A stretch of 64,000 nt of DNA from assembly GCF_034008635.1 (NCBI RefSeq), contig NZ_CP125378.1, forward strand, positions 2,656,001 to 2,720,000. The letters run 5' to 3'. The notes under the pieces are model-generated. The model saw nothing but the letters and a program-made list of their open reading frames with translations, was not told where the DNA came from and did not search any database. The DNA is from Pseudomonas sp. P8_229 (GTDB lineage Bacteria > Pseudomonadota > Gammaproteobacteria > Pseudomonadales > Pseudomonadaceae). Positions 1 to 64,000 of this stretch are shown here, in pieces. A program made the translations under genes and the position numbers. Every line of letters begins with the position of its first letter. Positions within the stretch are counted from its first letter, which is position 1.

Positions 1-520
1 TGATCTTTGCAATGATCGCCAGACGCTGTTCATTCGCCAACTGGCTCTGGTGGATGACGTTGGAGACGTATGCGCGGGTGTCATTGAATATCTGCGCATC
101 AACCCACGCGTACTCTGGCAGGTTCCTGAAGCTATCGTTGATTACTCGACATTTCACTGTCTGCAGCCACTGGTTGAGGTGGATCGGCTGATCCTGATGA
201 AGCCGGAAGAGCATTGGCGCCAGCACCGGCTGTTCCGCCGGCCGACCTTCATCGACCGTCCAGGGCTTGAATCGCCACTGCGCTATCGCCTCCCGGGCTG
301 CTTCCGCCAGTTCTGGATGATCACTGTGCACAATGCTGATCCCGTTGACCGAACCATCCGCCTTGACGATGAAGCTGACCTTGACCTCGCCATCGATCCC
401 GGCCCTGTGCAACGCTCTGGGGTAAATCGGCTTGGGGTTGTGTTCAGGGATGAGCAACCCTTCTGCCGCCAGCGCCAGACTGAAGATCGTCAACAAAAGC
501 CCAGCAAAAAACCACCGCAT
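1..520 (-). CDS. TonB-domain periplasmic protein, 3' end missing
   Basis: The reading frame starts with ATG at 518-520 behind a GGAAGGGG ribosome site and runs off the left edge, so only about 173 residues are visible. The first 19 or so residues form a signal peptide (hydrophobic core, cleavage near LALAAEG). Residues about 30-85 look like a TonB C-terminal domain: PIYPRAL, then GEVKVSFIVKADGSV, then a conserved WRFKP. It therefore resembles short secreted TonB-family proteins rather than a true TonB, because there is no Pro-rich spanning segment before the domain. The part after residue 90 is not recognised. The gene lies 178 bases downstream of a phosphatase on the same strand. Function beyond a TonB-like fold is unknown. 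Confidence 0.75.
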   Translation of the reverse strand, partial: MRWFFAGLLLTIFSLALAAEGLLIPEHNPKPIYPRALHRAGIDGEVKVSFIVKADGSVNGISIVHSDHPELAEAAREAIAQWRFKPWTVDEGRPAEQPVLAPMLFRLHQDQPIHLNQWLQTVKCRVINDSFRNLPEYAWVDAQIFNDTRAYVSNVIHQSQLANEQRLAIIAKI

Positions 521-698
521 GTTCGCGCCCCTTCCCTAGTGAGATGCCTTATCCGGCAACAGCACAAAGGTTACGGAGCGCGGCCTTTTAACTGAATGGC
601 GCAGCTTCGCTTTTGGGTGCAGGACATTTCCTGATCCCGATGGGAAACCTGACGAAACCGCTGGGCAAATGGCAGCAGGTAAATTTTCTGACGGACGT

Positions 699-1328
699 TT
701 AGCCGCCGCTCGGCCCGGCAACGTCACCCGGCAACAGATGCTCTTGCACCTTCAGGCTGCGAGATGGGATAAGCCGTCCCTTGTCATCGAAGCGCAGGAC
801 AATCAGCCAGTCGAAGACATCATCCGGCCATTTTTCCTGCCCCATCAATGCGGTGGCATCGCCGCCAAAGGCTTTGATCAGTTTGTTGATATGGCCGTGG
901 TGCCAGGCGATCAGAACCGTTTGCGCCTGATTGCTCTTGCGCAACAGTTTGACCAGTTGATGAAGATCACCATTGACGTAGGGCTGCTCAATTGCAAGGT
1001 TCAGACGCTGGGCCAATGGCGTCAGGGTCAACCGTGAGCGTGCACTCTCCGGGGTGTCGCCAGCAGCGATCAAGCGCTGGGGAACAAGAGTCTGGCCGTC
1101 GAGTTTCAGCGGGTTGAAATAGTCGACGTAGGCGGCCGCACGCTGTTCGCCTCGAGCATTGAGCACTGATCCCACATCCGGTTTTTCCGCATGCCGAATG
1201 ATCAGCACCGTCGCGTTGCGCAGGCCGGAATGGGAAGGATGATCGACGACAATCAAGCCCAGCATGACAAGGGCGAGCCCCGCCGCCACCAAAAACCTCG
1301 GCATCAATCTGCGAACCTTCAGTGGCAT
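699..1328 (-). CDS. Membrane-anchored histidine phosphatase family protein
   Basis: A 209-residue protein. Residues 11-28 form one hydrophobic segment (signal anchor), placing the catalytic part outside the cytoplasm. The motif RHAEKP at 45-50 is the phosphohistidine loop of the histidine phosphatase (phosphoglycerate-mutase-like) superfamily, in the RHAEK variant; a second His-rich motif, AWHHGH, lies in the C-terminal half and fits the second catalytic histidine. The substrate cannot be inferred. In Pseudomonas annotations relatives are sometimes mislabelled as flagellar proteins; nothing here supports that. The gene is transcribed away from glpT, with about 225 bases of shared upstream DNA. 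Confidence 0.75.
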   Translation of the reverse strand: MPLKVRRLMPRFLVAAGLALVMLGLIVVDHPSHSGLRNATVLIIRHAEKPDVGSVLNARGEQRAAAYVDYFNPLKLDGQTLVPQRLIAAGDTPESARSRLTLTPLAQRLNLAIEQPYVNGDLHQLVKLLRKSNQAQTVLIAWHHGHINKLIKAFGGDATALMGQEKWPDDVFDWLIVLRFDDKGRLIPSRSLKVQEHLLPGDVAGPSGG

Positions 1329-1492
1329 TTCTTATCTCTGCTGATCAATCGGCTGAACTGGCCGCGAGTCTATGCCACACCATGTTCAAAAGTGGTGAAA
1401 ACGCCCCGTTCTTACAGCTGAGCGACAGGTTCGTAAAAGAACATGCGACTTCCAACATTTTCCGCTGTTTTGCCGATGCGAACCGGTGCTAT

Positions 1493-1506
1493 TTTCGGTA
1501 ACGAAA
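1493..1506. promoter_or_regulatory. Probable GlpR operator upstream of glpT
   Basis: A perfect dyad TTTCG-GTAA-CGAAA, the TTCG/CGAA half-site pattern used by DeoR-family GlpR repressors. It sits about 50 bases before the glpT start and overlaps a weak promoter-like TATTTT at 1490-1495. GlpR itself is not in the window. Prediction by pattern only. Confidence 0.45.
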
Positions 1507-1554
1507 CTGTAACATTCGCATCCGCAGTCAAAACAAGAAATCTGGAGCCCTTGA

Positions 1555-2904
1555 ATGTTTGCTTTCTTTCGACCTGCCGCACATCAGGCTCCATTGCCTG
1601 AAGAAAAAATAGACAGTACTTACCGACGCCTGCGCTGGCAGATCTTCGCCGGTATCTTCTTTGGTTACGCCGGTTACTACCTGCTGCGCAAAAACTTCTC
1701 GCTGGCCATGCCGTACCTGATCGACGAGGGCTACACCCGGGGTCAGTTAGGTGTGGCAATGTCAGCCATCGCGATCGCTTACGGCTTGTCGAAGTTCTTG
1801 ATGGGCCTGGTGTCCGATCGTTCCAACCCACGTTACTTCCTGCCGTTCGGCTTGCTGATCTCGGCAGGCGTGATGTTCGTCTTCGGTTTTGCACCGTGGG
1901 CCACGTCCAGCGTGACCATGATGTTCATTCTGTTGTTCATCAACGGCTGGGCTCAGGGCATGGGTTGGCCGCCGAGCGGTCGGACCATGGTGCACTGGTG
2001 GTCGCAGAAAGAGCGCGGCGGCGTGGTGTCGGTATGGAACGTGGCGCACAACGTGGGTGGTGGCCTGATCGGTCCGTTGTTCCTGCTCGGCATGGGCCTG
2101 TTCAATGACTGGCATGCGGCATTCTACGTGCCGGCTGCAGTGGCCCTGGGTGTGGCGGCGTTCGCGTTCATGACCATGCGCGACACCCCGCAATCGGTTG
2201 GCCTGCCGCCAATCGAACAGTACAAGAACGATTACCCCGAAGGCTACGATGCCAGCCACGAAGACGAATTCAGCACCAAGGAAATCTTCGTCAAGTACGT
2301 GCTGCGCAACAAAATGCTCTGGTACGTGGCCATGGCCAACGTCTTCGTCTACCTGCTGCGCTATGGCGTACTGGACTGGGCCCCGACGTATCTGAAGGAA
2401 GCCAAGCACTTCACCGTGGACACCACGTCGTGGGCGTACTTCTTCTACGAGTGGGCCGGTATTCCAGGCACGCTGCTGTGTGGCTGGATGTCAGACAAGA
2501 TCTTCCGTGGCAATCGTGGCCTGACCGGCATGGTATTCATGGCGCTGGTCACCGTGGCGACGCTGGTCTACTGGCTCAACCCGCCTGGCAACCCGACCAT
2601 CGACATGATCGCGCTGTTCTCCATTGGCTTCCTGATCTATGGCCCGGTGATGTTGACCGGTTTGCAGGCACTGGAACTTGCACCGAAGAAAGCCGCCGGT
2701 ACTGCAGCAGGCTTCACCGGTCTGTTTGGTTATCTGGGTGGGTCGGTCGCGGCCAGTGCAGCGATGGGCTACACCGTGGACCATTTCGGCTGGGACGGCG
2801 GCTTCGTGCTGCTGGTGGGCGGCTGCATCATGGCGATGGTTTGCCTGGCTCCGACCTTGTGGCACAAGAACGTCGCCAGTCAGAGCCGTGAGGCGCTCGC
2901 CTGA
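1555..2904 (+). CDS. glpT: Glycerol-3-phosphate transporter GlpT
   Basis: A 449-residue major facilitator protein of the organophosphate:phosphate antiporter family, which imports sn-glycerol-3-phosphate in exchange for phosphate at the inner membrane; in Pseudomonas it is also the main entry route of fosfomycin. The N-terminal segment ([21 protein letters not shown]) and the [16 protein letters not shown] stretch near residue 140 are characteristic of GlpT; twelve hydrophobic segments are apparent and the length matches the family. A GGAG ribosome site precedes the ATG. It stands alone, outside a glp operon, and a GlpR-like dyad lies upstream. Its last 25 bases overlap the end of the convergent chaC-like gene. 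Confidence 0.93.
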
Positions 2905-3548
2905 TCGACCTTTGACTTGCAGCGCTTGAGACGCGCCTCCAGATTTCGATCCGGCATGGCGTGGCTGCGCAGGGCGTGGGCGGTCTGCTCGACATAATCG
3001 CGAGTCGTGCCATACCGCCCGCAAGCGCTTTCAAACACCTGGCTCAGCACATGATCCGGCAAGTTACCGGCATAGCTGGGCAGGTGTCGCTCCAAGACAA
3101 ATCCTAAAGCCTGCACCTGACTGCCATCTTCGAGCCGGCAGTTGAGCCAGTGTGGGCGATAGGACGGGAACGGCATTTCGCGTTTCCATAGCGCGTACAG
3201 CGCACCGTCGAGATTTTCTTCCGGCAGCCGATAGGCGAAGCCGCTGCACGAACCACCGCGATCCAGACCAAACACCAGCCCGGGCATTTCCGGCGTCCCG
3301 CGATGCTCGTGCGACCACAGGTACAGGCCGCGATGGTAGCCATGGACTCGCCCGCGCACCCGCTCCACCGCCGTACATTCCGGGCGCCAGATCAGCGAAC
3401 CGTAGGCAAACAGCCACACCGGCCCGCCCTTGTGGCGCGCCATGGTCGATTGCATCGAGACGAGAAGTTGTTCGTGTGTCAGCTGCGGCCCCAGATCGAG
3501 CCGCGGAGGGTAAGCCAGATTCACAAAAGCAGATTCAATGGCTGTCAT
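2880..3548 (-). CDS. ChaC-type gamma-glutamylcyclotransferase
   Basis: A 222-residue cytoplasmic protein of the ChaC family, which releases 5-oxoproline from gamma-glutamyl peptides; ChaC proteins degrade glutathione. The family signature [14 protein letters not shown] lies near residue 48, followed by [10 protein letters not shown] and [14 protein letters not shown], where the catalytic glutamate is expected. I chose the ATG at 3546-3548 because the in-frame extension upstream (to 3677) encodes a hydrophobic, AT-rich stretch unlike the family; the ribosome site before this ATG is weak, so the start is uncertain by some codons. It is convergent with glpT and overlaps its 3' end by 25 bases. 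Confidence 0.85.
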
Positions 3549-3902
3549 GAAGGAAGTGTTCGGCCCCGCAAGTATTACAAGATGTAAGCACAATTCGCTT
3601 GATAGAACATATAGCAGTAACTGTAAAACGAAAAGTGCTAAAGGATGTATGACCTGCCCGATAGCACTAAAGCGCAATTATCAGCCTCGGCTAACGGGTT
3701 TTATATAGCCTAATACCATTGCCAAAATATCTTAAATACCCGAATGAAATATGCATAAGCCTTCGCTTGTTCAGGATCGGTTCAAGAAAATGCAGGAAAC
3801 TTCCTACTAAAATGTCGGACTTTCTGTCTTTCCCGTCGCTGAACGCCTACGTATAACGGCCTTCCTCTGGCGCAAGCCATCCCGTTTGACCGAGGCTGCA
3901 TC
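3549..3902. other. AT-rich intergenic region between divergent genes
   Basis: This 354-base stretch separates the ChaC-type gene from the PagP-like gene. Roughly 3640-3790 is clearly AT-richer than its surroundings, as is common for Pseudomonas promoters. I see no PhoP-type direct repeat, no terminator hairpin and no convincing reading frame beyond an in-frame extension of the ChaC gene. Confidence 0.5.
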
Positions 3903-4379
3903 ATGAAAAAACCAAGGCTGTTGGCCGCATTGTTGTTGATTCAGACCGGCCAGGCTTTGGCCGAGGATGACTCACAGAAGGACAAGGGCTTCTGGTACGC
4001 ACAGACCAGTGTCTATACCCGACATTACTCGCCCGACCCCGAACACAATAATCATCAGGACTTGATCGGCATCGAACGCAATCAGGCTTCCGGCTGGGTA
4101 TGGGGCGGGGCAACTTTCCGCAATTCGTTCCGCCAGCGCTCGAACTATGCGTATGTCGGCAAACGCTATGACAGCAGCGAGTATCCGGTTTATCTGAAAG
4201 TCACCGGTGGGCTGTTGCAGGGTTATCGCGGTGATTACAAGGACAAGATCCCGTTGAATCGCTACGGCGTTGCGCCGGTGATCATTCCGTCCATCGGTAC
4301 TCACTACGGCCCATTGGCCGCCGAGTTGGTATTCCTCGGCGCCAACGCGGCGATGGTGACTACCGGCGTACGTTTCTAG
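3903..4379 (+). CDS. pagP: PagP-like outer membrane beta-barrel protein (candidate lipid A palmitoyltransferase)
   Basis: A 158-residue protein with a cleavable signal peptide (cleavage near residue 21, QALA-ED) and alternating aromatic/polar strands ending in a C-terminal phenylalanine (TTGVRF), typical of a small outer membrane barrel. Features such as GFWYAQTSVYTRHYSP, the Asn/His-rich EHNNHQ segment and the GGLLQGY and IPSIGTHYGP strands match the divergent Pseudomonas PagP described for P. aeruginosa (from memory PA1343-like), which transfers palmitate to lipid A. Automatic annotation often calls this family an sn-glycerol-3-phosphate transporter, which is hard to reconcile with a 158-residue secreted barrel. 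Ribosome site GAGG seven bases before the ATG. The enzymatic role is inferred. Confidence 0.65.
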   Translation: MKKPRLLAALLLIQTGQALAEDDSQKDKGFWYAQTSVYTRHYSPDPEHNNHQDLIGIERNQASGWVWGGATFRNSFRQRSNYAYVGKRYDSSEYPVYLKVTGGLLQGYRGDYKDKIPLNRYGVAPVIIPSIGTHYGPLAAELVFLGANAAMVTTGVRF

Positions 4380-4413
4380 GGGTGGGGCTCAGGCTCGGCT
4401 CAATTCGCGCGGC

Positions 4414-5382
4414 TCAAGAGCGTGGCGCGTAGGCAAATACATCGGCGCGCATCTGGTGCGCATCCATCCCGGCTTCCACCAGCGCATCCAGCGTGCCGTA
4501 GACCATTGCCGGCGAGCCGCTGGCGTAGACATGCAGGGACTTCAGATCCGCGAAGTCTTCGCACACGGCCTGGTGCAACATCCCGCAGCGCCCTTCCCAA
4601 CCGCACTGGTCGCTGACCACTTTGTGCAGGAACAGGTTGGGCAGCCTCAGCCACTCATCCCAGTGTTCGATTTCGTAGAAATCCTCCGGACGACGTACAC
4701 CCCAGTACAAATGCACCGGGTGTTTGAAGCCGTTGGCGCGGCAGTGTTCGATCAGGCTGTGGATCTGGCCCATGCCAGTACCGGCGGCGATCAGCACCAG
4801 CGGACCGTCGGGCAGTTCGGCGAGATGAGTGTCGCCGAATGGTAGCTCGACGCGCACCAGCGGGTTGCGTTGCAGTTGCTCGATCAGGCTCAACGCACTG
4901 GCCTCGCGCGCCAGTACGTGGATTTCCAGGTCACGCCCGCCGTGCGGTGCCGAGGCCATGGAGAACGCCGACTTCTCGCCGCTTTCGCGCTCGATCATCA
5001 GGTACTGCCCGGCGTGATAGCGCGGCGACTTGCCGGCCGGCGCCCGCAAGCGCACGCGCCAGGTGTCGCCGCCGACGTCCCGGCATTCGATGACCTGACA
5101 CGACAGGCTGCGCACCGGCAGTTCTCCCAGCGCGAGCACGCCATCCCACAGCAGGATGCAGTCTTCCAGCGGCTCGGCTATGCAAGTGTAGAACTCGCCG
5201 TGGTCGTGCACCTTGCCGGCCTGCTCGACCCGGCCTTCCACCAGCAGCGCCGCACATACATGGCAATTGCCGTTGCGACAGCTTTGCGGGCATTCGTAGC
5301 CCAGGCGCCGAGCGCCATCGAGAATCCGCTCGCCGGGCCGTATCTCAAGCACCGCTCCGGAGGGCTGCAGGGTTACACGCAT
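4414..5382 (-). CDS. [2Fe-2S] ferredoxin-NAD(P)H flavin reductase, CDP-6-deoxyglucoseen-reductase-like
   Basis: A 322-residue electron-transfer protein. Residues 1-90 are a plant-type ferredoxin domain with cluster cysteines C35-x4-C40-x2-C43 and C67. Residues about 95-200 are an FAD-binding domain (RYHAGQYLMIE near 145), and 215-320 an NAD(P)-binding domain (LIAAGTGMGQIHSLIEH; terminal FAYAPRS). The start is the ATG at 5380-5382, which shares one base with the ubiD stop (TGATG), so the two are probably translationally coupled. Family names refer to a deoxysugar reductase, but no sugar genes are nearby; coupling to ubiD suggests supply of reduced flavin or electrons for ubiquinone synthesis (inference; E. 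coli ubiD neighbours the flavin reductase gene fre). Confidence 0.82.
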   Translation of the reverse strand: MRVTLQPSGAVLEIRPGERILDGARRLGYECPQSCRNGNCHVCAALLVEGRVEQAGKVHDHGEFYTCIAEPLEDCILLWDGVLALGELPVRSLSCQVIECRDVGGDTWRVRLRAPAGKSPRYHAGQYLMIERESGEKSAFSMASAPHGGRDLEIHVLAREASALSLIEQLQRNPLVRVELPFGDTHLAELPDGPLVLIAAGTGMGQIHSLIEHCRANGFKHPVHLYWGVRRPEDFYEIEHWDEWLRLPNLFLHKVVSDQCGWEGRCGMLHQAVCEDFADLKSLHVYASGSPAMVYGTLDALVEAGMDAHQMRADVFAYAPRS

Positions 5383-6848
5383 CAATCTATTCCTAACTGA
5401 TTCCAGATGGCATCGATCCGCTGGGTGACGGCGTCGTCCTTGACGATCACGCGACCCCACTCGCGAGTGGTTTCGCCCGGCCACTTGTGGGTGGCATCCA
5501 GGCCCATTTTCGAGCCCAGGCCGGAAACCGGCGAGGCGAAGTCGAGGTAGTCGATCGGCGTGTTGTCGATCATCACCGTGTCGCGCTTGGGGTCCATGCG
5601 CGTGGTAATGGCCCAGATCACGTCGTTCCAGTCCCGGGCGTTGATATCGTCGTCAGTGACGATAACGAACTTGGTGTACATGAACTGTCGCAAAAACGAC
5701 CAGACACCGAGCATCACGCGCTTGGCATGCCCCGGATACGACTTCTTCATGGTCACGATGGCCATGCGGTACGAGCAGCCTTCTGGCGGCAGGTAGAAGT
5801 CGGTGATCTCCGGGAACTGCTTCTGCAGGATCGGCACGAACACTTCGTTCAGCGCCACGCCGAGGATCGCCGGCTCATCCGGCGGACGACCGGTATAGGT
5901 GCTGTGGTAGATCGGTTTGATCCGGTGGGTGATGCGTTCGACGGTGAACACCGGGAAGCTGTCGACTTCGTTGTAGTAACCGGTGTGGTCGCCGTACGGG
6001 CCTTCGTCGGCCATCTCGCCCGGGTGGATCACGCCTTCGAGGATGATCTCGGCAGTGGCCGGCACTTGCAGGTCGTTGCCACGGCACTTGACCAGTTCGG
6101 TGCGGTTACCGCGCAGCAGACCGGCGAAGGCGTATTCGGAAAGGCTGTCCGGCACCGGCGTCACGGCGCCGAGGATGGTCGCCGGGTCAGCGCCCAACGC
6201 TACAGACACCGGGAACGGCTGACCCGGGTGCTTCTCACACCACTCGCGAAAATCCAGCGCGCCGCCACGGTGGCTGAGCCAGCGCATGATCACCTTGTTG
6301 CGGCCGATCACTTGCTGACGGTAGATGCCGAGGTTCTGACGGTCCTTGTTCGGGCCTTTGGTGACGGTCAGGCCCCAGGTGATCAGCGGGCCGACATCGC
6401 CGGGCCAGCAGGTCTGCACCGGCAGCATCGCCAGGTCGACGTCGTCGCCTTCGATAACCACTTCCTGGCACACCGCGTCTTTGACGACTTTCGGTGCCAT
6501 CGCGATGATCTTGCGGAAGATCGGCAGTTTCGACCACGCATCCTTCAAGCCCTTCGGCGGCTCCGGCTCCTTGAGGAAGGCCAGCAGCTTGCCGATTTCG
6601 CGCAGCTCGCTGACCGACTCGGCGCCCATGCCCATGGCGACCCGCTCGGGGGTGCCGAACAGGTTGCCGAGCACCGGGATGTCATAGCCGGTGGGCTTTT
6701 CGAACAGCAGCGCCGGGCCCTTGGCCCGCAGTGTGCGGTCGCACACCTCGGTCATCTCCAGCACCGGCGAGACGGGAATCTGGATGCGTTTCAACTCTCC
6801 GCGCTGCTCAAGCTGCTGCACGAAATCCCGAAGATCCTTGAATTTCAT
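5382..6848 (-). CDS. ubiD: 4-hydroxy-3-polyprenylbenzoate decarboxylase UbiD
   Basis: A 488-residue UbiD-family decarboxylase. It removes the carboxyl group of 4-hydroxy-3-polyprenylbenzoate in ubiquinone synthesis, using prenylated FMN made by UbiX (not in the window). Residues 189-200 ([12 protein letters not shown]) and 282-290 (EGPYGDHTG, containing the catalytic-type glutamate) are family landmarks, and the length is as expected. The start at 6846-6848 (MKFKDLRDF) agrees with the family; an upstream in-frame ATG six codons earlier is less likely. It is followed, with one shared base, by the flavin reductase gene. Confidence 0.95.
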
Positions 6849-6917
6849 TGACGATGGCACCCTCAAAATAGGCGTACATCCTACCTGCTATGCCGGCCTG
6901 TGGCAGCCTGTCGCTGC

Positions 6918-8918
6918 CTACTTGGCTGCATTCGTCTGTGCTTTTCCAAGGTTTTCCCGGGCTTGCAGGCCGATAAACAGCGGCTCGAGGAGCGGCGCCA
7001 CGAAGCGCGCACCGACTTCGGACAGATGATTGTCATCGGTGTACAGCGAATAACCGCCGAGTTCAGCGTGGCACAGGCCCTTGTCATCACACAGGCGCGG
7101 CGCCGGATCGACTACATGCACGGCCGGGTCAACCTGCGCCAGCAGCGCGAACAACTGACTGATGAACACCTGGCGCTTGTGGTGCACCTCGACGTCCAGA
7201 CCGACGTCATCGACCGGACGATCGAGCATCGCCAGACGCGTCAGCCGATACGGCGGGCTGAAGGCTTGCAACGGCGCCTCTTTCACCAGCCACACGCGAT
7301 GCCCGCCAGCGCGCAATTGCGCCACCCGTGCCCGCAGACCTTCAGCCAGACGCCGCTCGGCGTCGGCGCGGTCGTAACGGCCATCAGGTGTTCTCAATAC
7401 GTGGCCCAGATCGCCTTTGGCATCGCCGTACAGATACAGGCTCCACCGCGCGACCAGCACCACATCGCTGACCGACTGCGCCTTCAGCCCCTGCTCGACC
7501 CGCTTGTTGAAGCGCGCACAAACACCGTCATGTTCCAGCCCATCGACCGGGATACACCCCGGGGAACTGGCCAGGATCACGCTAACGCCATGGGCCTTGG
7601 CACCGTCATCGAACACCGGGATCAACGCGGTGGCGTGACTGTCGCCCCAGACCATCGCGCGGGTCGGCAGATCCGTCACGCCGTAATGGCAGAACAGCTT
7701 GTCGTCAGGGGTCTTGTCGTCCGCCAGACACGCCATCAACTCCGGTCGCCACTCGCGGCCCTTGGCGTATTGCAGAGCCTGCTCGGACAGGCGCCATGGC
7801 AGGCCATCGGTCCAGCGCAGGGATTGCCCGGCCAGACCGAGCACCAGAATGCCGCATAAACCCGCGAGCAATACCTGGCGACGCCCGGCCAGCAAACGCC
7901 GCTCACGGAACGGGGTTTCGACGAGTTTCCACGACAGATAACCGAGTACCAGCGTCAACAGGATCAAGCCAGCCGTATCGAGCACGCCCGGTTCATCGAC
8001 ACTGGCGTAGCTGGAAAAAACGAACACCGGCCAATGCCACAAATACCAGGAATAGGAAATCAGACCGAGGCCGACCATCACCCGACTGCTCAACAATTGA
8101 CCAACCACTGTTTCACGATGACCATTGGCCAGAATCAGCAGCACTACGCCCAGCACCGGCAACAATGCGGTGGCCCCCGGGAACGGCGTCGACTTGTCGT
8201 AGACGAACACCGCCAGCAGGATCAGCCCCATGCCCAGCAGGCTCAAGGCCTGGGCGGCCAGCGGTTTCAAGCGCCAGGCGTGTTTCGGCGCAATCGCCAG
8301 CATCGCCCCGGCCAGCAACTCCCAGGCCCGCATCGGCAGCAGGAAGAAGGCTTTTTCCGGGTGATGATTGATTGCCCACACACTCAGCCCGAACGACACC
8401 AGCAGCACGCCGAACAGCGCCAGCCGCCAGTGTTTCAGCCGGCTCGAGAGCAACGTCAGCAGCAGCGGAAAGACAATGTAGAACTGCTCTTCCACCGCCA
8501 GCGACCAGGTGTGCAGCAGCGGTTTCAGGTCAGAGGCGACATCGAAGTAGCCGTCCTGGCGCATGAACAGGATGTTCGAGACGAACGTCACCTGGTAACG
8601 CACCGAGCGCCCTAGCTCTTCATAGTCCTTGGGAGCCAGCAGGAACCAGCCCACCGCCAGCACCGCAATGATCATCGCGAACAGCGCCGGCAGAATCCGC
8701 CGCGCACGCCGCGCCCAGAACTCGACGAAACTGAAACGACCCGCCTGACGCTGGTTCCAGATGATCGAAGTAATGAGGTAGCCGGAAATCACGAAGAACA
8801 CGTCCACGCCGACAAAACCGCCGGTAAACCCCGGGACGCCAAAGTGGAACAGCACCACGGCGATCACCGCGACTGCGCGCAGGCCGTCGATATCCCTTCG
8901 ATAAGCGAGTGTGCTCAT
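6918..8918 (-). CDS. OafA-type membrane acyltransferase with C-terminal SGNH domain
   Basis: A 666-residue protein. Residues 1-360 form an acyltransferase-3 membrane domain with about ten hydrophobic helices; RRDIDGLRAVAV at 7-18 and FFVISGYLIT at 41-50 are classic motifs, with the proposed catalytic histidine in the VLFHFG segment. Residues about 415-660 form a periplasmic SGNH esterase/transferase domain with GDSH at 425-428 and a DNNHLS-type motif near the end. Such proteins O-acetylate lipopolysaccharide O-antigen or other surface glycans; the acceptor is unknown here. The gene stands alone between rho and ubiD. The ribosome site is weak. Confidence 0.88.
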   Translation of the reverse strand: MSTLAYRRDIDGLRAVAVIAVVLFHFGVPGFTGGFVGVDVFFVISGYLITSIIWNQRQAGRFSFVEFWARRARRILPALFAMIIAVLAVGWFLLAPKDYEELGRSVRYQVTFVSNILFMRQDGYFDVASDLKPLLHTWSLAVEEQFYIVFPLLLTLLSSRLKHWRLALFGVLLVSFGLSVWAINHHPEKAFFLLPMRAWELLAGAMLAIAPKHAWRLKPLAAQALSLLGMGLILLAVFVYDKSTPFPGATALLPVLGVVLLILANGHRETVVGQLLSSRVMVGLGLISYSWYLWHWPVFVFSSYASVDEPGVLDTAGLILLTLVLGYLSWKLVETPFRERRLLAGRRQVLLAGLCGILVLGLAGQSLRWTDGLPWRLSEQALQYAKGREWRPELMACLADDKTPDDKLFCHYGVTDLPTRAMVWGDSHATALIPVFDDGAKAHGVSVILASSPGCIPVDGLEHDGVCARFNKRVEQGLKAQSVSDVVLVARWSLYLYGDAKGDLGHVLRTPDGRYDRADAERRLAEGLRARVAQLRAGGHRVWLVKEAPLQAFSPPYRLTRLAMLDRPVDDVGLDVEVHHKRQVFISQLFALLAQVDPAVHVVDPAPRLCDDKGLCHAELGGYSLYTDDNHLSEVGARFVAPLLEPLFIGLQARENLGKAQTNAAK

Positions 8919-9052
8919 AAATCTTTAATGCCAATCAGATGGTTGTTTTTTGTACAGCTTGAGCCTCTGACTCGAAGAGGCTCACGAATGCTGCTTGTTG
9001 TTTTTGCCCAGTGACAGACCTTAACAGATCACGAACCTCCCATAATTCAGGC

Positions 9053-9086
9053 AAAAAAAATGGCATCCCGTACGGGATGCCATTTT
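9053..9086 (-). terminator. Intrinsic terminator of rho
   Basis: A 15-bp perfect inverted repeat (arm AAAATGGCATCCCGT) centred between 9071 and 9072, with a T-run on the minus strand (A-run at 9053-9060). It lies 18 bases beyond the rho stop codon. Confidence 0.85.
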
Positions 9087-9104
9087 CGGGTACTACCTGC
9101 GATG

Positions 9105-10364
<1,260 letters not shown>

Positions 10365-10379
10365 ATAGGAATGACGTAA

Positions 10380-10545
10380 TCATTTATGGAGGGGGGGAAA
10401 TTAAGCTTTTGGCTTAATGAGGCCGCGCCGCGGAGAAGGCGACAGGATCGCGAACTTGTTCGAAAAGGAGTGCGTCGGCGACGGCTAGCAGGGGGCAGTG
10501 GAGAAACCAGTGCGGGGCCGAATGTACCACCTGAGTTTCGGAGCG
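10380..10545 (-). ncRNA. Structured rho leader (candidate Pseudomon-Rho motif)
   Basis: About 165 bases of probable 5' UTR before rho. On the minus strand a 7-bp hairpin ATTAAGC-caaaa-GCTTAAT (10400-10418) is followed by a C-rich tract (CCCCCCCTCC) ahead of the start codon; a TTCGAA palindrome and a GC-rich segment lie further upstream. A conserved RNA named Pseudomon-Rho is known in rho leaders of pseudomonads, and autoregulation of rho through its leader is known in other bacteria. Assignment rests on position and structure, not on a model search. Confidence 0.45.
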
Positions 10546-10562
10546 TCTAGCCCTGAATACGC

Positions 10563-10594
10563 AAAAAGCCCCGCAATTTGCGAGGCTTTTTTTT
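10563..10594 (-). terminator. Intrinsic terminator of trxA
   Basis: A GC-rich stem (AAGCCCCGC with GCGAGGCTT, loop AATTT) flanked by A-runs and T-runs on both sides, lying about 20 bases after the trxA stop. It could act in both directions. Confidence 0.8.
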
Positions 10595-10613
10595 CGGCGA
10601 TTTACAGCGACGC

Positions 10614-10943
10614 TTAGATGTTGGCGTCGAGGAAAGCTTTCAACTGAGACTTCGACAGCGCGCCGACTTTGGTCGCTTCAACGTTGCCGTTCTTGAACAA
10701 CATCAGCGTCGGGATACCACGCACGCCATGCTTGGCCGGGGTTTCCTGATTCTCGTCGATGTTCAGTTTGGCAACGGTCAGCTTGCCTTGGTATTCACCA
10801 GCAATCTCGTCCAGAACCGGAGCGATCATTTTGCAAGGACCGCACCATTCAGCCCAGTAATCGACCAGGACAGCGCCTTCGGCCTTGAGTACGTCGGCTT
10901 CGAAGCTAGCGTCGCTAACGTGTTTGATAAGATCGCTGCTCAT
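10614..10943 (-). CDS. trxA: Thioredoxin 1
   Basis: A 109-residue cytoplasmic disulfide reductase. The redox site WCGPC is at residues 33-37, preceded by VLVDYWAE, and the cis-proline motif ([12 protein letters not shown]) follows; length and sequence are those of TrxA. It supplies electrons to ribonucleotide reductase and other targets. Ribosome site CTGGAG before the ATG. It has its own promoter and terminator, between rho and ppx/ppk as in other pseudomonads. Confidence 0.97.
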
Positions 10944-10979
10944 GGAATTCTCCAGGTTGTAAGCAAAAAAACGTGGCCC

Positions 10980-11008
10980 ATCATATCCGCCCTTCCCTTG
11001 TTCAGGAA
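10980..11008 (-). promoter_or_regulatory. Probable sigma-70 promoter of trxA
   Basis: On the minus strand TTCCTG and TATGAT are separated by 17 bases, giving a good -10 and a moderate -35 about 40 bases upstream of the trxA start. Pattern match only. Confidence 0.4.
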
Positions 11009-11063
11009 GCCGCAGATGATTGAGTCTTGCTATGGCGCCCCATGAGTCTGGGTATAGCTCAAG

Positions 11064-11771
11064 TCAGGCGGTGGCGGGGGCGATGAAGGCAATCCCGGTA
11101 CGCAGTGCCGCGTTGCGCACGTGCTCCTGCATGGCTTTCTGGGCAGCGGCGGACGCCCGGCGCGCCAGTGCGCGGAGAATCTTGCGGTGCTCCTGCCAGG
11201 TTTCCATGGCCCGTTCGGCGCGGATGAACGGTAGCTTCTGGCTCTCGAGAAAGATCTCGGCACTGGCGGTAAGGATGCTCAGCATCGCCTGATTGCCGCT
11301 GGCCAACAGAATGCGCTGGTGGAATTCAAAGTCGAGCGTCGCTGCCGCCTCGAAGTCACCCGCCTTCAACTGCTCACGCATCGCCGCAACGTTGTCCTCC
11401 AGCGCATCCAGATCGAACGTGCTCAAGGTTACCGCCGCCAACCCGGCCGCAAACCCTTCCAGCGCATAGCGCAGCTGAAAAATATCGAGCGGCGAGGCCT
11501 GCGCCGCAAACGACCAGCCCGGTGCGCTGTCGCCGCGCGACAACTCCACCGGAGCCTGCACGAAAACACCCTTGCCCGGCTGAATGCTGACCACACCCAG
11601 CGCACTCAGCGATGACAGCGCCTCGCGCAATGACGCCCGACTCACGCCAAGTTGCAGCGCCAGATCGCGCTGTGACGGCAAGGCGTCGCCCGCGCCGAAA
11701 CCCTGGTCGGTGATCAGTTTGCGGATCGCTTGCAGCGCCACTTCGGGTACCGCACGGGAAATCGAATTCAT
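11064..11771 (-). CDS. GntR/FadR-family transcriptional regulator
   Basis: A 235-residue repressor or activator. Residues 10-75 are a winged helix-turn-helix of the GntR type (ALPSQRDLALQLGVSRASLREAL), and residues 95-220 an all-helical FCD ligand domain. It is divergent from the amino-acid ABC transporter operon at 12.0-14.9 kb across 256 bases, so it probably controls that operon in response to the imported compound or a derivative. The ligand is not evident. Confidence 0.85.
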   Translation of the reverse strand: MNSISRAVPEVALQAIRKLITDQGFGAGDALPSQRDLALQLGVSRASLREALSSLSALGVVSIQPGKGVFVQAPVELSRGDSAPGWSFAAQASPLDIFQLRYALEGFAAGLAAVTLSTFDLDALEDNVAAMREQLKAGDFEAAATLDFEFHQRILLASGNQAMLSILTASAEIFLESQKLPFIRAERAMETWQEHRKILRALARRASAAAQKAMQEHVRNAALRTGIAFIAPATA

Positions 11772-11947
11772 GGTTTTTCAGATGCGTCAGGCCAATGTGC
11801 GGCTAGTTGTAAAGCTATTCGCCGAGTCCGGCAAGTCATGCCCCAGCGGGGTTCGGTGATCGAGGCCGATGCGCCATGGCAGTGCGAAAAACGACCTGAC
11901 TGTTCAGACCAGTAAGACCGAACAAACCCGCTGAAACCGTGGTCTGC

Positions 11948-11963
11948 CGTGGCGAAAGCCACG
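11948..11963. repeat. Perfect inverted repeat before the ABC transporter operon
   Basis: CGTGGC-gaaa-GCCACG, a 6-bp stem with a GAAA (GNRA-type) loop, 65 bases before the start of the solute-binding protein gene. It could be an RNA hairpin in the leader or a regulator site; there is no T-run. Confidence 0.4.
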
Positions 11964-12027
11964 TATTGGCACGGCACATGCTCTGTCCGAACGCAGATTT
12001 AACTTCCCGCCGATCCGGAGATTTGCC

Positions 12028-12813
12028 ATGACCCTGCGTTACCGAGCCCTCCTCGCCGCGCTGTTTTCCAGCCTGATGCTCAGCCATATCCCCGCTCACG
12101 CCGACGGCCTGGACGACGTGGTCAAACGCGGCACACTGAAAGTCGCGGTGCCTCAGGACTTCCCGCCATTCGGCTCGGTCGGCCCGGACATGAAGCCTCG
12201 CGGCCTGGACATCGACACGGCGAAACTGCTGGCCGAGCAGCTCAAGGTCAAACTCGAACTGACTCCGGTCAACAGCACCAACCGCATCCCGTTCCTGACC
12301 ACCGGCAAAGTCGATCTGGTGATCTCAAGCCTGGGCAAGAACCCTGAGCGCGAAAAAGTCATCGACTTCTCCCACGCCTACGCGCCGTTCTACCTCGCGG
12401 TATTTGGCCCGCCTGATGCCGCAATCACCACGCTCGACGACCTCAAGGGCAAAACCATCAGCGTCACCCGTGGCGCCATCGAAGACATCGAGCTGACCAA
12501 GGTCGCCCCCGAAGGCGTGACCATCAAGCGCTTCGAAGACAACAACTCGACCATTGCCGCCTACCTCGCCGGGCAAGTCGACCTGATCGCCAGCGGCAAC
12601 GTGGTGATGGTCGCAATCAGCGAGAAGAACCCGAAACGCGTGCCGGCATTGAAAGTGAAGCTCAAGGATTCGCCGGTCTACGTCGGCGTGAACAAGAACG
12701 AGCCGGCGCTGCTGGGCAAGGTCAACGAGATCCTCGCCACCGCCAAGGCCGACGGCGCGCTGGAGAAAAATTCGCAGACCTGGCTCAAAGAGCCGCTGCC
12801 GGCCGATCTCTGA
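12028..12813 (+). CDS. Amino-acid-type ABC transporter substrate-binding protein
   Basis: A 261-residue periplasmic binding protein of family 3. A signal peptide occupies about residues 1-26 (cleavage near AHADGLD). The mature part begins with the family opening LDDVVKRGTLKVAVPQDFPPFG and contains the LLAEQLKVKLELTPVNSTNRIPFL and GKTISVTRGAIEDIEL segments. The ligand is likely a polar amino acid or related compound; the exact one cannot be read from the sequence. First gene of a four-gene operon (binding protein, two permeases, ATPase) divergent from a FadR-type regulator. Confidence 0.9.
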   Translation: MTLRYRALLAALFSSLMLSHIPAHADGLDDVVKRGTLKVAVPQDFPPFGSVGPDMKPRGLDIDTAKLLAEQLKVKLELTPVNSTNRIPFLTTGKVDLVISSLGKNPEREKVIDFSHAYAPFYLAVFGPPDAAITTLDDLKGKTISVTRGAIEDIELTKVAPEGVTIKRFEDNNSTIAAYLAGQVDLIASGNVVMVAISEKNPKRVPALKVKLKDSPVYVGVNKNEPALLGKVNEILATAKADGALEKNSQTWLKEPLPADL

Positions 12814-12835
12814 TCGGTCGCGCGGGAGACAATCG

Positions 12836-13504
12836 ATGGCTTATCAGTTCGATTTCATGCCGGTGGTGCAAAACACCGACCTGTTGCTGCGCGGCGCACT
12901 GTTTACCCTGGAGCTGACGGCCATTGGCGCAGTGCTCGGGGTCGGCGTGGGCATCATCGGCGCGCTGGTGCGGGCGTGGAACATCCGCCCGTTCTCGGCA
13001 ATCTTCGGCGTCTACGTCGAGTTGATCCGCAACACGCCATTTCTGGTGCAGCTGTTCTTCATATTCTTCGGCCTGCCCTCGCTCGGGGTGCAGATTTCCG
13101 AATGGCAGGCGGCGGTACTGGCGATGGTGATCAACCTCGGTGCGTATTCGACCGAGATCATTCGCGCCGGCATCCAGGCGATCCCGCGCGGGCAACTGGA
13201 AGCCGCGGCCGCGCTGGCGATGAGCCGGTTCGAAGCGTTCCGCCACGTGGTGCTGCTGCCGGCGCTGGGCAAGGTCTGGCCGGCCCTGAGCAGCCAGATC
13301 ATCATCGTCATGCTCGGGTCGGCGGTGTGTTCGCAGATCGCCACCGAGGAGTTGAGCTTCGCCGCCAACTTCATTCAGTCGCGCAACTTCCGCGCCTTCG
13401 AAACCTATGCGCTGACCACGCTGATTTACCTGTGCATGGCGCTGCTGATCCGGCAACTGCTGAACTGGGTCGGCCGCCGCTATATCGCGAGGAGCAGCCG
13501 ATGA
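12836..13504 (+). CDS. Amino-acid ABC transporter permease 1
   Basis: A 222-residue inner-membrane permease of the HisMQ type, with about five hydrophobic helices. The cytoplasmic EAA loop that contacts the ATPase is visible at about residues 120-140 (EAAAALAMSRFEAFRHVVLLPAL). It starts 22 bases after the binding protein and its end overlaps the next permease by four bases (ATGA), indicating coupled translation. It forms a heterodimeric channel with the following gene. Confidence 0.92.
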   Translation: MAYQFDFMPVVQNTDLLLRGALFTLELTAIGAVLGVGVGIIGALVRAWNIRPFSAIFGVYVELIRNTPFLVQLFFIFFGLPSLGVQISEWQAAVLAMVINLGAYSTEIIRAGIQAIPRGQLEAAAALAMSRFEAFRHVVLLPALGKVWPALSSQIIIVMLGSAVCSQIATEELSFAANFIQSRNFRAFETYALTTLIYLCMALLIRQLLNWVGRRYIARSSR

Positions 13505-14151
13505 GCGACTTCACCTTCTGGGACATCCTGCGCAATCTGCTCACCGGTCTGCAGTGGACGCTGGCGTTGTCGCTGGTGGCCTTCATCGGTGGCGGGGTCG
13601 TCGGGCTGCTGATTCTGGTCATGCGCATCTCGAAAAACCCTTTGCCGAGCAACATCGCCCGCACCTGGATCGAACTGTTCCAGGGCACGCCGCTGCTGAT
13701 GCAACTGTTTCTGGTGTTCTTCGGCGTGGCGCTGGCCGGGATCGAAATCTCGCCGTGGATGGCGGCGGCGATTGCCCTGACGCTGTTTACCAGCGCCTAC
13801 CTGGCGGAGATCTGGCGCGGTTGCGTCGAAGCGATCCCGAATGGCCAGTGGGAAGCCTCGGCGAGTCTGGCGCTGAATCCGCTGGAGCAATTGCGCTACG
13901 TGATCCTGCCGCAAGCGCTGCGGATTGCCGTGGCGCCGACCGTGGGCTTCTCGGTGCAAGTGGTCAAAGGCACCGCGGTGACCTCAATCATCGGCTTCAC
14001 CGAGCTGACCAAAACCGGCGGCATGCTCGCCAACGTCACCTTCGAACCGTTCATGGTCTACGGCCTCGTCGCCCTCGGCTACTTCCTGCTCTGCTACCCC
14101 TTGTCGCTCAGTGCGCGCTACCTGGAAAGGAGACTGCATGCCTCTGCTTAG
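13501..14151 (+). CDS. Amino-acid ABC transporter permease 2
   Basis: A 216-residue HisMQ-type permease, partner of the preceding gene. The EAA loop reads EASASLALNPLEQLRYVILPQAL. I chose the ATG at 13501 that overlaps the upstream stop (ATGA) because it gives a normal-length protein opening with MSDFTFWDILRNLL; a longer in-frame start inside the previous gene is a shadow. Its 3' end overlaps the ATPase gene by 14 bases. Confidence 0.92.
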   Translation: MSDFTFWDILRNLLTGLQWTLALSLVAFIGGGVVGLLILVMRISKNPLPSNIARTWIELFQGTPLLMQLFLVFFGVALAGIEISPWMAAAIALTLFTSAYLAEIWRGCVEAIPNGQWEASASLALNPLEQLRYVILPQALRIAVAPTVGFSVQVVKGTAVTSIIGFTELTKTGGMLANVTFEPFMVYGLVALGYFLLCYPLSLSARYLERRLHASA

Positions 14152-14875
14152 AATTTCCGCCCTGCATAAATACTACGGCGACCATCATGTGCTCAAAGGC
14201 ATCGACCTGAGCGTCGAGGAAGGCCAGGTGGTGGCGATCATCGGCCGCAGCGGCTCGGGCAAATCGACCCTGCTGCGCACCCTCAACGGTCTGGAGTCGA
14301 TCAACGACGGGGTGATCGAAGTCGACGGCGAATACCTCGACGCCGCCCGCGCCGATCTGCGCAGCCTGCGGCAGAAAGTCGGCATGGTGTTCCAGCAGTT
14401 CAACCTGTTCCCGCACCTGACCGTGGGCGAGAACGTGATGCTCGCCCCGCAAGTGGTGCAGAAAGTGCCCAAGGCCAAGGCGGCCGAACTGGCGCGCAAG
14501 ATGCTCGAGCGCGTCGGCCTGGGGGAGAAATTCGATGCGTTTCCGGACCGACTCTCCGGCGGCCAGCAGCAGCGTGTGGCAATTGCCCGGGCCTTGGCGA
14601 TGTCGCCGAAAGTGCTGCTATGCGACGAAATCACCTCGGCGCTGGACCCGGAGCTGGTCAATGAAGTGCTCAGCGTGGTGCGCCAATTGGCCAGGGAAGG
14701 CATGACGCTGATCATGGTCACCCACGAAATGCGCTTCGCCCGGGAGGTCGGGGACAAACTGGTGTTCATGCACCATGGCAAGGTGCATGAGGTGGGGGAT
14801 CCGAAGGTGTTGTTTGCCAATCCGCAGACGGCGGAGCTGGCGAATTTCATTGGTACGGTGGAAGCGACAGCCTGA
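14138..14875 (+). CDS. Amino-acid ABC transporter ATP-binding protein
   Basis: A 245-residue ATPase of the polar amino-acid type. Walker A GRSGSGKST lies at residues 36-44, the ABC signature LSGGQQQR near 138, then Walker B (LLCDEITSALD) and the H-loop (MVTHEM). The start at 14138 (MPLLRIS) lies inside the end of the permease gene, behind a GGAAAGGAG ribosome site. It completes the four-gene importer; a long palindromic repeat follows immediately. Confidence 0.95.
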   Translation: MPLLRISALHKYYGDHHVLKGIDLSVEEGQVVAIIGRSGSGKSTLLRTLNGLESINDGVIEVDGEYLDAARADLRSLRQKVGMVFQQFNLFPHLTVGENVMLAPQVVQKVPKAKAAELARKMLERVGLGEKFDAFPDRLSGGQQQRVAIARALAMSPKVLLCDEITSALDPELVNEVLSVVRQLAREGMTLIMVTHEMRFAREVGDKLVFMHHGKVHEVGDPKVLFANPQTAELANFIGTVEATA

Positions 14876-14887
14876 ATCTGACTCACC

Positions 14888-14998
14888 CTGATCGTTCCCA
14901 CGCTCCGCGTGGGAATGCAGCCAGGGACGCTCTGCGTCCCAAAAGCGGACGCAGAGCGTCCGGTGAGGCATTCCCACGCAGAGCCTGGGAACGATCAG
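14888..14998. repeat. Long palindromic intergenic repeat
   Basis: About 110 bases forming a nested inverted repeat: outer arms CCTGATCGTTCCCACGC and its near complement at the other end, inner arms GGGACGCTCTGCGTCC and GGACGCAGAGCGTCC. This is a known style of dispersed intergenic element in fluorescens-group genomes. It lies between the ABC operon and ppx and may form a large cruciform or RNA hairpin. Confidence 0.75.
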
Positions 14999-15095
14999 GT
15001 TCGGGGTGCTCGCTCCGGCGGTTTGAACCATGCGCGTTGGCGTCAGCGTTTGATCGTGGCACGATGTCGGGGTTATCGACCGAGACCCCCAGACC

Positions 15096-16598
15096 ATGCC
15101 GCAATCCAAAGCCAAGAATCTGTCCCTGATCGCCGCAATCGACCTGGGCTCCAACAGCTTTCACATGGTCGTGGCCAAGGCCCAGAACGGTGAAATCCGT
15201 ATTCTGGAGCGCCTCGGAGAGAAGGTTCAGCTTGCCGCCGGCATCGACGATGAGCGCCATCTCAACGAAGAATCCATGCAGCGCGGGCTTGATTGCCTCA
15301 AGCGCTTCGCCCAACTGATCAACGGCATGCCCCTGGGCGCCGTGCGGATCGTTGGCACCAACGCCCTGCGCGAAGCGCGCAACCGCCTGGAATTCATCCA
15401 CCGCGCCGAAGAAATCCTCGGTCACCCGGTGGAAGTCATCTCCGGCCGTGAAGAAGCGCGCCTGATCTATCTGGGCGTCTCGCACACCCTCGCCGACACC
15501 CCGGGCAAACGTCTGGTGGCCGACATCGGCGGCGGCAGTACCGAATTCATCATTGGCCAGCGCTTCGAGCCTTTGTTGCGCGAAAGCCTGCAAATGGGCT
15601 GCGTCAGCTTCACCCAGCGTTACTTCAAGGACGGCAAGATCACCCCGGCCCGTTACGCCCAGGCGTATACCGCGGCACGGCTGGAGATCATGAGCATCGA
15701 GCACGCCCTGCACCGCCTGACCTGGGATGAAGCCATCGGCTCCTCGGGCACCATCCGCGCCATCGGCCTGGCGCTGAAGGCCGGCGGGCATGGCACCGGC
15801 GAAGTCAACGCCGAAGGCCTGGCCTGGCTCAAGCGCCGCCTGTTCAAGCTGGGTGACGTCGACAAGATCGATTTCGAAGGCATCAAGCCTGACCGTCGGG
15901 CGATTTTCCCGGCGGGTCTGGCGATTCTCGAAGCGATCTTCGACGCCCTCGAACTGCAACGCATGGATCACTGTGAAGGCGCGCTGCGTGAAGGCGTGCT
16001 CTACGACCTGCTGGGCCGCCATCATCACGAAGACGTGCGCGAACGCACCCTGACCTCGCTGATGGAGCGTTACCACGTCGATCTGGAACAAGCGGCGCGA
16101 GTCGAGCGCAAGGCGCTGCACGCCTTCGATCAGGTCGCCGCAGACTGGGAGCTGGATGACGGTATCTGGCGCGAACTGCTGGGCTGGGCGGCGAAAGTCC
16201 ACGAAGTCGGGCTCGACATCGCGCACTACCACTACCACAAACATGGCGCCTATCTGATCGAACACTCGGACCTCGCCGGATTCTCCCGCGAAGACCAGCA
16301 GATGCTCGCCTTGCTGGTGCGTGGCCATCGCCGCAACATCCCCAAGGACAAGTTCGCCGAGTTCGGTGACGACGGCGACAAGCTGATCCGCCTTTGCGTG
16401 CTGCTGCGCTTCGCGATCCTGTTCCACCACATTCGCGGGACTCAGGCGATGCCGCAGGTGGTGCTGCATGCGAAGGGTGACAACCTGGATGTGGAGTTTC
16501 CGGAGAACTGGCTGGATGAGAATCAGCTGACTCAGGCGGATTTCGGGCTTGAGGCGGATTGGCTGACGCGGGTTGGCATCGTCCTTACCGTCCACTGA
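15096..16598 (+). CDS. ppx: Exopolyphosphatase Ppx
   Basis: A 500-residue Ppx/GppA-family enzyme that removes terminal phosphates from polyphosphate. It opens with the actin-like phosphate-binding motif [17 protein letters not shown] (residues 11-27); [14 protein letters not shown] near 140 is the second phosphate motif; the C-terminal third is the HD-like helical domain ([25 protein letters not shown]). Length matches the family. It converges with ppk, the synthase, with a terminator and a repeat between them. Confidence 0.95.
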
Positions 16599-16611
16599 GA
16601 CGGGCAGACAC

Positions 16612-16643
16612 AAAAAAGGCGATCCGCAGGGATCGCCTTTTTT
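16612..16643 (+). terminator. Intrinsic terminator of ppx
   Basis: Inverted repeat with core GGCGATCC / GGATCGCC, flanked by six A and six T, beginning 14 bases after the ppx stop. Probably bidirectional. Confidence 0.85.
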
Positions 16644-16689
16644 ATTGGGTTCGGTTTGAGATTGGGGGTGGGCCTGCCCCTCATCGGAA

Positions 16690-16833
16690 CGCCGTCCGCC
16701 CAGCCCTCTCCCGAGGGAGCCGATCTCCATTGGCTTCGAAGCCTGAGCTCGACTCGATATCTCACGTCGGCGTATAGCGTAAGACACCTCGGTCAGTCCC
16801 CTCTCCCTCCGGGAGAGGGTTAGGGTGAGGGGC
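16690..16833. repeat. Dispersed palindromic repeat between ppx and ppk
   Basis: Two short inverted motifs, CCCTCTCCCGAGGG at the left and CCCTCTCCCTCCGGGAGAGG at the right followed by GTTAGGGTGAGGGGC, flank about 90 unremarkable bases. The right motif is a very common intergenic element in Pseudomonas genomes. No reading frame of note. Confidence 0.6.
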
Positions 16834-16847
16834 TCTTGCTCTTGGCT

Positions 16848-19073
16848 TTAGCTGCTCACCGGAAGAATCGGGCTACCCAGGCGTTCCAGCAACGTCGCCT
16901 GCGCACTGCGCGGGTTCTGATTGCCGGTTGGCGTGTTGCGGATGTAGCGGCCATCCGACTGCAGGCTCCAGCTGTGGGTGTTGTCGGTCAGGTACAGCTC
17001 CAGCTCTTTCTTCACACGGGTCAGCAGCTTCTTGCCTTCCACCGGGAAGCAAGTCTCGACGCGCTTGTCGAGGTTGCGCTCCATCCAGTCGGCGCTGGAG
17101 AGGAACATCTGCTCCTCGCCACCGTTGAGGAAGTAGAACACCCGGGTGTGCTCGAGGAAGCGGCCGATGATCGAGCGCACGTGGATGTTGTGCGAAACCC
17201 CGGCAATGCCCGGACGCAGGCAGCACATGCCACGCACCACCAGATCAATGCGCACACCGGACTGGCTGGCCTTGTACAGCGCGCGGATGATCTTCGGATC
17301 GGTCAGCGAGTTGAACTTGGCGATGATGTGCGCCGGTTTGCCGTCGAGGGCGAACTGGGTCTCGCGGGCAATCATGTCGAGCATGCCCTTCTTCAGGGTG
17401 AACGGCGCATGCAGCAGCTTCTTCATGCGCAGCGTCTTGCCCATGCCGATCAACTGACTGAATAGCTTGCCGACGTCTTCACACAACGCGTCGTCGGAAG
17501 TCAGCAGGCTGTAGTCGGTGTACAGACGGGCGTTGCCGGCGTGGTAGTTACCGGTGCCGAGGTGCGCGTAACGCACAATCTCGCCGGCCTCGCGACGCAG
17601 GATCAGCATCATCTTGGCGTGGGTCTTGAAGCCGACCACGCCGTAGATCACCACCGCACCGGCCGCTTGCAGACGGCTGGCCAGTTGCAGGTTGGACTCT
17701 TCGTCGAAGCGCGCACGCAGCTCGATGACCGCCGTGACTTCCTTGCCGTTACGCGCGGCATCGACCAGCGCATCGACGATCTCGGAGTTGGCGCCAGAGC
17801 GGTACAGGGTCTGGCGCACAGCGAGCACGTGCGGGTCTTTCGCCGCCTGGCGCAGCAGGTCGACCACCGGGGTGAACGACTCGAACGGGTGCAGCAACAG
17901 GATGTCCTGCTTGCTGACCACGCTGAAAATGTTTTCACTGTTCTGCAGCAGTTTCGGGATCTGCGGAGTGAACGGCGTGTATTGCAGCTCCGGATGACTG
18001 TCCAGACCGGTGATGCTGAACAACCGCGTCAGGTTGACCGGGCCGTTGACCTGATACAGCTCGCTCTCGCTCAGGTTGAACTGCTTGAGCAGATAGTCCG
18101 AGAGGTGTTTCGGGCAAGTGTCAGCGACTTCCAGGCGCACCGCATCGCCGTAACGACGCGAGAACAACTCGCCACGCAGGGCACGCGCAAGGTCTTCGAC
18201 GTCTTCGGAATCGAGCGCCAGATCGGCGTTTCGGGTCAGGCGGAACTGATAGCAGCCCTTGACCTTCATGCCCTGGAACAGGTCATCGGCGTGGGCGTGG
18301 ATCATCGACGACAGGAACACATAGTTGTCGCCCGGGCCGCCGACTTCTTCCGGGACCTTGATGATCCGTGGCAGCAGGCGCGGTGCCGGGATGATCGCCA
18401 GACCGGAATCGCGGCCAAAGGCGTCGATGCCTTCCAGCTCGACGATGAAGTTCAGGCTCTTGTTCACCAGCAACGGGAACGGGTGCGTCGGGTCGAGGCC
18501 GATCGGGGTGATGATCGGCGCGATCTCGTCGCGGAAATAACGGCGCACCCAGGTCTTGAGCTTGGTCGTCCAGTAACGGCGACGGATGAAACGCACCTGG
18601 TGCTTTTCCAGCTCCGGCAACAGGATGTCGTTGAGGATCGCGTACTGGCGGTCAACGTGACCGTGTACCAGCTCGCTGATCCGCGCCAACGCTTGATGCG
18701 GTTGCAGACCGTCAGCACCCGCCTGTTCCCGAGCGAAGGTGATCTGTTTCTTCAGGCCGGCGACGCGAATCTCGAAGAATTCGTCGAGGTTGCTGGAGAA
18801 GATCAGCAGGAACTTCAGTCGCTCCAGCAACGGATAGGACTCGTCCAGCGCCTGTTCCAGCACGCGGATATTGAATTGCAGTTGCGAGAGCTCGCGATGG
18901 ATGTACAGGCTGCTGTCATCCAGGCCGGGAATCGCGATCACCGGTGCCGCTGCTGCAGGTTCGGCAACCGGCGCGGGTGGCGCTGGCTCCAGTTCCGGCG
19001 GCGTTTCGGTGATTTGTTCCACCACCGGCTGAGCTTCTTTTACTGCAACTTCTGTGAGTCCTTCGGTATTCAT
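16848..19073 (-). CDS. ppk1: Polyphosphate kinase 1
   Basis: A 741-residue enzyme that polymerises the gamma-phosphate of ATP into inorganic polyphosphate at the membrane. N-terminal residues 1-50 are a Pro/Ala/Glu-rich extension; the PPK N-domain starts near [14 protein letters not shown] (56-69); [13 protein letters not shown] begins at 395; the autophosphorylated histidine is expected at H485 in GFKTHAKMM, and a second PLD-like half follows. Slightly longer than E. coli Ppk because of the extension. Convergent with ppx and 18 bases after the hemB stop side on the same strand. Confidence 0.95.
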
Positions 19074-19091
19074 CGAATGTTCCTGGGAGGG

Positions 19092-20216
<1,125 letters not shown>

Positions 20217-20313
20217 TCATTGTAGGAAATGTTCACGTCGAGACACATTTCGACACTTTCATGAATGTGTCCGAAGGGTTAGGCTGCGCGTTCATTTCGC
20301 CAGCACCCAGACA

Positions 20314-20961
20314 ATGCTCCAACAATTTTTGCATGACTTCGGCTACTTTGCCCTGTTTCTCGGCACGTTCTTCGAAGGCGAAACCATCCTGGTACTCGCA
20401 GGCTTCCTCGCGTTCCGTGGATACATGGACATCAACCTGGTGGTGGTCGTGGCGTTCTTCGGCAGCTATGCCGGCGATCAGCTGTGGTACTTCCTGGGGC
20501 GCAAGCACGGGCGCAAATTACTCGCGCGCAAACCGCGCTGGCAGATGATGGGCGACCGCGCGCTGGAACACATCCGCAAGCACCCGGACATTTGGGTGCT
20601 GAGCTTCCGCTTCGTTTATGGTCTGCGCACGGTGATGCCGGTGGCGATCGGCCTGTCGGGTTATCCGCCGGGACGTTATCTGCTGCTCAACGGTATTGGT
20701 GCGGCGATCTGGGCCACGGCCCTGGCAGCTGCCGCCTACCACTTCGGCGCGGTACTCGAAGGCATGCTCGGCAGCATCAAGAAGTACGAACTGTGGGTGC
20801 TCGGCGCGCTGCTGGTGCTGGGTGTAGGCCTGTGGCTGCGTCGCCGGTTCAAGAATGCGCGACTGGCCAAGCAGGTTTACGCCGACGAGCAAGCCGCAAA
20901 AACCGCGCATCTGCATCAGACAGAAACAGCCAAACCCGAACCTAAGACGCCAGCCGAGTAA
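20314..20961 (+). CDS. DedA-family inner membrane protein
   Basis: A 215-residue membrane protein with about five hydrophobic segments. GTFFEGETILVLAGFLAFRG (17-36) is the DedA/SNARE-associated signature with its acidic residue, and RFVYGLRTVMPVAIGLSG carries the conserved arginine region. DedA proteins are lipid flippases/transporters (undecaprenyl phosphate and similar carriers) needed for envelope homeostasis; the exact lipid is not assigned here. The C-terminal 35 residues are charged and cytoplasmic. It converges with the next gene, overlapping it by 20 bases. Confidence 0.88.
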   Translation: MLQQFLHDFGYFALFLGTFFEGETILVLAGFLAFRGYMDINLVVVVAFFGSYAGDQLWYFLGRKHGRKLLARKPRWQMMGDRALEHIRKHPDIWVLSFRFVYGLRTVMPVAIGLSGYPPGRYLLLNGIGAAIWATALAAAAYHFGAVLEGMLGSIKKYELWVLGALLVLGVGLWLRRRFKNARLAKQVYADEQAAKTAHLHQTETAKPEPKTPAE

Positions 20962-22177
20962 CGCGCTGGCGACAGCCATACCGCCCGATGCCACTGAGCA
21001 GGCTGTAACCGAGCAGGCCAGCCCAGGCCAACGGGCTGGCCGGCCATAGCCCGACCAGCGGCGCCAACCACACCAGCGGCACGTTTGACCCCAGCCGCAG
21101 CAGCTCCACCTTCAACGCCCACGGGCGGTTCTCCAGGGCCACGCCCAGCGCAAACAAACCCGATGCGACAGCGCCCCAGCCGAGCACCAGCGCGGCGATC
21201 GGCAGATGCGGCGCCTGCCCCATCAGGTAACTGCCCAGCGCGATATAGACGCAGAACTGCAGCGCCACGTAGCCCTTTCGACGGCTGTCGAGCGGCACCT
21301 CGAATTTACGAAAGCAGCTCAGGTCCGGCTTGCTCAGCGGGTACTTCGCCGCCACGTCCGCCGGACGCCAACCGGTGCGCATGAACCAGATCCGCAGCTT
21401 GTCCCACGGGTTTTCGGCGCGGCGCGCGTCGTCCCACAATTGCGCGTAGAACTGCACATTGGCCCACAGCGGGTTCCAACTCGCCAGCGGCGTGGTCACG
21501 CCGAAAATTACCGGTTCGCTGTCGTCCTCTTCCTGGAATGTACCGAACAGCCGATCCCAAAGAATGAACACCCCGCCGTAGTTGCGATCCATGTAGAGAG
21601 CGTTCTGTGCATGGTGGGCCCGATGATTGGATGGCGTGACGAAGAACCACTCGAACCAGCCAAGCTTGGGAATGTGCCGGGTGTGAACCCAGAACTGATA
21701 CAGCAGATTCATCGCCGCGACGCTGACGAACACCAGCAGTGGCACCCCAAACACGGCCATCGGCAGGTAGAAGATCCAGCCCAGCAGGAACCCGGTACTG
21801 GTCTGTCGCAACGCGGTGGAGAGGTTGTACTCCTCGCTCTGGTGATGCACCGAGTGCGCGGCCCAGAGGATGTTGCGCTCGTGGCCCAGGCGGTGCAGCC
21901 AGTAATAGCAGAAGTCATAGAACACAAAGGCCAACACCCAGACCCAGACACTGTCCGCCGGCAGCCTGAGCAGCGCCAGGTGTTCCAGGGCAAACGCATA
22001 CGTCAGCAGCCCCACGCCTTTGGTCAACAGCCCGGTGGTGGTCGACAACACCCCGGCGCTGAGGCTGTTCACCGAGTCGGCGAGGCGATAGTGGCTCACC
22101 CCGCGCCAGCGGTCGGCGATCAGTTCAGCGGCGATCAGCACGAAGAAAAACGGCACTGCATACAGAATGAAGTCCAT
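20942..22177 (-). CDS. Sterol desaturase/fatty acid hydroxylase family protein
   Basis: A 411-residue membrane di-iron oxygenase of the fatty acid hydroxylase superfamily. The metal-binding histidine clusters are visible: HRLGHE, HSVHH and HRAHH, in the order expected, between hydrophobic segments; the C-terminal third adds further membrane helices. Start ATG at 22175-22177; a longer frame to 22231 lacks support. Substrate unknown; bacterial relatives hydroxylate or desaturate lipids. Convergent with dedA. Confidence 0.82.
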   Translation of the reverse strand: MDFILYAVPFFFVLIAAELIADRWRGVSHYRLADSVNSLSAGVLSTTTGLLTKGVGLLTYAFALEHLALLRLPADSVWVWVLAFVFYDFCYYWLHRLGHERNILWAAHSVHHQSEEYNLSTALRQTSTGFLLGWIFYLPMAVFGVPLLVFVSVAAMNLLYQFWVHTRHIPKLGWFEWFFVTPSNHRAHHAQNALYMDRNYGGVFILWDRLFGTFQEEDDSEPVIFGVTTPLASWNPLWANVQFYAQLWDDARRAENPWDKLRIWFMRTGWRPADVAAKYPLSKPDLSCFRKFEVPLDSRRKGYVALQFCVYIALGSYLMGQAPHLPIAALVLGWGAVASGLFALGVALENRPWALKVELLRLGSNVPLVWLAPLVGLWPASPLAWAGLLGYSLLSGIGRYGCRQRVTRLAS

Positions 22178-22291
22178 GGCGCGCCCCGGTCGGATTCTAT
22201 GGACAGATCCTAGGTGTAGCCGCCCAATCACCCTATGGCAACGCGCGACAAATTAGTGGACATTTAGCGCCATGAATCTGGAGAGAAACCC

Positions 22292-22960
22292 ATGAGCAAA
22301 AAAGTTGCAGTGATCCTGTCCGGCAGCGGCGTGTACGACGGCGCCGAGATCCACGAAAGCGTCATCACCCTGCTGCGCCTGGATCAACGCGGCGCGCAGG
22401 TGCAGTGCTTCGCCCCGAACATTGCGCAATTGCATGTGATCAATCACCTGACCGGTGAAGAAATGCCCGAGACGCGTAACGTCCTGGTGGAGTCGGCGCG
22501 CATTGCCCGCGGCAACATCAAGGACATCCGCGAAGCCGACGTCGACGACTTCGACGCGCTGATCGTGCCCGGCGGTTTTGGCGCAGCGAAGAACCTCTCT
22601 AACTTCGCCGTCGAAGGCGCCGGTTGCAGCGTGCAGCCGCAGGTGCTGGAACTGGCCGAGGCGTTTGCCGAAGCGGGTAAACCGGTAGGCCTGATGTGCA
22701 TCTCGCCGGCGCTGGCAGCGAAGATCTACGGCCCGGGCGTGACCTGCACCATCGGCAATGACGCCGACACCGCGACCGCCATGAACAAGATGGGCGCCAC
22801 CCACGAAAACTGCGCGGTGAGCGACATCATCGAAGACAAGGCACGCAAACTGGTGACGACCCCGGCGTACATGCTGGCGCAGAACATCAGTGAGGCGGCT
22901 TCGGGGATCAATAAACTGGTCGACCGCGTTCTGGAATTGACCCACGAAAACGATGCCTGA
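22292..22960 (+). CDS. elbB: ElbB, DJ-1/ES1-type glyoxalase-like protein
   Basis: A 222-residue class I glutamine-amidotransferase-like fold protein of the ES1/ElbB group. KKVAVILSGSGVYDGAEIHE at the start and LIVPGGFGAAKNLS near 90 are characteristic; the nucleophile cysteine lies in GLMCISPAL near 136. E. coli ElbB has glyoxalase activity and was linked to isoprenoid synthesis; the physiological substrate is uncertain. Good ribosome site (GGAGAG). Followed by a REPIN-like repeat. Confidence 0.9.
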   Translation: MSKKVAVILSGSGVYDGAEIHESVITLLRLDQRGAQVQCFAPNIAQLHVINHLTGEEMPETRNVLVESARIARGNIKDIREADVDDFDALIVPGGFGAAKNLSNFAVEGAGCSVQPQVLELAEAFAEAGKPVGLMCISPALAAKIYGPGVTCTIGNDADTATAMNKMGATHENCAVSDIIEDKARKLVTTPAYMLAQNISEAASGINKLVDRVLELTHENDA

Positions 22961-22985
22961 TCTCTGACGGCATGCAGAACAAAAA

Positions 22986-23074
22986 TGTGGGAGCGGGCTT
23001 GCTCGCGAAAGCGGTGCGTCATTCAAATCAATGTTGTCTGATACGACGCCTTCGCGAGCAAGCCCGCTCCCACA
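22986..23074. repeat. REPIN-like pair of REP sequences
   Basis: Two inverted copies of TGTGGGAGCGGGCTTGCTCG at the ends with about 45 bases between them. This is the typical fluorescens-group REP doublet; such doublets are mobilised by RAYT transposases, none of which is in the window. Confidence 0.85.
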
Positions 23075-23091
23075 AGGGATTTGTGTAATGT

Positions 23092-23547
23092 TCAGGGTTT
23101 GCGGGTGAGCCGGGTGAGGATGCGGTCCAGCGCATTGGCAAACGCCTGCTTCTCGCGCTCGCCGAACGGCGCCGGGCCGCCGCTGATCTGGCCCTGTTCG
23201 CGCAGGTCAGTGAACAGGTTGCGCACCGCCAGGCGCTCGCCCATGTTCTGCGCGTCGAACTCCTTGCCGCGCGGGTCCAGCGCCGCCACGCTTTTTTTCA
23301 CCAGACGATCAGCCAGCGGAATATCGCTGCAGATCACCAGTTCACCGGGCACCGCGTGCTCGACCAGATAATCGTCCGCCGCATCCGGGCCACTCGGCAC
23401 CACGATCAGTTTGACGATCGCCAGCCCCGGTTTGATCTGCGGCTGCCCCGCCACCAGCACCACTTCGAACTTGCGCTTGAGGGCGAACTTCACCACCAGA
23501 TCCTTGGCAGCCCGAGGGCAGGCGTCGGCATCGATCCATACACGCAT
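23092..23547 (-). CDS. YaiI/YqxD (DUF188) family protein
   Basis: A 151-residue cytoplasmic protein. It opens with MRVWIDADACP, the conserved acidic motif of DUF188 proteins, which have a PIN/NYN-like nuclease fold; DIPLADRLV follows near residue 80 and RGKEFDAQNMGERLA further on. Activity is unproven in the family. The ATG at 23545-23547 follows an AAGAGGAAAAG ribosome site; the longer frame upstream is unsupported. Confidence 0.88.
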   Translation of the reverse strand: MRVWIDADACPRAAKDLVVKFALKRKFEVVLVAGQPQIKPGLAIVKLIVVPSGPDAADDYLVEHAVPGELVICSDIPLADRLVKKSVAALDPRGKEFDAQNMGERLAVRNLFTDLREQGQISGGPAPFGEREKQAFANALDRILTRLTRKP

Positions 23548-23570
23548 GTTCTTTTCCTCTTTTAAAAGCA

Positions 23571-23632
23571 TCGCGGGCAAGGCCACTCCCGCAAGGTTAA
23601 CGCTAAACCTGTGGGAGCGGGCTTGCCCGCGA
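23571..23632. repeat. REP doublet, short form
   Basis: TCGCGGGCAAGGCCACTCCC and an inverted GTGGGAGCGGGCTTGCCCGC lie about 15 bases apart between the YaiI-type gene and the iron permease gene. A close variant of the REP family seen elsewhere in the window, with TTGCCCGCGA instead of TTGCTCGCGA. Confidence 0.7.
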
Positions 23633-23653
23633 ATATGAGCGCAGCGAATGCTC

Positions 23654-25549
23654 TTAAGCAGTCACCCGCTTCTTCTCGGCCATCCGGCTACGCCCATACA
23701 ACACGGCAATCGCCAGAATCGCCACCGCCTGCGCCGTCAGCGAATAGGCGTCGGCATGAATCCCCAGCCAGTCGAAGTCGAAGAACGCCACCGGCCGCGT
23801 GCCGAAGATCCCGGCTTCCTGCAACGCCTTCACGCCATGCCCGGCGAACACCACCGACAACGCACACAGCAGGCCGGCGTTGATGCTGAAGAACAGCGCC
23901 AGCGGCAGTTTCGCCGAGCCGCGCAGGATCACCCAGGCCAGACCGACCAACAGCACCAGCGCCGTGGCGCCACCGGCCAGCACCGCGTCATGCCCGGCCG
24001 GGCCTGCCTGCAACCACAGGGTTTCGTAGAACAGGATCACTTCGAACAGCTCGCGGTACACCGAGAAGAAGGCAAGGATCGCGAAGCCGAAACGCCCGCC
24101 GCCGCCCACCAGACTCTGTTTGATGTAATCCTGCCAGGCCGCCGCGTGGCGCCGATCGTGCATCCACACGCCGAGCCACAACACCATGACACTGGCGAAC
24201 AGCGCGGTCGCGCCTTCAAGCAGTTCACGCTGCGAGCCGCTGACGTCGATCACGTATGCCGCCAGCGCCCAGGTGCCGAGACCAGCCAACAGCGCCAGGC
24301 CCCAACCGATGTTGACGCTGCGCACCGCCGACTGCTGGCCGGTGTTACGCAGGAAGGCGAGGATCGCCGCCAGCACCAGAATCGCTTCGAGGCCTTCGCG
24401 CAGCAGAATCAGCAGGCCGGAAATGAAGCTCAGCGACCAGCTCAGGCCATCGCTGCCGAGCAGTTCGGCAGACGCCTTCAATTTTTCCTTGGCCGCGTCC
24501 AGACGCTGCTCGGCCTGTGCCACCGACAGACCGTCCTGCAGCGATTGACGGTAGGCCATCAGCGACTTTTCAGTGTCCTTGCGCACGTTGGCGTCGACGT
24601 TATCCAGCGAGCTTTCAACCAGTTCGAAGCCTTCCAGATACGCCGCTACCGACAGGTCATAGGCCTGATCGTGATCACCGGCACGGTACGCGGCCAGGCT
24701 CTTGTCCAGCGTGGCGGCGGTGTAGTCGAGCAACTGCGCCGGGCCGCGCTTGACCTGCGGCGGCTGCGCGCGCTGGGCGCGGAAGGTTGCGGCGACTTGC
24801 ACGCCTGCGGCGGACTGCACTTCGGCCGGGGTCTGGCGGGCCAGATCGGCGATGTTGTAGGTCTTGTCGGACCTGGCCGCTGCCGGGTCGGCACTGAAGC
24901 CGGCGATGTAGGTCGCCAGGTCCCAGCGCTGACGGTCGTCCAGTTGATCGGCGAACGCCGGCATGTCGGTGCCTTCGACGCCCTGACCGAGGGTGCTGTA
25001 GATCGCGTACAGGCTCAGGTGGTCCATCCGCGCTGCATCGCGCAAATTGGCCGGTGGCGGCGTCATGCCGAGACCCGCCGGACCGTCGCCGGCACCGTTG
25101 GCACCGTGGCACACCGAGCAGTTTTGCGCATACAGCGGCGCACCCCGGGTCGGATCCGGCGTGATGATCGGTGCCTGGCTGACTTCATACGCCACCGCCA
25201 GTTTCGCCCCCAGTTGCCGGGCCTGCCGGGCGACTTCGGCGCCGTCCTGTTTCGCGGTGATGGCGGCGTGCAGAGCCTCGACGCCCTGCTCCAGCGCGGC
25301 CTTCTCCGGCTTGGCCGGCAGACCTGTGATCAGCCCTTGCAGCACCTGGGTGAATTCCAGTTGCTCGCGGTACTCGCCATCGTCAACGACCTTGCCCGCC
25401 GCGACCGTCGGTGGGTAGTCGGCGCTGATGTAATCGAGCAGGTGCAGCGCCTGCGGGGCGCCTTCCACGGTGTCGGCCAGCAGGTTGAAGCTGCTCAGGG
25501 CAAACAACGGGAACACCAGCCAGGCCAGGAATCGGGACGAGGCAGTCAT
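23654..25549 (-). CDS. Cytochrome c-FTR1 iron permease fusion
   Basis: A 631-residue membrane protein. Residues 1-25 are a signal peptide; 130-220 form a class I cytochrome c domain with the heme site CSVCH (144-148) and a probable axial methionine in TDMPAF (M196); 370-630 form an FTR1-type iron permease with REGLE at 384-388, RELFE at 499-503 and several membrane helices. RELLE at 441-445 may be a further acidic motif. The fusion suggests oxidation-coupled ferrous or ferric iron import without a separate ferroxidase (inference). No convincing Fur box was seen upstream. Confidence 0.9.
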   Translation of the reverse strand: MTASSRFLAWLVFPLFALSSFNLLADTVEGAPQALHLLDYISADYPPTVAAGKVVDDGEYREQLEFTQVLQGLITGLPAKPEKAALEQGVEALHAAITAKQDGAEVARQARQLGAKLAVAYEVSQAPIITPDPTRGAPLYAQNCSVCHGANGAGDGPAGLGMTPPPANLRDAARMDHLSLYAIYSTLGQGVEGTDMPAFADQLDDRQRWDLATYIAGFSADPAAARSDKTYNIADLARQTPAEVQSAAGVQVAATFRAQRAQPPQVKRGPAQLLDYTAATLDKSLAAYRAGDHDQAYDLSVAAYLEGFELVESSLDNVDANVRKDTEKSLMAYRQSLQDGLSVAQAEQRLDAAKEKLKASAELLGSDGLSWSLSFISGLLILLREGLEAILVLAAILAFLRNTGQQSAVRSVNIGWGLALLAGLGTWALAAYVIDVSGSQRELLEGATALFASVMVLWLGVWMHDRRHAAAWQDYIKQSLVGGGGRFGFAILAFFSVYRELFEVILFYETLWLQAGPAGHDAVLAGGATALVLLVGLAWVILRGSAKLPLALFFSINAGLLCALSVVFAGHGVKALQEAGIFGTRPVAFFDFDWLGIHADAYSLTAQAVAILAIAVLYGRSRMAEKKRVTA

Positions 25550-25633
25550 GAATGAGTCTCAAATGGAAATGCGAAGTTACATATTGTTCACTTCGAACGC
25601 CTTTCGCTCAAGCTTTGTCGACGTAGAACCGCT

Positions 25634-26533
25634 TTAGCGCAGTGGCACCGATGCCTGTAGATAGTGTTGGAGCATGAATTCGACAAAGACCCGCACCTTG
25701 AGCGCCACATGCCGGGCATGGGGATAAAGCGCGTAATAGTGCCGTTGACCGAGGCCGCAGTTGGGCAGGATCTGCACCAGTCGGCCCGCCAGCAGATCGT
25801 CCTGTACCGTGGCCCGGGTAAACGCCGCAATGCCGACCCCGGCCAGCGCCGCAGCGTGTAACGAACTGATCGAATCAGCCTTGAACCGACCGTCTGCCCG
25901 TACCGGCGTGGTCGCCCCGCGCGCATCGGTCAGCACCCACTCGCTGCCCCCGGCAAACGCCAGCAACTGGTGTTCGGCGAGCTCACGTACCTGGCGGACC
26001 AGGCCGTTGCGGGCGACATAGGCCGGCGACGCCACCAGCAACAGGTCCGAGACGGTCAGCAGGCGCGCCACCAATGACGAATCGGCCAATGGCCCGCAGA
26101 TGCGCAGCGCCACGTCGAAGCCCTCGGCGATCAGATCGACAAAACGGTCATCGCAGGACAGGTCCACCTCGATCTCGGGATAGCGCTGGTGAAACGCTGG
26201 CAGCCAGCTCGCCAGTTCCAGGGTGCCGATCACCATCGGCGCACTGACGCGCAACACACCGCTGGGGCTTTCATGGGCCTGCCCCACCGCCAGCGCGGCC
26301 TGATCGAGGCGCTCGAGGATGTCCACGCACGCCGCGTAATACTGTTGCCCCGCCGTAGTCAGACTGAAGCGCCGGGTATTGCGGTTGATCAGACGCGTGC
26401 CGAGTTCGCTTTCCAGCTGTTGCAATTGCCGGGAAATGGTCGAGTGGGTGGTGTCGAGCCGCTCGGCGGCGGCGCTGAATCCGCGACACTCGACAATGCT
26501 ACGAAACGCGCGCATGGCTTGCAGTTGATTCAT
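25634..26533 (-). CDS. LysR-family transcriptional regulator
   Basis: A 299-residue regulator. Residues 1-60 form the winged helix-turn-helix (MNQLQAMRAFRSIVECRGFS, then TTHSTISRQLQQLE), and 90-290 a periplasmic-binding-protein-like effector domain. The wording is of the AaeR/DmlR-like LysR subgroup. No obvious divergent target: the neighbour across 194 bases is the COG3014 lipoprotein gene, which has its own promoter. Effector and regulon unknown. Confidence 0.88.
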   Translation of the reverse strand: MNQLQAMRAFRSIVECRGFSAAAERLDTTHSTISRQLQQLESELGTRLINRNTRRFSLTTAGQQYYAACVDILERLDQAALAVGQAHESPSGVLRVSAPMVIGTLELASWLPAFHQRYPEIEVDLSCDDRFVDLIAEGFDVALRICGPLADSSLVARLLTVSDLLLVASPAYVARNGLVRQVRELAEHQLLAFAGGSEWVLTDARGATTPVRADGRFKADSISSLHAAALAGVGIAAFTRATVQDDLLAGRLVQILPNCGLGQRHYYALYPHARHVALKVRVFVEFMLQHYLQASVPLR

Positions 26534-26659
26534 CGAAGTCCTGCAGTTCGTTAAGCGTCAGGCCGGCAAGGCTAGCTCAATCCCGTCGACCATCCCACCG
26601 GTAAGTCGGCAGCGCGCCAGACTTGATCGGTGCAACTGGCAAACAAAAACGACACATCA

Positions 26660-26690
26660 CTTGGCCACTACTGCACCCTATAATGCGCCA
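26660..26690 (+). promoter_or_regulatory. Probable promoter of the first COG3014-type lipoprotein gene
   Basis: A perfect -10 TATAAT at 26679-26684 with TTGGCCACTACTGCACC before it and ATGCGCC after; the -35 is not clear. The same arrangement is repeated before the paralogous gene (28162-28192), so the promoter was duplicated along with the gene. Confidence 0.5.
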
Positions 26691-26727
26691 CCTCGTCGCA
26701 TTTTCCGCTCAAGGATGAACCCTCTTC

Positions 26728-28119
26728 ATGCGCCATCGCTTGCTGCTGCCCCTGTTGATCGCCGCCGTTGTGCAACTGAGCGGCTGCGCTGCGTATCGCA
26801 ACTACGATCTGGAACTGCAACAGACCACCGACCAGTTCAAGGCCGGCAACATCGACGGCGCTCTCTCGGTGATCGAAGCGCACAATCCTGACCCGGAAAA
26901 GGACCTGCTCTACTACTTTGAAAAGGGCGCCATTCTCAGTGCCGGCGGCGAATTCGCACAGAGCCAGACGACCTGGCGCAGCGCCGAGCAGATGATCATC
27001 GAGCGCCAGGACACGATCGAAACCACCGGCGACAAACTGCTAGCCGCAATGGGCGATCACTGGGGCAGCATCATCAATGACAAGCTGCGCCGCTACGATG
27101 GCTACGACTATGAAAAAGTCATGCTGACCACGCAGATGGCCCTCAACCAACTGGCGCTGAATGACTTCGACGGCGCCCGCGCCGATATCAAGAAAACCCA
27201 CGAACGCGAAGCGCTGATCGCCCGGCAACGGGAGCTGGAATACGAAAGAATCGAGGAAGCAGCCAAGGCTCAGGGCGCACGCGTGCATTACAAGGATTTG
27301 CAGGGGTATCCGGTGGTGATGCTCGAATCGCCTGCAGTGATTGCCCTGAAAAACGGTTACCAAAGTGCGTTCAGTCACTATCTCGCCGGCTTCACCTATG
27401 AAGCACTGGGTGAAAAGGACCTCGCTGCGCCCGGCTATCGACAGGCCATCGAATTACGCCCGGACATGGCGTTTTTCCAACAGGCATTGCGCGATCTCGA
27501 CAGCCCCGAACTCAAGACCGACGAAAGCGATGTTCTGATCATCGTGCAAAGTGGCCTGGCGCCTGCGCGCAGTTCGGTACGCGTGCCTTACCCGGTGAAA
27601 CTGGCGGACGGGCAAGTCATCGTCGCCAACATTTCGTTTCCGGTGATGGTGCCGGACACCACCACCCCGCCGATCAGTCAGGTCAGTATCGATGGTCGAC
27701 AAAAAAAGCTGATCGCGGTCAACAGCATCACCGACATGTCCTTGCGCACGCTGCGTGACGACATGCCCGGGATTATCCAGCGCACGACCTACCGGGCGTT
27801 TCTTGCAGCGGACGTTCAGGGCACGGACAACCGACGTAACCCGGGCAAAGCGTCCTATGTGACCCAGTGGGACGGTTTCGAGCAGGCGGACACTCGCACC
27901 TGGCGCACCCTGCCCAACCTGACGCAGGTCGTGCGCCTGCGCCTGAAAAAGGGCGAACATCTGATCGGTCTGCCGAATGCCACAGCGCCACTGAAAATCC
28001 GCATCGACCAGAACCGCCAGATGATCGGTCTGCGGGTGCTGGGCGAGCGGATTTACGCGAATGGCAGCGCTTTTCAGGCCATCCCTGTGCTGGAAACCCG
28101 CGTATCGGACCTGAAATAA
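26728..28119 (+). CDS. COG3014-type TPR lipoprotein, paralog 1
   Basis: A 463-residue lipoprotein: signal peptide with lipobox LSGC (Cys at about residue 20). Residues 30-260 are helical and TPR-like (ALSVIEAHNPDPEKDLLYYFEKG, YLAGFTYEALGEKDLAAPGYRQA), and 265-460 are beta-rich with SDVLIIVQSGLAP and the closing TRTWRTLPNLTQVVRLRLKKGEH. Function unknown. It is a clear tandem paralog of the gene at 28334 but lacks that gene's Ala/Gly/Leu-rich segment before the TRTWRTLP motif. Has its own TATAAT promoter and is 214 bases from the paralog, so it may not be in the same transcript. Confidence 0.8.
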   Translation: MRHRLLLPLLIAAVVQLSGCAAYRNYDLELQQTTDQFKAGNIDGALSVIEAHNPDPEKDLLYYFEKGAILSAGGEFAQSQTTWRSAEQMIIERQDTIETTGDKLLAAMGDHWGSIINDKLRRYDGYDYEKVMLTTQMALNQLALNDFDGARADIKKTHEREALIARQRELEYERIEEAAKAQGARVHYKDLQGYPVVMLESPAVIALKNGYQSAFSHYLAGFTYEALGEKDLAAPGYRQAIELRPDMAFFQQALRDLDSPELKTDESDVLIIVQSGLAPARSSVRVPYPVKLADGQVIVANISFPVMVPDTTTPPISQVSIDGRQKKLIAVNSITDMSLRTLRDDMPGIIQRTTYRAFLAADVQGTDNRRNPGKASYVTQWDGFEQADTRTWRTLPNLTQVVRLRLKKGEHLIGLPNATAPLKIRIDQNRQMIGLRVLGERIYANGSAFQAIPVLETRVSDLK

Positions 28120-28161
28120 GTAATGGCACAAAGCTAACAAGTGCGATCAAAAAGCTATTAC

Positions 28162-28192
28162 ATGGCCAGCAGCACCCGCTTATAATGCCGCG
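28162..28192 (+). promoter_or_regulatory. Probable promoter of the COG3014-YcfL-LpoB operon
   Basis: TATAAT at 28181-28186 preceded by ATGGCCAGCAGCACCC, clearly related to the promoter before paralog 1. About 148 bases of 5' UTR separate it from the start of paralog 2, with an AGGAGG-like sequence in the middle that is not followed by a plausible gene start. Confidence 0.5.
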
Positions 28193-28333
28193 CCCTCGCT
28201 ATCGCGATACGGCATAAAAGCTCCTCTGGTTATGAGGAATTGGCAGGAGGCCAGCGCCACTGTCGATGGGTCACATCAGCCCGACCAGCACAGGTGGCTG
28301 CTGCAGTTTCAAGCTCAGGGAAGAAGTACCCCC

Positions 28334-29728
28334 ATGGCATTCCGTGCTCCCACCTTGATCGCGCTCAGCGCTGTCACTCTGCTGTCCGGCTGTTCGGCGT
28401 TTCGCAACTACGATTCGGAACTGGCCCAGACCAACCAGCAACTGGCCACCGGCAACGTCGACGCCGCACTGACCCTGCTGGAAAAGAACAACACTGGCCC
28501 GGACAAAGACCTGCTCTATTACTTCGAGAAAGGTGAGTTGCTGCGCGCCAAGGGCGACCTGTCCGGCAGCCAGAACGCCTGGACCAGCGCCGACCAGGTG
28601 GTCGGTCAGTGGGAAGACGCGGTCAAGCTCGACTCCGGCAAATACCTGGCCCAGTTCGGCAGCTTCATCGTCAACGACAAGGTCCGCCGCTACGAAGGCT
28701 ACGACTATGAAAAAGTCATGCTGACCACGCAGATGGCCCTCAACCTGCTGGCGGTCAATGATTTCGACGGCGCCCGCACCGCCATCAAGAAGACTCACGA
28801 ACGTGAAGCGGTAATCGCCGACCTGCGCGACAAGGAATACCTCAAGAGCGAAGAAGAGGCCGAGAAAGAAGGGATCAAGACCCAGTACAAGGATCTGCAG
28901 GGTTACCCGGTTGCCAGCCTCGATGCGCCAGAAGTGGTCAGCCTGAAAAACAGCTACCAGAGTGCGTTCAGCCATTACCTGGCCGGCTTCGTCTACGAAG
29001 CCCTGGGCGAGAAAGACCTGGCTGCACCGGGCTACCGCAAGGCGGCTGAACTGCGTCCGAACACCCCGCTGCTGGAACAGGCGCTGGTCAATCTCGACAA
29101 GCCGTCCAAGTCCGACGACAGCGACATCCTGATCGTGGTGCAAAGCGGTCTGGCGCCATCGCGCGACTCGATCCGCGTGCCGCTGCCATTGCCGATCTCC
29201 AACAACGTGGTGATCACCCCGTTGTCGTTCCCGATCATCAAGCCTGACACCTCCACCGCGCCGTTCGCGCAGATTGGCGTCGATGGCCAGCAGGTCAACC
29301 TGACTGCCCTCAACAGCACCACCGCCATGTCGCGCCGCGCCCTGCGCGATGACATGCCGGGGATCATCGTGCGCACCACTGTGCGTGCAATCACCAAAGG
29401 TGTGGCGCAGAAGAAGATCAACGAAACCAACCCGCTGGCCGGTCTGGCCGTGGGTATCTCTTCAGCAGTGCTGGAAGGTGCCGATACCCGTACGTGGCGC
29501 ACCCTACCGGACAACACCCAGGTGGTGCGTCTGCGCTTGAAGAAAGGCGAGCACCAAGTAAGTCTGCCGAGCGCCGTCGGCGGTTCAGTGGTCAAGGTCA
29601 CCGTCGATCAGCGTTATCAGGTGATCAGCCTGCGCGCCGTGGGCAACCAGGTGTTCGCTGCGGGCGTCGCCGCCCACGTCATCCCGAGCGCCGGCGCGAC
29701 CAACGTCGCCAGCAACAAACAACCTTAA
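28334..29728 (+). CDS. COG3014-type TPR lipoprotein, paralog 2
   Basis: A 464-residue lipoprotein with lipobox LSGC near residue 20 (start MAFRAPTL at 28334, after a GGGAAG site; a longer frame upstream lacks a signal peptide). N-terminal half TPR-like, C-terminal half beta-rich, as in paralog 1. Unlike paralog 1 it keeps a small hydrophobic segment at about 353-395 (KGVAQKKINETNPLAGLAVG, then ISSAVLEGADTRTWRTLP). First gene of a tight operon with YcfL-like, LpoB-like and CsgG-like genes (gaps 15, 36 and 3 bases), which suggests an outer-membrane-anchored envelope complex. Precise role unknown. Confidence 0.82.
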   Translation: MAFRAPTLIALSAVTLLSGCSAFRNYDSELAQTNQQLATGNVDAALTLLEKNNTGPDKDLLYYFEKGELLRAKGDLSGSQNAWTSADQVVGQWEDAVKLDSGKYLAQFGSFIVNDKVRRYEGYDYEKVMLTTQMALNLLAVNDFDGARTAIKKTHEREAVIADLRDKEYLKSEEEAEKEGIKTQYKDLQGYPVASLDAPEVVSLKNSYQSAFSHYLAGFVYEALGEKDLAAPGYRKAAELRPNTPLLEQALVNLDKPSKSDDSDILIVVQSGLAPSRDSIRVPLPLPISNNVVITPLSFPIIKPDTSTAPFAQIGVDGQQVNLTALNSTTAMSRRALRDDMPGIIVRTTVRAITKGVAQKKINETNPLAGLAVGISSAVLEGADTRTWRTLPDNTQVVRLRLKKGEHQVSLPSAVGGSVVKVTVDQRYQVISLRAVGNQVFAAGVAAHVIPSAGATNVASNKQP

Positions 29729-29743
29729 GAACGGAGTCTTTGC

Positions 29744-30118
29744 ATGCGCTTCAAACTCATCGCCGTTGCCGCCCTCGCCGTCCTGGCCAGCGGCTGCGCC
29801 ACCCCGCCACCACCGGAGCCGGGCAGCGCCGCAAGCAAGGTCGTGGCCATGGGCCCGCAGAAACACATCGCGGTCGGCGCCATGCGCGTGGCCCGCGAGA
29901 ACGGCTTCATGACCGTCAATGTGCAGTTGACCAACACCCTCAACAGCAACAAGACGTTCTACTACCGCTTCGCCTGGCTTGGCCCGGAAGGTTTCCCGAT
30001 CGCCGAGGAAGAAGTCTGGAAAAGCCAGATGATGTACGGCGCCCAGACCAGCTTCATCCAGGGCATCGCCCCGACCCCGAAAGCCGTGGATTTCCGTCTG
30101 GAACTCAAGACGCCTTAA
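29744..30118 (+). CDS. YcfL-like lipoprotein (DUF1425)
   Basis: A 124-residue lipoprotein with lipobox LASGC (Cys near residue 19). The mature part has a beta-sandwich pattern (GFMTVNVQLTNTLNSNKTFYYRFAWLGPEGFPI) typical of DUF1425/YcfL. In E. coli ycfL sits immediately before lpoB, and the same order is kept here. Function unproven; association with the penicillin-binding-protein activator is suggested by neighbourhood only. Confidence 0.8.
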   Translation: MRFKLIAVAALAVLASGCATPPPPEPGSAASKVVAMGPQKHIAVGAMRVARENGFMTVNVQLTNTLNSNKTFYYRFAWLGPEGFPIAEEEVWKSQMMYGAQTSFIQGIAPTPKAVDFRLELKTP

Positions 30119-30154
30119 GCCCGCCACCCTATTCCTGTTTTAGAGAGCATTCCC

Positions 30155-30742
30155 ATGTTTGCACGCTTTTCCATGATCGCTGTCCTCGCCCTGCTGGCTT
30201 CCGGTTGCGCCAACACTTCGCCAACCCTGGGCAGCAAGAACATCAGCTACGGCGACACCAAAGCGGTTGAAACCGTGACCAACGAATTCGGTTCGACCGA
30301 CCTGCAAATGATCGCCGAATCGATGACCCGCTCGCTGGCCCAGTCCGGCATCCTGCAGGGCCGCCCGGTGGTGCAGGTCTACGATGTGAAGAACAAGACC
30401 AGCGAGTACATCGATACCCGCGAAATCACCACCAGCATCAAGACTCAGCTGATGAAAACCGGTGTTGCCCGCTTCGCCAGCGACAACAACGCGATGCAAA
30501 GCCAGGTTGACCAGCTCAAGCTGCAAAACCAGAGCGGCCTGTACAAGAAGAGCACCGTGGCCAAGACCGGCAACATGGTTGCCGCCAAGTACCGCATCGA
30601 AGGTTCGATCAGCTCGATCGTCAAGCGCAGCAGCGATTACAAGGACGTCTTCTACAAATTCAGCCTGCAACTGATCGACGTTGAAAGCGGTCTGGCCGAG
30701 TGGATGGACGAAAAAGAGATCCGCAAAACCACGGAGCGTTAA
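30155..30742 (+). CDS. lpoB: LpoB-like penicillin-binding protein activator lipoprotein
   Basis: A 195-residue lipoprotein with lipobox LASGC (Cys near 18). The fold region begins at DLQMIAESMTRSLAQSGIL and includes RPVVQVYDVKNKTSEYIDT, matching the LpoB/CsgG-like fold; E. coli LpoB activates PBP1b from the outer membrane through a long disordered linker. Here the linker after the lipobox is only about 20 residues, shorter than in E. coli LpoB, which raises the question whether it can span to the peptidoglycan synthase. Operon with YcfL-like and CsgG-like genes. Confidence 0.75.
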   Translation: MFARFSMIAVLALLASGCANTSPTLGSKNISYGDTKAVETVTNEFGSTDLQMIAESMTRSLAQSGILQGRPVVQVYDVKNKTSEYIDTREITTSIKTQLMKTGVARFASDNNAMQSQVDQLKLQNQSGLYKKSTVAKTGNMVAAKYRIEGSISSIVKRSSDYKDVFYKFSLQLIDVESGLAEWMDEKEIRKTTER

Positions 30743-30745
30743 TCA

Positions 30746-31489
30746 ATGCGCACATGGATTGGCATGATGGCCCTGGCTTGCGCGTTCAGCGTGCAAGCGG
30801 CCCCGAAAGTCGCGGTGACGGATCTGGCGTATCAGGAGCGCGTGGAACAATACATCCACATCGTTTCAGCGCAGAACAATTACCGTGAGGGTTACTACAG
30901 CTCCAGTGGTTCTTCGAACTACAACGAGCTGGAAGCGACCACCAGCTACATCGAGCAGGGTGAGCTGCGTAAATTCACTGGCGACATCAAGGGTGAAATC
31001 CTGCGTACCGGCATGTTCCAGCTGGTGCAAGGCACGCCGTACACTGCGTCGTCCAAGGGTGACGTCTATGACGTGATCAAGCGCATCAAGGCCGGCAACT
31101 TCAAAGGCGCCGACTATGTGCTGTTCGGCACCGTGTCCGACATCGACTTCACCCAGGACATGAACGAGCTGGCGCACACCGACAGCTATTCGGCGGTGCT
31201 GGGCCTGACGCTGGTGGCGGATTTCAGTCTGATCAACACCAAGACCTACGAGATCACGTCGGCCTTCACGGCGATGGGCGAAGCGCAGGACACCAAACTG
31301 GTGAACGGCCGCGACATCAAGATCTCGCTGAACCGACCTCGGGTGGTGCGTGACGTGTCCAAGGCACTGGGCGAGGACGTCGCCGGGCAACTGAGCCAAC
31401 AGCTCGGTGGTGGCGGTTACGAGCAGCCGCGTGAGCCGCAACAGCGCAACAACCTGCCGCGTGATACGGCGCCGGTGATCTTGCACTGA
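30746..31489 (+). CDS. CsgG/LpoB-like periplasmic protein
   Basis: A 247-residue secreted protein. Signal peptide of type I (cleavage near VQAAP); the cysteine at residue 12 is not in a good lipobox. The mature part starts PKVAVTDLAYQERVEQYIH and has the CsgG-like pattern GADYVLFGTVSDID and LVADFSLINTKTYEI, with a Gly/Gln/Pro-rich tail (LGGGGYEQPREPQQ). It starts three bases after the lpoB-like stop, so the two are translationally coupled and probably act together. It ends before a terminator. Role unknown. Confidence 0.75.
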   Translation: MRTWIGMMALACAFSVQAAPKVAVTDLAYQERVEQYIHIVSAQNNYREGYYSSSGSSNYNELEATTSYIEQGELRKFTGDIKGEILRTGMFQLVQGTPYTASSKGDVYDVIKRIKAGNFKGADYVLFGTVSDIDFTQDMNELAHTDSYSAVLGLTLVADFSLINTKTYEITSAFTAMGEAQDTKLVNGRDIKISLNRPRVVRDVSKALGEDVAGQLSQQLGGGGYEQPREPQQRNNLPRDTAPVILH

Positions 31490-31508
31490 CCGAGTGAGCA
31501 CGGAACTC

Positions 31509-31616
31509 TGTGGCGAGGGGATTCATCTCCGATGGGCCGCGAAGCGGCCCCGCTCTTGAGCAAAAAAGAGATTGGGACTGCTACGCAGTCCATCGGGGAT
31601 GAATCCCCTCACTACA
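31509..31616. repeat. Long inverted repeat, GAGGGGAT family
   Basis: Arms TGTGGCGAGGGGATTCATC and the complementary GGGATGAATCCCCTCACTAC enclose a variable centre with GGGCCGCGAAGCGGCCC. The same family occurs at 51216 and 56806, differing inside the loop. Confidence 0.75.
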
Positions 31617-31646
31617 ACTGAGTTCACTAGAGCGATACGTAATAAT

Positions 31647-31678
31647 AAAAAAGGCGACCTCATCAGGTCGCCTTTTTT
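31647..31678. terminator. Bidirectional terminator of the LpoB-like operon and lysE
   Basis: Perfect stem GGCGACCT / AGGTCGCC with four-base loop, flanked by six A and six T. It lies between the end of the CsgG-like gene (+) and of the LysE-type gene (-). Confidence 0.85.
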
Positions 31679-31691
31679 GTGCCCGCAGGCG

Positions 31692-32324
31692 TCACACCAC
31701 CGCTTTACGCAACGTCGCCATGAACGCCGCCGCACCGATGAACAGCCCGGCAAACGTGCGGTTCATGCGCCTCTGCTGCTTCGGCGTGCGCAACAGCCGC
31801 AGCACTTTCGACGCCAGACCGGTGTAGCCGGCCATGACGATCAGATCGACGCAGATCATGGTCACGCCGATCACCAGGTACTGTATCAGCAGTGGTGCGT
31901 GCGGATTGATGAACTGCGGCAGCACCGCCAGCATGAACACCAGCGCCTTGGGGTTGCTGATGTTCACCAGAAAACCGCGGAACACCAGCGCCAGAGGTTT
32001 GCCGATCGGCCGTACCGCCGCGTCATCGCTCATGTCCATGGGCAGCGCACGCCATTGCTTGACCGCCAGATACACGAGGTAAGCCACACCGAACCATTTG
32101 ATCGCGTGGAAAGCCGTGGCCGAAGCAGTCAGGATCGCGCCAACGCCGGCGCCGACAATCGCAATCTGCACCGCCAGGCCGATTTGCAGGCCAAGGGCGT
32201 TCCAGTAGCCGCGCCAGAAACCGTATTGCAGACCGCTGGACATCGACGCAATAGCGCCGGCACCCGGGGACAGACTGATCACCCAGCAGGCGGCGAAAAA
32301 CGCCAGCCATGTTTGTAGCTCCAT
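31692..32324 (-). CDS. LysE/RhtB-family amino-acid exporter
   Basis: A 210-residue inner-membrane exporter with about six hydrophobic helices. The family signature SLSPGAGAIASMSSGLQYG (17-35) and the NISNPKALVFMLAVLPQF segment are typical of the RhtB branch, which exports homoserine, threonine or lysine-like amino acids. The substrate is not predictable. Divided from the LpoB-like operon by a shared terminator. Confidence 0.88.
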   Translation of the reverse strand: MELQTWLAFFAACWVISLSPGAGAIASMSSGLQYGFWRGYWNALGLQIGLAVQIAIVGAGVGAILTASATAFHAIKWFGVAYLVYLAVKQWRALPMDMSDDAAVRPIGKPLALVFRGFLVNISNPKALVFMLAVLPQFINPHAPLLIQYLVIGVTMICVDLIVMAGYTGLASKVLRLLRTPKQQRRMNRTFAGLFIGAAAFMATLRKAVV

Positions 32325-32428
32325 CGCACACCTCGACTCATGCTCGTGACAAATGCCTAAGCTAATCCGGGTTTGAATGGATGACTACCGATTTTTTGCT
32401 GAATGTTGCAGGTGCTACTGAGGGCCCC

Positions 32429-32519
32429 TTCGCGAGCAAGCCCGCTCCCACAAGGATCTTTGGTGTTCACACATTGTGTGTTCCACCCAGGACACTGTGG
32501 GAGCGGGCCTGCTCGCGAA
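32429..32519. repeat. REPIN-like pair of REP sequences
   Basis: TTCGCGAGCAAGCCCGCTCC at the left and its inverted relative TGTGGGAGCGGGCCTGCTCG at the right, with about 45 bases between. Lies between lysE-type and mscS-type genes. Confidence 0.85.
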
Positions 32520-32545
32520 GGCGTCAGATCAATCGCCCGGGGAAT

Positions 32546-33127
32546 CTACTTCTCGAAACCGCTGGAAGGAAATACATCGCTACCGCGCCAGCGCCGCACC
32601 GAGCGCTGGAAGAACAGACTGTTCGGCACCTGCACCATGGCGCTGCCGGTACCCAGTTCCTCAGCCTCGATCAACGTGGTGTACAGCAGATTGATCGCCA
32701 CCACCCGGCCTTTGACGCCAGGCTTGTCGGTGGTGTCCACCAGCTCAACCACATCTCCCAGACGGAACGGGCCGACGGTGAAGATCAGGATCGCGCAGAG
32801 CAGGTTCGACAGCACACTCCACATGGCGAAGAACGCCACCGCCGCCACCGCAACGAAACCCGACAGCGCCGTCCACAGCACCGTGGCCGACACGCCGAGT
32901 CGTTCCAGCACAAAGATCAGCGCGCTGCCCATGATCAGCCAGCGCAGCCCGCCGCGCAGCGGCATCAGCAACTGCGGCGGGAACGGGTAGCGCTCACCCA
33001 GGCGAGTCAGGCCTTTGGCAACGAAGCGCTGGGCCAGATAACCGGCCAGCAGGATCAGCAGAATCTGCACCGCAAACCAGACCGGCTCGACCCACTCCGC
33101 CGGCAGCGGCAGCTTGAACGCTTCCAT
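32546..33127 (-). CDS. Small MscS-family mechanosensitive channel
   Basis: A 193-residue membrane protein with three hydrophobic segments and an MscS core: the pore helix region VAAVAFFAMWSVLSNLLCAILI and the following beta domain GPFRLGDVVELVD and GRVVAINLLYTTL. It is shorter than E. coli MscS (286) because the cytoplasmic vestibule is truncated after the beta domain. Its ATG shares one base with the stop of the upstream ABC-F gene (TGATG), implying coupled expression. The family releases solutes on osmotic downshock; gating is unproven for this short form. Confidence 0.85.
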   Translation of the reverse strand: MEAFKLPLPAEWVEPVWFAVQILLILLAGYLAQRFVAKGLTRLGERYPFPPQLLMPLRGGLRWLIMGSALIFVLERLGVSATVLWTALSGFVAVAAVAFFAMWSVLSNLLCAILIFTVGPFRLGDVVELVDTTDKPGVKGRVVAINLLYTTLIEAEELGTGSAMVQVPNSLFFQRSVRRWRGSDVFPSSGFEK

Positions 33128-35037
33128 CAGGACAGCGCCTCCAGCTCCGCTTGCATGCTTTCCAGCGTCTCGAGGGCTTCCATCCACGCCTCTTCCAGTT
33201 CGGCTTCGCGCACTTTCAGCTTGGCCTGTTCGGCCAGCAGATCACGCAGCTCGTTCTTGCGCGCTGGCTCGTAGATGTCGCTGTCACCGAGGCTGGCATC
33301 AACCTTGGCGAGTTTTTCGTGGAGCTTGCCCAGCTCGGCTTCGAGCTTGTCGGCTTCACGCTTGTGCGGTGCCAGTTGCTGACGCAACGCAGCAGCGGCC
33401 TGACGCTGAGCCTTCTTGTCAGTCTTGTCCGGGTTGACCGGGGTGTTGCTGACCGGCGCGTTGCGCTGACGGTACTCCACCAGCCAGCGGGCGTAGTCTT
33501 CGAGGTCGCCATCGAACTCTTCGACCTTGCCATCAGCGACCAGGTAGAAATTGTCGGTGGTACTCTTGAGCAGGTGCCGATCGTGAGACACCACCAGTAC
33601 CGCGCCGCTGAATTCCTGCAGTGCCATGGTCAGCGCCAGGCGCATTTCCAGGTCGAGGTGGTTGGTCGGTTCGTCGAGCAGCAACAGGTTCGGCCGTTCC
33701 CAGGCGATCAACGCCAGGGCCAGACGCGCTTTTTCGCCGCCGGAGAAATTCAGCACCGGTTCGTCGATGCGCGCGCCACGGAAGTCGAAACCGCCGAGGA
33801 AGTCGCGCAGGGTCTGCTCGCGCTCGGTCGGCGCCAGTCGCTGCAAGTGCAGCAGCGGGCTGGCCTTGGAATCCAGCGAGTCGAGCTGATGCTGGGCAAA
33901 GTAGCCGACCACGGTGTTTTCGCCACGGGTCAGACGCCCGGCCAGCGGCTCGAGCTCGCCGGCGAGGTTCTTGATCAGGGTCGATTTACCGGCGCCATTC
34001 GGCCCGAGCAAGCCGATCCGCGCACCCGGGGTCAGTTGCAGCTTGACCTTCTCCAGGATGGTTTTATCGCCGTAACCCAGACGCGCATCGGACAGGTCGA
34101 TCAGCGGGCTGGAGATCTTGGTCGATTCGCGGAACACGAAATCGAATGGCGAATCGACGTGGGCCGCCGACAGCTCTTCCATGCGCTCCAGTGCCTTGAT
34201 CCGGCTCTGCGCCTGACGGGCCTTGGTGGCCTGGGCCTTGAAGCGAGCAATGTAGCTTTCCATGTGCGCACGTTGCGCCTGCTGCTTCTCGTAGGCCTGT
34301 TGTTGCTGGGCCAGACGTTCGGCACGAGCACGTTCGAACGCGGTATAGCCGCCCCGGTACAGGGTCAGTTTGCGCTGATCGACGTGGGCCACGTGATCGA
34401 CCACTTCATCGAGGAAGTCGCGGTCATGGGAGATCAGCAGCAAGGTGCCCGGGTAGCTTTTCAGCCACTCTTCGAGCCAGATGATCGCGTCGAGGTCCAG
34501 GTGGTTGGTCGGCTCGTCGAGCAACAACAGGTCCGACGGACACATCAAGGCCTGCGCCAGGTTCAGACGCATCCGCCAGCCACCGGAGAAATCTGCGACC
34601 TGCCGATCCATCTGCTCGTTGGTGAAACCGAGACCGGCCAGCAATTTGCGCGCACGCGCATCGGCGGTATAACCGTCGGCGCTGTCGAGTTCGGCGTGCA
34701 GACGCGCCAGAGCCGTGCCATCGTGGGCCGCTTCTGCGGCGGCGAGGTCACGTTGCACTTCGCGTAGACGCAGGTCGCCATCGAGCACATAGTCGACCGC
34801 CAAGCGTTCGAGCGTGTCGACCTCCTGGCGCATGTGCGCGATGCGCCAGTCGGCCGGCAACAGGCAATCGCCCGAGTCCGGATGCAACTCGCCGCGCAAC
34901 AAGGCGAACAGGCTGGATTTGCCGGCACCGTTGGCACCGATGAGGCCAGCTTTGTGGCCGGCGTGCAGGGTCAGCTCGGCGTCTTCTAGCAGACGTTGCG
35001 GGCCACGCTGTAAAGTCAGGTTCTGAAGTCGGATCAT
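33127..35037 (-). CDS. ABC-F ATPase, YheS-like
   Basis: A 636-residue soluble protein with two ABC ATPase domains and no membrane helices. First Walker A GANGAGKSS near residue 35 and LLLDEPTNHLDLDAIIW near 180; a linker with coiled coil (RAERLAQQQQAYEKQQAQRA); second Walker A GPNGAGKST near 345 and LLLDEPTNHLDLE near 460; a C-terminal charged coiled coil from about 530. Size and layout fit YheS of the ABC-F group, ribosome-associated translation factors. Coupled to the mscS-type gene. Not a transporter, although often so labelled. Confidence 0.9.
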   Translation of the reverse strand: MIRLQNLTLQRGPQRLLEDAELTLHAGHKAGLIGANGAGKSSLFALLRGELHPDSGDCLLPADWRIAHMRQEVDTLERLAVDYVLDGDLRLREVQRDLAAAEAAHDGTALARLHAELDSADGYTADARARKLLAGLGFTNEQMDRQVADFSGGWRMRLNLAQALMCPSDLLLLDEPTNHLDLDAIIWLEEWLKSYPGTLLLISHDRDFLDEVVDHVAHVDQRKLTLYRGGYTAFERARAERLAQQQQAYEKQQAQRAHMESYIARFKAQATKARQAQSRIKALERMEELSAAHVDSPFDFVFRESTKISSPLIDLSDARLGYGDKTILEKVKLQLTPGARIGLLGPNGAGKSTLIKNLAGELEPLAGRLTRGENTVVGYFAQHQLDSLDSKASPLLHLQRLAPTEREQTLRDFLGGFDFRGARIDEPVLNFSGGEKARLALALIAWERPNLLLLDEPTNHLDLEMRLALTMALQEFSGAVLVVSHDRHLLKSTTDNFYLVADGKVEEFDGDLEDYARWLVEYRQRNAPVSNTPVNPDKTDKKAQRQAAAALRQQLAPHKREADKLEAELGKLHEKLAKVDASLGDSDIYEPARKNELRDLLAEQAKLKVREAELEEAWMEALETLESMQAELEALS

Positions 35038-35087
35038 AATGGCGGCGGAGTCTACCAGCTTCGCTCACAACTGGCGCGAGTAGCACG

Positions 35088-35552
35088 ATGTCCTCTGACC
35101 TGTGGAGCTTTTCCCTTGCCACCTACGCCCGCCCGGGTGTGGAACCTGCCTGCCTGCAACTGCAAACGGCGGGGGCCAATGTGTGCCTGTTGCTGTGCGG
35201 TGCGTGGCTGGAGCAACGTGGCGTGGCCTGTGACGAACAGCGCGTAGAACAGCTGAGAACGCTGGTGGGGCCTTGGGATAGGGAGGTGGTGCAGCCACTG
35301 CGCGCGCTACGCACTCAATGGAAAACCCTGGCCGAAGATGATCCGGTACTCAAGGGCCTGCGTGAACAGATGAAAGCGCTGGAGCTGGAAGCCGAGCGGC
35401 ATCTGTTGTGGCAACTGGAACAGGTCGCTCAGGACTGGCCGTTACAGGATGCATCCGCGTCGGGGCAATGGCTTGAGCGTCTGGCGGCAACGGCCGCCAG
35501 CCCGAACCGCGACGCGCTGCAAGTGCTGCGCGTCGCGGCAACCGGCACTTAG
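35088..35552 (+). CDS. TIGR02444 family protein
   Basis: A 154-residue cytoplasmic protein, helical, opening with DLWSFSLATYARPGVEPACLQLQ and containing GANVCLLLCGAWLEQRGV, which match the TIGR02444 family of gammaproteobacteria. No function is known. Divergent from the ABC-F gene by 50 bases; its last four bases overlap the end of algP on the opposite strand. Confidence 0.85.
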   Translation: MSSDLWSFSLATYARPGVEPACLQLQTAGANVCLLLCGAWLEQRGVACDEQRVEQLRTLVGPWDREVVQPLRALRTQWKTLAEDDPVLKGLREQMKALELEAERHLLWQLEQVAQDWPLQDASASGQWLERLAATAASPNRDALQVLRVAATGT

Positions 35553-36709
35553 GAAGCGCTGGTCGGGTTGCTGGTGACGCTCGACGCAGCGGCTGGCGTT
35601 GGCGCAGTCGTGGTGGTCGAGGTAGAAGCGGCGGAAGCAGGTGCAGCGGCCGGCGCTGGAGCGGCTGGCTTGGCGGCAGGTGCGGTCGCCGGTTTCGCGG
35701 CAGTTGGTTTGACGGCAGCTGGTTTGGCAGTGACCGGTTTTTTCGCGACAGGTTTGGCAGCTGGTTTGGCTGCTGGCTTGGCGGCTACTGGTTTGGCAGC
35801 AGGCTTGGCGGCAGCGGTCGCCGGTTTTGCGGCGGCAGGTTTTGCGGCGGGCTTGGCAGCGGTTTTAGCGGCAGGCTTGGCGGCAGGTTTGGCGACGGCT
35901 TTGGCAGCTGGTTTTGCAGCAACCGGTTTGGCCGCAGGCTTGGCTGCCGGTTTTGCCGCTGCAGTTTTGGCGGCGGGTTTTACTGCAGCTTTGGCAGCCG
36001 GTTTTGCAGCCGGTTTAGCCGCGGCGGTTTTTGCCGGTGCAGCTTTGCGTGCAACAGGTTTTGCGGCTGGCTTGGCAGCTGGTTTTGCAGCAGCCGGTTT
36101 GGCGGCGGCAGTACGTGCGGCAGGTTTTGCAGCGCTGGCCGCAGCAGGTTTTTTCACCGCGGTTTTTGCAGCAGGTTTGGCCGCTGCTTTAGCTGGCGCC
36201 TTGGCGGCTGGTTTGGCCGCTGGCTTGGCAGCAGCGGTTTTGGCAGGGGCTTTCGCTGCAGCAGGTTTGGTTGCCGCTTTCTTCGCAGGCGCTGCAGCAG
36301 GTTTGGCTGCGCGGGAGGTCAGCGCCTTGCCGGCGGCTTCTTGCACGCGACCGACACCCTGGGCCAGTTTCAGGCTTTCCTGGGCATCACGCTTGAGTTG
36401 CAGAATGTAGCTGCGGGTATCGGACTGACGATCCTTCAGCGCATCGAGCAGGTCTTCAAGTTCTTTCACTGCCGCCTTGGCCTTGTTCTGTGCCTTGGCT
36501 TTACCGGCAGTGGCTGCGTCCTGCAATTTGGTGCGGGATTTGTGCAGTTTTTCTTGCGCCTTGCCGCGTTGTTTTTCCAGTTTGGCGAGCAGTTTTTCAG
36601 CATCAGCCAAGGCTTGGGAGCAAGCGTTTTCCAAATGCTCGAGCAGGCTGCCCGAGAGTTGTTGGAGTAAGTGCAACGGAGTGTTTACAGGCTTCTTGGT
36701 GGCCGACAT
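35549..36709 (-). CDS. algP: AlgP, histone-like KPAA-repeat protein
   Basis: A 386-residue highly basic protein. Residues 1-125 are helical and Lys/Gln-rich (coiled-coil-like); residues about 130-350 consist of imperfect KPAA/KPAAK repeats, resembling the tail of eukaryotic histone H1; the last 30 are Thr/Ser/Ala-rich. AlgP (AlgR3) of P. aeruginosa promotes alginate gene expression by binding DNA. The DNA from 35650 to 36300 is repetitive and therefore prone to length change; the long opposite-strand open frame here is a by-product of the repeats. Near algQ and algR, as in other pseudomonads. Confidence 0.9.
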   Translation of the reverse strand: MSATKKPVNTPLHLLQQLSGSLLEHLENACSQALADAEKLLAKLEKQRGKAQEKLHKSRTKLQDAATAGKAKAQNKAKAAVKELEDLLDALKDRQSDTRSYILQLKRDAQESLKLAQGVGRVQEAAGKALTSRAAKPAAAPAKKAATKPAAAKAPAKTAAAKPAAKPAAKAPAKAAAKPAAKTAVKKPAAASAAKPAARTAAAKPAAAKPAAKPAAKPVARKAAPAKTAAAKPAAKPAAKAAVKPAAKTAAAKPAAKPAAKPVAAKPAAKAVAKPAAKPAAKTAAKPAAKPAAAKPATAAAKPAAKPVAAKPAAKPAAKPVAKKPVTAKPAAVKPTAAKPATAPAAKPAAPAPAAAPASAASTSTTTTAPTPAAASSVTSNPTSAS

Positions 36710-36901
36710 GGTTTACCTCCTGGCTGACGTGAGTGCGGCTCATACTAGACCTCTGCTGCTACCGCCGCTAGGTCATCTTGACAGTAACGAAACCGTTGCG
36801 TTGCAACGAAGTGAAAATGTTCTGCACAAAGACAAAAGCAGTTCACCGTTGCAGACGTTCGCGCTGGCATAATCGCCCGCATCTCAGGACGGAGAGTGCC
36901 C

Positions 36902-37567
36902 ATGTCGCGCTACCTTTTTTTATCCCTCTGCATGATTTTTTCCGCCGCTCACGCCGACGAAAAAACCACCGCGAACGATGCCCACGACCTGGCCTACAGC
37001 CTTGGCGCCAGCCTCGGTGAACGACTGCGCCAGGAAGTCCCGCAATTGCAGATCCAGGCACTGGTCGACGGTTTGCAGCAGGCCTATCAAGGCAAGCCAC
37101 TGGCACTGAGCGAAGCACGGATCGAGCAGATCCTGGCCGATCATGAATCGCAAAACGCCGAACATTCAGCGCTGCCTTCGAGCGATGCCGCGATGGAAAA
37201 CGAGCAACGTTTTCTCACCGCCGAAAAAGCCAAGCCGGGCGTAAAGGAACTGGCCGACGGCATCCTGCTGACTGAGCTGACTCCGGGTAATGGCGCCAAG
37301 GCCGGTCCGGATGGAAAAGTACAGGTGCTGTACGTCGGTCGACTACCGGATGGCACGGTGTTCGATCAGAACACTCAGCCGCAATGGTTCAGCCTCGACA
37401 GCGTGATTACCGGCTGGCGTACCGCGTTGCAGAACATGCCGGTGGGTGCCAAGTGGCGACTGGTGATTCCATCGGATCAAGCGTATGGCGCCGACGGTGC
37501 AGGGGATCTGATTGCGCCGTTTACGCCGCTGGTGTTTGAAGTCGAGTTACGCGGCGCTACGAGCTGA
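36902..37567 (+). CDS. Secreted FKBP-type peptidyl-prolyl isomerase
   Basis: A 221-residue periplasmic protein. Signal peptide to about residue 18 (cleavage SAAHADE). Residues 25-105 form the N-terminal helical dimerisation domain (DLAYSLGASLGERL), and 125-218 an FKBP domain (VQVLYVGRLPDGTVFDQ, then AYGADGAGDLIAPFTPLVFEVEL). The active-site pattern is somewhat degenerate: Gln-Pro-Gln-Trp replaces the usual SRG region. Start ATG at 36902 with GGAG seven bases upstream; a GTG two codons earlier is less likely. Sits between algP and algQ. Confidence 0.87.
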   Translation: MSRYLFLSLCMIFSAAHADEKTTANDAHDLAYSLGASLGERLRQEVPQLQIQALVDGLQQAYQGKPLALSEARIEQILADHESQNAEHSALPSSDAAMENEQRFLTAEKAKPGVKELADGILLTELTPGNGAKAGPDGKVQVLYVGRLPDGTVFDQNTQPQWFSLDSVITGWRTALQNMPVGAKWRLVIPSDQAYGADGAGDLIAPFTPLVFEVELRGATS

Positions 37568-37588
37568 TAAACCCCGACTCGCAGACAT

Positions 37589-37626
37589 AAAAAACGCGGT
37601 GCGCTTTCGGCGCACCGCGTTTTTTT
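37589..37626. terminator. Bidirectional terminator between FKBP gene and algQ
   Basis: Stem ACGCGGTGCGC / GCGCACCGCGT with short loop, flanked by A-run and T-run. Serves the + strand isomerase gene and the - strand algQ. Confidence 0.85.
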
Positions 37627-37642
37627 GCCTGCGAAAAACCAT

Positions 37643-38101
37643 TCAGGCCTGAGCTGTATCTTCCTGCTTGTGTGCCGTGTGCAGCACTTCAATCAGACAG
37701 TCTTCCAGCTCGAAGCGCTCGTGAAGCAGGCCACCCAGTTCCTTGAACTTCTCGGCGACGCATTTGCCCTCGTCGCACAAATCGTTGAACGCCAGCAGCT
37801 TCTCGGTGATGACGTCGATGCGCGGATAGATCGTCTCGGCGAGTTCCAGACCACGCGTGTCACCGAACGCCTTGGCTTCGCCCGTCAGCTGTTCGTAGAT
37901 CTCGAAGTGCCCGGCCGAGACGTAATCGACCAGCACACCGCAGAACTCCTGCAAGGGCTTGCGGTTCTCGGACAGCGCCTCAGGTTGCGCACCGAGCTTG
38001 TCGTAGGCACCGATCAGTTCTTCACGCTCTTGCAACCAGCGGTCGATCAGCAGATGAACTCCACCCCAGCGTTCCTGAGCATTCTGACAACTTTCGAGCA
38101 T
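37643..38101 (-). CDS. algQ: AlgQ/Rsd anti-sigma-70 factor
   Basis: A 152-residue helical protein of the Rsd/AlgQ family, which binds region 4 of sigma-70 and so shifts RNA polymerase to other sigma factors; in P. aeruginosa it affects alginate, pyoverdine and virulence. [20 protein letters not shown] at the start is the family opening and decides the ATG at 38099-38101, preceded by a GAGAG site. Followed by a shared terminator. Confidence 0.95.
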
Positions 38102-38218
38102 GGCGATCTCTCTTCCCTTGTGGGTCATGCTGCTCTACACCCGCGCCCCTCTTCTGGCTTTTATCGCTTGGAGGCCGACCGGGCAGAGCGTCATCGAGCA
38201 ACATAAATCCAATGACAC

Positions 38219-38242
38219 GTGCGGGCCAGATTATGCCCGCAC
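38219..38242. repeat. Perfect 8-bp inverted repeat
   Basis: GTGCGGGC-8 bases-GCCCGCAC between dsbB and algQ. No T-run on either strand, so it is not a standard intrinsic terminator; it may still stabilise the 3' end of the dsbB transcript. Confidence 0.5.
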
Positions 38243-38287
38243 GCCTATGGCTTCAAGGTACGCAGGAGATAAAGTTCATACAAGTGT

Positions 38288-38839
38288 TTAATCCCTGACC
38301 AGCATACGCTGCGACGCTTCGCCGCTGAGCGGTCGTTGCAGAGCGCTCCAGACCAGCCGCAGCAATTGGTACACCGCCAGAATCGACATCGCCACAAAGA
38401 ACAGCAGGCTCCATTCCGGGATACTCAAATCGAACAGCGTCCAGGAAATTTCTGCGCAATCGACACCGCCCTTGAACATCCGCACCGTTGCACACAACCA
38501 CGGCAGGTTGCTGAACAGCGCTTCGGAGTCGGGCGCGCAGCTCGTCATTTGTACCAGCGGATCGCTCTGCAACAACACCTGCCGCCAGGCGGCGGTGGTG
38601 CCGCCCAGGCTGACGCAAAACGTGATCATCCAGTAGAGCGACAGGCCAACACGCCGTGGGCCATGCACCGCCGCCAGCCCACAACAGACCGTCAGCAACG
38701 CCATGAAGAACCGTTGCGCGAGGCACAGGCTGCACGGCGTCAGCCCGACCGCATATTCGAGGTAATAGGAAGCTCCCAGGGCCAGGGCCCCTGCAGTGAA
38801 AGCCGTGAAAAACAAGGAGCGTGAACAGGCCAACGACAT
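38288..38839 (-). CDS. dsbB: Disulfide bond formation protein DsbB (DsbH type)
   Basis: A 183-residue inner-membrane protein with four hydrophobic helices. The redox cysteines are C36 and C39 (CSLC) in the first periplasmic loop and C101 plus C128 in the second, as required to reoxidise DsbA using ubiquinone. Pseudomonads carry two DsbB proteins; the copy beside the hem genes is called DsbH. A further cysteine at 116 lies in the second loop. Transcribed toward algQ. Confidence 0.92.
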   Translation of the reverse strand: MSLACSRSLFFTAFTAGALALGASYYLEYAVGLTPCSLCLAQRFFMALLTVCCGLAAVHGPRRVGLSLYWMITFCVSLGGTTAAWRQVLLQSDPLVQMTSCAPDSEALFSNLPWLCATVRMFKGGVDCAEISWTLFDLSIPEWSLLFFVAMSILAVYQLLRLVWSALQRPLSGEASQRMLVRD

Positions 38840-39032
38840 GGCTTTTCCGTAACAGTAGAGACAGGCAGTTACGGTAGAGGAAAGCTTGTCAGCCTTTCAA
38901 GGCGGGTCCCTGCCGACAGTTCAACAGAAGTGTAGGGAAAACCCGACAGGGGCCAGAGGAATAGGTGTAGTCCGTTGTAGGACTTCACCCAGGACGCCAA
39001 CAAAAGGTAATTATTCGCTCGCTGGAGCTTAA

Positions 39033-39052
39033 CGAGGGAGCGTCCTCCCTCG
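39033..39052 (-). repeat. Hairpin after hemY, terminator-like
   Basis: CGAGGGAG-CGTC-CTCCCTCG, a perfect 8-bp stem starting six bases beyond the hemY stop. Only a TT follows on the minus strand, so termination would be weak. It probably marks the end of the hemCDXY transcript. Confidence 0.55.
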
Positions 39053-39057
39053 TGACT

Positions 39058-40296
39058 TCAGGCGTGAACCGGCACCGGCAATGGCGCGGCCAGAAGACGC
39101 TCATCCAGCAGTCCGAGACCTTCCTGGAACAACTCATTGCTGCGCTCGGTGTCACCCAGTTGCGCGAGCAGGCGCGCCAGCTCTGCGCAGGCTTCCGGGT
39201 TGCGTTGCACCCGCAGGCTGCTCTCCAGATAATCCCGCGCCTTGCCCCACAAACTGGCCTGCAGACAAAGCCGTCCCAAGGTCAGCAGCAGGCTCGGATC
39301 GCCCGGATGTTCCTTGAGCCAACCTTCGGCGGTGTGCAACTGACGCGCCGGGTCGCTGCCGCGCACCAGACCATAGAGTCGCGCCAGATGGCTGTCGTAC
39401 TTGCGCTTGAGAGCGCTGCGCAGCACTTCCTCGGCTTCGACCTGAGCACCCAGCTGACGCAGTTGCTCGGCATACGCCAGCACCAGCGCCGGCTCCTGGC
39501 GTTGGGCGGAACTCAGTTGCTCCCAGGCAAGATTGAGTGACTGCAGACCGACCTTGCCGTCTTCGTCGCGGTGCGCAGCCAGGGATAGGTTGTTGCCCCA
39601 GGCGCGACGTTCCAGTTCAGCCAGTTCAGCCGGCGGCAGAGCCTTGTCCTTGCGCAGTTCCGGCAGCAGGCGGATGACCGCCGACCAGTCGCCACGCTGT
39701 TGATGCAAGCGCTGCAACTGACGCAGGGTCTGCACGTTATGCGGATGCCGCTCGTGCATCGCTTGCAGGGTCACCAGTGCGCCATCGGTGTCACCGCGAT
39801 CGGTCTGCAATTGCGCATGACTCAAGGCAATCGCCAACTCGGCCTGAGGCTGGCGCTCCAGCGCACGCTCGAGCAACTGATCACACTCCTCGTACTTGCC
39901 TTGTTCGTTGGCCGCGCGGGCGGCACCGAGGTAGTACAGCAGCGGTTGGCGCTCGGCTTCGGCGGCGCGATACAGATGGCGTTGCGCGCTGGCCCAGCGC
40001 CCTTCGGCCAGATCCAGCTGACCGTGTTCGATCGCCACCTGCACCCGACGACTGCGGTTACGCCGCGACCAGGGATTGACCACGCCACTGGAGGTCATGA
40101 CCAGTTCGACCAGCGCCTTGATACCCCAGATCAGCAGCCACAACACCGCGATCAGCGCCAGCGTGGCCCACAGGCTCGACTCGTAGCGGAAGCTCTTGTA
40201 GGCAATCAGCACGTACCCGGAGTGCTCGGCAATCGCCAGGCCCAGTGCCGCCGTCGCGGCAATCACCAGAAACACGATCACATACAGGCGTTTCAT
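39058..40296 (-). CDS. hemY: HemY, membrane TPR protein of the heme cluster
   Basis: A 412-residue protein with two N-terminal membrane helices (about residues 3-22 and 40-62) followed by TPR repeats to the end (ASAQRHLYRAAEAERQPLLYYL, YEECDQLLERALERQPQAELA). It belongs to the proteobacterial HemY family, not the protoporphyrinogen oxidase of the same name in Gram-positives. A scaffold role in late heme synthesis is proposed. Its start overlaps the hemX stop by four bases; last gene of hemCDXY. Confidence 0.92.
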   Translation of the reverse strand: MKRLYVIVFLVIAATAALGLAIAEHSGYVLIAYKSFRYESSLWATLALIAVLWLLIWGIKALVELVMTSSGVVNPWSRRNRSRRVQVAIEHGQLDLAEGRWASAQRHLYRAAEAERQPLLYYLGAARAANEQGKYEECDQLLERALERQPQAELAIALSHAQLQTDRGDTDGALVTLQAMHERHPHNVQTLRQLQRLHQQRGDWSAVIRLLPELRKDKALPPAELAELERRAWGNNLSLAAHRDEDGKVGLQSLNLAWEQLSSAQRQEPALVLAYAEQLRQLGAQVEAEEVLRSALKRKYDSHLARLYGLVRGSDPARQLHTAEGWLKEHPGDPSLLLTLGRLCLQASLWGKARDYLESSLRVQRNPEACAELARLLAQLGDTERSNELFQEGLGLLDERLLAAPLPVPVHA

Positions 40297-41435
40297 GGCG
40301 TGGTCTCCTGCGCGGTGTTGGCGGCAGGTTTGGCGAACGGTTTGACCGATTCTTCAGCGTTGACGTTACGTCGCTCCAGATAACCCTGCACCGCACTCAG
40401 CGTGCCGGTCAGATCAGGCGTCTTGACCGTGACCGGTTGCTGGCTCAGCTCGGCGACCTGTTCGAGCATGATTTTGCTCTGCGGATTGTCCGGATTGAAA
40501 TTGCCCCTGAGCACGTCCCGCGCTTCGGTCAGCGCCTGGGTGTAAACCGGCGCCTGACCATTGAGCGCGGCCCACTGCGCCTGCTCCAGTGCCAGGCTCA
40601 GGGCCAGACGCACCTGACTCAGACTCTGCCCGGCCAGCAGTGGCTTCACGTTCTTGTCAGCGTTGAAATCGATGCGGATGTAACGCGAAACCTGATCCCA
40701 CCACTGCGCCCAACGACTGGCGCCATCGCCGTCAGCGGTCAGACCCAGCAGCGATTCGCCACGATCCTTGTACTCCGGCGCCAGTTCGGTCAGCTCGATG
40801 ACCTGATCACGCAAGGCGCCAATGCGCAGGAACAAGCCAGTGCGATCCGGCTGCTCGGTGCTGCGCAGGGCGACCAGGGTTTTTGCCACTTGCTCGCGTG
40901 CTACGAACGAGCCCGGGTCATTCTGTTCACGGAGGATTTCGTCGGCACCCTGCACCAGCGCCTGGGCGCTGCTGATGTCCTGCAAGGCCGACAGACGAAG
41001 ACTGGCCAGACGGAGCAGATGCTCGGCCTCGGCCAGGCGCCAGTCCTTGCGGCTGGCGCCGAGGACGGTTTCCAGACGCTGATTGAGGCGCTGCTGATCA
41101 CCCTGCAACTGCGTCACCAGACGCTGGCGATCAGCAAGTTCGTCGGCCCCCGGCAACTGCGCGAGGCGCTCGGTCAGGCGCTGCTCGTTGAGTTTGAGGC
41201 TCTGGGCCTGATCGTTCAACGCCTGCACCTGGCCCGACTGTTGTGCGGTGTTGGTCTGCAGGTGACGCACCTGCCAGACACCCCAGCCACCGATCGCCAC
41301 GCCGGCAGCGCCGAGCAACAGGGCGACAATGGCCAGTCCGTTGCCTCGGCGCGGCTCCTTGGCCGGCGGTGGAGTTTCAACCTGGGCATCGATCACAGGC
41401 TGGACATCATCTTTAGGCAAGGCTGTTTCGCTCAC
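40293..41435 (-). CDS. hemX: HemX, membrane protein of the heme cluster
   Basis: A 380-residue protein: short acidic cytoplasmic N-terminus (EDDV-type residues, Pro-rich), one membrane helix at about 32-52 (GLAIVALLLGAAGVAIGGWGV), then a long periplasmic helical and coiled-coil part. Often annotated as uroporphyrin-III C-methyltransferase, but it lacks a methyltransferase fold, so that name is misleading. It follows hemD with a 16-base gap and overlaps hemY by four bases. Confidence 0.92.
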   Translation of the reverse strand: MSETALPKDDVQPVIDAQVETPPPAKEPRRGNGLAIVALLLGAAGVAIGGWGVWQVRHLQTNTAQQSGQVQALNDQAQSLKLNEQRLTERLAQLPGADELADRQRLVTQLQGDQQRLNQRLETVLGASRKDWRLAEAEHLLRLASLRLSALQDISSAQALVQGADEILREQNDPGSFVAREQVAKTLVALRSTEQPDRTGLFLRIGALRDQVIELTELAPEYKDRGESLLGLTADGDGASRWAQWWDQVSRYIRIDFNADKNVKPLLAGQSLSQVRLALSLALEQAQWAALNGQAPVYTQALTEARDVLRGNFNPDNPQSKIMLEQVAELSQQPVTVKTPDLTGTLSAVQGYLERRNVNAEESVKPFAKPAANTAQETTP

Positions 41436-41451
41436 GTATCCATCCTTTGCA

Positions 41452-42219
41452 TTAGAGAACGGGCACGGGATGCTCCCGTAGCGCCGTCAGCAAAGCCGCG
41501 GCACTCGCGCCGCGGCAATCCACAACTGTTTGGGCCCCGGCGGCACGTGCCAGCTCGGCGACCCTTGGGCTTGGAACAAACAACGGCCACTGCGCAATCG
41601 CAGGCCAGGCAGCGCCGGCCATTTGGCGCAGGTGCTCGAAACCCTGTCCACTGCTGACCACCAGCCCGTTCAAGCGTTCCGCTTCGATCCGCCGCGACAA
41701 CTCTTGCGGCGAGTAGGTCGGCAGGTCACGCCGATACAACTCCAGATACTCGACACTAGCACCTAGCGCGCGCAGACGCTCGGCGAGCAGCTCACGACCA
41801 CCCTCCCCGCGCAGGATCAACACCTGCGCGCCAGACTGCGCAACCACTTCGCGCAGACGCGGCAATTGCAACAAGGCTTCGCTGTCATCGCCGGTGGCCG
41901 GGAAGTGCACGTCCAGGCCGCGCTCGCGAAGAATCTGCGCCGTCGCCGCACCGACGCTGAACCAGGGCATCGCCAACGATGACAAGCCAAAGGCATCGAG
42001 CAGGCCGACTGTGATTCGCGCCGCTGGCTTGCTGACCACGATGACCGCGCTGCAGTTCGACAGCTGGGTCATGGCCTGACGTATTTTCTCAGAGACCGGC
42101 AGCGGCACGATGTCCAGAAGCGGCAGGCAACTGCTGAAAAAACCTTCTGCGGCCAACACCTCGGCCAGCGCCGCACAGTCGTCCGCAGGGCGCGTCAGCA
42201 GCAGGCGCCAGCCGGTCAC
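41452..42219 (-). CDS. hemD: Uroporphyrinogen-III synthase
   Basis: A 255-residue two-lobed enzyme closing hydroxymethylbilane to uroporphyrinogen III with inversion of ring D. It opens [20 protein letters not shown] and contains [20 protein letters not shown] and [13 protein letters not shown], typical of this weakly conserved family. Its ATG overlaps the hemC stop by four bases, consistent with channelling of the unstable hydroxymethylbilane between coupled products. Confidence 0.93.
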
Positions 42220-43157
42220 TCGTGACCTGCCTCGCCATAGACCGCTTTGAGAATGTCGTCGGCACCCTGGCTGAGCAGGTCTTCAGCGACCTTCACGCCC
42301 AGCGCTTCGGCATCGGCACGCGGGGCGCGAGCCTCGGCGCTGAGCAGCTTGCCACCGCTCGGCTCGCCGACCAGACCACGCAGCCATAACTGCCCATCTT
42401 CGAGCACGGCGTAGCAGGCGATTGGCACCTGGCAGCCGCCATTCAGATGTTTGTTGAGGGCACGTTCGGCAGTCACACGCGAAGAGGTATCGGCGTGATG
42501 CAACGGTGCGAGCAAGGCGTGGATCTGCGTGTCGGCGCTGCGGCATTCGATGCCGACGGCGCCCTGGCCACCAGCCGGCAGACTGTCGTCGACGCTGATC
42601 GGCGAAGTGATGCGGTCTTCGAAACCGAGACGGATCAGACCCGCCGCCGCGAGAATGATCGCGTCGTACTCACCGGCATCGAGCTTGGCCAGACGGGTAT
42701 TGACGTTACCGCGCAGGAAACGGATTTGCAGATCCGGGCGGCGAGTCAGCAGTTGCGCCTGACGACGCAGGCTGGAGGTGCCGACGATGCTGCCGGCCGG
42801 CAACGCGTCGAGGCTTGCGTAAGTATTGGAAACGAAAGCGTCACGCGGGTCTTCGCGTTCGCAGATGCAGAACAGGCCAAGGCCTTCGGGGAAGTCCATC
42901 GGCACGTCTTTCATCGAGTGCACGGCGATGTCGGCTTCGTTTTCCAACAGCGCGGTTTCCAGTTCCTTGACGAACAGGCCCTTGCCGCCAATTTTCGACA
43001 GCGGCGAATCAAGCAGCTTGTCGCCGCGACTGACCATGGGCACCAGCGTCACCAGCAGCCCCGGATGGGCCGCTTCCAGACGGGCTTTGACGTATTCGGC
43101 CTGCCAGAGGGCCAGCGCACTTTTACGGGTGGCGATGCGGATTTCGCGAGAGGACAT
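42216..43157 (-). CDS. hemC: Hydroxymethylbilane synthase (porphobilinogen deaminase)
   Basis: A 313-residue enzyme polymerising four porphobilinogens. The dipyrromethane cofactor cysteine is C242 in [13 protein letters not shown]; the substrate-binding segment [11 protein letters not shown] (127-137) and VHSMKDVP (79-86) are conserved. First gene of hemCDXY; the upstream 138 bases to algR hold no other gene. In pseudomonads algR and hemC are often transcribed in the same direction, as here. Confidence 0.96.
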
Positions 43158-43295
43158 GGATCAATCCGTACTGAATAGATACGGCGGATAATAACAGCTC
43201 AGCCAAATCCACTTTGACTTGAATCAGAAACGGCGTGGCCTCCCTGGCCGGCAATGCCTGGTAACAAGACTGCAGAACCGCCCGGAATGACCGGC

Positions 43296-44042
43296 TTACA
43301 GGCCCTGCATCATTTTGCGCACACCGGCCACATGCCGGCGGCTGACGATCAACGCATCGCCGTTCAGGCCCTTGAGGAACAGCTGGAAATGCCCCAGTGG
43401 CGTGCGTTGCAGGCGCTCGATGCGGTCACGGGCGACTAGCGCGTTGCGGTGGATACGCACGAAGCGTTCGCCGAATTCGTCTTCGAGGGCCTTGAGCGGT
43501 TCGTCCAGCAGCACTTCGCCGCTCTCATGGCGCAAGGTCACGTACTTGTGATCGGCAATGAAGTAGACCACCTGATCCAGCGGGATCAGCTCGATGCCTT
43601 TGCGGGTACGGGCGCTGATATGACTGCGCGGGCCGTTGCCGCTTTCGGCAGCAGGACGGGTCAGGGCCGAGAGTTGGGCCCGGTTGGGACGTTCAGCCCG
43701 TTTCAGGGCGTCATGCAGATGTTCGGTTCGCACGGGTTTCACCACATAGCCCACGGCGCTGGCCTGCAGGGCTTCCACGGCAAATTCATCGGGGCCGGTG
43801 CAAAACACCACGGCCGGCGGCGTTTCGCGTTCGCACAGACGGGCAGCCACCTGCAGGCCATCCAGACCCGGCATGCGGATATCGAGCAGCACGATATCCG
43901 GCTTGTGGCTGTCGATCAGCGCCAACGCCTCTTCGCCATTCGTGGCGCTGGGCTCCAGGACTGTGTAACCCTCGAGCTCGCTTACCATTCGGCTTAGGCG
44001 CTCGCGAGCCAGTGGTTCGTCATCAACGATCAGGACATTCAT
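43296..44042 (-). CDS. algR: AlgR LytTR-family response regulator
   Basis: A 248-residue regulator: receiver domain 1-120 with acidic residues DD at 7-8 and the phospho-acceptor D54 in VLLDIRMPG, then a LytTR DNA-binding domain at about 145-245 (YFIADHKYVTLRHESGEVLLDEPLKALE). AlgR controls alginate, type IV pili, rhamnolipid and other genes. The ATG at 44040-44042 overlaps the stop of the preceding remnant (ATGA). Unusually the partner kinase gene algZ/fimS, normally immediately upstream, is reduced to a fragment, so AlgR would be an orphan unless another kinase phosphorylates it. Confidence 0.95.
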   Translation of the reverse strand: MNVLIVDDEPLARERLSRMVSELEGYTVLEPSATNGEEALALIDSHKPDIVLLDIRMPGLDGLQVAARLCERETPPAVVFCTGPDEFAVEALQASAVGYVVKPVRTEHLHDALKRAERPNRAQLSALTRPAAESGNGPRSHISARTRKGIELIPLDQVVYFIADHKYVTLRHESGEVLLDEPLKALEDEFGERFVRIHRNALVARDRIERLQRTPLGHFQLFLKGLNGDALIVSRRHVAGVRKMMQGL

Positions 44043-44248
44043 ATTGCGCTGGATTCCTGCGTGAGTCTCGCACAAGGATAGCGTAGACAGGTGAAGTGAC
44101 GTCCGTCACCGCGATCCACGCTAAGACTAGCCCGAGCGCCAAAAAGTGCCGTACGTCGGCCAGCAATATTTGCCAGTGCCCGGGTCGTACTGCTCAAAGC
44201 CCGCTGTTTCCTGCGTTTTTCACGCGGCTTGCCAAAGGACAAATCCAC
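44039..44248 (-). pseudogene. algZ: algZ/fimS sensor kinase remnant (C-terminal end only)
   Basis: A 69-codon frame from GTG 44246-44248 to a TGA overlapping the algR start. Its last 45 residues resemble the end of a histidine kinase ATPase domain: ALANIAGRRTALFGARASLS corresponds to the GLANIRERL region, and it closes with TCLRYPCARLTQES. The ATGA overlap with algR is the junction expected between algZ and algR. An intact AlgZ needs about 350 codons, but argH begins only 266 bases upstream, so most of the gene is missing. The first 20 residues (Lys/Arg-rich, behind a GAGGGGG site) may be the old start or new sequence joined by deletion. Expression as a small protein is possible. Confidence 0.6.
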
Positions 44249-44514
44249 CCACCCCCTCTTCTTATAGTCGGCGTCCGGACCTTTGTGCGATCCGCAGTCG
44301 CGCCGACCCTTATGTCCAACTGTAGACGCTTGCCGAGCCGATATTGCTCAATCGGAAAATATCCTTGCGCAAATCCCCCGTGGACAGCGCCGACTATGAA
44401 CCAGCAGATGAGAAAAAAACGTATCGACCAGTGTCAGCGACAGGATTGGCAACCCTGTTATTATCCGTGCCAGCGTTTCACGCCTTCTTTCTCCAAGCCG
44501 ATACGAGCGAATTC

Positions 44515-45909
44515 ATGAGCACTGACAAGACCAATCAGTCCTGGGGCGGCCGCTTCAGTGAACCCGTCGACGCCTTCGTCGCCCGCTTCACCGCCTCCGT
44601 CACTTTCGACCAGCGCCTGTATCGCCACGACATCATGGGCTCGATTGCCCACGCCACCATGCTGGCCAAGGTCGGCGTACTGACGGATGCCGAGCGCGAC
44701 AGCATCATCGATGGCCTGAAGACCATCCAGGGCGAAATCGAGGCCGGCCAGTTCGACTGGCGCGTCGACCTCGAAGACGTGCACATGAACATCGAAGCGC
44801 GCCTGACCGACCGCATCGGCGTCACCGGTAAGAAACTGCACACCGGGCGCAGCCGCAACGACCAGGTCGCCACCGACATCCGCCTGTGGCTGCGTGACGA
44901 AATCGACCTGATCCTGGCCGAGATCACCCGCCTGCAAAAAGGCCTGCTGGAGCAAGCCGAGCGCGAAGCCGCGAGCATCATGCCGGGCTTCACCCACCTG
45001 CAGACTGCGCAGCCAGTGACCTTCGGGCACCACATGCTGGCCTGGTTCGAAATGCTCAGCCGCGACTACGAACGCCTGGTCGACTGCCGCAAGCGCACCA
45101 ACCGCATGCCGCTGGGCAGCGCTGCACTGGCCGGCACCACCTACCCGATCGACCGCGAATACACCGCGCAACTGCTGGGCTTCGACGCCGTCGGCGGCAA
45201 CTCGCTGGACAACGTTTCCGATCGCGACTTCGCCATCGAATTCTGCTCGGCCGCGAGCATCGCGATGATGCACTTGTCGCGTTTCTCCGAAGAACTGGTG
45301 CTGTGGACCAGCGCGCAGTTCCAGTTCATCGATCTGCCGGATCGTTTCTGCACCGGCAGCTCGATCATGCCGCAAAAGAAAAACCCCGACGTGCCAGAAC
45401 TGGTACGCGGCAAGACCGGCCGTGTGTTCGGTGCGCTGATGGGCCTGCTGACTTTGATGAAGGGCCAACCGCTGGCCTACAACAAGGACAATCAGGAAGA
45501 CAAAGAGCCGCTGTTCGACGCCGCCGACACTCTGCGCGACTCGCTGCGGGCCTTTGCCGACATGATCCCGGCGATCAAACCCAAGCACGCGATCATGCGT
45601 GAAGCGGCGCTGCGTGGTTTCTCCACCGCAACCGATCTGGCGGATTATCTGGTGCGCCGTGGCCTGCCGTTCCGTGATTGCCACGAGATCGTTGGCCATG
45701 CCGTCAAGTACGGCGTGGACACTGGCAAGGATCTGGCCGAGATGAGCCTGGAAGAACTGCGCCAGTTCAGCGACCAGATCGAAGAGGACGTGTTTGCCGT
45801 GCTGACCCTCGAAGGCTCGGTGAATGCCCGTGACCATATCGGCGGCACTGCGCCGGCGCAGGTCAAGGCCGCGGTGGTTCGCGGTCAGGCGCTGATCTCC
45901 AGCCGCTAA
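44515..45909 (+). CDS. argH: Argininosuccinate lyase
   Basis: A 464-residue enzyme of the fumarase/aspartase superfamily that splits argininosuccinate into arginine and fumarate. [16 protein letters not shown] opens the protein, and the superfamily signature [11 protein letters not shown] lies near residue 280. Start ATG at 44515; the long upstream in-frame extension is unsupported. The 266 bases before it toward the algZ remnant hold the promoter region but no clear regulator site was recognised. Confidence 0.96.
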
Positions 45910-45921
45910 AAAACCAAAAGC

Positions 45922-46014
45922 TTCGCGAGCAAGCCCGCTCCCACATTGGATCTGTGCTGAACACAAAATCTGTGAACGTCACAGATCCAATGTGGGAGCG
46001 GGCTTGCTCGCGAA
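45922..46014. repeat. REPIN-like pair of REP sequences with extended arms
   Basis: TTCGCGAGCAAGCCCGCTCC and its inverted copy, extended inward by CACATTGGATCTGT and ACAGATCCAATGTG, leaving a loop of only about 20 bases. The inner arms make this the most symmetric copy in the window. Confidence 0.85.
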
Positions 46015-46039
46015 TGCTGACTTCAGAGCGCTACAAATC

Positions 46040-46699
46040 TCACTTCTTCGCCGCGATCATCGCCAAAAACCCCGGCATCGCCGCCTCTTTATCCGCCGCA
46101 ATCTTCTGCACATGAGGATTCTGCTCAAGCCGCTCCAGCAACGCCTTGGCCTTCGGCATTTCAGCCAACAAATCCAGATCGAACAGCTTCTTGCCCACCG
46201 CACACGCCAGCGGCACGCTGTACAGGAAGTACAGATCGGCAATGCTCAGACTGTCGCCCGCCACGTACGGGGCGAATTTGCCGTGCCGACCCAGCGCAGC
46301 GAAACCCAGCAGCAGCTCGACCTTGGTTTTTTCCTTGATCGCCTCCGGCACCGCCGCGCCAAAGAATGCTTCGCCATAACAGGCGCGGCCCGGCAACTCG
46401 ATATAGAGCTCGATTTCCTTGGCAATCGCCAGCACCTGTGCACGCTCGAACGGATCGCTCGGCAGCAGTGGCGTACCTTTCAGGGTCTGTTCGAGGTATT
46501 CGAGGATGATCGCGGTTTCATTGATGAAACCCTCCTCGACGCCCAGCACCGGCACTTTGCCGCGCGGACTGATGGCCAGTGATTCCGGGGTCTGCGCCGG
46601 GTAGAACGTGACCTCTTCGAACGCCAGGCCTTTTTCCAGCAGTGCCAGTTTGACCATGTTGTAGTAGTTGCTGACAGCGAATCCATAAAGCTTGAACAT
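46040..46699 (-). CDS. Glutathione S-transferase family protein
   Basis: A 219-residue cytoplasmic protein: thioredoxin-like N-domain (1-80; KLYGFAVSNYYNMVKLALLEKG, with the cis-proline KVPVLG and the glutathione-contacting NETAIILEYLE), then an all-helical C-domain. Ser/Asn near residue 11 is the likely catalytic position. Substrate unknown. ATG at 46697-46699 chosen because it opens the GST fold. Confidence 0.87.
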   Translation of the reverse strand: MFKLYGFAVSNYYNMVKLALLEKGLAFEEVTFYPAQTPESLAISPRGKVPVLGVEEGFINETAIILEYLEQTLKGTPLLPSDPFERAQVLAIAKEIELYIELPGRACYGEAFFGAAVPEAIKEKTKVELLLGFAALGRHGKFAPYVAGDSLSIADLYFLYSVPLACAVGKKLFDLDLLAEMPKAKALLERLEQNPHVQKIAADKEAAMPGFLAMIAAKK

Positions 46700-46822
46700 C
46701 ACATAGCCTCCAGGCCGTGCGGGGTGGGCAGTCACTGTTTATAGATCGCCGGACTCGATCCTGCCAGCAGCAACACACCGCTGAATGCGGGTAAACTGGC
46801 GCCTTTCCTTGAGGAGCCTGCC

Positions 46823-47107
46823 ATGAGCGAGCCGACAGACATCGACAACGACGAAGAAGAGTTCACCGAGGCGACGTTGATCGAAGCCATCGAGAACCAG
46901 ATCGAAAGCGACAACCCGCCAGCGGCCAAGGCGACTTACAACAAGCTGACGCTGGTGGGCGTCGAGCGCGAAGAGATCCTCAATCTGATGGCGCACGTGC
47001 TGGCCTACGAGATTGACGCGATGCTCGATGAAGACCGCGCATTCAATACCGAATGGTACGAAGCGGCGCTGCGTGCATTGCCTGAGTTGCCACCAGAAAA
47101 GCAGTAA
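46823..47107 (+). CDS. Conserved small acidic protein
   Basis: A 94-residue protein rich in Asp and Glu at the start (EPTDIDNDEEEFTEATL), with helices around EAIENQIESDNPPAAKATYN and LNLMAHVLAYEIDAMLDEDRA. No family recognised with certainty. Strong ribosome site (TTGAGGAG) and codon use like the neighbours support it being real. Divergent from the GST gene by 123 bases. Confidence 0.75.
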   Translation: MSEPTDIDNDEEEFTEATLIEAIENQIESDNPPAAKATYNKLTLVGVEREEILNLMAHVLAYEIDAMLDEDRAFNTEWYEAALRALPELPPEKQ

Positions 47108-47118
47108 CCTCCGATCCT

Positions 47119-47206
47119 GTAGGAGTGAGCCTGCTCGCGATAGCGTTCCGTCGGTGAAGAATATGCCGACAGGCACTCCGCTATCGCGAGCAGGCTCACT
47201 CCTACA
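47119..47206. repeat. REP doublet, GTAGGAGTGAGC variant
   Basis: TGTAGGAGTGAGCCTGCTCG with its inverted complement about 45 bases away. It is a distinct REP class from the GTGGGAGCGGGC copies elsewhere in the window (TAGGAGTGAGCCTGCTCGCGATAG). Sits between two small genes. Confidence 0.8.
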
Positions 47207-47361
47207 ATGTTTGTTACGTATCCATCCGGCCATCTCCCGAGCCCCAACTACACTGGAATCCGCCTCAAGACAAAATCCCTGATCTGAGCACTGGACATGC
47301 CGCAGAAGCGGGTTCACCTTAGGGGCGCTGTCGTCCAATTCCTAGAAAGTCTGGAGTCCTT

Positions 47362-47607
47362 ATGTCGCTTACCCCTGAGCTGGTTGCCGAACTGGAAGTC
47401 CTCGCACTCTTCAACCTGGACAGTTCCCAGGAAGGTTTGAAAATTCATCAGACCGCTGCCCCGAAACACATTGCCGCCGCCAAACGCCTCTTCGAAAAAG
47501 AACTGACCGACCAGCCCGATGGCGGGTATCTGACCAGCCTGGGTCGCGATGCCGCGCAAAGTGTGCAAACCGTGCTGACCATTCTGAGAGAGCAGGAAAC
47601 CGCCTGA
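47362..47607 (+). CDS. TIGR02647 family small protein
   Basis: An 81-residue protein opening MSLTPELVAELEVLALFNLD, as in the TIGR02647 family of gammaproteobacteria; KHIAAAKRLFEKELTDQPDG follows. No function known; the size and helical pattern suggest a small DNA- or protein-binding factor. Ribosome site GGAG at normal distance. Confidence 0.82.
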   Translation: MSLTPELVAELEVLALFNLDSSQEGLKIHQTAAPKHIAAAKRLFEKELTDQPDGGYLTSLGRDAAQSVQTVLTILREQETA

Positions 47608-47608
47608 C

Positions 47609-47630
47609 TTCCCGTCTTTGCCCACGGGAA
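47609..47630 (+). repeat. Hairpin after TIGR02647 gene
   Basis: TTCCCGT-8 bases-ACGGGAA, a perfect 7-bp stem starting one base after the stop codon. No T-run follows, but a related ACGGGATTT occurs 20 bases later. Possible weak terminator or cyaA leader element. Confidence 0.35.
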
Positions 47631-47789
47631 CCCCTGCCACGGGATTTCCGCGGGCCCACTTGATTGCCTCGCGCTAAAAATCTGACGTCAAAAAACAAAT
47701 TCAGCTTAAAAGTCCCGCTGCGCAAAGGCTAAACTGCCTCCCAATCCGAGACCCTCTTCGTCCGAGCCTGCGAGCCGGTTTGAGCTGAC

Positions 47790-50633
47790 ATGACGCGCAC
47801 CCATGAAATCCGCCCCGACCTGGACGAAGGCATCGACCGCAAGGTACTCAGCCAGTTGCGTGCGCGTTTTCTCAAACTCAATGAAGGCCGTCTCGGCCGT
47901 GCACTTGAAGGCTTGTCGAGCCGCCAGCAAGGCGTGCTGACCCTGCTGCCGCTGTTTTTCCACGTCAATCACCCGCTGCTGCCGGGTTATGTCTCGGGCA
48001 GCACGCCGGCCGGGCTGTCCAACTACGAGCCGGACGCCAACGTGCTTGCCGAAGCTCAGCGGCTGACCCGTTCGTTCTCCTACAAGCCACGCCACGGCAG
48101 CAATCCGCCACGGCCGATTCACGGGCTGTTCCTGATGGGCAGCCTTGGCACGCTGGCCCAGGCCGATCAGAGCGACATGGATGTGTGGGTCTGCCACGCG
48201 CCGGATCTCACCGACAGCGAACTGGCCGAGCTGCGCAAAAAATGTCAGTTGCTCGAAACCTGGGCCGCCAGTCAGGGTGCCGAGGCACATTTCTTTCTGA
48301 TCGATCCGGTGCGCTTCGTCAAAGGTGAGCGCGACACCCAGTTGAGTTCCGAGAACTGCGGCACCACCCAGCATTACCTGCTGCTCGATGAGTTTTACCG
48401 CACGGCGATCTGGCTGGCCGGACGCACGCCGATCTGGTGGCTGGTGCCGGTCTACGAAGAAGGCGCCTACAACCTCTACACCCACACCCTGATTTCCAAG
48501 CGCTTCATCCGCGCCGACGAAACCCTCGACCTCGGCCACCTGGCAACGATTCCGCCTGGCGAGTTCATCGGCGCCGGACTGTGGCAACTGTTCAAGGGCA
48601 TCGAGTCGCCCTACAAGTCGGTGCTCAAGCTGCTCCTGACCGAGGTCTACGCCAGCGAACACCCACAGGTGCAATGCCTGAGTCTGCGCTTCAAAAAAGC
48701 CGTGTTCGCCAATCAGCTGGATCTCGATGAGCTTGATCCGTACATGGTCGTGTACCGGCGCATCGAGGAATACCTCACTGCGCGCAACGAACCAGAGCGC
48801 CTGGAGCTGGTGCGCCGCGCGCTGTACCTGAAGGTCAACCGCAAGCTCACCGGCAACAGCCGCAGTCAGGGCTGGCAGCGTTCGCTGCTGGAGCGTCTGG
48901 CCAGCGAATGGCATTGGGACCAGCGCCAACTGGCGCTGCTCGACAGTCGCAGCCAATGGAAAGTCCGCCAGGTCAGCGCCGAACGCCGCGCGCTGGTCAA
49001 CGAGCTGAATTACAGCTATCGCTTCCTGACCCAGTTCGCCCGCACCGAACAGACCGTCAGCCTGATCAACAAGCGCGACCTGAACGTGCTTGGCCGCCGC
49101 CTGTACGCAGCGTTCGAGCGCAAGGCCGACAAGGTCGAGTTCATCAATCCCGGGATCGCCCCGGATCTGGCCGAAGACACCTTGACGCTGGTGCAGTCAC
49201 CGAACAAAAAGGAACCGGGGCAAACCCACTGGGGCCTGTACAACGGCAGCCTGACCGCGCTGGAGTGGGAGCATTTCGCGCCGATCAAGCGCAGCCGTGA
49301 GCTGCTCGAACTGCTCACCTGGTGCCATCGCAACGGCGTGATCGACAGCAGCACCCGTCTGGCCCTGCATCCGGGCACCAGCGACCTGAGCGAGTTCGAA
49401 CTGTTCAACCTGCTCGGCAGCCTGCAACAGTGCATCGCCCTGCCCTTGCCCACAGTCGCCGAAGAGCCATTGCTGCGCGCCGCCGTGCCGAGCGAAGTGC
49501 TGATGCTGGTCAACGTCGGCGTCGACCCGCTCAAGCATCACCGCGACCTGAACATCCTGATGACCACCGAGCGCACCGACTCGCTGAGTTACGCCGGGGT
49601 CCGGGAAAACCTCGTGCTGACCCTCGATCAGGTCACGCTCAACAGCTGGAACGAAGTTCTGGTCAACCGCTTTGACGGCCCCCATGCGTTGCTCGACTGC
49701 CTGCGCGACTACCTTAACAACCTGCCACGCGGCCCGCAGCAACCATCATTGAAGGTACGTTGCTTCTGCCACAACCGTGCGCAGTTCATTGCCCGCCGCG
49801 TCGAAGAGATCGTCGATACCGCGCAAAACCTGCTGCTCAGTGAGCTGAACCATCGCTATCTGATTCAGGTGCAACAGCACTATCACGTGCTGGAACTGGT
49901 GCCGGGACAGGTCAATCACGTTGCCCTCGCGACATTGCCGGCACTGCTTGATTACCTCGGCGAAGAACAGGCACGTTACAGCCCGCTGCACCTGGACCCG
50001 ATGGCACTGGAAGAACACGACCTGGCGCTGATCCTGCCGATGGGGCAGCCGGAATCGATTCAGGTGTTCTACCGGATTACCGAGCAACAGGCCGAGCTGT
50101 ACGTGCTGGATGAGTTCAACGCACTGTGGCAGCAGCGTCTGCCGTATCACGACGAGCAGAGCCTGCTGGTGCCGCTGCAACGCTTCCTGCAATCGATTCA
50201 GTACCGGCGTGAAGCGCTGTTGCCGATGGACGGCAGCCCGGCGATCAGTCTCGAGACTTTGTATTACCAGTTGTTGCCCTCAGGACCGGGACGCGCGCGC
50301 CGGGTCGAGGCACGGCCGGCGCCGCAGACCCCGGTCAACAAACCGTTCTACGACGTACAGGCGATCATCGGCAAGGCCGCACCGGCAGAGGTGCAGGTCA
50401 CCCTGTATTGCAATCAACGGGAATTCAGCGAGCTGGAACATGGCGACCAGCTGTTTCATGTGGTCGCCCGGGAGATCATCGAGCAGCGCCGCGAGACCGA
50501 GCGCTATCGCTGCTACATCACCGACCTGGACTTGTCGGGCCTGCTCGGTGATGGTCAGAGTTCAAGCAATTTGTATCTGCGCTACAAGGCCGACCTGGAG
50601 CGCGCCCTGAACGAGGCGCTCGAACAGGTCTGA
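47790..50633 (+). CDS. cyaA: Class I adenylate cyclase
   Basis: A 947-residue enzyme making cyclic AMP. The catalytic N-domain contains FLMGSLGTLAQADQSDMDVWV near residue 112, the conserved nucleotidyltransferase motif of class I cyclases, and residues after about 530 form the regulatory C-domain. Longer than E. coli CyaA (848) but normal for pseudomonads. Only a weak GAG before the ATG. It is followed after seven bases by the convergent rnk gene. Together with cyaY, lppL, dapF, DUF484, xerC and the HAD gene it retains the enterobacterial cyaA neighbourhood. Confidence 0.95.
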   Translation: MTRTHEIRPDLDEGIDRKVLSQLRARFLKLNEGRLGRALEGLSSRQQGVLTLLPLFFHVNHPLLPGYVSGSTPAGLSNYEPDANVLAEAQRLTRSFSYKPRHGSNPPRPIHGLFLMGSLGTLAQADQSDMDVWVCHAPDLTDSELAELRKKCQLLETWAASQGAEAHFFLIDPVRFVKGERDTQLSSENCGTTQHYLLLDEFYRTAIWLAGRTPIWWLVPVYEEGAYNLYTHTLISKRFIRADETLDLGHLATIPPGEFIGAGLWQLFKGIESPYKSVLKLLLTEVYASEHPQVQCLSLRFKKAVFANQLDLDELDPYMVVYRRIEEYLTARNEPERLELVRRALYLKVNRKLTGNSRSQGWQRSLLERLASEWHWDQRQLALLDSRSQWKVRQVSAERRALVNELNYSYRFLTQFARTEQTVSLINKRDLNVLGRRLYAAFERKADKVEFINPGIAPDLAEDTLTLVQSPNKKEPGQTHWGLYNGSLTALEWEHFAPIKRSRELLELLTWCHRNGVIDSSTRLALHPGTSDLSEFELFNLLGSLQQCIALPLPTVAEEPLLRAAVPSEVLMLVNVGVDPLKHHRDLNILMTTERTDSLSYAGVRENLVLTLDQVTLNSWNEVLVNRFDGPHALLDCLRDYLNNLPRGPQQPSLKVRCFCHNRAQFIARRVEEIVDTAQNLLLSELNHRYLIQVQQHYHVLELVPGQVNHVALATLPALLDYLGEEQARYSPLHLDPMALEEHDLALILPMGQPESIQVFYRITEQQAELYVLDEFNALWQQRLPYHDEQSLLVPLQRFLQSIQYRREALLPMDGSPAISLETLYYQLLPSGPGRARRVEARPAPQTPVNKPFYDVQAIIGKAAPAEVQVTLYCNQREFSELEHGDQLFHVVAREIIEQRRETERYRCYITDLDLSGLLGDGQSSSNLYLRYKADLERALNEALEQV

Positions 50634-50640
50634 GGCGGGG

Positions 50641-51060
50641 TTACTCGCGGAAATCACCGCCGTTGGCCGGCTGCGATTCGACTTCCAGCAACGTCAGTTT
50701 CAGGGTCTTGCCACCTGGGGCCGGCCAGTCGATGTGCTGACCGACCTTCAGGCCCAACAATGCGCTGCCGACCGGCGCCAGGATCGAGATCTTGCCTTCA
50801 TCGGCGTTGGCATCCTTGGGATACACCAGCGTCAGGTGGTAATCCTTGCCACTGCCCTCTTCGCGGCAATGCACACGGGAATTCATCGTCACGACATCGG
50901 CGGGCACCTCATCGTGGCCGACCACGGTGTCGGCGCGATCCAGCTCGGTTTGCAGCGCGATCACGCCCGGCGCAGCCTGGTCTTTCTCGTTCAGGTTGTC
51001 GATCAGGCGCTCCAGACGTTGCACGTCCAGACGGGTAAGGGTGATGGAAGGTGCGGTCAT
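50641..51060 (-). CDS. rnk: Rnk, nucleoside diphosphate kinase regulator
   Basis: A 139-residue protein of the GreA/Rnk family that binds RNA polymerase. A short N-terminal coiled coil (TLTRLDVQRLERLIDNL and DRADTVVGHDEVPADVV) and a C-terminal FKBP-like domain (VYPKDANADEGKISILAPVGSALLG) are visible. The start at 51058-51060 matches the family length. It has been linked to alginate and nucleotide pools. Converges with cyaA. Confidence 0.93.
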   Translation of the reverse strand: MTAPSITLTRLDVQRLERLIDNLNEKDQAAPGVIALQTELDRADTVVGHDEVPADVVTMNSRVHCREEGSGKDYHLTLVYPKDANADEGKISILAPVGSALLGLKVGQHIDWPAPGGKTLKLTLLEVESQPANGGDFRE

Positions 51061-51090
51061 GATCCGGGCAGACTCCTTTCTTCTGCACAC

Positions 51091-51127
51091 AAAAAAAGCA
51101 AAACCCCGCCAAAAAAGACGGGGTTTT
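51091..51127 (-). terminator. Intrinsic terminator after the cyaY-DUF1289 unit
   Basis: Stem AAAACCCCG / CGGGGTTTT, followed on the minus strand by GC and seven T. It lies 190 bases beyond the DUF1289 stop, separated by a dispersed repeat, and just upstream of rnk. Confidence 0.75.
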
Positions 51128-51215
51128 CACCGGGCCTCGATGGGTTGAGGCGTGTTCCGACACTATCACAGCTCAAAAAATATACAAGTCACCCACCCCG
51201 ACACCACGCAACCTC

Positions 51216-51309
51216 TGTGACGAGGGGATATATCCCCGATGGGTCGCGCAGCGGCCCCAGGCTTTTGAGTCTGCTGCGCAGTCTATCGGGGATAAATCCC
51301 CTCACCACA
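51216..51309. repeat. Long inverted repeat, GAGGGGAT family
   Basis: TGTGACGAGGGGATATATCC at the left and GGGGATAAATCCCCTCACC at the right, with an inner GATGGGTCGCGCAGCGGCCC. Same family as at 31509 and 56806. Confidence 0.75.
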
Positions 51310-51315
51310 ACATCC

Positions 51316-51531
51316 CTAGGCCAAGGATCTGCGGGCAGTAGCCTGGGCAACGATCACCCGCCGTCGCTCATCATCCGCCGAGCGCCATTCACGAATGTCT
51401 TCGACATGTCGCGCGCAGCCAAGGCAAACCTTCTGCTCATCCAGCCGGCACACGCCGGTGCACGGCGAAGGCACCGCCGGGCTGACGTTGCTGTAAAGCG
51501 GCTTGGGTGGGCGCGGGGCAACCTCGGTCAC
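51316..51531 (-). CDS. DUF1289 cysteine-rich small protein
   Basis: A 71-residue protein with the DUF1289 pattern SPCTGVCRLDEQKVCLGCAR: four cysteines likely to bind zinc or an iron-sulfur cluster. It starts with GTG (51529-51531), two bases after the cyaY stop, so it is the second gene of a cyaY unit. Placement beside the frataxin homologue suggests a role in iron-sulfur metabolism (inference). Confidence 0.82.
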   Translation of the reverse strand: MTEVAPRPPKPLYSNVSPAVPSPCTGVCRLDEQKVCLGCARHVEDIREWRSADDERRRVIVAQATARRSLA

Positions 51532-51533
51532 GA

Positions 51534-51860
51534 TCAGATCTCTTCGAAGTCCAGCTTGAGGTCCGCCTGATCCTGAACACAGCGAGCCAACACTTCACCG
51601 AGCAATTCTGCGGACTTCTCGCAGCTCCACTTGCCCGACTCTTCGTCGTAGTCAAAATGGAACCCACCGGAACGCGCCGCCAGCCACAGCTGACGCAGCG
51701 GCTCCTGGCGGCTGATGATCAGCTGGCTGCCGTTATCGAACTTGATGGTCATCATGCCGGCCGTGATCTCGATATCGTCGGCATGATCCTCCAGCAACTC
51801 TTCCAACGCCTGCTGGGTGGCATCGACCAGATCGTGGAAACGCGCTTCGGACAAACTCAT
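51534..51860 (-). CDS. cyaY: CyaY, bacterial frataxin
   Basis: A 108-residue frataxin homologue. MSLSEARFHDLVDATQQALE and the acidic helix EELLEDHADDIEI provide the iron-binding face; the sheet includes QLIISRQEPLRQLWLAARSG, the usual family core. CyaY modulates iron supply to IscS/IscU. Start ATG at 51858-51860 behind a GAGG site. Upstream the strand switches to the lppL-lysA-dapF operon. Confidence 0.93.
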   Translation of the reverse strand: MSLSEARFHDLVDATQQALEELLEDHADDIEITAGMMTIKFDNGSQLIISRQEPLRQLWLAARSGGFHFDYDEESGKWSCEKSAELLGEVLARCVQDQADLKLDFEEI

Positions 51861-52179
51861 TGTGGCAACCTCAAAAAAATGTCTGCTCAGGCTCAAGCGC
51901 CGCAAGATACGGACGCTGCCGGCCGATTGCAAAGGATAACGACCAAGGGCCGATTGGCCCATCCAACACCGAACCCTGTGGGAGCGAGCCTGCTCGCGAA
52001 AGCGGTGTATCAGGCAGCGAGCCTGTTGAACCTGCCGCCCTCTTCGCGAGCAGGCTCGCTCCCACGGGGATTTGTGCGCATCCGGACAAGCCCCGCCGGA
52101 CGGGAACCCCCTCGCATAGGCAAGCTGCCGGGTGGCCGGTATACTCCGGCGCAATTAACGCATTTTCAAGGATTTCGCC
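51861..52179. other. Intergenic region between cyaY and lppL
   Basis: A 319-base gap between divergent genes. It contains a REP doublet (51977-52065) and, on the right, the probable lppL leader; no further gene, hairpin or promoter could be assigned with confidence. Confidence 0.5.
51977..52065. repeat. REPIN-like pair, GAGCGAGCCTGCTCGCGA variant
   Basis: TGTGGGAGCGAGCCTGCTCG at the left and its inverted complement (TTCGCGAGCAGGCTCGCTCC) at the right, about 45 bases apart. Confidence 0.85.
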
Positions 52180-52353
52180 ATGAAGCGCCTGATCTCTTCC
52201 CTTGCTGCGCTCGTCGCGGTTGCCTGCCTCGTTTCGGCCTGTGGTCAAAAAGGCCCGCTGTACCTGCCGGATGACGATCAGGACCCGGCCGAGCAAGCCC
52301 AGTCTTCGCAAAAGCAGCCGTCCAAAGCTCACAAGCACGACGTTTACCAATAA
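52180..52353 (+). CDS. lppL: LppL lipoprotein, LptM (YifL) family
   Basis: A 57-residue lipoprotein. Signal peptide ends in LVSAC (Cys 21), followed at once by [12 protein letters not shown]. The CG-x-KGPLY-x-P motif is that of E. coli YifL, now named LptM, which helps LptD mature in the outer membrane. The remaining 30 residues are polar and Gln/Lys-rich. The location is the same as in E. coli (cyaY side, before dapF) with lysA inserted between. First gene of lppL-lysA-dapF; a nine-base gap to lysA. The LptM role is inferred from the motif and synteny. Confidence 0.88.
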
Positions 52354-52362
52354 GGGATCGCC

Positions 52363-53610
52363 ATGGACGCTTTTAACTACCGTGGCGGGGAGCTGTTCGC
52401 GGAAGGTGTGGCGCTGTCCGCCATCGCCGACCGTTTCGGCACGCCCACCTATGTCTACTCGCGCGCGCACATCGAAGCTCAGTATCTGGCCTACGCCGAT
52501 GCCTTGGCCGGCATGCCTCACCTGGTCTGCTATGCGGTCAAGGCCAACTCCAACCTCGGCGTGCTGAATGTCCTGGCCCGTCTCGGCGCCGGTTTCGACA
52601 TCGTGTCCCGTGGCGAGCTGGAACGTGTGCTGGCCGCTGGCGGCGGCGCCGACAAGATCGTGTTCTCCGGCGTCGGCAAGACCCGTGACGACATGCGTCG
52701 CGCGCTGGAAGTCGGCGTGCACTGCTTCAACGTCGAATCCACCGACGAGCTGGAGCGCCTGCAAGTGGTCGCCGCCGAGCTGGGCGTTCGTGCGCCGATC
52801 TCGCTGCGCGTGAACCCGGACGTCGACGCCGGCACCCATCCGTACATTTCCACCGGTCTCAAAGAGAACAAGTTCGGCATCGCCATTGCCGACGCCGAAG
52901 ACGTGTACGTGCGTGCCGCGCACCTGCCGAACCTGGAAGTGATCGGCGTCGACTGCCACATCGGCTCGCAACTGACCACCCTGCCGCCGTTCCTCGATGC
53001 CCTCGACCGCCTGCTGGATCTGGTCGACCGCCTCGGCGATTGCGGCATCCACCTGCGCCACATCGATCTCGGTGGTGGCCTGGGCGTGCGTTATCGCGAT
53101 GAAGAGCCGCCACTGGCCGGCGACTACGTCAAGGCTGTGCGCGAGCGTCTGAACGGGCGTGATCTGGCGCTGGTGTTCGAACCGGGCCGCTTCATCGTCG
53201 CCAACGCCGGTGTGCTGCTGACTCAGGTCGAGTACCTCAAGCACACCGAACACAAGGATTTCGCCATCGTCGACGCGGCGATGAACGACCTGATCCGTCC
53301 GGCGCTCTATCAGGCCTGGATGGATGTCACCGCAGTCAAACCGCGCGACACCGCAGCGCGCCCGTACGACGTGGTTGGCCCGATCTGCGAAACCGGTGAT
53401 TTCCTGGCCAAGGACCGTGAACTGGCTCTGGAAGAAGGCGATCTGTTGGCCGTGCATTCGGCCGGTGCCTACGGTTTCGTCATGAGTTCCAACTACAACA
53501 CTCGTGGCCGTGCCGCTGAAGTGTTGGTAGACGGTGATCAGGTATTTGAAGTGCGCCGCCGCGAAACCGTGGCCGAGCTGTTTGCCGGCGAAAGCCTGCT
53601 GCCGGAGTAA
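52363..53610 (+). CDS. lysA: Diaminopimelate decarboxylase
   Basis: A 415-residue PLP enzyme catalysing the last step of lysine synthesis. PLP lysine K60 in CYAVKANSN; residues for phosphate binding in HIGSQLT and GGGLGVRY; the C-terminal barrel contains the substrate motif ICETGDFLAKDREL. Ribosome site AAGGGA. It lies between lppL and dapF in one operon with dapF, which makes its substrate meso-diaminopimelate. Confidence 0.96.
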   Translation: MDAFNYRGGELFAEGVALSAIADRFGTPTYVYSRAHIEAQYLAYADALAGMPHLVCYAVKANSNLGVLNVLARLGAGFDIVSRGELERVLAAGGGADKIVFSGVGKTRDDMRRALEVGVHCFNVESTDELERLQVVAAELGVRAPISLRVNPDVDAGTHPYISTGLKENKFGIAIADAEDVYVRAAHLPNLEVIGVDCHIGSQLTTLPPFLDALDRLLDLVDRLGDCGIHLRHIDLGGGLGVRYRDEEPPLAGDYVKAVRERLNGRDLALVFEPGRFIVANAGVLLTQVEYLKHTEHKDFAIVDAAMNDLIRPALYQAWMDVTAVKPRDTAARPYDVVGPICETGDFLAKDRELALEEGDLLAVHSAGAYGFVMSSNYNTRGRAAEVLVDGDQVFEVRRRETVAELFAGESLLPE

Positions 53611-53613
53611 CCC

Positions 53614-54444
53614 ATGCTGCTGCGTTTTACTAAAATGCACGGCTTGGGCAATGACTTCATGGTTCTCGACCTGGTCAGCCAGCACGCGCATATTCAGCCC
53701 AAGCACGCCAAGCAATGGGGCGACCGGCACACCGGTATCGGTTTCGACCAGTTGCTGATCGTCGAAGCGCCAAGCAACCCGGACGTGGATTTTCGTTATC
53801 GGATCTTCAATTCCGATGGCTCGGAAGTCGAGCAGTGCGGCAACGGTGCGCGCTGCTTCGCACGCTTTGTGCTCGACAAGCGCCTGACCGCCAAACGGCA
53901 GATCCGCGTCGAGACCAAGGGCGGCATCATCGAGCTGGACGTGCGTAACGACGGCCAGATCGGCGTCAATATGGGCGCCCCGCGCCTGGTGCCGGCGGAC
54001 ATTCCGTTCGAAGCACCAGCGCAGGCTTCCAGCTACCAGCTGGAAGTCGACGGCACCACGGTCGAACTGGCCGCCGTGTCGATGGGCAACCCACACGCCG
54101 TGCTGCGCGTGCAGGACATCAACAACGCACCGGTACATGAACTGGGGCCGAAAATCGAACACCATCCGCGCTTCCCGGCGCGGGTCAATGTCGGTTTCAT
54201 CCAGGTCATCGACCGTAACCGCGCGCAACTGCGCGTGTGGGAGCGCGGCGCCGGGGAAACCCAGGCCTGCGGCACCGGCGCCTGCGCCGCGGCTGTCGCG
54301 GCAATCAGCCAGGGGTGGATGGATTCGCCGCTGTTGATCGACCTGCCCGGCGGGCGTCTGTCCATTGAATGGGCAGGCCCTGGCCAACCGGTGCTGATGA
54401 CCGGTCCGGCAGTGCGTGTATACGAAGGACAAGTGCGTCTTTGA
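53614..54444 (+). CDS. dapF: Diaminopimelate epimerase
   Basis: A 276-residue cofactor-free racemase converting LL- to meso-diaminopimelate for lysine and peptidoglycan. The two catalytic cysteines are C75 (QCGNGAR) and C219 (ACGTGACA). [15 protein letters not shown] is the standard opening. Three bases after lysA; 13 bases before the DUF484 gene. Confidence 0.97.
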
Positions 54445-54457
54445 GTGAGCAGAAACC

Positions 54458-55183
54458 ATGACCGATAAGCCTCAGGTACCCGCCCGACAGTCCGACGAAT
54501 CAGCGTCCGAGAGCCTGGAGGCGGCAGCGGTTGCCGCGTACCTGGAGGCTCATCCGGACTTCTTCGTCGAGCACGAAGAACTGCTGCCCGCCCTGCGCAT
54601 TCCTCATCAACGCGGCGACACCGTGTCGCTGGTCGAACGACAGATGACTATCCTGCGCGACCGCAATATCGAGATGCGCCACCGCCTCTCGCAGTTGATG
54701 GACGTGGCCCGCGATAATGATCGCCTGTTCGACAAGACCCGCCGCCTGATCCTGGCGCTGATGGACGCCGCCAGCCTCGAAGACGTGGTGATCAGCGTCG
54801 AAGACAGCCTGCGCCAGGACTTCCAGGTGCCTTTTGTCAGCCTGATCCTGCTCGGCGACAACCCGGCACCGGTCGGCCGCTGGGTGACTCACGCCGACGC
54901 GCAAACCGCTATCGGCGGCTTGCTCACCGAAGGCAAAAGCGTCAGCGGCACGCTGCGTGAACATGAGCTGGACTTCCTGTTCGGCGAAGAGCAGCGCAAG
55001 CAGATCGGTTCCACCGCAGTGGTCGCCGTCAGCCATCAAGGCATCCACGGCATTCTGGCGATCGCCAGCCGCGATCCGCAGCACTACAAGAGTTCGGTCG
55101 GCACGCTGTTCCTCAGCTACATCGCCGAAGTCATGGGCCGCGTGCTGCCACGGGTCAACAGCTCCCTGCGCTCGGTACGCTGA
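54458..55183 (+). CDS. DUF484 (YigA-like) protein
   Basis: A 241-residue cytoplasmic protein. Residues about 25-50 carry the DUF484 motif [25 protein letters not shown], followed by a helical linker and a GAF-like domain (about 80-235; [14 protein letters not shown]). The family accompanies xerC in gammaproteobacteria; no function is proven. Its gene precedes xerC by two bases. Confidence 0.9.
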
Positions 55184-55185
55184 GC

Positions 55186-56082
55186 ATGGAACGACAACTG
55201 GACGCTTACTGCGAACACCTGCGCAGTGAGCGACAGGTGTCGCCGCACACCCTTTCGGCCTACCGCCGCGACCTCGATAAAGTCCTCGGCTGGTGCCTCA
55301 AACAGAACATCGACAGTTGGGCCGCGCTGGACATCCAGCGCCTGCGCAGCCTGATCGCCCGTCTGCATGCGCAGGGTCAGTCTTCGCGCAGCCTGGCCCG
55401 ATTGCTCTCGGCGGTGCGCGGGCTCTATCACTACCTCAATCGCGAAGGCCTGTGCGACCACGACCCGGCCACTGGCCTGGCGCCGCCGAAAGGCGAACGT
55501 CGCCTGCCGAAAACCCTCGACACCGACCGTGCATTGCAACTGCTTGAAGGTGCGGTCGAGGACGACTTTCTGGCGCGGCGTGATCAGGCCATTCTGGAGC
55601 TGTTCTACTCCTCGGGCCTGCGTCTTTCCGAGCTGACCGGGCTCAACCTCGATCAGCTCGACCTTGCTGACGGCATGGTCCAGGTGCTCGGCAAGGGCAG
55701 CAAGACCCGACTGTTGCCGGTAGGCAAAAAGGCCCGCGAAGCGATCGAGCAATGGTTGCCGCTGCGCGCCATGACCAACCCGGCGGACGACGCCGTGTTC
55801 GTCAGCCAGCAAGGTCGGCGCCTCGGCCCGCGAGCGATTCAGGTGCGGGTGAAACTGGCCGGCGAACGCGAGCTTGGGCAAAACCTGCACCCGCACATGC
55901 TGCGGCATTCTTTCGCCAGCCACTTGCTGGAATCCTCGCAGGACCTGCGCGCGGTGCAGGAACTGCTCGGCCACTCGGACATCAAGACCACGCAGATCTA
56001 CACCCACCTGGACTTCCAGCACCTGGCGGCGGTCTACGACAGCGCCCACCCACGGGCCAAACGCAGCAAAGGCGACGATTAA
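55186..56082 (+). CDS. xerC: Tyrosine recombinase XerC
   Basis: A 298-residue site-specific recombinase that with XerD resolves chromosome dimers at dif. N-terminal SAM-like domain to about 90; catalytic residues are visible in order: Arg in SSGLRLSEL, Lys in [11 protein letters not shown], HxxR in [12 protein letters not shown], His in LLGHSD, Tyr in QIYTHLD. In P. aeruginosa the gene is named sss for its role in root colonisation. Its stop shares one base with the next start (TAATG). Confidence 0.96.
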
Positions 56083-56789
56083 TGAACATCCAGTTGATCA
56101 CCTTCGACCTCGACGACACCCTGTGGGACACCGCCCCGGTGATCGTCAGCGCCGAAGCGATATTGCGCGAATGGCTGAGCGAACATGCGCCGAACCTGGG
56201 CGCGGTGCCGGTGGAGCATTTGTGGGCAATTCGCGAGCGGGTGCTGGCCAGTGAACCAGGCCTCAAGCACCGCATCAGCGCATTGCGTCGGCGGGTGCTG
56301 TTCCACGCATTGGAGGAGGCCGGGTACGCCCACCGCGAAGCCTCGGATCTGGCGGACAAGAGCTTTGAAGTGTTTCTGCATGCACGGCACCAGATCGAGG
56401 TGTTCCCCGAGGTCGAGCCGGTGCTGGAGATTCTCGCCAATCATTACTCGCTTGGCGTAGTCACCAATGGCAATGCCGATGTGCGTCGATTGGGCCTGGC
56501 GGATTACTTCAAGTTTGCGTTGTGCGCGGAAGATATCGGCATCGCCAAACCGGATGCGCGACTGTTTCATGAAGCCTTGCAGCGCGGTGGCGCCACGGCC
56601 GAAACCGCCGTGCATATCGGTGATCATCCGGGTGATGACATTGCCGGGGCGCAGCAGGCCGGGTTGCGGGCGATCTGGTTCAACCCGGCGGGTAAGGTCT
56701 GGGAAGCGGATCGTTTGCCGGATGCCGAAATCCGCAGCCTGAGCGATTTGCCGGCGGTGCTTGCGCGCTGGAATGCCACTTCCGCCTGA
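56082..56789 (+). CDS. HAD-superfamily hydrolase, YigB-like
   Basis: A 235-residue phosphatase. Motif I LITFDLDDTLWDT (5-17), motif II VVTNGN, motif III with K in GIAKPDARLF, motif IV GDHPGDDIAGA. YigB of E. coli dephosphorylates FMN-type and sugar phosphates; the substrate here is untested. Start overlaps the xerC stop by one base. Ends near a dispersed repeat and a terminator. Confidence 0.92.
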   Translation: MNIQLITFDLDDTLWDTAPVIVSAEAILREWLSEHAPNLGAVPVEHLWAIRERVLASEPGLKHRISALRRRVLFHALEEAGYAHREASDLADKSFEVFLHARHQIEVFPEVEPVLEILANHYSLGVVTNGNADVRRLGLADYFKFALCAEDIGIAKPDARLFHEALQRGGATAETAVHIGDHPGDDIAGAQQAGLRAIWFNPAGKVWEADRLPDAEIRSLSDLPAVLARWNATSA

Positions 56790-56805
56790 CACAAAACCGC
56801 CTTTT

Positions 56806-56938
56806 TGTGGCGAGGGGATTTATCCCCGATGGGCTGCGAAGCGGCCCCAGATGCAGCAAACCCGAAAGTCCTGACACTCCACGCAATCTGACTTCACGGC
56901 TGCTGCGCAACCGATCGGGGATAAATCCCCTCGCCACA
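56806..56938. repeat. Long inverted repeat, GAGGGGAT family, extended loop
   Basis: Arms TTGTGGCGAGGGGATTTATC and GATAAATCCCCTCGCCACA, with GGGCTGCGAAGCGGCCCC next to the left arm. The loop is about 30 bases longer than in the copies at 31509 and 51216. Confidence 0.8.
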
Positions 56939-56974
56939 GTGACCGCAGCGGGTCGTGCATTTTCTAAAGGCATG

Positions 56975-57003
56975 AAAAAGCCCGCAGCGACGGCGGGCTT
57001 TTT
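56975..57003. terminator. Bidirectional terminator between the HAD gene and sutA
   Basis: Stem AAGCCCGC / GCGGGCTT with seven-base loop AGCGACG, flanked by A-run and T-run. Lies 20 bases beyond the sutA stop. Confidence 0.85.
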
Positions 57004-57023
57004 CAGCAAGCAAGCGGCACGCC

Positions 57024-57350
57024 TCAGATAGGGCGGCTGCCGTACTTGTTGTCCGGCTTCTTCGGAGGATCGGCGACCACATTGGCCTCCACTTCCTGCA
57101 CTTTTCCGCCGCGCGACAAGAACTCTTCCATGGCCTTGGCCAGGGCGTCGCGTTCCTTGTTCTTGGCTTCAATGCTCGGCAACTCGTCTACCGACACCGC
57201 AGCCTTGGCTTTGCCTTTGGCAGCCGGGGCCGGCGTATCGTCACCGCCATCGTCGTCAGCAACGTCTTCCGCTGCTGCTTCCAAGCCTTCCTCGGCCTCG
57301 TCTTCGTCGCCTACTTCGAGGTCGTCGTTTTCCAGATCATCGTCGCTCAT
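57024..57350 (-). CDS. sutA: SutA, RNA-polymerase-binding regulator
   Basis: A 108-residue protein: the first half is extremely acidic (runs such as EVGDEDEAEEGLEAAAEDVA), the second half carries a short amphipathic helix (ELPSIEAKNKERDALAKAME) and a Lys/Pro-rich tail. This matches SutA (PA14_69770), an RNA polymerase-binding factor that boosts ribosomal and housekeeping transcription in slow-growing Pseudomonas. No other fold. It occurs at the same place, after xerC and its downstream gene, in pseudomonads. Confidence 0.88.
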   Translation of the reverse strand: MSDDDLENDDLEVGDEDEAEEGLEAAAEDVADDDGGDDTPAPAAKGKAKAAVSVDELPSIEAKNKERDALAKAMEEFLSRGGKVQEVEANVVADPPKKPDNKYGSRPI

Positions 57351-57452
57351 GTTCTACCTCATGACTTGCGAAAAGCAGATTAGTTATAGACCAGCTTTGG
57401 CAACTGTCGAAAGTCGCCGTTAAAAAATCAGTAACCATTGGTGACCAACGGT

Positions 57453-57878
57453 TTACGCCCCTTCACCGTGCAAGGTGGCAAGGACTTTTCGAGCACCGCC
57501 ATGATCACGATGCTCGCCCAGATAAACGCCTTGCCAGGTTCCCAGAGCCAGGCGACCCGCCGATACCGGCAAGCTGATCTGGCAGCCAAGCACGCTGGCC
57601 TTGAAGTGCGCCGGGAGGTCGTCCAGGCCTTCGTCGTTATGCTCATAGCCGTCTGTTCCTTGTGGGATCAGACGATTGAAAAATCGTTCGAAGTCGCGAC
57701 GGACCGCCGGATCGGCGTTCTCGTTGATGGTCAACGACGCCGAGGTATGCTGCAGCCACAAATGCAACAGACCGACCCGGCACGCCCTGAGTTCAGGCAG
57801 GCCGGCGAGTAACTCGTCCGTTACCAGATGAAAGCCCCGGGGCCGTGCCCGCAGGGTTATCAGAGTCTGTTGCCACAT
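57453..57878 (-). CDS. YjbQ family (UPF0047) protein
   Basis: A 141-residue protein. [22 protein letters not shown] opens it; [23 protein letters not shown] and [20 protein letters not shown] carry the conserved His, Glu and Arg of the YjbQ fold. E. coli YjbQ has weak thiamine-phosphate synthase activity; the true role is unknown. Start ATG at 57876-57878 rather than the longer frame, from family length. Confidence 0.88.
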
Positions 57879-58052
57879 ACAGTTCTCCGCACGTTCGGGG
57901 CGCATTCTAGCGCGCTCAGGGAAAAAACAAAGACCCTAATATTCCCGCAATGATGTAAGCGATTGGCCGCAGAAAAACGCCCGTCGTAAACACGACCAAA
58001 GCCGTACGAAAAATCCTTTCAGCCTGTACTTCAATGACAAATCCCAGACAAA

Positions 58053-58082
58053 AAAATGCCCGGCAAGCCGGGCAAGTTTTTT
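58053..58082 (-). terminator. Intrinsic terminator of glnK-amtB
   Basis: Perfect stem TGCCCGGC / GCCGGGCA with loop AA, flanked by T- and A-runs, just after the amtB stop on the minus strand. Confidence 0.85.
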
Positions 58083-58093
58083 AATGCGGGTAC

Positions 58094-59431
58094 TTACAGG
58101 TTGTAGCCGCGTTCGTTGTGTTGTGCCAGGTCCAGACCCACTGCTTCTTCTTCCTCAGTGGCACGCAGGCCCATGACCACGTCCAGTACCTTAAGGATGA
58201 TGAAGGTGACGATCGCGGTGTAGATCACCGTGAAGCCGACGCCTTTGCACTGAATCCACACTTGCGATGCGATATCGGTCACGGTGCCGAAGCCGCCCAG
58301 GGCCGGTGCGGCGAACACACCGGTGAGGATCGCGCCGAGGATACCGCCGATACCGTGCACGCCAAAGGCATCCAGGGAGTCGTCGTAACCGAGTTTGCGT
58401 TTGAGCGTAGTGGCGCAGAAGAAGCACACCACACCGGCCGCCAGGCCAATGATCAGCGAACCCATCGGGCCCACGGTACCGGCTGCCGGCGTAATTGCCA
58501 CCAGACCTGCAACCACGCCCGAGGCGATGCCCAGTGCGCTAGGTTTGCCGTGGGTGATCCACTCGGCGAACATCCAGCCCAGTGCCGCGGCAGCGGTAGC
58601 GATCTGGGTGACCAGCATCGCCATGCCGGCGGTGCCGTTGGCCGCTGCGGCGGAACCTGCGTTGAAGCCGAACCAGCCGACCCACAGCATCGCCGCGCCC
58701 ATCAGGGTATAACCGAGGTTGTGCGGAGCCATCGGGGTGGTCGGAAAGCCTTTGCGCTTGCCCAGTACCAGGCACGCCACCAGACCGGCGACACCAGCGT
58801 TGATGTGGACCACGGTGCCGCCCGCGAAATCGAGCACGCCCCAGTCACCCAGCAACGAACCCGGACCACTCCAGACCATGTGCGCAATCGGTGCATAGAC
58901 CAGGGTGAACCAGACGCCCATGAACACCAGCATCGCGGAGAACTTCATGCGCTCGGCGAAGGCACCGACGATCAGCGCCGGGGTGATGATGGCGAAGGTC
59001 ATTTGATAAGTGACGAACACCGCTTCAGGGAACAGCGCTGCCGGGCCGGTAATGCTGGCAGGCGTAACGCCCGCAAGGAAGGCCTTGGCAAAGCTGCCGA
59101 CGAAGGAGTTCAGGTTGACGACGTTGGCTTCCATCCCGGTGGTGTCGAACGCCATGCTGTAGCCATAAAGGAACCACAGGATGGTGACCAGGCCAGTAAT
59201 GGCAAAGCACTGCATCATCACCGAAAGAATGTTTTTCGACCGCACCATGCCGCCGTAGAACAGCGCGAGGCCCGGAATAGTCATGAACAGCACGAGGGCT
59301 GTGGAGGTCAGCATCCAGGCGGTATCGCCGGAATTGAGGACTGGAGGCGCCACCGGATCTGCCGCCATAGCCAGGCCGGGCATTACGATGGACAACAGGG
59401 CGCCTAGCCCTGCGAATTTACGCAGAGTCAT
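58094..59431 (-). CDS. amtB: Ammonium transporter AmtB
   Basis: A 445-residue trimeric ammonium channel with a signal peptide (cleavage near GLAMAADP, residue 23) and eleven hydrophobic segments. Family motifs include the twin-histidine pore histidines (VVHINAGVAGLVA and GVHGIGGILG), SAAAANGTAGMAML and the PII-contacting C-terminus. The start is at 59429-59431 behind AGGAG; the longer frame is unsupported. Second gene after glnK (37-base gap), the classic glnK-amtB pair in which GlnK blocks AmtB when nitrogen is plentiful. Confidence 0.96.
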   Translation of the reverse strand: MTLRKFAGLGALLSIVMPGLAMAADPVAPPVLNSGDTAWMLTSTALVLFMTIPGLALFYGGMVRSKNILSVMMQCFAITGLVTILWFLYGYSMAFDTTGMEANVVNLNSFVGSFAKAFLAGVTPASITGPAALFPEAVFVTYQMTFAIITPALIVGAFAERMKFSAMLVFMGVWFTLVYAPIAHMVWSGPGSLLGDWGVLDFAGGTVVHINAGVAGLVACLVLGKRKGFPTTPMAPHNLGYTLMGAAMLWVGWFGFNAGSAAAANGTAGMAMLVTQIATAAAALGWMFAEWITHGKPSALGIASGVVAGLVAITPAAGTVGPMGSLIIGLAAGVVCFFCATTLKRKLGYDDSLDAFGVHGIGGILGAILTGVFAAPALGGFGTVTDIASQVWIQCKGVGFTVIYTAIVTFIILKVLDVVMGLRATEEEEAVGLDLAQHNERGYNL

Positions 59432-59468
59432 ATTGTTTTCTCCTGGGGCGTTGGGTTTGTGGCGGCGT

Positions 59469-59900
<432 letters not shown>

Positions 59901-60010
59901 TTAGCTGCCCGACTGACGCCAGCTAACCGCTGCTGACGAAACTCCCCGCTCCGCCTGCCGCACTGCATTCGTCACAGCGACTGCATCAGTGCATGGGTCA
60001 CTACCGACTA

Positions 60011-60026
60011 AGCAGAAAGCTTGCCA
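60011..60026 (-). promoter_or_regulatory. Sigma-54 promoter of glnK-amtB
   Basis: Minus-strand TGGCAAGCTTTCTGCT: GG at -24 and GC at -12 with the required 10-base spacing, matching TGGCACG-N4-TTGCT in nearly all positions. Transcription would start near 60000, giving a roughly 190-base leader before glnK. Predicted by pattern. Confidence 0.65.
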
Positions 60027-60101
60027 TCTCGCCAAATTCCTCTGATTTCAATCCTTTGGCCGCTGCCGCAGGCGCTTGCGCAAAAAAGCCCCGACGGTTA
60101 C

Positions 60102-60149
60102 GCACAACAACGGTGCGTCGCCGTCCGTCCGCTTGCGCGAAAAGCGTGC
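60102..60149 (-). promoter_or_regulatory. Two NtrC-type enhancer sites for glnK
   Basis: Two dyads of the form GCAC-N7-GTGC (60102-60116) and GCGC-N7-GTGC (60135-60149), centres 33 bases apart (three helical turns), about 110 and 142 bases upstream of the predicted glnK start. This fits the NtrC consensus GCAC-N7-GTGC and the spacing of the E. coli glnA enhancer. Confidence 0.6.
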
Positions 60150-60220
60150 ACTCGTGCCTGCGTCAATGACTATAGACACTGCGTGATACACTGCCCGCCA
60201 CTGTTTACAGGACACATTCC

Positions 60221-60481
60221 ATGCTCGCGCCCAAAGACTTCCTCGACGCCCTGAGCGACACCGCCTCCCGCCTTTTCAGCGGCGACACCCCGCTGCCGAA
60301 AGCCGAAATCGAAAGCCAGTTGAAGATGCTGCTGCAAAGCGCCTTCAGCAAACTCGACCTGGTGAGCCGGGAAGAATTCGATAGCCAGATGGTTGTCCTG
60401 GCGCGTACTCGTGCTCGCCTTGAAAGCCTTGAAGCAAAGGTGGCGGAGCTTGAAGCGAAGCTGACGCCGGCGGCCGAGTAG
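60221..60481 (+). CDS. ubiK: UbiK accessory factor (YqiC)
   Basis: An 86-residue helical protein. LDALSDTASRLFSG and KAEIESQLKMLLQSAFSKLDLVSREEFDSQM open a coiled-coil domain (RLESLEAKVAELEAK) typical of UbiK, which associates with the ubiquinone-synthesis complex (with UbiJ) in E. coli. The promoter must lie in the same region as the NtrC sites; divergent from glnK. Confidence 0.9.
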   Translation: MLAPKDFLDALSDTASRLFSGDTPLPKAEIESQLKMLLQSAFSKLDLVSREEFDSQMVVLARTRARLESLEAKVAELEAKLTPAAE

Positions 60482-60655
60482 GACTGCAAGTCCTGCGCAG
60501 AAATACCTTCATTTTGCTGGTAGAAATTAAACCGCTCCTGCCGAGGCAAGAGCGGCTTCCGTCAGATCAATCCTCTACTACGAATTACTCCAACGGTCTC
60601 GCAGAAACTCGTACAGGCGATAAGCCCATAACGCGATCCTGACGAGGCGCCACAT

Positions 60656-60922
60656 ATGTTTAAGAAACTTAGACATATTTTGGCCCTCCTTGCGTGGGGC
60701 CAAACCGCCGATGTACTTTCCGGCGTGCGAACATCTTCGGGACTACACGTGAGTGTGTCTGCTAAGGCGGCCGGGTGTGAGTTCCCCAAAAAAACACCGG
60801 CACGGGTCTCACACCGTGTCGAGGAACATGAAATCTTTACTCCCCCGACCACACTTTGCGAACGCTCCATGAGCGGGCATCGTCAAAACAGATGGTATTG
60901 CAGCCCCTCAGAGGCAATTTAA
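60656..60922 (+). CDS. Doubtful small reading frame in the structured interval
   Basis: An 88-codon frame starting at an ATG that lies inside the first hairpin, eight bases after a GAGG. MFKKLRHILALLAWGQ resembles the start of a signal peptide or short hydrophobic peptide, but the remainder has no family resemblance and little codon-bias support. It could be a leader peptide or chance. I would not treat it as an established gene. Confidence 0.15.
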   Translation: MFKKLRHILALLAWGQTADVLSGVRTSSGLHVSVSAKAAGCEFPKKTPARVSHRVEEHEIFTPPTTLCERSMSGHRQNRWYCSPSEAI

Positions 60923-61069
60923 ACAAGTTTTATCAGGCCATGACCTCGTATTCGGGCATGACTGCTTCAATCCATCCAGACCGGTACTGATGGGTGAAAG
61001 TTGACTCGGGTGCTTGCCTCAACGAGCAAACATACATAGTCTCAACGGACGTGAGTGTGTCCACTAAGG
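60747..61069 (+). repeat. Direct repeat pair, 302 bases apart
   Basis: ACGTGAGTGTGTC-YR-CTAAGG occurs at 60747-60767 and 61049-61069, with only two transitions (TG versus CA). Flanks are unrelated apart from a few bases. Such a pair may be the ends of a small element or two copies of a protein/RNA-binding site. Confidence 0.5.
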
Positions 61070-61105
61070 ATGCGCAGGTCTTGGCCTCACCAAAGCCTGC
61101 AAACT

Positions 61106-61132
61106 AAAAACCGTCTCCTCGAGGCGGTTTTT
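61106..61132 (+). terminator. Intrinsic terminator upstream of comM
   Basis: Stem with arms CCG-t-CTC and GAG-g-CGG, loop CTC, flanked by five A and eight T. No gene ends near it: ubiK stops 625 bases earlier, so it probably belongs to a non-coding transcript. Confidence 0.75.
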
Positions 61133-61272
61133 TTTCGCCTCGAAATTGGTTGGCCACTACCCGCAACATCCAGTGAAAATTCGCCCCCGCCATTACCCCG
61201 CCAGATCACCCTTCCCCAACTACCCTTCAAAAACCGCAGGAAGCGGCTCCCGATTCAGCTCAAGGAACGACC

Positions 61273-62766
61273 ATGTCCCTCTCCATCGTCCACAGTCGCG
61301 CCCAGATTGGCGTGGAAGCCCCCGCTGTCACCGTCGAAGTCCATCTGGCCAACGGCCTGCCGTCGCTGACCATGGTCGGCCTGCCCGAAGCCGCAGTGAA
61401 GGAGAGCAAGGATCGGGTGCGCAGCGCGATCATCAATTCCGGTCTGCAGTTTCCGGCGCGGCGGATCACCTTGAATCTGGCGCCGGCGGATTTGCCCAAG
61501 GATGGCGGGCGGTTTGATCTGGCGATCGCCCTTGGGATTCTGTCGGCGAGTGTGCAGGTGCCGTGCCTGACGCTGGATGATGTGGAATGCCTGGGTGAGT
61601 TGGCGTTATCCGGCGCGGTGCGCCCGGTGCGCGGGGTGTTGCCGGCGGCACTGGCGGCGCGCAAGGCCGGGCGGGCACTGGTGGTGCCGCGGGCGAATGC
61701 CGAGGAGGCGTGCCTGGCCTCGGGCTTGAAGGTGTTTGCGGTAGATCATCTGCTGGAGGCGGTGGCGCATTTCAACGGGCACACGCCGGTTGAACCTTAC
61801 GTGTCGGACGGTTTGATCCATGCCGCCAGACCCTATCCCGACCTCAACGAAGTCCAGGGGCAAAAGGCCGCCAAGCGGGCGCTGCTGATTGCCGCAGCGG
61901 GCGCGCATAACCTGTTGTTCAGTGGGCCTCCGGGTACCGGCAAGACGTTGCTGGCCAGCCGACTACCGGGATTGCTCCCACCGTTGTCCGAGTGCGAGGC
62001 GCTGGAGGTGGCGGCGATTCAATCGGTCGCCAGTGGCGCGCCGCTGACGCATTGGCCACAACGTCCCTTTCGTCAGCCGCACCACTCGGCATCGGGGCCG
62101 GCACTGGTCGGCGGCAGCTCCAAACCGCAACCCGGCGAAATCACTCTCGCCCACCATGGCGTGCTGTTTCTCGATGAACTGCCTGAGTTTGATCGCAAGG
62201 TTCTGGAGGTTCTGCGCGAGCCTCTGGAATCCGGACAAATCGTGATCGCCCGAGCCAAGGATCGCGTGCGATTCCCGGCGCGTTTCCAGTTGGTGGCGGC
62301 GATGAACCCGTGCCCCTGTGGATATCTTGGCGAGCCCAGCGGCAAGTGCTCATGCACCCCAGACATGGTGCAGCGCTATCGCAACAAACTGTCGGGACCG
62401 TTGCTGGATCGGATCGACCTGCACCTGACGGTGGCGCGGGAAGCGACGGCACTGAATCCGGCAGTGCCGCCAGGAGAGGACAGCGCCAGTGCAGCAGCCG
62501 TGGTGGCCGAAGCGCGTGAGCGCCAACAAAAGCGTCAGGGTTGTGCCAATGCGTTTCTCGATCTGCCGGGGTTGAAGCGGCACTGCAAATTATCCACAGC
62601 CGACGAGACCTGGCTGGAGTCAGCCTGTGAACGGCTGACCCTGTCGCTGCGCTCGGCGCATCGACTTCTCAAGGTCGCCAGGACGTTGGCCGATCTGGGG
62701 CAGGAAAACGAGATCCGGCGCGAGCATCTGGCAGAGGCGTTGCAATATCGGCCGGCAACACAATGA
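61273..62766 (+). CDS. comM: ComM (YifB) magnesium-chelatase-like AAA+ ATPase
   Basis: A 497-residue ATPase: N-terminal Lon-like fold to about 165, Walker A GPPGTGKT at 218-225, Walker B LFLDELPEFDRKVLE, and C-terminal helical lid. Zinc-binding cysteines are suggested by PCPCGYLGEPSGKCSCTP. ComM is a helicase promoting branch migration during natural transformation in other genera; here it may serve recombination more generally. A 53-codon frame overlaps its stop. Confidence 0.93.
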   Translation: MSLSIVHSRAQIGVEAPAVTVEVHLANGLPSLTMVGLPEAAVKESKDRVRSAIINSGLQFPARRITLNLAPADLPKDGGRFDLAIALGILSASVQVPCLTLDDVECLGELALSGAVRPVRGVLPAALAARKAGRALVVPRANAEEACLASGLKVFAVDHLLEAVAHFNGHTPVEPYVSDGLIHAARPYPDLNEVQGQKAAKRALLIAAAGAHNLLFSGPPGTGKTLLASRLPGLLPPLSECEALEVAAIQSVASGAPLTHWPQRPFRQPHHSASGPALVGGSSKPQPGEITLAHHGVLFLDELPEFDRKVLEVLREPLESGQIVIARAKDRVRFPARFQLVAAMNPCPCGYLGEPSGKCSCTPDMVQRYRNKLSGPLLDRIDLHLTVAREATALNPAVPPGEDSASAAAVVAEARERQQKRQGCANAFLDLPGLKRHCKLSTADETWLESACERLTLSLRSAHRLLKVARTLADLGQENEIRREHLAEALQYRPATQ

Positions 62767-62924
62767 AAATGACAGCGCCACTCGCAAATGGACTGCCCCG
62801 AAAAATAAACATCCTGGCGCTGCAGCGTGCCATCGACGCCGGTCGAGTAGCGATCGACGCCGTTGCCTATTCGGGAGAATGGGGAGAGGTCGACTCCAGC
62901 GAAGACCTCTCCGCGTACCAGTAG
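62763..62924 (+). CDS. Small protein coupled to comM
   Basis: A 53-residue frame whose ATG overlaps the comM stop (ATGA). It reads MKMTAPLANGLPRKI, then a helical LALQRAIDAGRVAIDAVAYS and an acidic tail ending SAYQ. No family recognised. The overlap and Pseudomonas-like codon choice favour translation, but it might be chance. Convergent with the chemoreceptor gene, whose end is 13 bases away. Confidence 0.35.
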   Translation: MKMTAPLANGLPRKINILALQRAIDAGRVAIDAVAYSGEWGEVDSSEDLSAYQ

Positions 62925-62937
62925 CCGGCACGCCGCA

Positions 62938-64000
62938 TCAACGAAAGCGATCTACCTCTGAGCGCAGATCGGCGGCCAGCTTCTCCAGCTCTTTCGCGGT
63001 CACCGCAAGATTGGAAACCACTTCGCGCTGCTCACTGTTGGCCAGTGCAATACTTTGCAGGTTGCTGCTGAGCAACGTCGCGGTGCTGCTCTGCTCCTGC
63101 GTCGCCGTGGTAATCGCCGCAAACTGCTGCCCTGCCGAACGGCTTTGCTCATCAATGCGCGCCAGTGCCGAGGCGACATTGGCATTACGCGACAAGCCTT
63201 CCTGCATCAGCACATTGCCCTGCTCCATGGTGCTGATCGCGTTGCCGGTTTCCTGCTGGATGCTGTGAATCATTCCGGAGATTTCGTCAGTCGCCTGACG
63301 AGTGCGCGAAGCAAGGTTGCGCACCTCGTCAGCGACCACCGCAAAGCCACGGCCTTGCTCACCGGCACGCGCGGCTTCAATCGCAGCGTTGAGCGCCAGC
63401 AGGTTAGTCTGTTCGGCAATCGAGGTGATTACGCTGACAATGCCGCCGATTTCCTGGGAGCGCTGACCGAGGGTGTTGATCACGGTAGCGGTGGTGTTCA
63501 GTGCACCAGCGATTTGCTCCAGCGAGGACGAAGCTTCTTCCATCGAGGTGCGGCCGATCTGGGTCTGTTGGGCATTTTCCTGCGCCAGACGCTGGGTTGC
63601 GCCCATGTTGTCGGCAATGTTCAGCGAGGTCGCGCTGAACTCTTCCACCGCGCCGGCCATGCTGGTGATTTCGCCGGACTGCTGCTCCATGCCTTCGTAC
63701 GCTCCGCCGGACAAACCGGACAGGGCCTGGGCGCGGCTGTTGACCTCTTCCGAGGAGCGGCGGATGTGCTCGACCATGGTCGACAGCGCCTGGCTCATCT
63801 GGTTGAACGCACGGGACAGTTGGCCGATTTCGTCATTGCTCGACACGTTCAGACGCACGCTCAGATCACCGGCGCCCAAAGCTTCAGCCTGACGGACCAG
63901 GTCGCTCAGTGGTGCCAGTTTGCTGCGCAGCAACCAGACTGCAGATCCGACCGCCAGCAACATCGCCAACAGACTGCCAATGGCCAGTTGCGTACCGACG
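62938..64000 (-). CDS. Methyl-accepting chemotaxis protein, N-terminus beyond the window
   Basis: Only the C-terminal 354 codons are present; the frame is open to the right edge. Visible order: a membrane helix ([19 protein letters not shown]), a HAMP domain ([36 protein letters not shown]), and a long signalling coiled coil with the hairpin tip region [35 protein letters not shown], the CheA/CheW contact site. The ligand domain is not in the window, so the ligand cannot be guessed. Confidence 0.93.

Follow-up and report, generated by a model that had tools for sequence, protein, structure and literature searches.

Deletion of the AlgZ/FimS kinase gene around conserved DNA predicted to control algR in Pseudomonas

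How can a response regulator gene be expressed, and how can its product work, once the gene for its sensor kinase has gone? This question is raised by algR in the window, a 64,000-nucleotide stretch of Pseudomonas sp. P8_229 (contig NZ_CP125378.1, positions 2,656,001 to 2,720,000). The gene lies between hemC on one side and argH on the other, which places it in the AlgZ/FimS–AlgR context, and the coordinates bear out the claim of a reading made earlier from the letters alone that only 472 nt separate algR from argH. The main features of the locus are:

43296..44042, minus strand: algR, with receiver (PF00072) and LytTR (PF04397) domains and residues D7, D8, D54 and K102 present
44515..45909, plus strand: argH, the divergent neighbour of algR (PF00206, PF14698)
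44039..44248, minus strand: a 69-codon frame, the AlgZ C-terminal remnant, with a GTG start at 44248 and a TGA end
44437..44464, plus strand: predicted argH promoter GCGACA-16-TATTAT with a TG before the -10, in a conserved island at -414..-391

The predicted argH promoter lies outside the algZ remnant. The TGA of the 69-codon frame (44041-44039) overlaps the algR start codon as ATGA, and from stop to stop the remnant frame measures 102 codons.

A profile search for the PF06580 kinase gave no match in the P8_229 genome, where AlgR is also the sole match to PF04397. The full AlgZ of a relative, used as a query against the same genome, found two fragments at the algR locus (E = 5e-21 and 0.002) and, beyond these, a single match at E = 0.16. 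The sequence-only reading was thus right that the algZ/fimS gene is gone, and its view that AlgR has lost its partner agrees with the genome search for a relocated LytS/AlgZ-type kinase, which found none. Because AlgZ aligns to the interval in two separate places, its remnant consists of at least two pieces: interval positions 240-470 resemble residues 318-393 of the 394-residue AlgZ of locus L007 (62% identity), and positions 145-255 resemble residues 259-295 of the same protein (51% identity). The C-terminal piece had been recognized from the letters, and the second, upstream piece had been missed. The tail of the 69-codon frame, ...ALFGARASLSVDRGDGRHFTCLRYPCARLTQESSAI, is nearly the same as the AlgZ C-terminus of kinase-bearing relatives, so the description of a frame with an AlgZ-like end and a TGA over the algR ATG also stands. 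The 69-residue product alone matches no Pfam family at E ≤ 1. The frame is not a product of chance, since its end, its stop and the type of interval recur across species, and an assembly collapse is very unlikely because the source genome is a single 6.37-Mb contig and 63 of 80 named relatives' loci are similarly short.

Across the genus, AlgR was present in all 199 Pseudomonas genomes searched and PF06580 in 67 of them, with one copy each; all 63 of these 67 kinase genes that were compared sit within 1.5 kb of algR. We examined the algR–argH interval at 173 loci. The 40 kinase-bearing loci comprise 12 from the PF06580 search, 17 of 80 named loci and 11 of 80 selected genus-genome loci, and the 133 kinase-less loci comprise 63 of the 80 named loci, 69 of the 80 selected loci and the window. 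The selected loci represent 69 of the 132 kinase-less genomes, with 11 kinase-bearing ones added for contrast, and the named set, made of the best 80 matches to AlgR, is for that reason biased to the window's close kin. The short interval was found in all 70 kinase-less searched genomes that were examined, P8_229 included. Among the named loci the kinase-less interval spans 448-628 nt and occurs in P. koreensis, P. mandelii, P. jessenii, P. brassicacearum and P. thivervalensis, and the kinase-bearing loci include three P. viridiflava isolates, P. tremae, P. gingeri, P. batumici and P. fuscovaginae. Four exceptions, labelled P. viridiflava (L022), P. syringae (L039), P. chlororaphis (L015) and P. 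putida (L040), carry an interval of the short type and group with the window's kin; we suspect that these records are misnamed. FimS/AlgR pairs are tabulated for three P. syringae pathovars (PMC2222644), and for P. putida KT2440 a table lists AlgR (PP_0185) with AlgZ entered as 'nd' (PMC12112638). By title and abstract opening, and among the matches listed, we did not find algZ loss as a topic in the literature.

The absence of algZ is no peculiarity of one strain or genome, as the sequence-only reading had implied: in the loci compared it is old, is shared among many species and arose more than once. On a midpoint-rooted FastTree tree of argH and algR with 173 rows, the kinase-less rows form one clade of 106 rows, 25 rows that we call group B, and two long-branched rows (L137 and L158). 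The 106-row clade contains the window and is labelled the P. fluorescens lineage after its named members. Group B, perhaps the P. putida group, falls into three clades with intervals of 295-324 nt and one of 440 nt. A Dollo count on this tree gives six losses. A single origin of all sampled losses was rejected by an AU test that left out the AlgR receiver and used 97 rows (the 40 kinase-bearing rows, 30 of the 106 P. fluorescens-lineage rows, the 25 group B rows, L137 and L158), with p = 3e-5, or p = 0.0024 without L137 and L158; these p-values flatter the result, since the groups were defined once the first tree had been seen; long branches are also present. A single clade for the 30 sampled rows of the P. 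fluorescens lineage was not rejected (p = 0.113). On a poorly resolved tree of argH only, the kinase label needs six changes, of which starred branches force two. These trees argue for at least two losses of algZ in the sample.

The deletions retained two islands of former algZ, a proximal one of about 107 nt that ends at the algR ATG and a distal one with two boxes. The proximal island contains the following features:

44043..44149, minus strand: conserved regulatory island, read from substitution rates and the lack of coding phase as core promoter, 5' leader and ribosome-binding region of algR
44122..44149 (-107..-80 from the algR ATG), minus strand: predicted AlgU-type promoter GCACTT-N17-TCTTA, matching the P. 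aeruginosa box
44096..44109, minus strand: inverted repeat GTGAC-GGAC-GTCAC in the leader, with constant arms and a variable loop
44043..44089, minus strand: most conserved leader block, TGTCTACGCTATCC...CAGGAATCCAGCGCAAT, reaching the ATG, its 3' part also low-rate in group B

Counted by parsimony over the P. fluorescens-lineage loss clade (106 rows), the final 110 nt before algR undergo 1.16 changes per site. The figure for 160 fourfold sites in algR and argH is 13.84, so that the final 110 nt are 12 times slower, and their values for frame phases 1, 2 and 3 (1.62, 0.84 and 1.03) show no codon periodicity. Upstream in the same frame, gap-free rates reach 9.3 (-150..-111) and 14.0 (-225..-151), and the aligned rate over -218..-107 is 7.9. 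The slow block begins at GCACTT (-107), and within the proximal box the -35 and -10 elements are nearly invariant around a variable 17-nt spacer. The proximal island thus evolves as DNA and not as protein. 

The AlgU promoter of P. aeruginosa algR is given as 5'-GCACTT-N17-TCTGA with a start at -73 (PMC4064291), and the P8_229 box resembles it in sequence, spacing and distance, differing in its -10 (TCTTA in place of TCTGA), which ends 7 nt before -73; by this analogy, algR transcription is expected to start near 44115. Against the AlgU consensus GAACTT-N16/17-TCTNN (PMC7641640), the proximal box matches five of six positions at -35 and fits the spacing with its 17 nt. AlgU itself is encoded in the genome (TIGR02939, 323 bits, above cut-off). 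The pattern GCACTT-N17-TCT[TGC]A occurs at 39 of the 40 loci with a kinase and at 108 of the 133 without one, and an exact GCACTT-N17-TCTNA is found at 108 of the 133 kinase-less loci compared with none of 665 shuffles; the remaining 25 kinase-less loci have TGAATCTT-N14-17-TCT. Group B loci have a weaker proximal -35 (GAATCT), and stops interrupt the last 107 nt in 23 of the 25 rows, yet CCCGTGCGAGACTCACTCAGGAATCCAGCGCAAT before the ATG persists there as a low-rate island. We infer that the proximal island is an AlgU (sigma-22) promoter followed by the leader and ribosome-binding region of algR. The leader hairpin is only a lead, since a search for an RNA element gave no Rfam match at E ≤ 1 and single-sequence folds of the leader differ among relatives.

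The distal island derives from the middle of algZ:

44320..44353, minus strand: two-box island GATTGAGC-N17-CGTCTACAG, with AlgU-like spacing (GAGCAA-N17-TCTAC)

With up to three mismatches, GATTGARC-N17-CGTCTACAG is present at all 173 loci, including all 133 kinase-less ones, and 17 is the best spacer length among 13-21 at every one of the 173. Reverse strands and 665 shuffles never fell below four mismatches, a control that is partly circular because the motif was derived from the same loci. CGTCTACAG is exact at every one of the 133 kinase-less loci and at 32 of the 40 with a kinase, and at kinase-less loci it sits 150 to 369 nt from the algR ATG. In intact algZ the motif falls in the codons for SIEQYRLGERLQ. 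Compared with the AlgU consensus, the 17-nt spacing and the TCT fit and the -35 (GAGCAA/GAACGG) is poor, at three of six positions; SigX was dropped as a candidate sigma factor for this box, its consensus being described as 'not precisely defined' (PMC7641640). The mapping of internal algR promoters in P. aeruginosa reportedly goes back to Pritchett 2015. Published accounts of that species report another algR start, 160 bp or more upstream (PMC4064291), describe AlgU-activated promoters within algZ that serve algR only (PMC13001225), and name RT1 and RT2 as algR promoters under AlgU and RpoS (PMC5738425). The distal island is probably a second algR promoter of AlgU/ECF type, and the two islands are probably the equivalents of RT1 and RT2, with the distal island corresponding to one of them.

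Both islands appear to be older than the loss. In a comparison of 40 intact algZ genes, the near-invariant residues have a codon entropy of 1.06 bits upstream (189 codons), which drops to 0.42 in the last 36 codons (31 codons; p = 9e-9), and the leucine codons CTT and CTA are each fixed at one site of this tail in 40 of 40 genes, against 8% and 4% of leucines elsewhere in algZ. The other low-entropy stretch of algZ is the distal box (0.41 over six codons). Both islands are thus conserved at synonymous positions in the intact genes compared, a pattern which indicates that the promoters were overprinted on the kinase gene before it was lost and that deletion removed the DNA between them. 

Two observations on the stretch between the islands are left unexplained by promoters alone: its frame is open in the P. 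fluorescens lineage, and its aligned rate is 7.9 compared with 13.8 fourfold changes per site. One reading of this stretch involves the following frame:

44039..44242, minus strand: candidate translated leader frame of 67 codons from a TTG at -200 (44242-44240), with a G-rich, Shine–Dalgarno-like run upstream at 44260-44252

Translation would begin at this TTG, or at a GTG at -206 or -209, yield an arbitrary peptide and pass through the ATGA to algR by coupling, so that long transcripts from the distal promoter are shielded from early termination. We regard this reading, which is compatible with the promoter explanation, as possible but tentative. Over -218..-107 the AlgZ frame carries stops in 10 of 106 rows, compared with a mean of 52 and a minimum of 17 in neutral simulations at the calibrated rate (0 of 500 as low), and the -200 start with an open frame is retained in 85 of 106 rows, compared with 32 ± 17 (0 of 400 as high). 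The other two frames are stopped in 102 and 90 rows, above simulation. When windows are ordered from slowest to fastest change, the G-run comes 7th among 141 and the TTG 4th among 143. These contrasts weaken, however, when the substitution rate is halved, with 19 of 500 simulations then reaching the observed value for stops and 20 of 400 that for the start; the simulations also exclude indels and rate variation, although one-base indels do occur in the stretch, and the start position and G-run were chosen after inspection of the data. Coding phase is absent (7.84/8.78/7.03 over -218..-107), transcripts that begin at -73 would lack the -200 start, and coupling must be dispensable in group B, because 23 of its 25 rows are stopped in the last 107 nt. 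On balance there is moderate evidence that, within the P. fluorescens lineage, the leader is still traversed by ribosomes as far as the ATGA overlap. What had been called a coupled remnant from the letters alone therefore keeps a weaker form, a frame open beyond neutral simulations in that lineage, and loses the implication of a conserved peptide.

It is very improbable that the 69-codon product is a functional small protein, a trimmed end of the AlgZ ATPase domain acting on AlgR. Its final residues are near-identical across species and to intact AlgZ, but third codon positions are as constant as first and second, so the identity lies at the level of DNA; the first half of the frame changes far faster (7.9 to 14 changes per site) with no coding phase, the product has no Pfam domain, and part of the DNA persists in group B loci with a shifted or stopped frame. 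The absent coding phase and the broken group B frames with partly retained DNA are the grounds on which we reject such a protein. Still less credible is a passive leftover of deletion, or an assembly collapse, with nothing under selection: deletions do leave ends, but the retained DNA evolves 12 times more slowly than fourfold sites, and a like interval recurs at 63 of the 80 named relatives' loci and at 69 of 69 kinase-less selected genus-genome loci. The interval DNA would instead have been retained because it holds the promoter or promoters and the leader of algR.

Loss of the kinase is accompanied by change in AlgR itself. D54 is present, as had been read from the letters, and D7, D8 and D54 occur in 133 of 133 kinase-less rows and the pocket lysine in 132, with the lysine shifted by one residue in L160. 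The receiver of P8_229 has CTGPDEFAVEAL where kinase-bearing relatives show CTAHDEFALEAF: T82-A83-H84 is found in all 40 kinase-bearing rows, and among the 133 kinase-less rows it survives in one (L069). T82, aligned with solved receivers, is what we take to be the conserved Thr/Ser switch position, and this residue is still T in 60 of 106 P. fluorescens-lineage rows, in all 25 rows of group B and in L158, though not in L137, so that it is lost in 47 of 133. Relative to argH, the receiver at codon positions 1 and 2 runs at 1.4 (0.91/0.66) in kinase-bearing rows, rising to 4.0 (2.33/0.58) in the P. fluorescens lineage and 5.4 (1.02/0.19) in group B. The LytTR domain stays near 2 both in kinase-bearing rows (1.38/0.66) and in the P. 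fluorescens lineage (1.12/0.58), and reaches 5.9 (1.13/0.19) in group B, where the whole of AlgR is faster because the LytTR ratio is raised as well. These receiver changes may reflect either decay or re-adaptation after the kinase was lost.

Re-adaptation would fit an AlgR that is still regulated by phosphorylation through a non-cognate kinase or small phosphodonors, its receiver adapted to the new partner, and we consider this quite possible, though not the better bet. The complete set of pocket residues speaks for it, as do reports for P. aeruginosa of in vitro phosphorylation of AlgR with E. coli CheA and of increased DNA binding by AlgR with phosphoamidate (PMC8787478). Pocket residues may, however, persist for metal binding or folding alone, T82 is gone from 47 rows, and the receiver evolves faster relative to argH than it does beside a kinase. 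For P. aeruginosa, AlgR is described as activating alginate independently of AlgZ and as controlling pili in a phosphorylation-dependent way (PMC8787478), and a role for FimS in monitoring minor pilins is considered possible (PMC5979040). P8_229 lacks the kinase and retains AlgU, an Alginate_exp protein and, next to ispH, minor-pilin-like genes together with a PilY1 match. PilY1 (PF05567) occurs in 65 of 67 kinase-bearing versus 52 of 132 kinase-less genomes, a contrast taken as context, since the genomes are related and the Fisher p-value ignores kinship. Exact AlgR boxes are absent between the putative algD frame and the next gene, the nearest lying about 3 kb away, and from the 500 nt beyond ispH by the minor-pilin genes; the minor-pilin stretch scanned in P8_229 overlaps a frame on the opposite strand. 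A loss of AlgR boxes at the minor-pilin genes along with the kinase was considered and set aside, CCGTT[CT]GTC being found at 0 of 21 loci (10 kinase-bearing and 11 kinase-less, the window's own included) and so offering no contrast. The earlier suggestion that control of alginate and pili could be rewired finds support in so far as the AlgR receiver changed after kinase loss.

The explanation that we favour, and hold with considerable confidence as a joint claim, is that algZ was deleted around spared, embedded algR control DNA, that algR runs on its own stress-sigma promoters and that AlgR works mainly without a kinase. The algR promoters would have been embedded within the algZ coding sequence, and deletions of more than one origin would have taken the kinase and spared the algR control DNA. 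Since the retained islands read as AlgU/ECF promoters, algR would then be expressed from stress-sigma promoters of its own and AlgR made without AlgZ. The regulator would work mainly without a kinase, having retained the acidic phosphorylation pocket while the switch and output side of the receiver drifted or was remodelled, and it may be active unphosphorylated, as is reported of P. aeruginosa alginate control, or use another phosphodonor. AlgR activity is likeliest to be set by the amount of protein, through AlgU and the second promoter, and not by a sensor. In its most elaborate version, which we think rather unlikely as a whole, the system was repeatedly dismantled to a kinase-free, amount-controlled regulator with two promoters and, in a single lineage, a leader that must still be translated for algR although the peptide itself does not matter, and AlgR rebuilt its switch face while retaining the phosphate pocket.

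Repeated loss of algZ amounts to a natural deletion scan that marks which parts of algZ are needed by algR, where intragenic promoters are usually inferred from transcript maps. The 40 kinase-bearing and 133 kinase-less loci also form a before-and-after series for response regulator evolution, in which the pocket stays and the switch face changes. Models of FimS–AlgR built in P. aeruginosa, with pilus sensing and phosphorylated AlgR, are not simply transferable to kinase-less pseudomonads, and a short frame upstream of algR is not necessarily a gene.

Among known systems, the AlgZ/FimS–AlgR system of P. aeruginosa shares with the P8_229 locus the order argH, [algZ], algR, hemC, a regulator with receiver and LytTR domains and D54, and the AlgU box GCACTT-N17-TCT.A; it differs from the locus here, which has no kinase, carries predicted promoters that have become intergenic and has not kept T82-A83-H84. 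RT1 and RT2 of P. aeruginosa are likewise promoters for algR only that lie within the algZ frame, two names beside the two islands found here, where the promoters outlive the gene that hosted them. P. putida KT2440 provides a precedent for algR (PP_0185) without algZ in the form of a table entry (PMC12112638), whereas here the loss is placed on a tree and the surviving islands and the change in AlgR are described. Orphan response regulators similarly retain their pocket aspartates with no neighbouring kinase; in the present case the lost partner, its remains and the species before and after the loss are all visible. That promoters can be embedded in algZ was known, and the loci compared here add that those promoters outlive their host gene, together with a matching change in the regulator that they would serve.

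Across the genus, the presence of the kinase gene was compared with that of PilY1 (PF05567). A PilY1 match was missing from two of the 67 genomes with the kinase (PF06580), G138 and G185 only, and from 80 of the 132 genomes without it. At the algR locus itself, one kinase-less relative, L069 (record title P. fluorescens isolate PS723), has a 626-nt algR–argH interval that is among the longest and an algZ remnant of 134 codons, and among the 133 kinase-less rows its AlgR alone retains the receiver motif T82-A83-H84. L069 may represent an early stage of the kinase-loss process.

Two features mark the algR leader and the argH side of the interval in the window:

44096-44109, minus strand: inverted repeat of the algR leader, GTGAC-N4-GTCAC, in the window and relatives
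44437-44464, plus strand: predicted argH promoter GCGACA-16-TATTAT with TG, inside a conserved island of the algR–argH interval, on the strand opposite algR

Both arms of the leader repeat are exact in 104 of the 106 P. fluorescens-lineage rows, the kinase-less clade that includes the window, with a variable loop (GGAC, GGAT, GCAA, GGAA and others), and the arms are likewise exact in 29 of 40 kinase-bearing rows. The repeat could form an RNA hairpin or serve as a protein site (GTGA-N6-TCAC). Further upstream in P. fluorescens-lineage loci, at about -132 to -122 from the algR ATG and 15-25 nt 5′ of the AlgU -35 box, lies an AT-rich stretch holding a few almost invariant letters, a possible UP-like element. 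In L148, from a second group of kinase-less loci with intervals mostly of 295-324 nt, the interval is 440 nt and additional DNA separates the upstream boxes from the algR leader.

Four records, L015 (titled P. chlororaphis), L022 (P. viridiflava), L039 (P. syringae) and L040 (P. putida), carry an algR locus of the window's short type. Their AlgR proteins share 95-99% identity with that of the window, and the records are possibly misnamed.

Beyond the 3′ end of argH, a long inverted repeat found by eye at about 45924-46012 of the window (CGCGAGCAAGCCCGCTCCCACATTGGATCTGTG ... CACAGATCCAATGTGGGAGCGGGCTTGCTCGCG) looks like a REP-type repeat pair.
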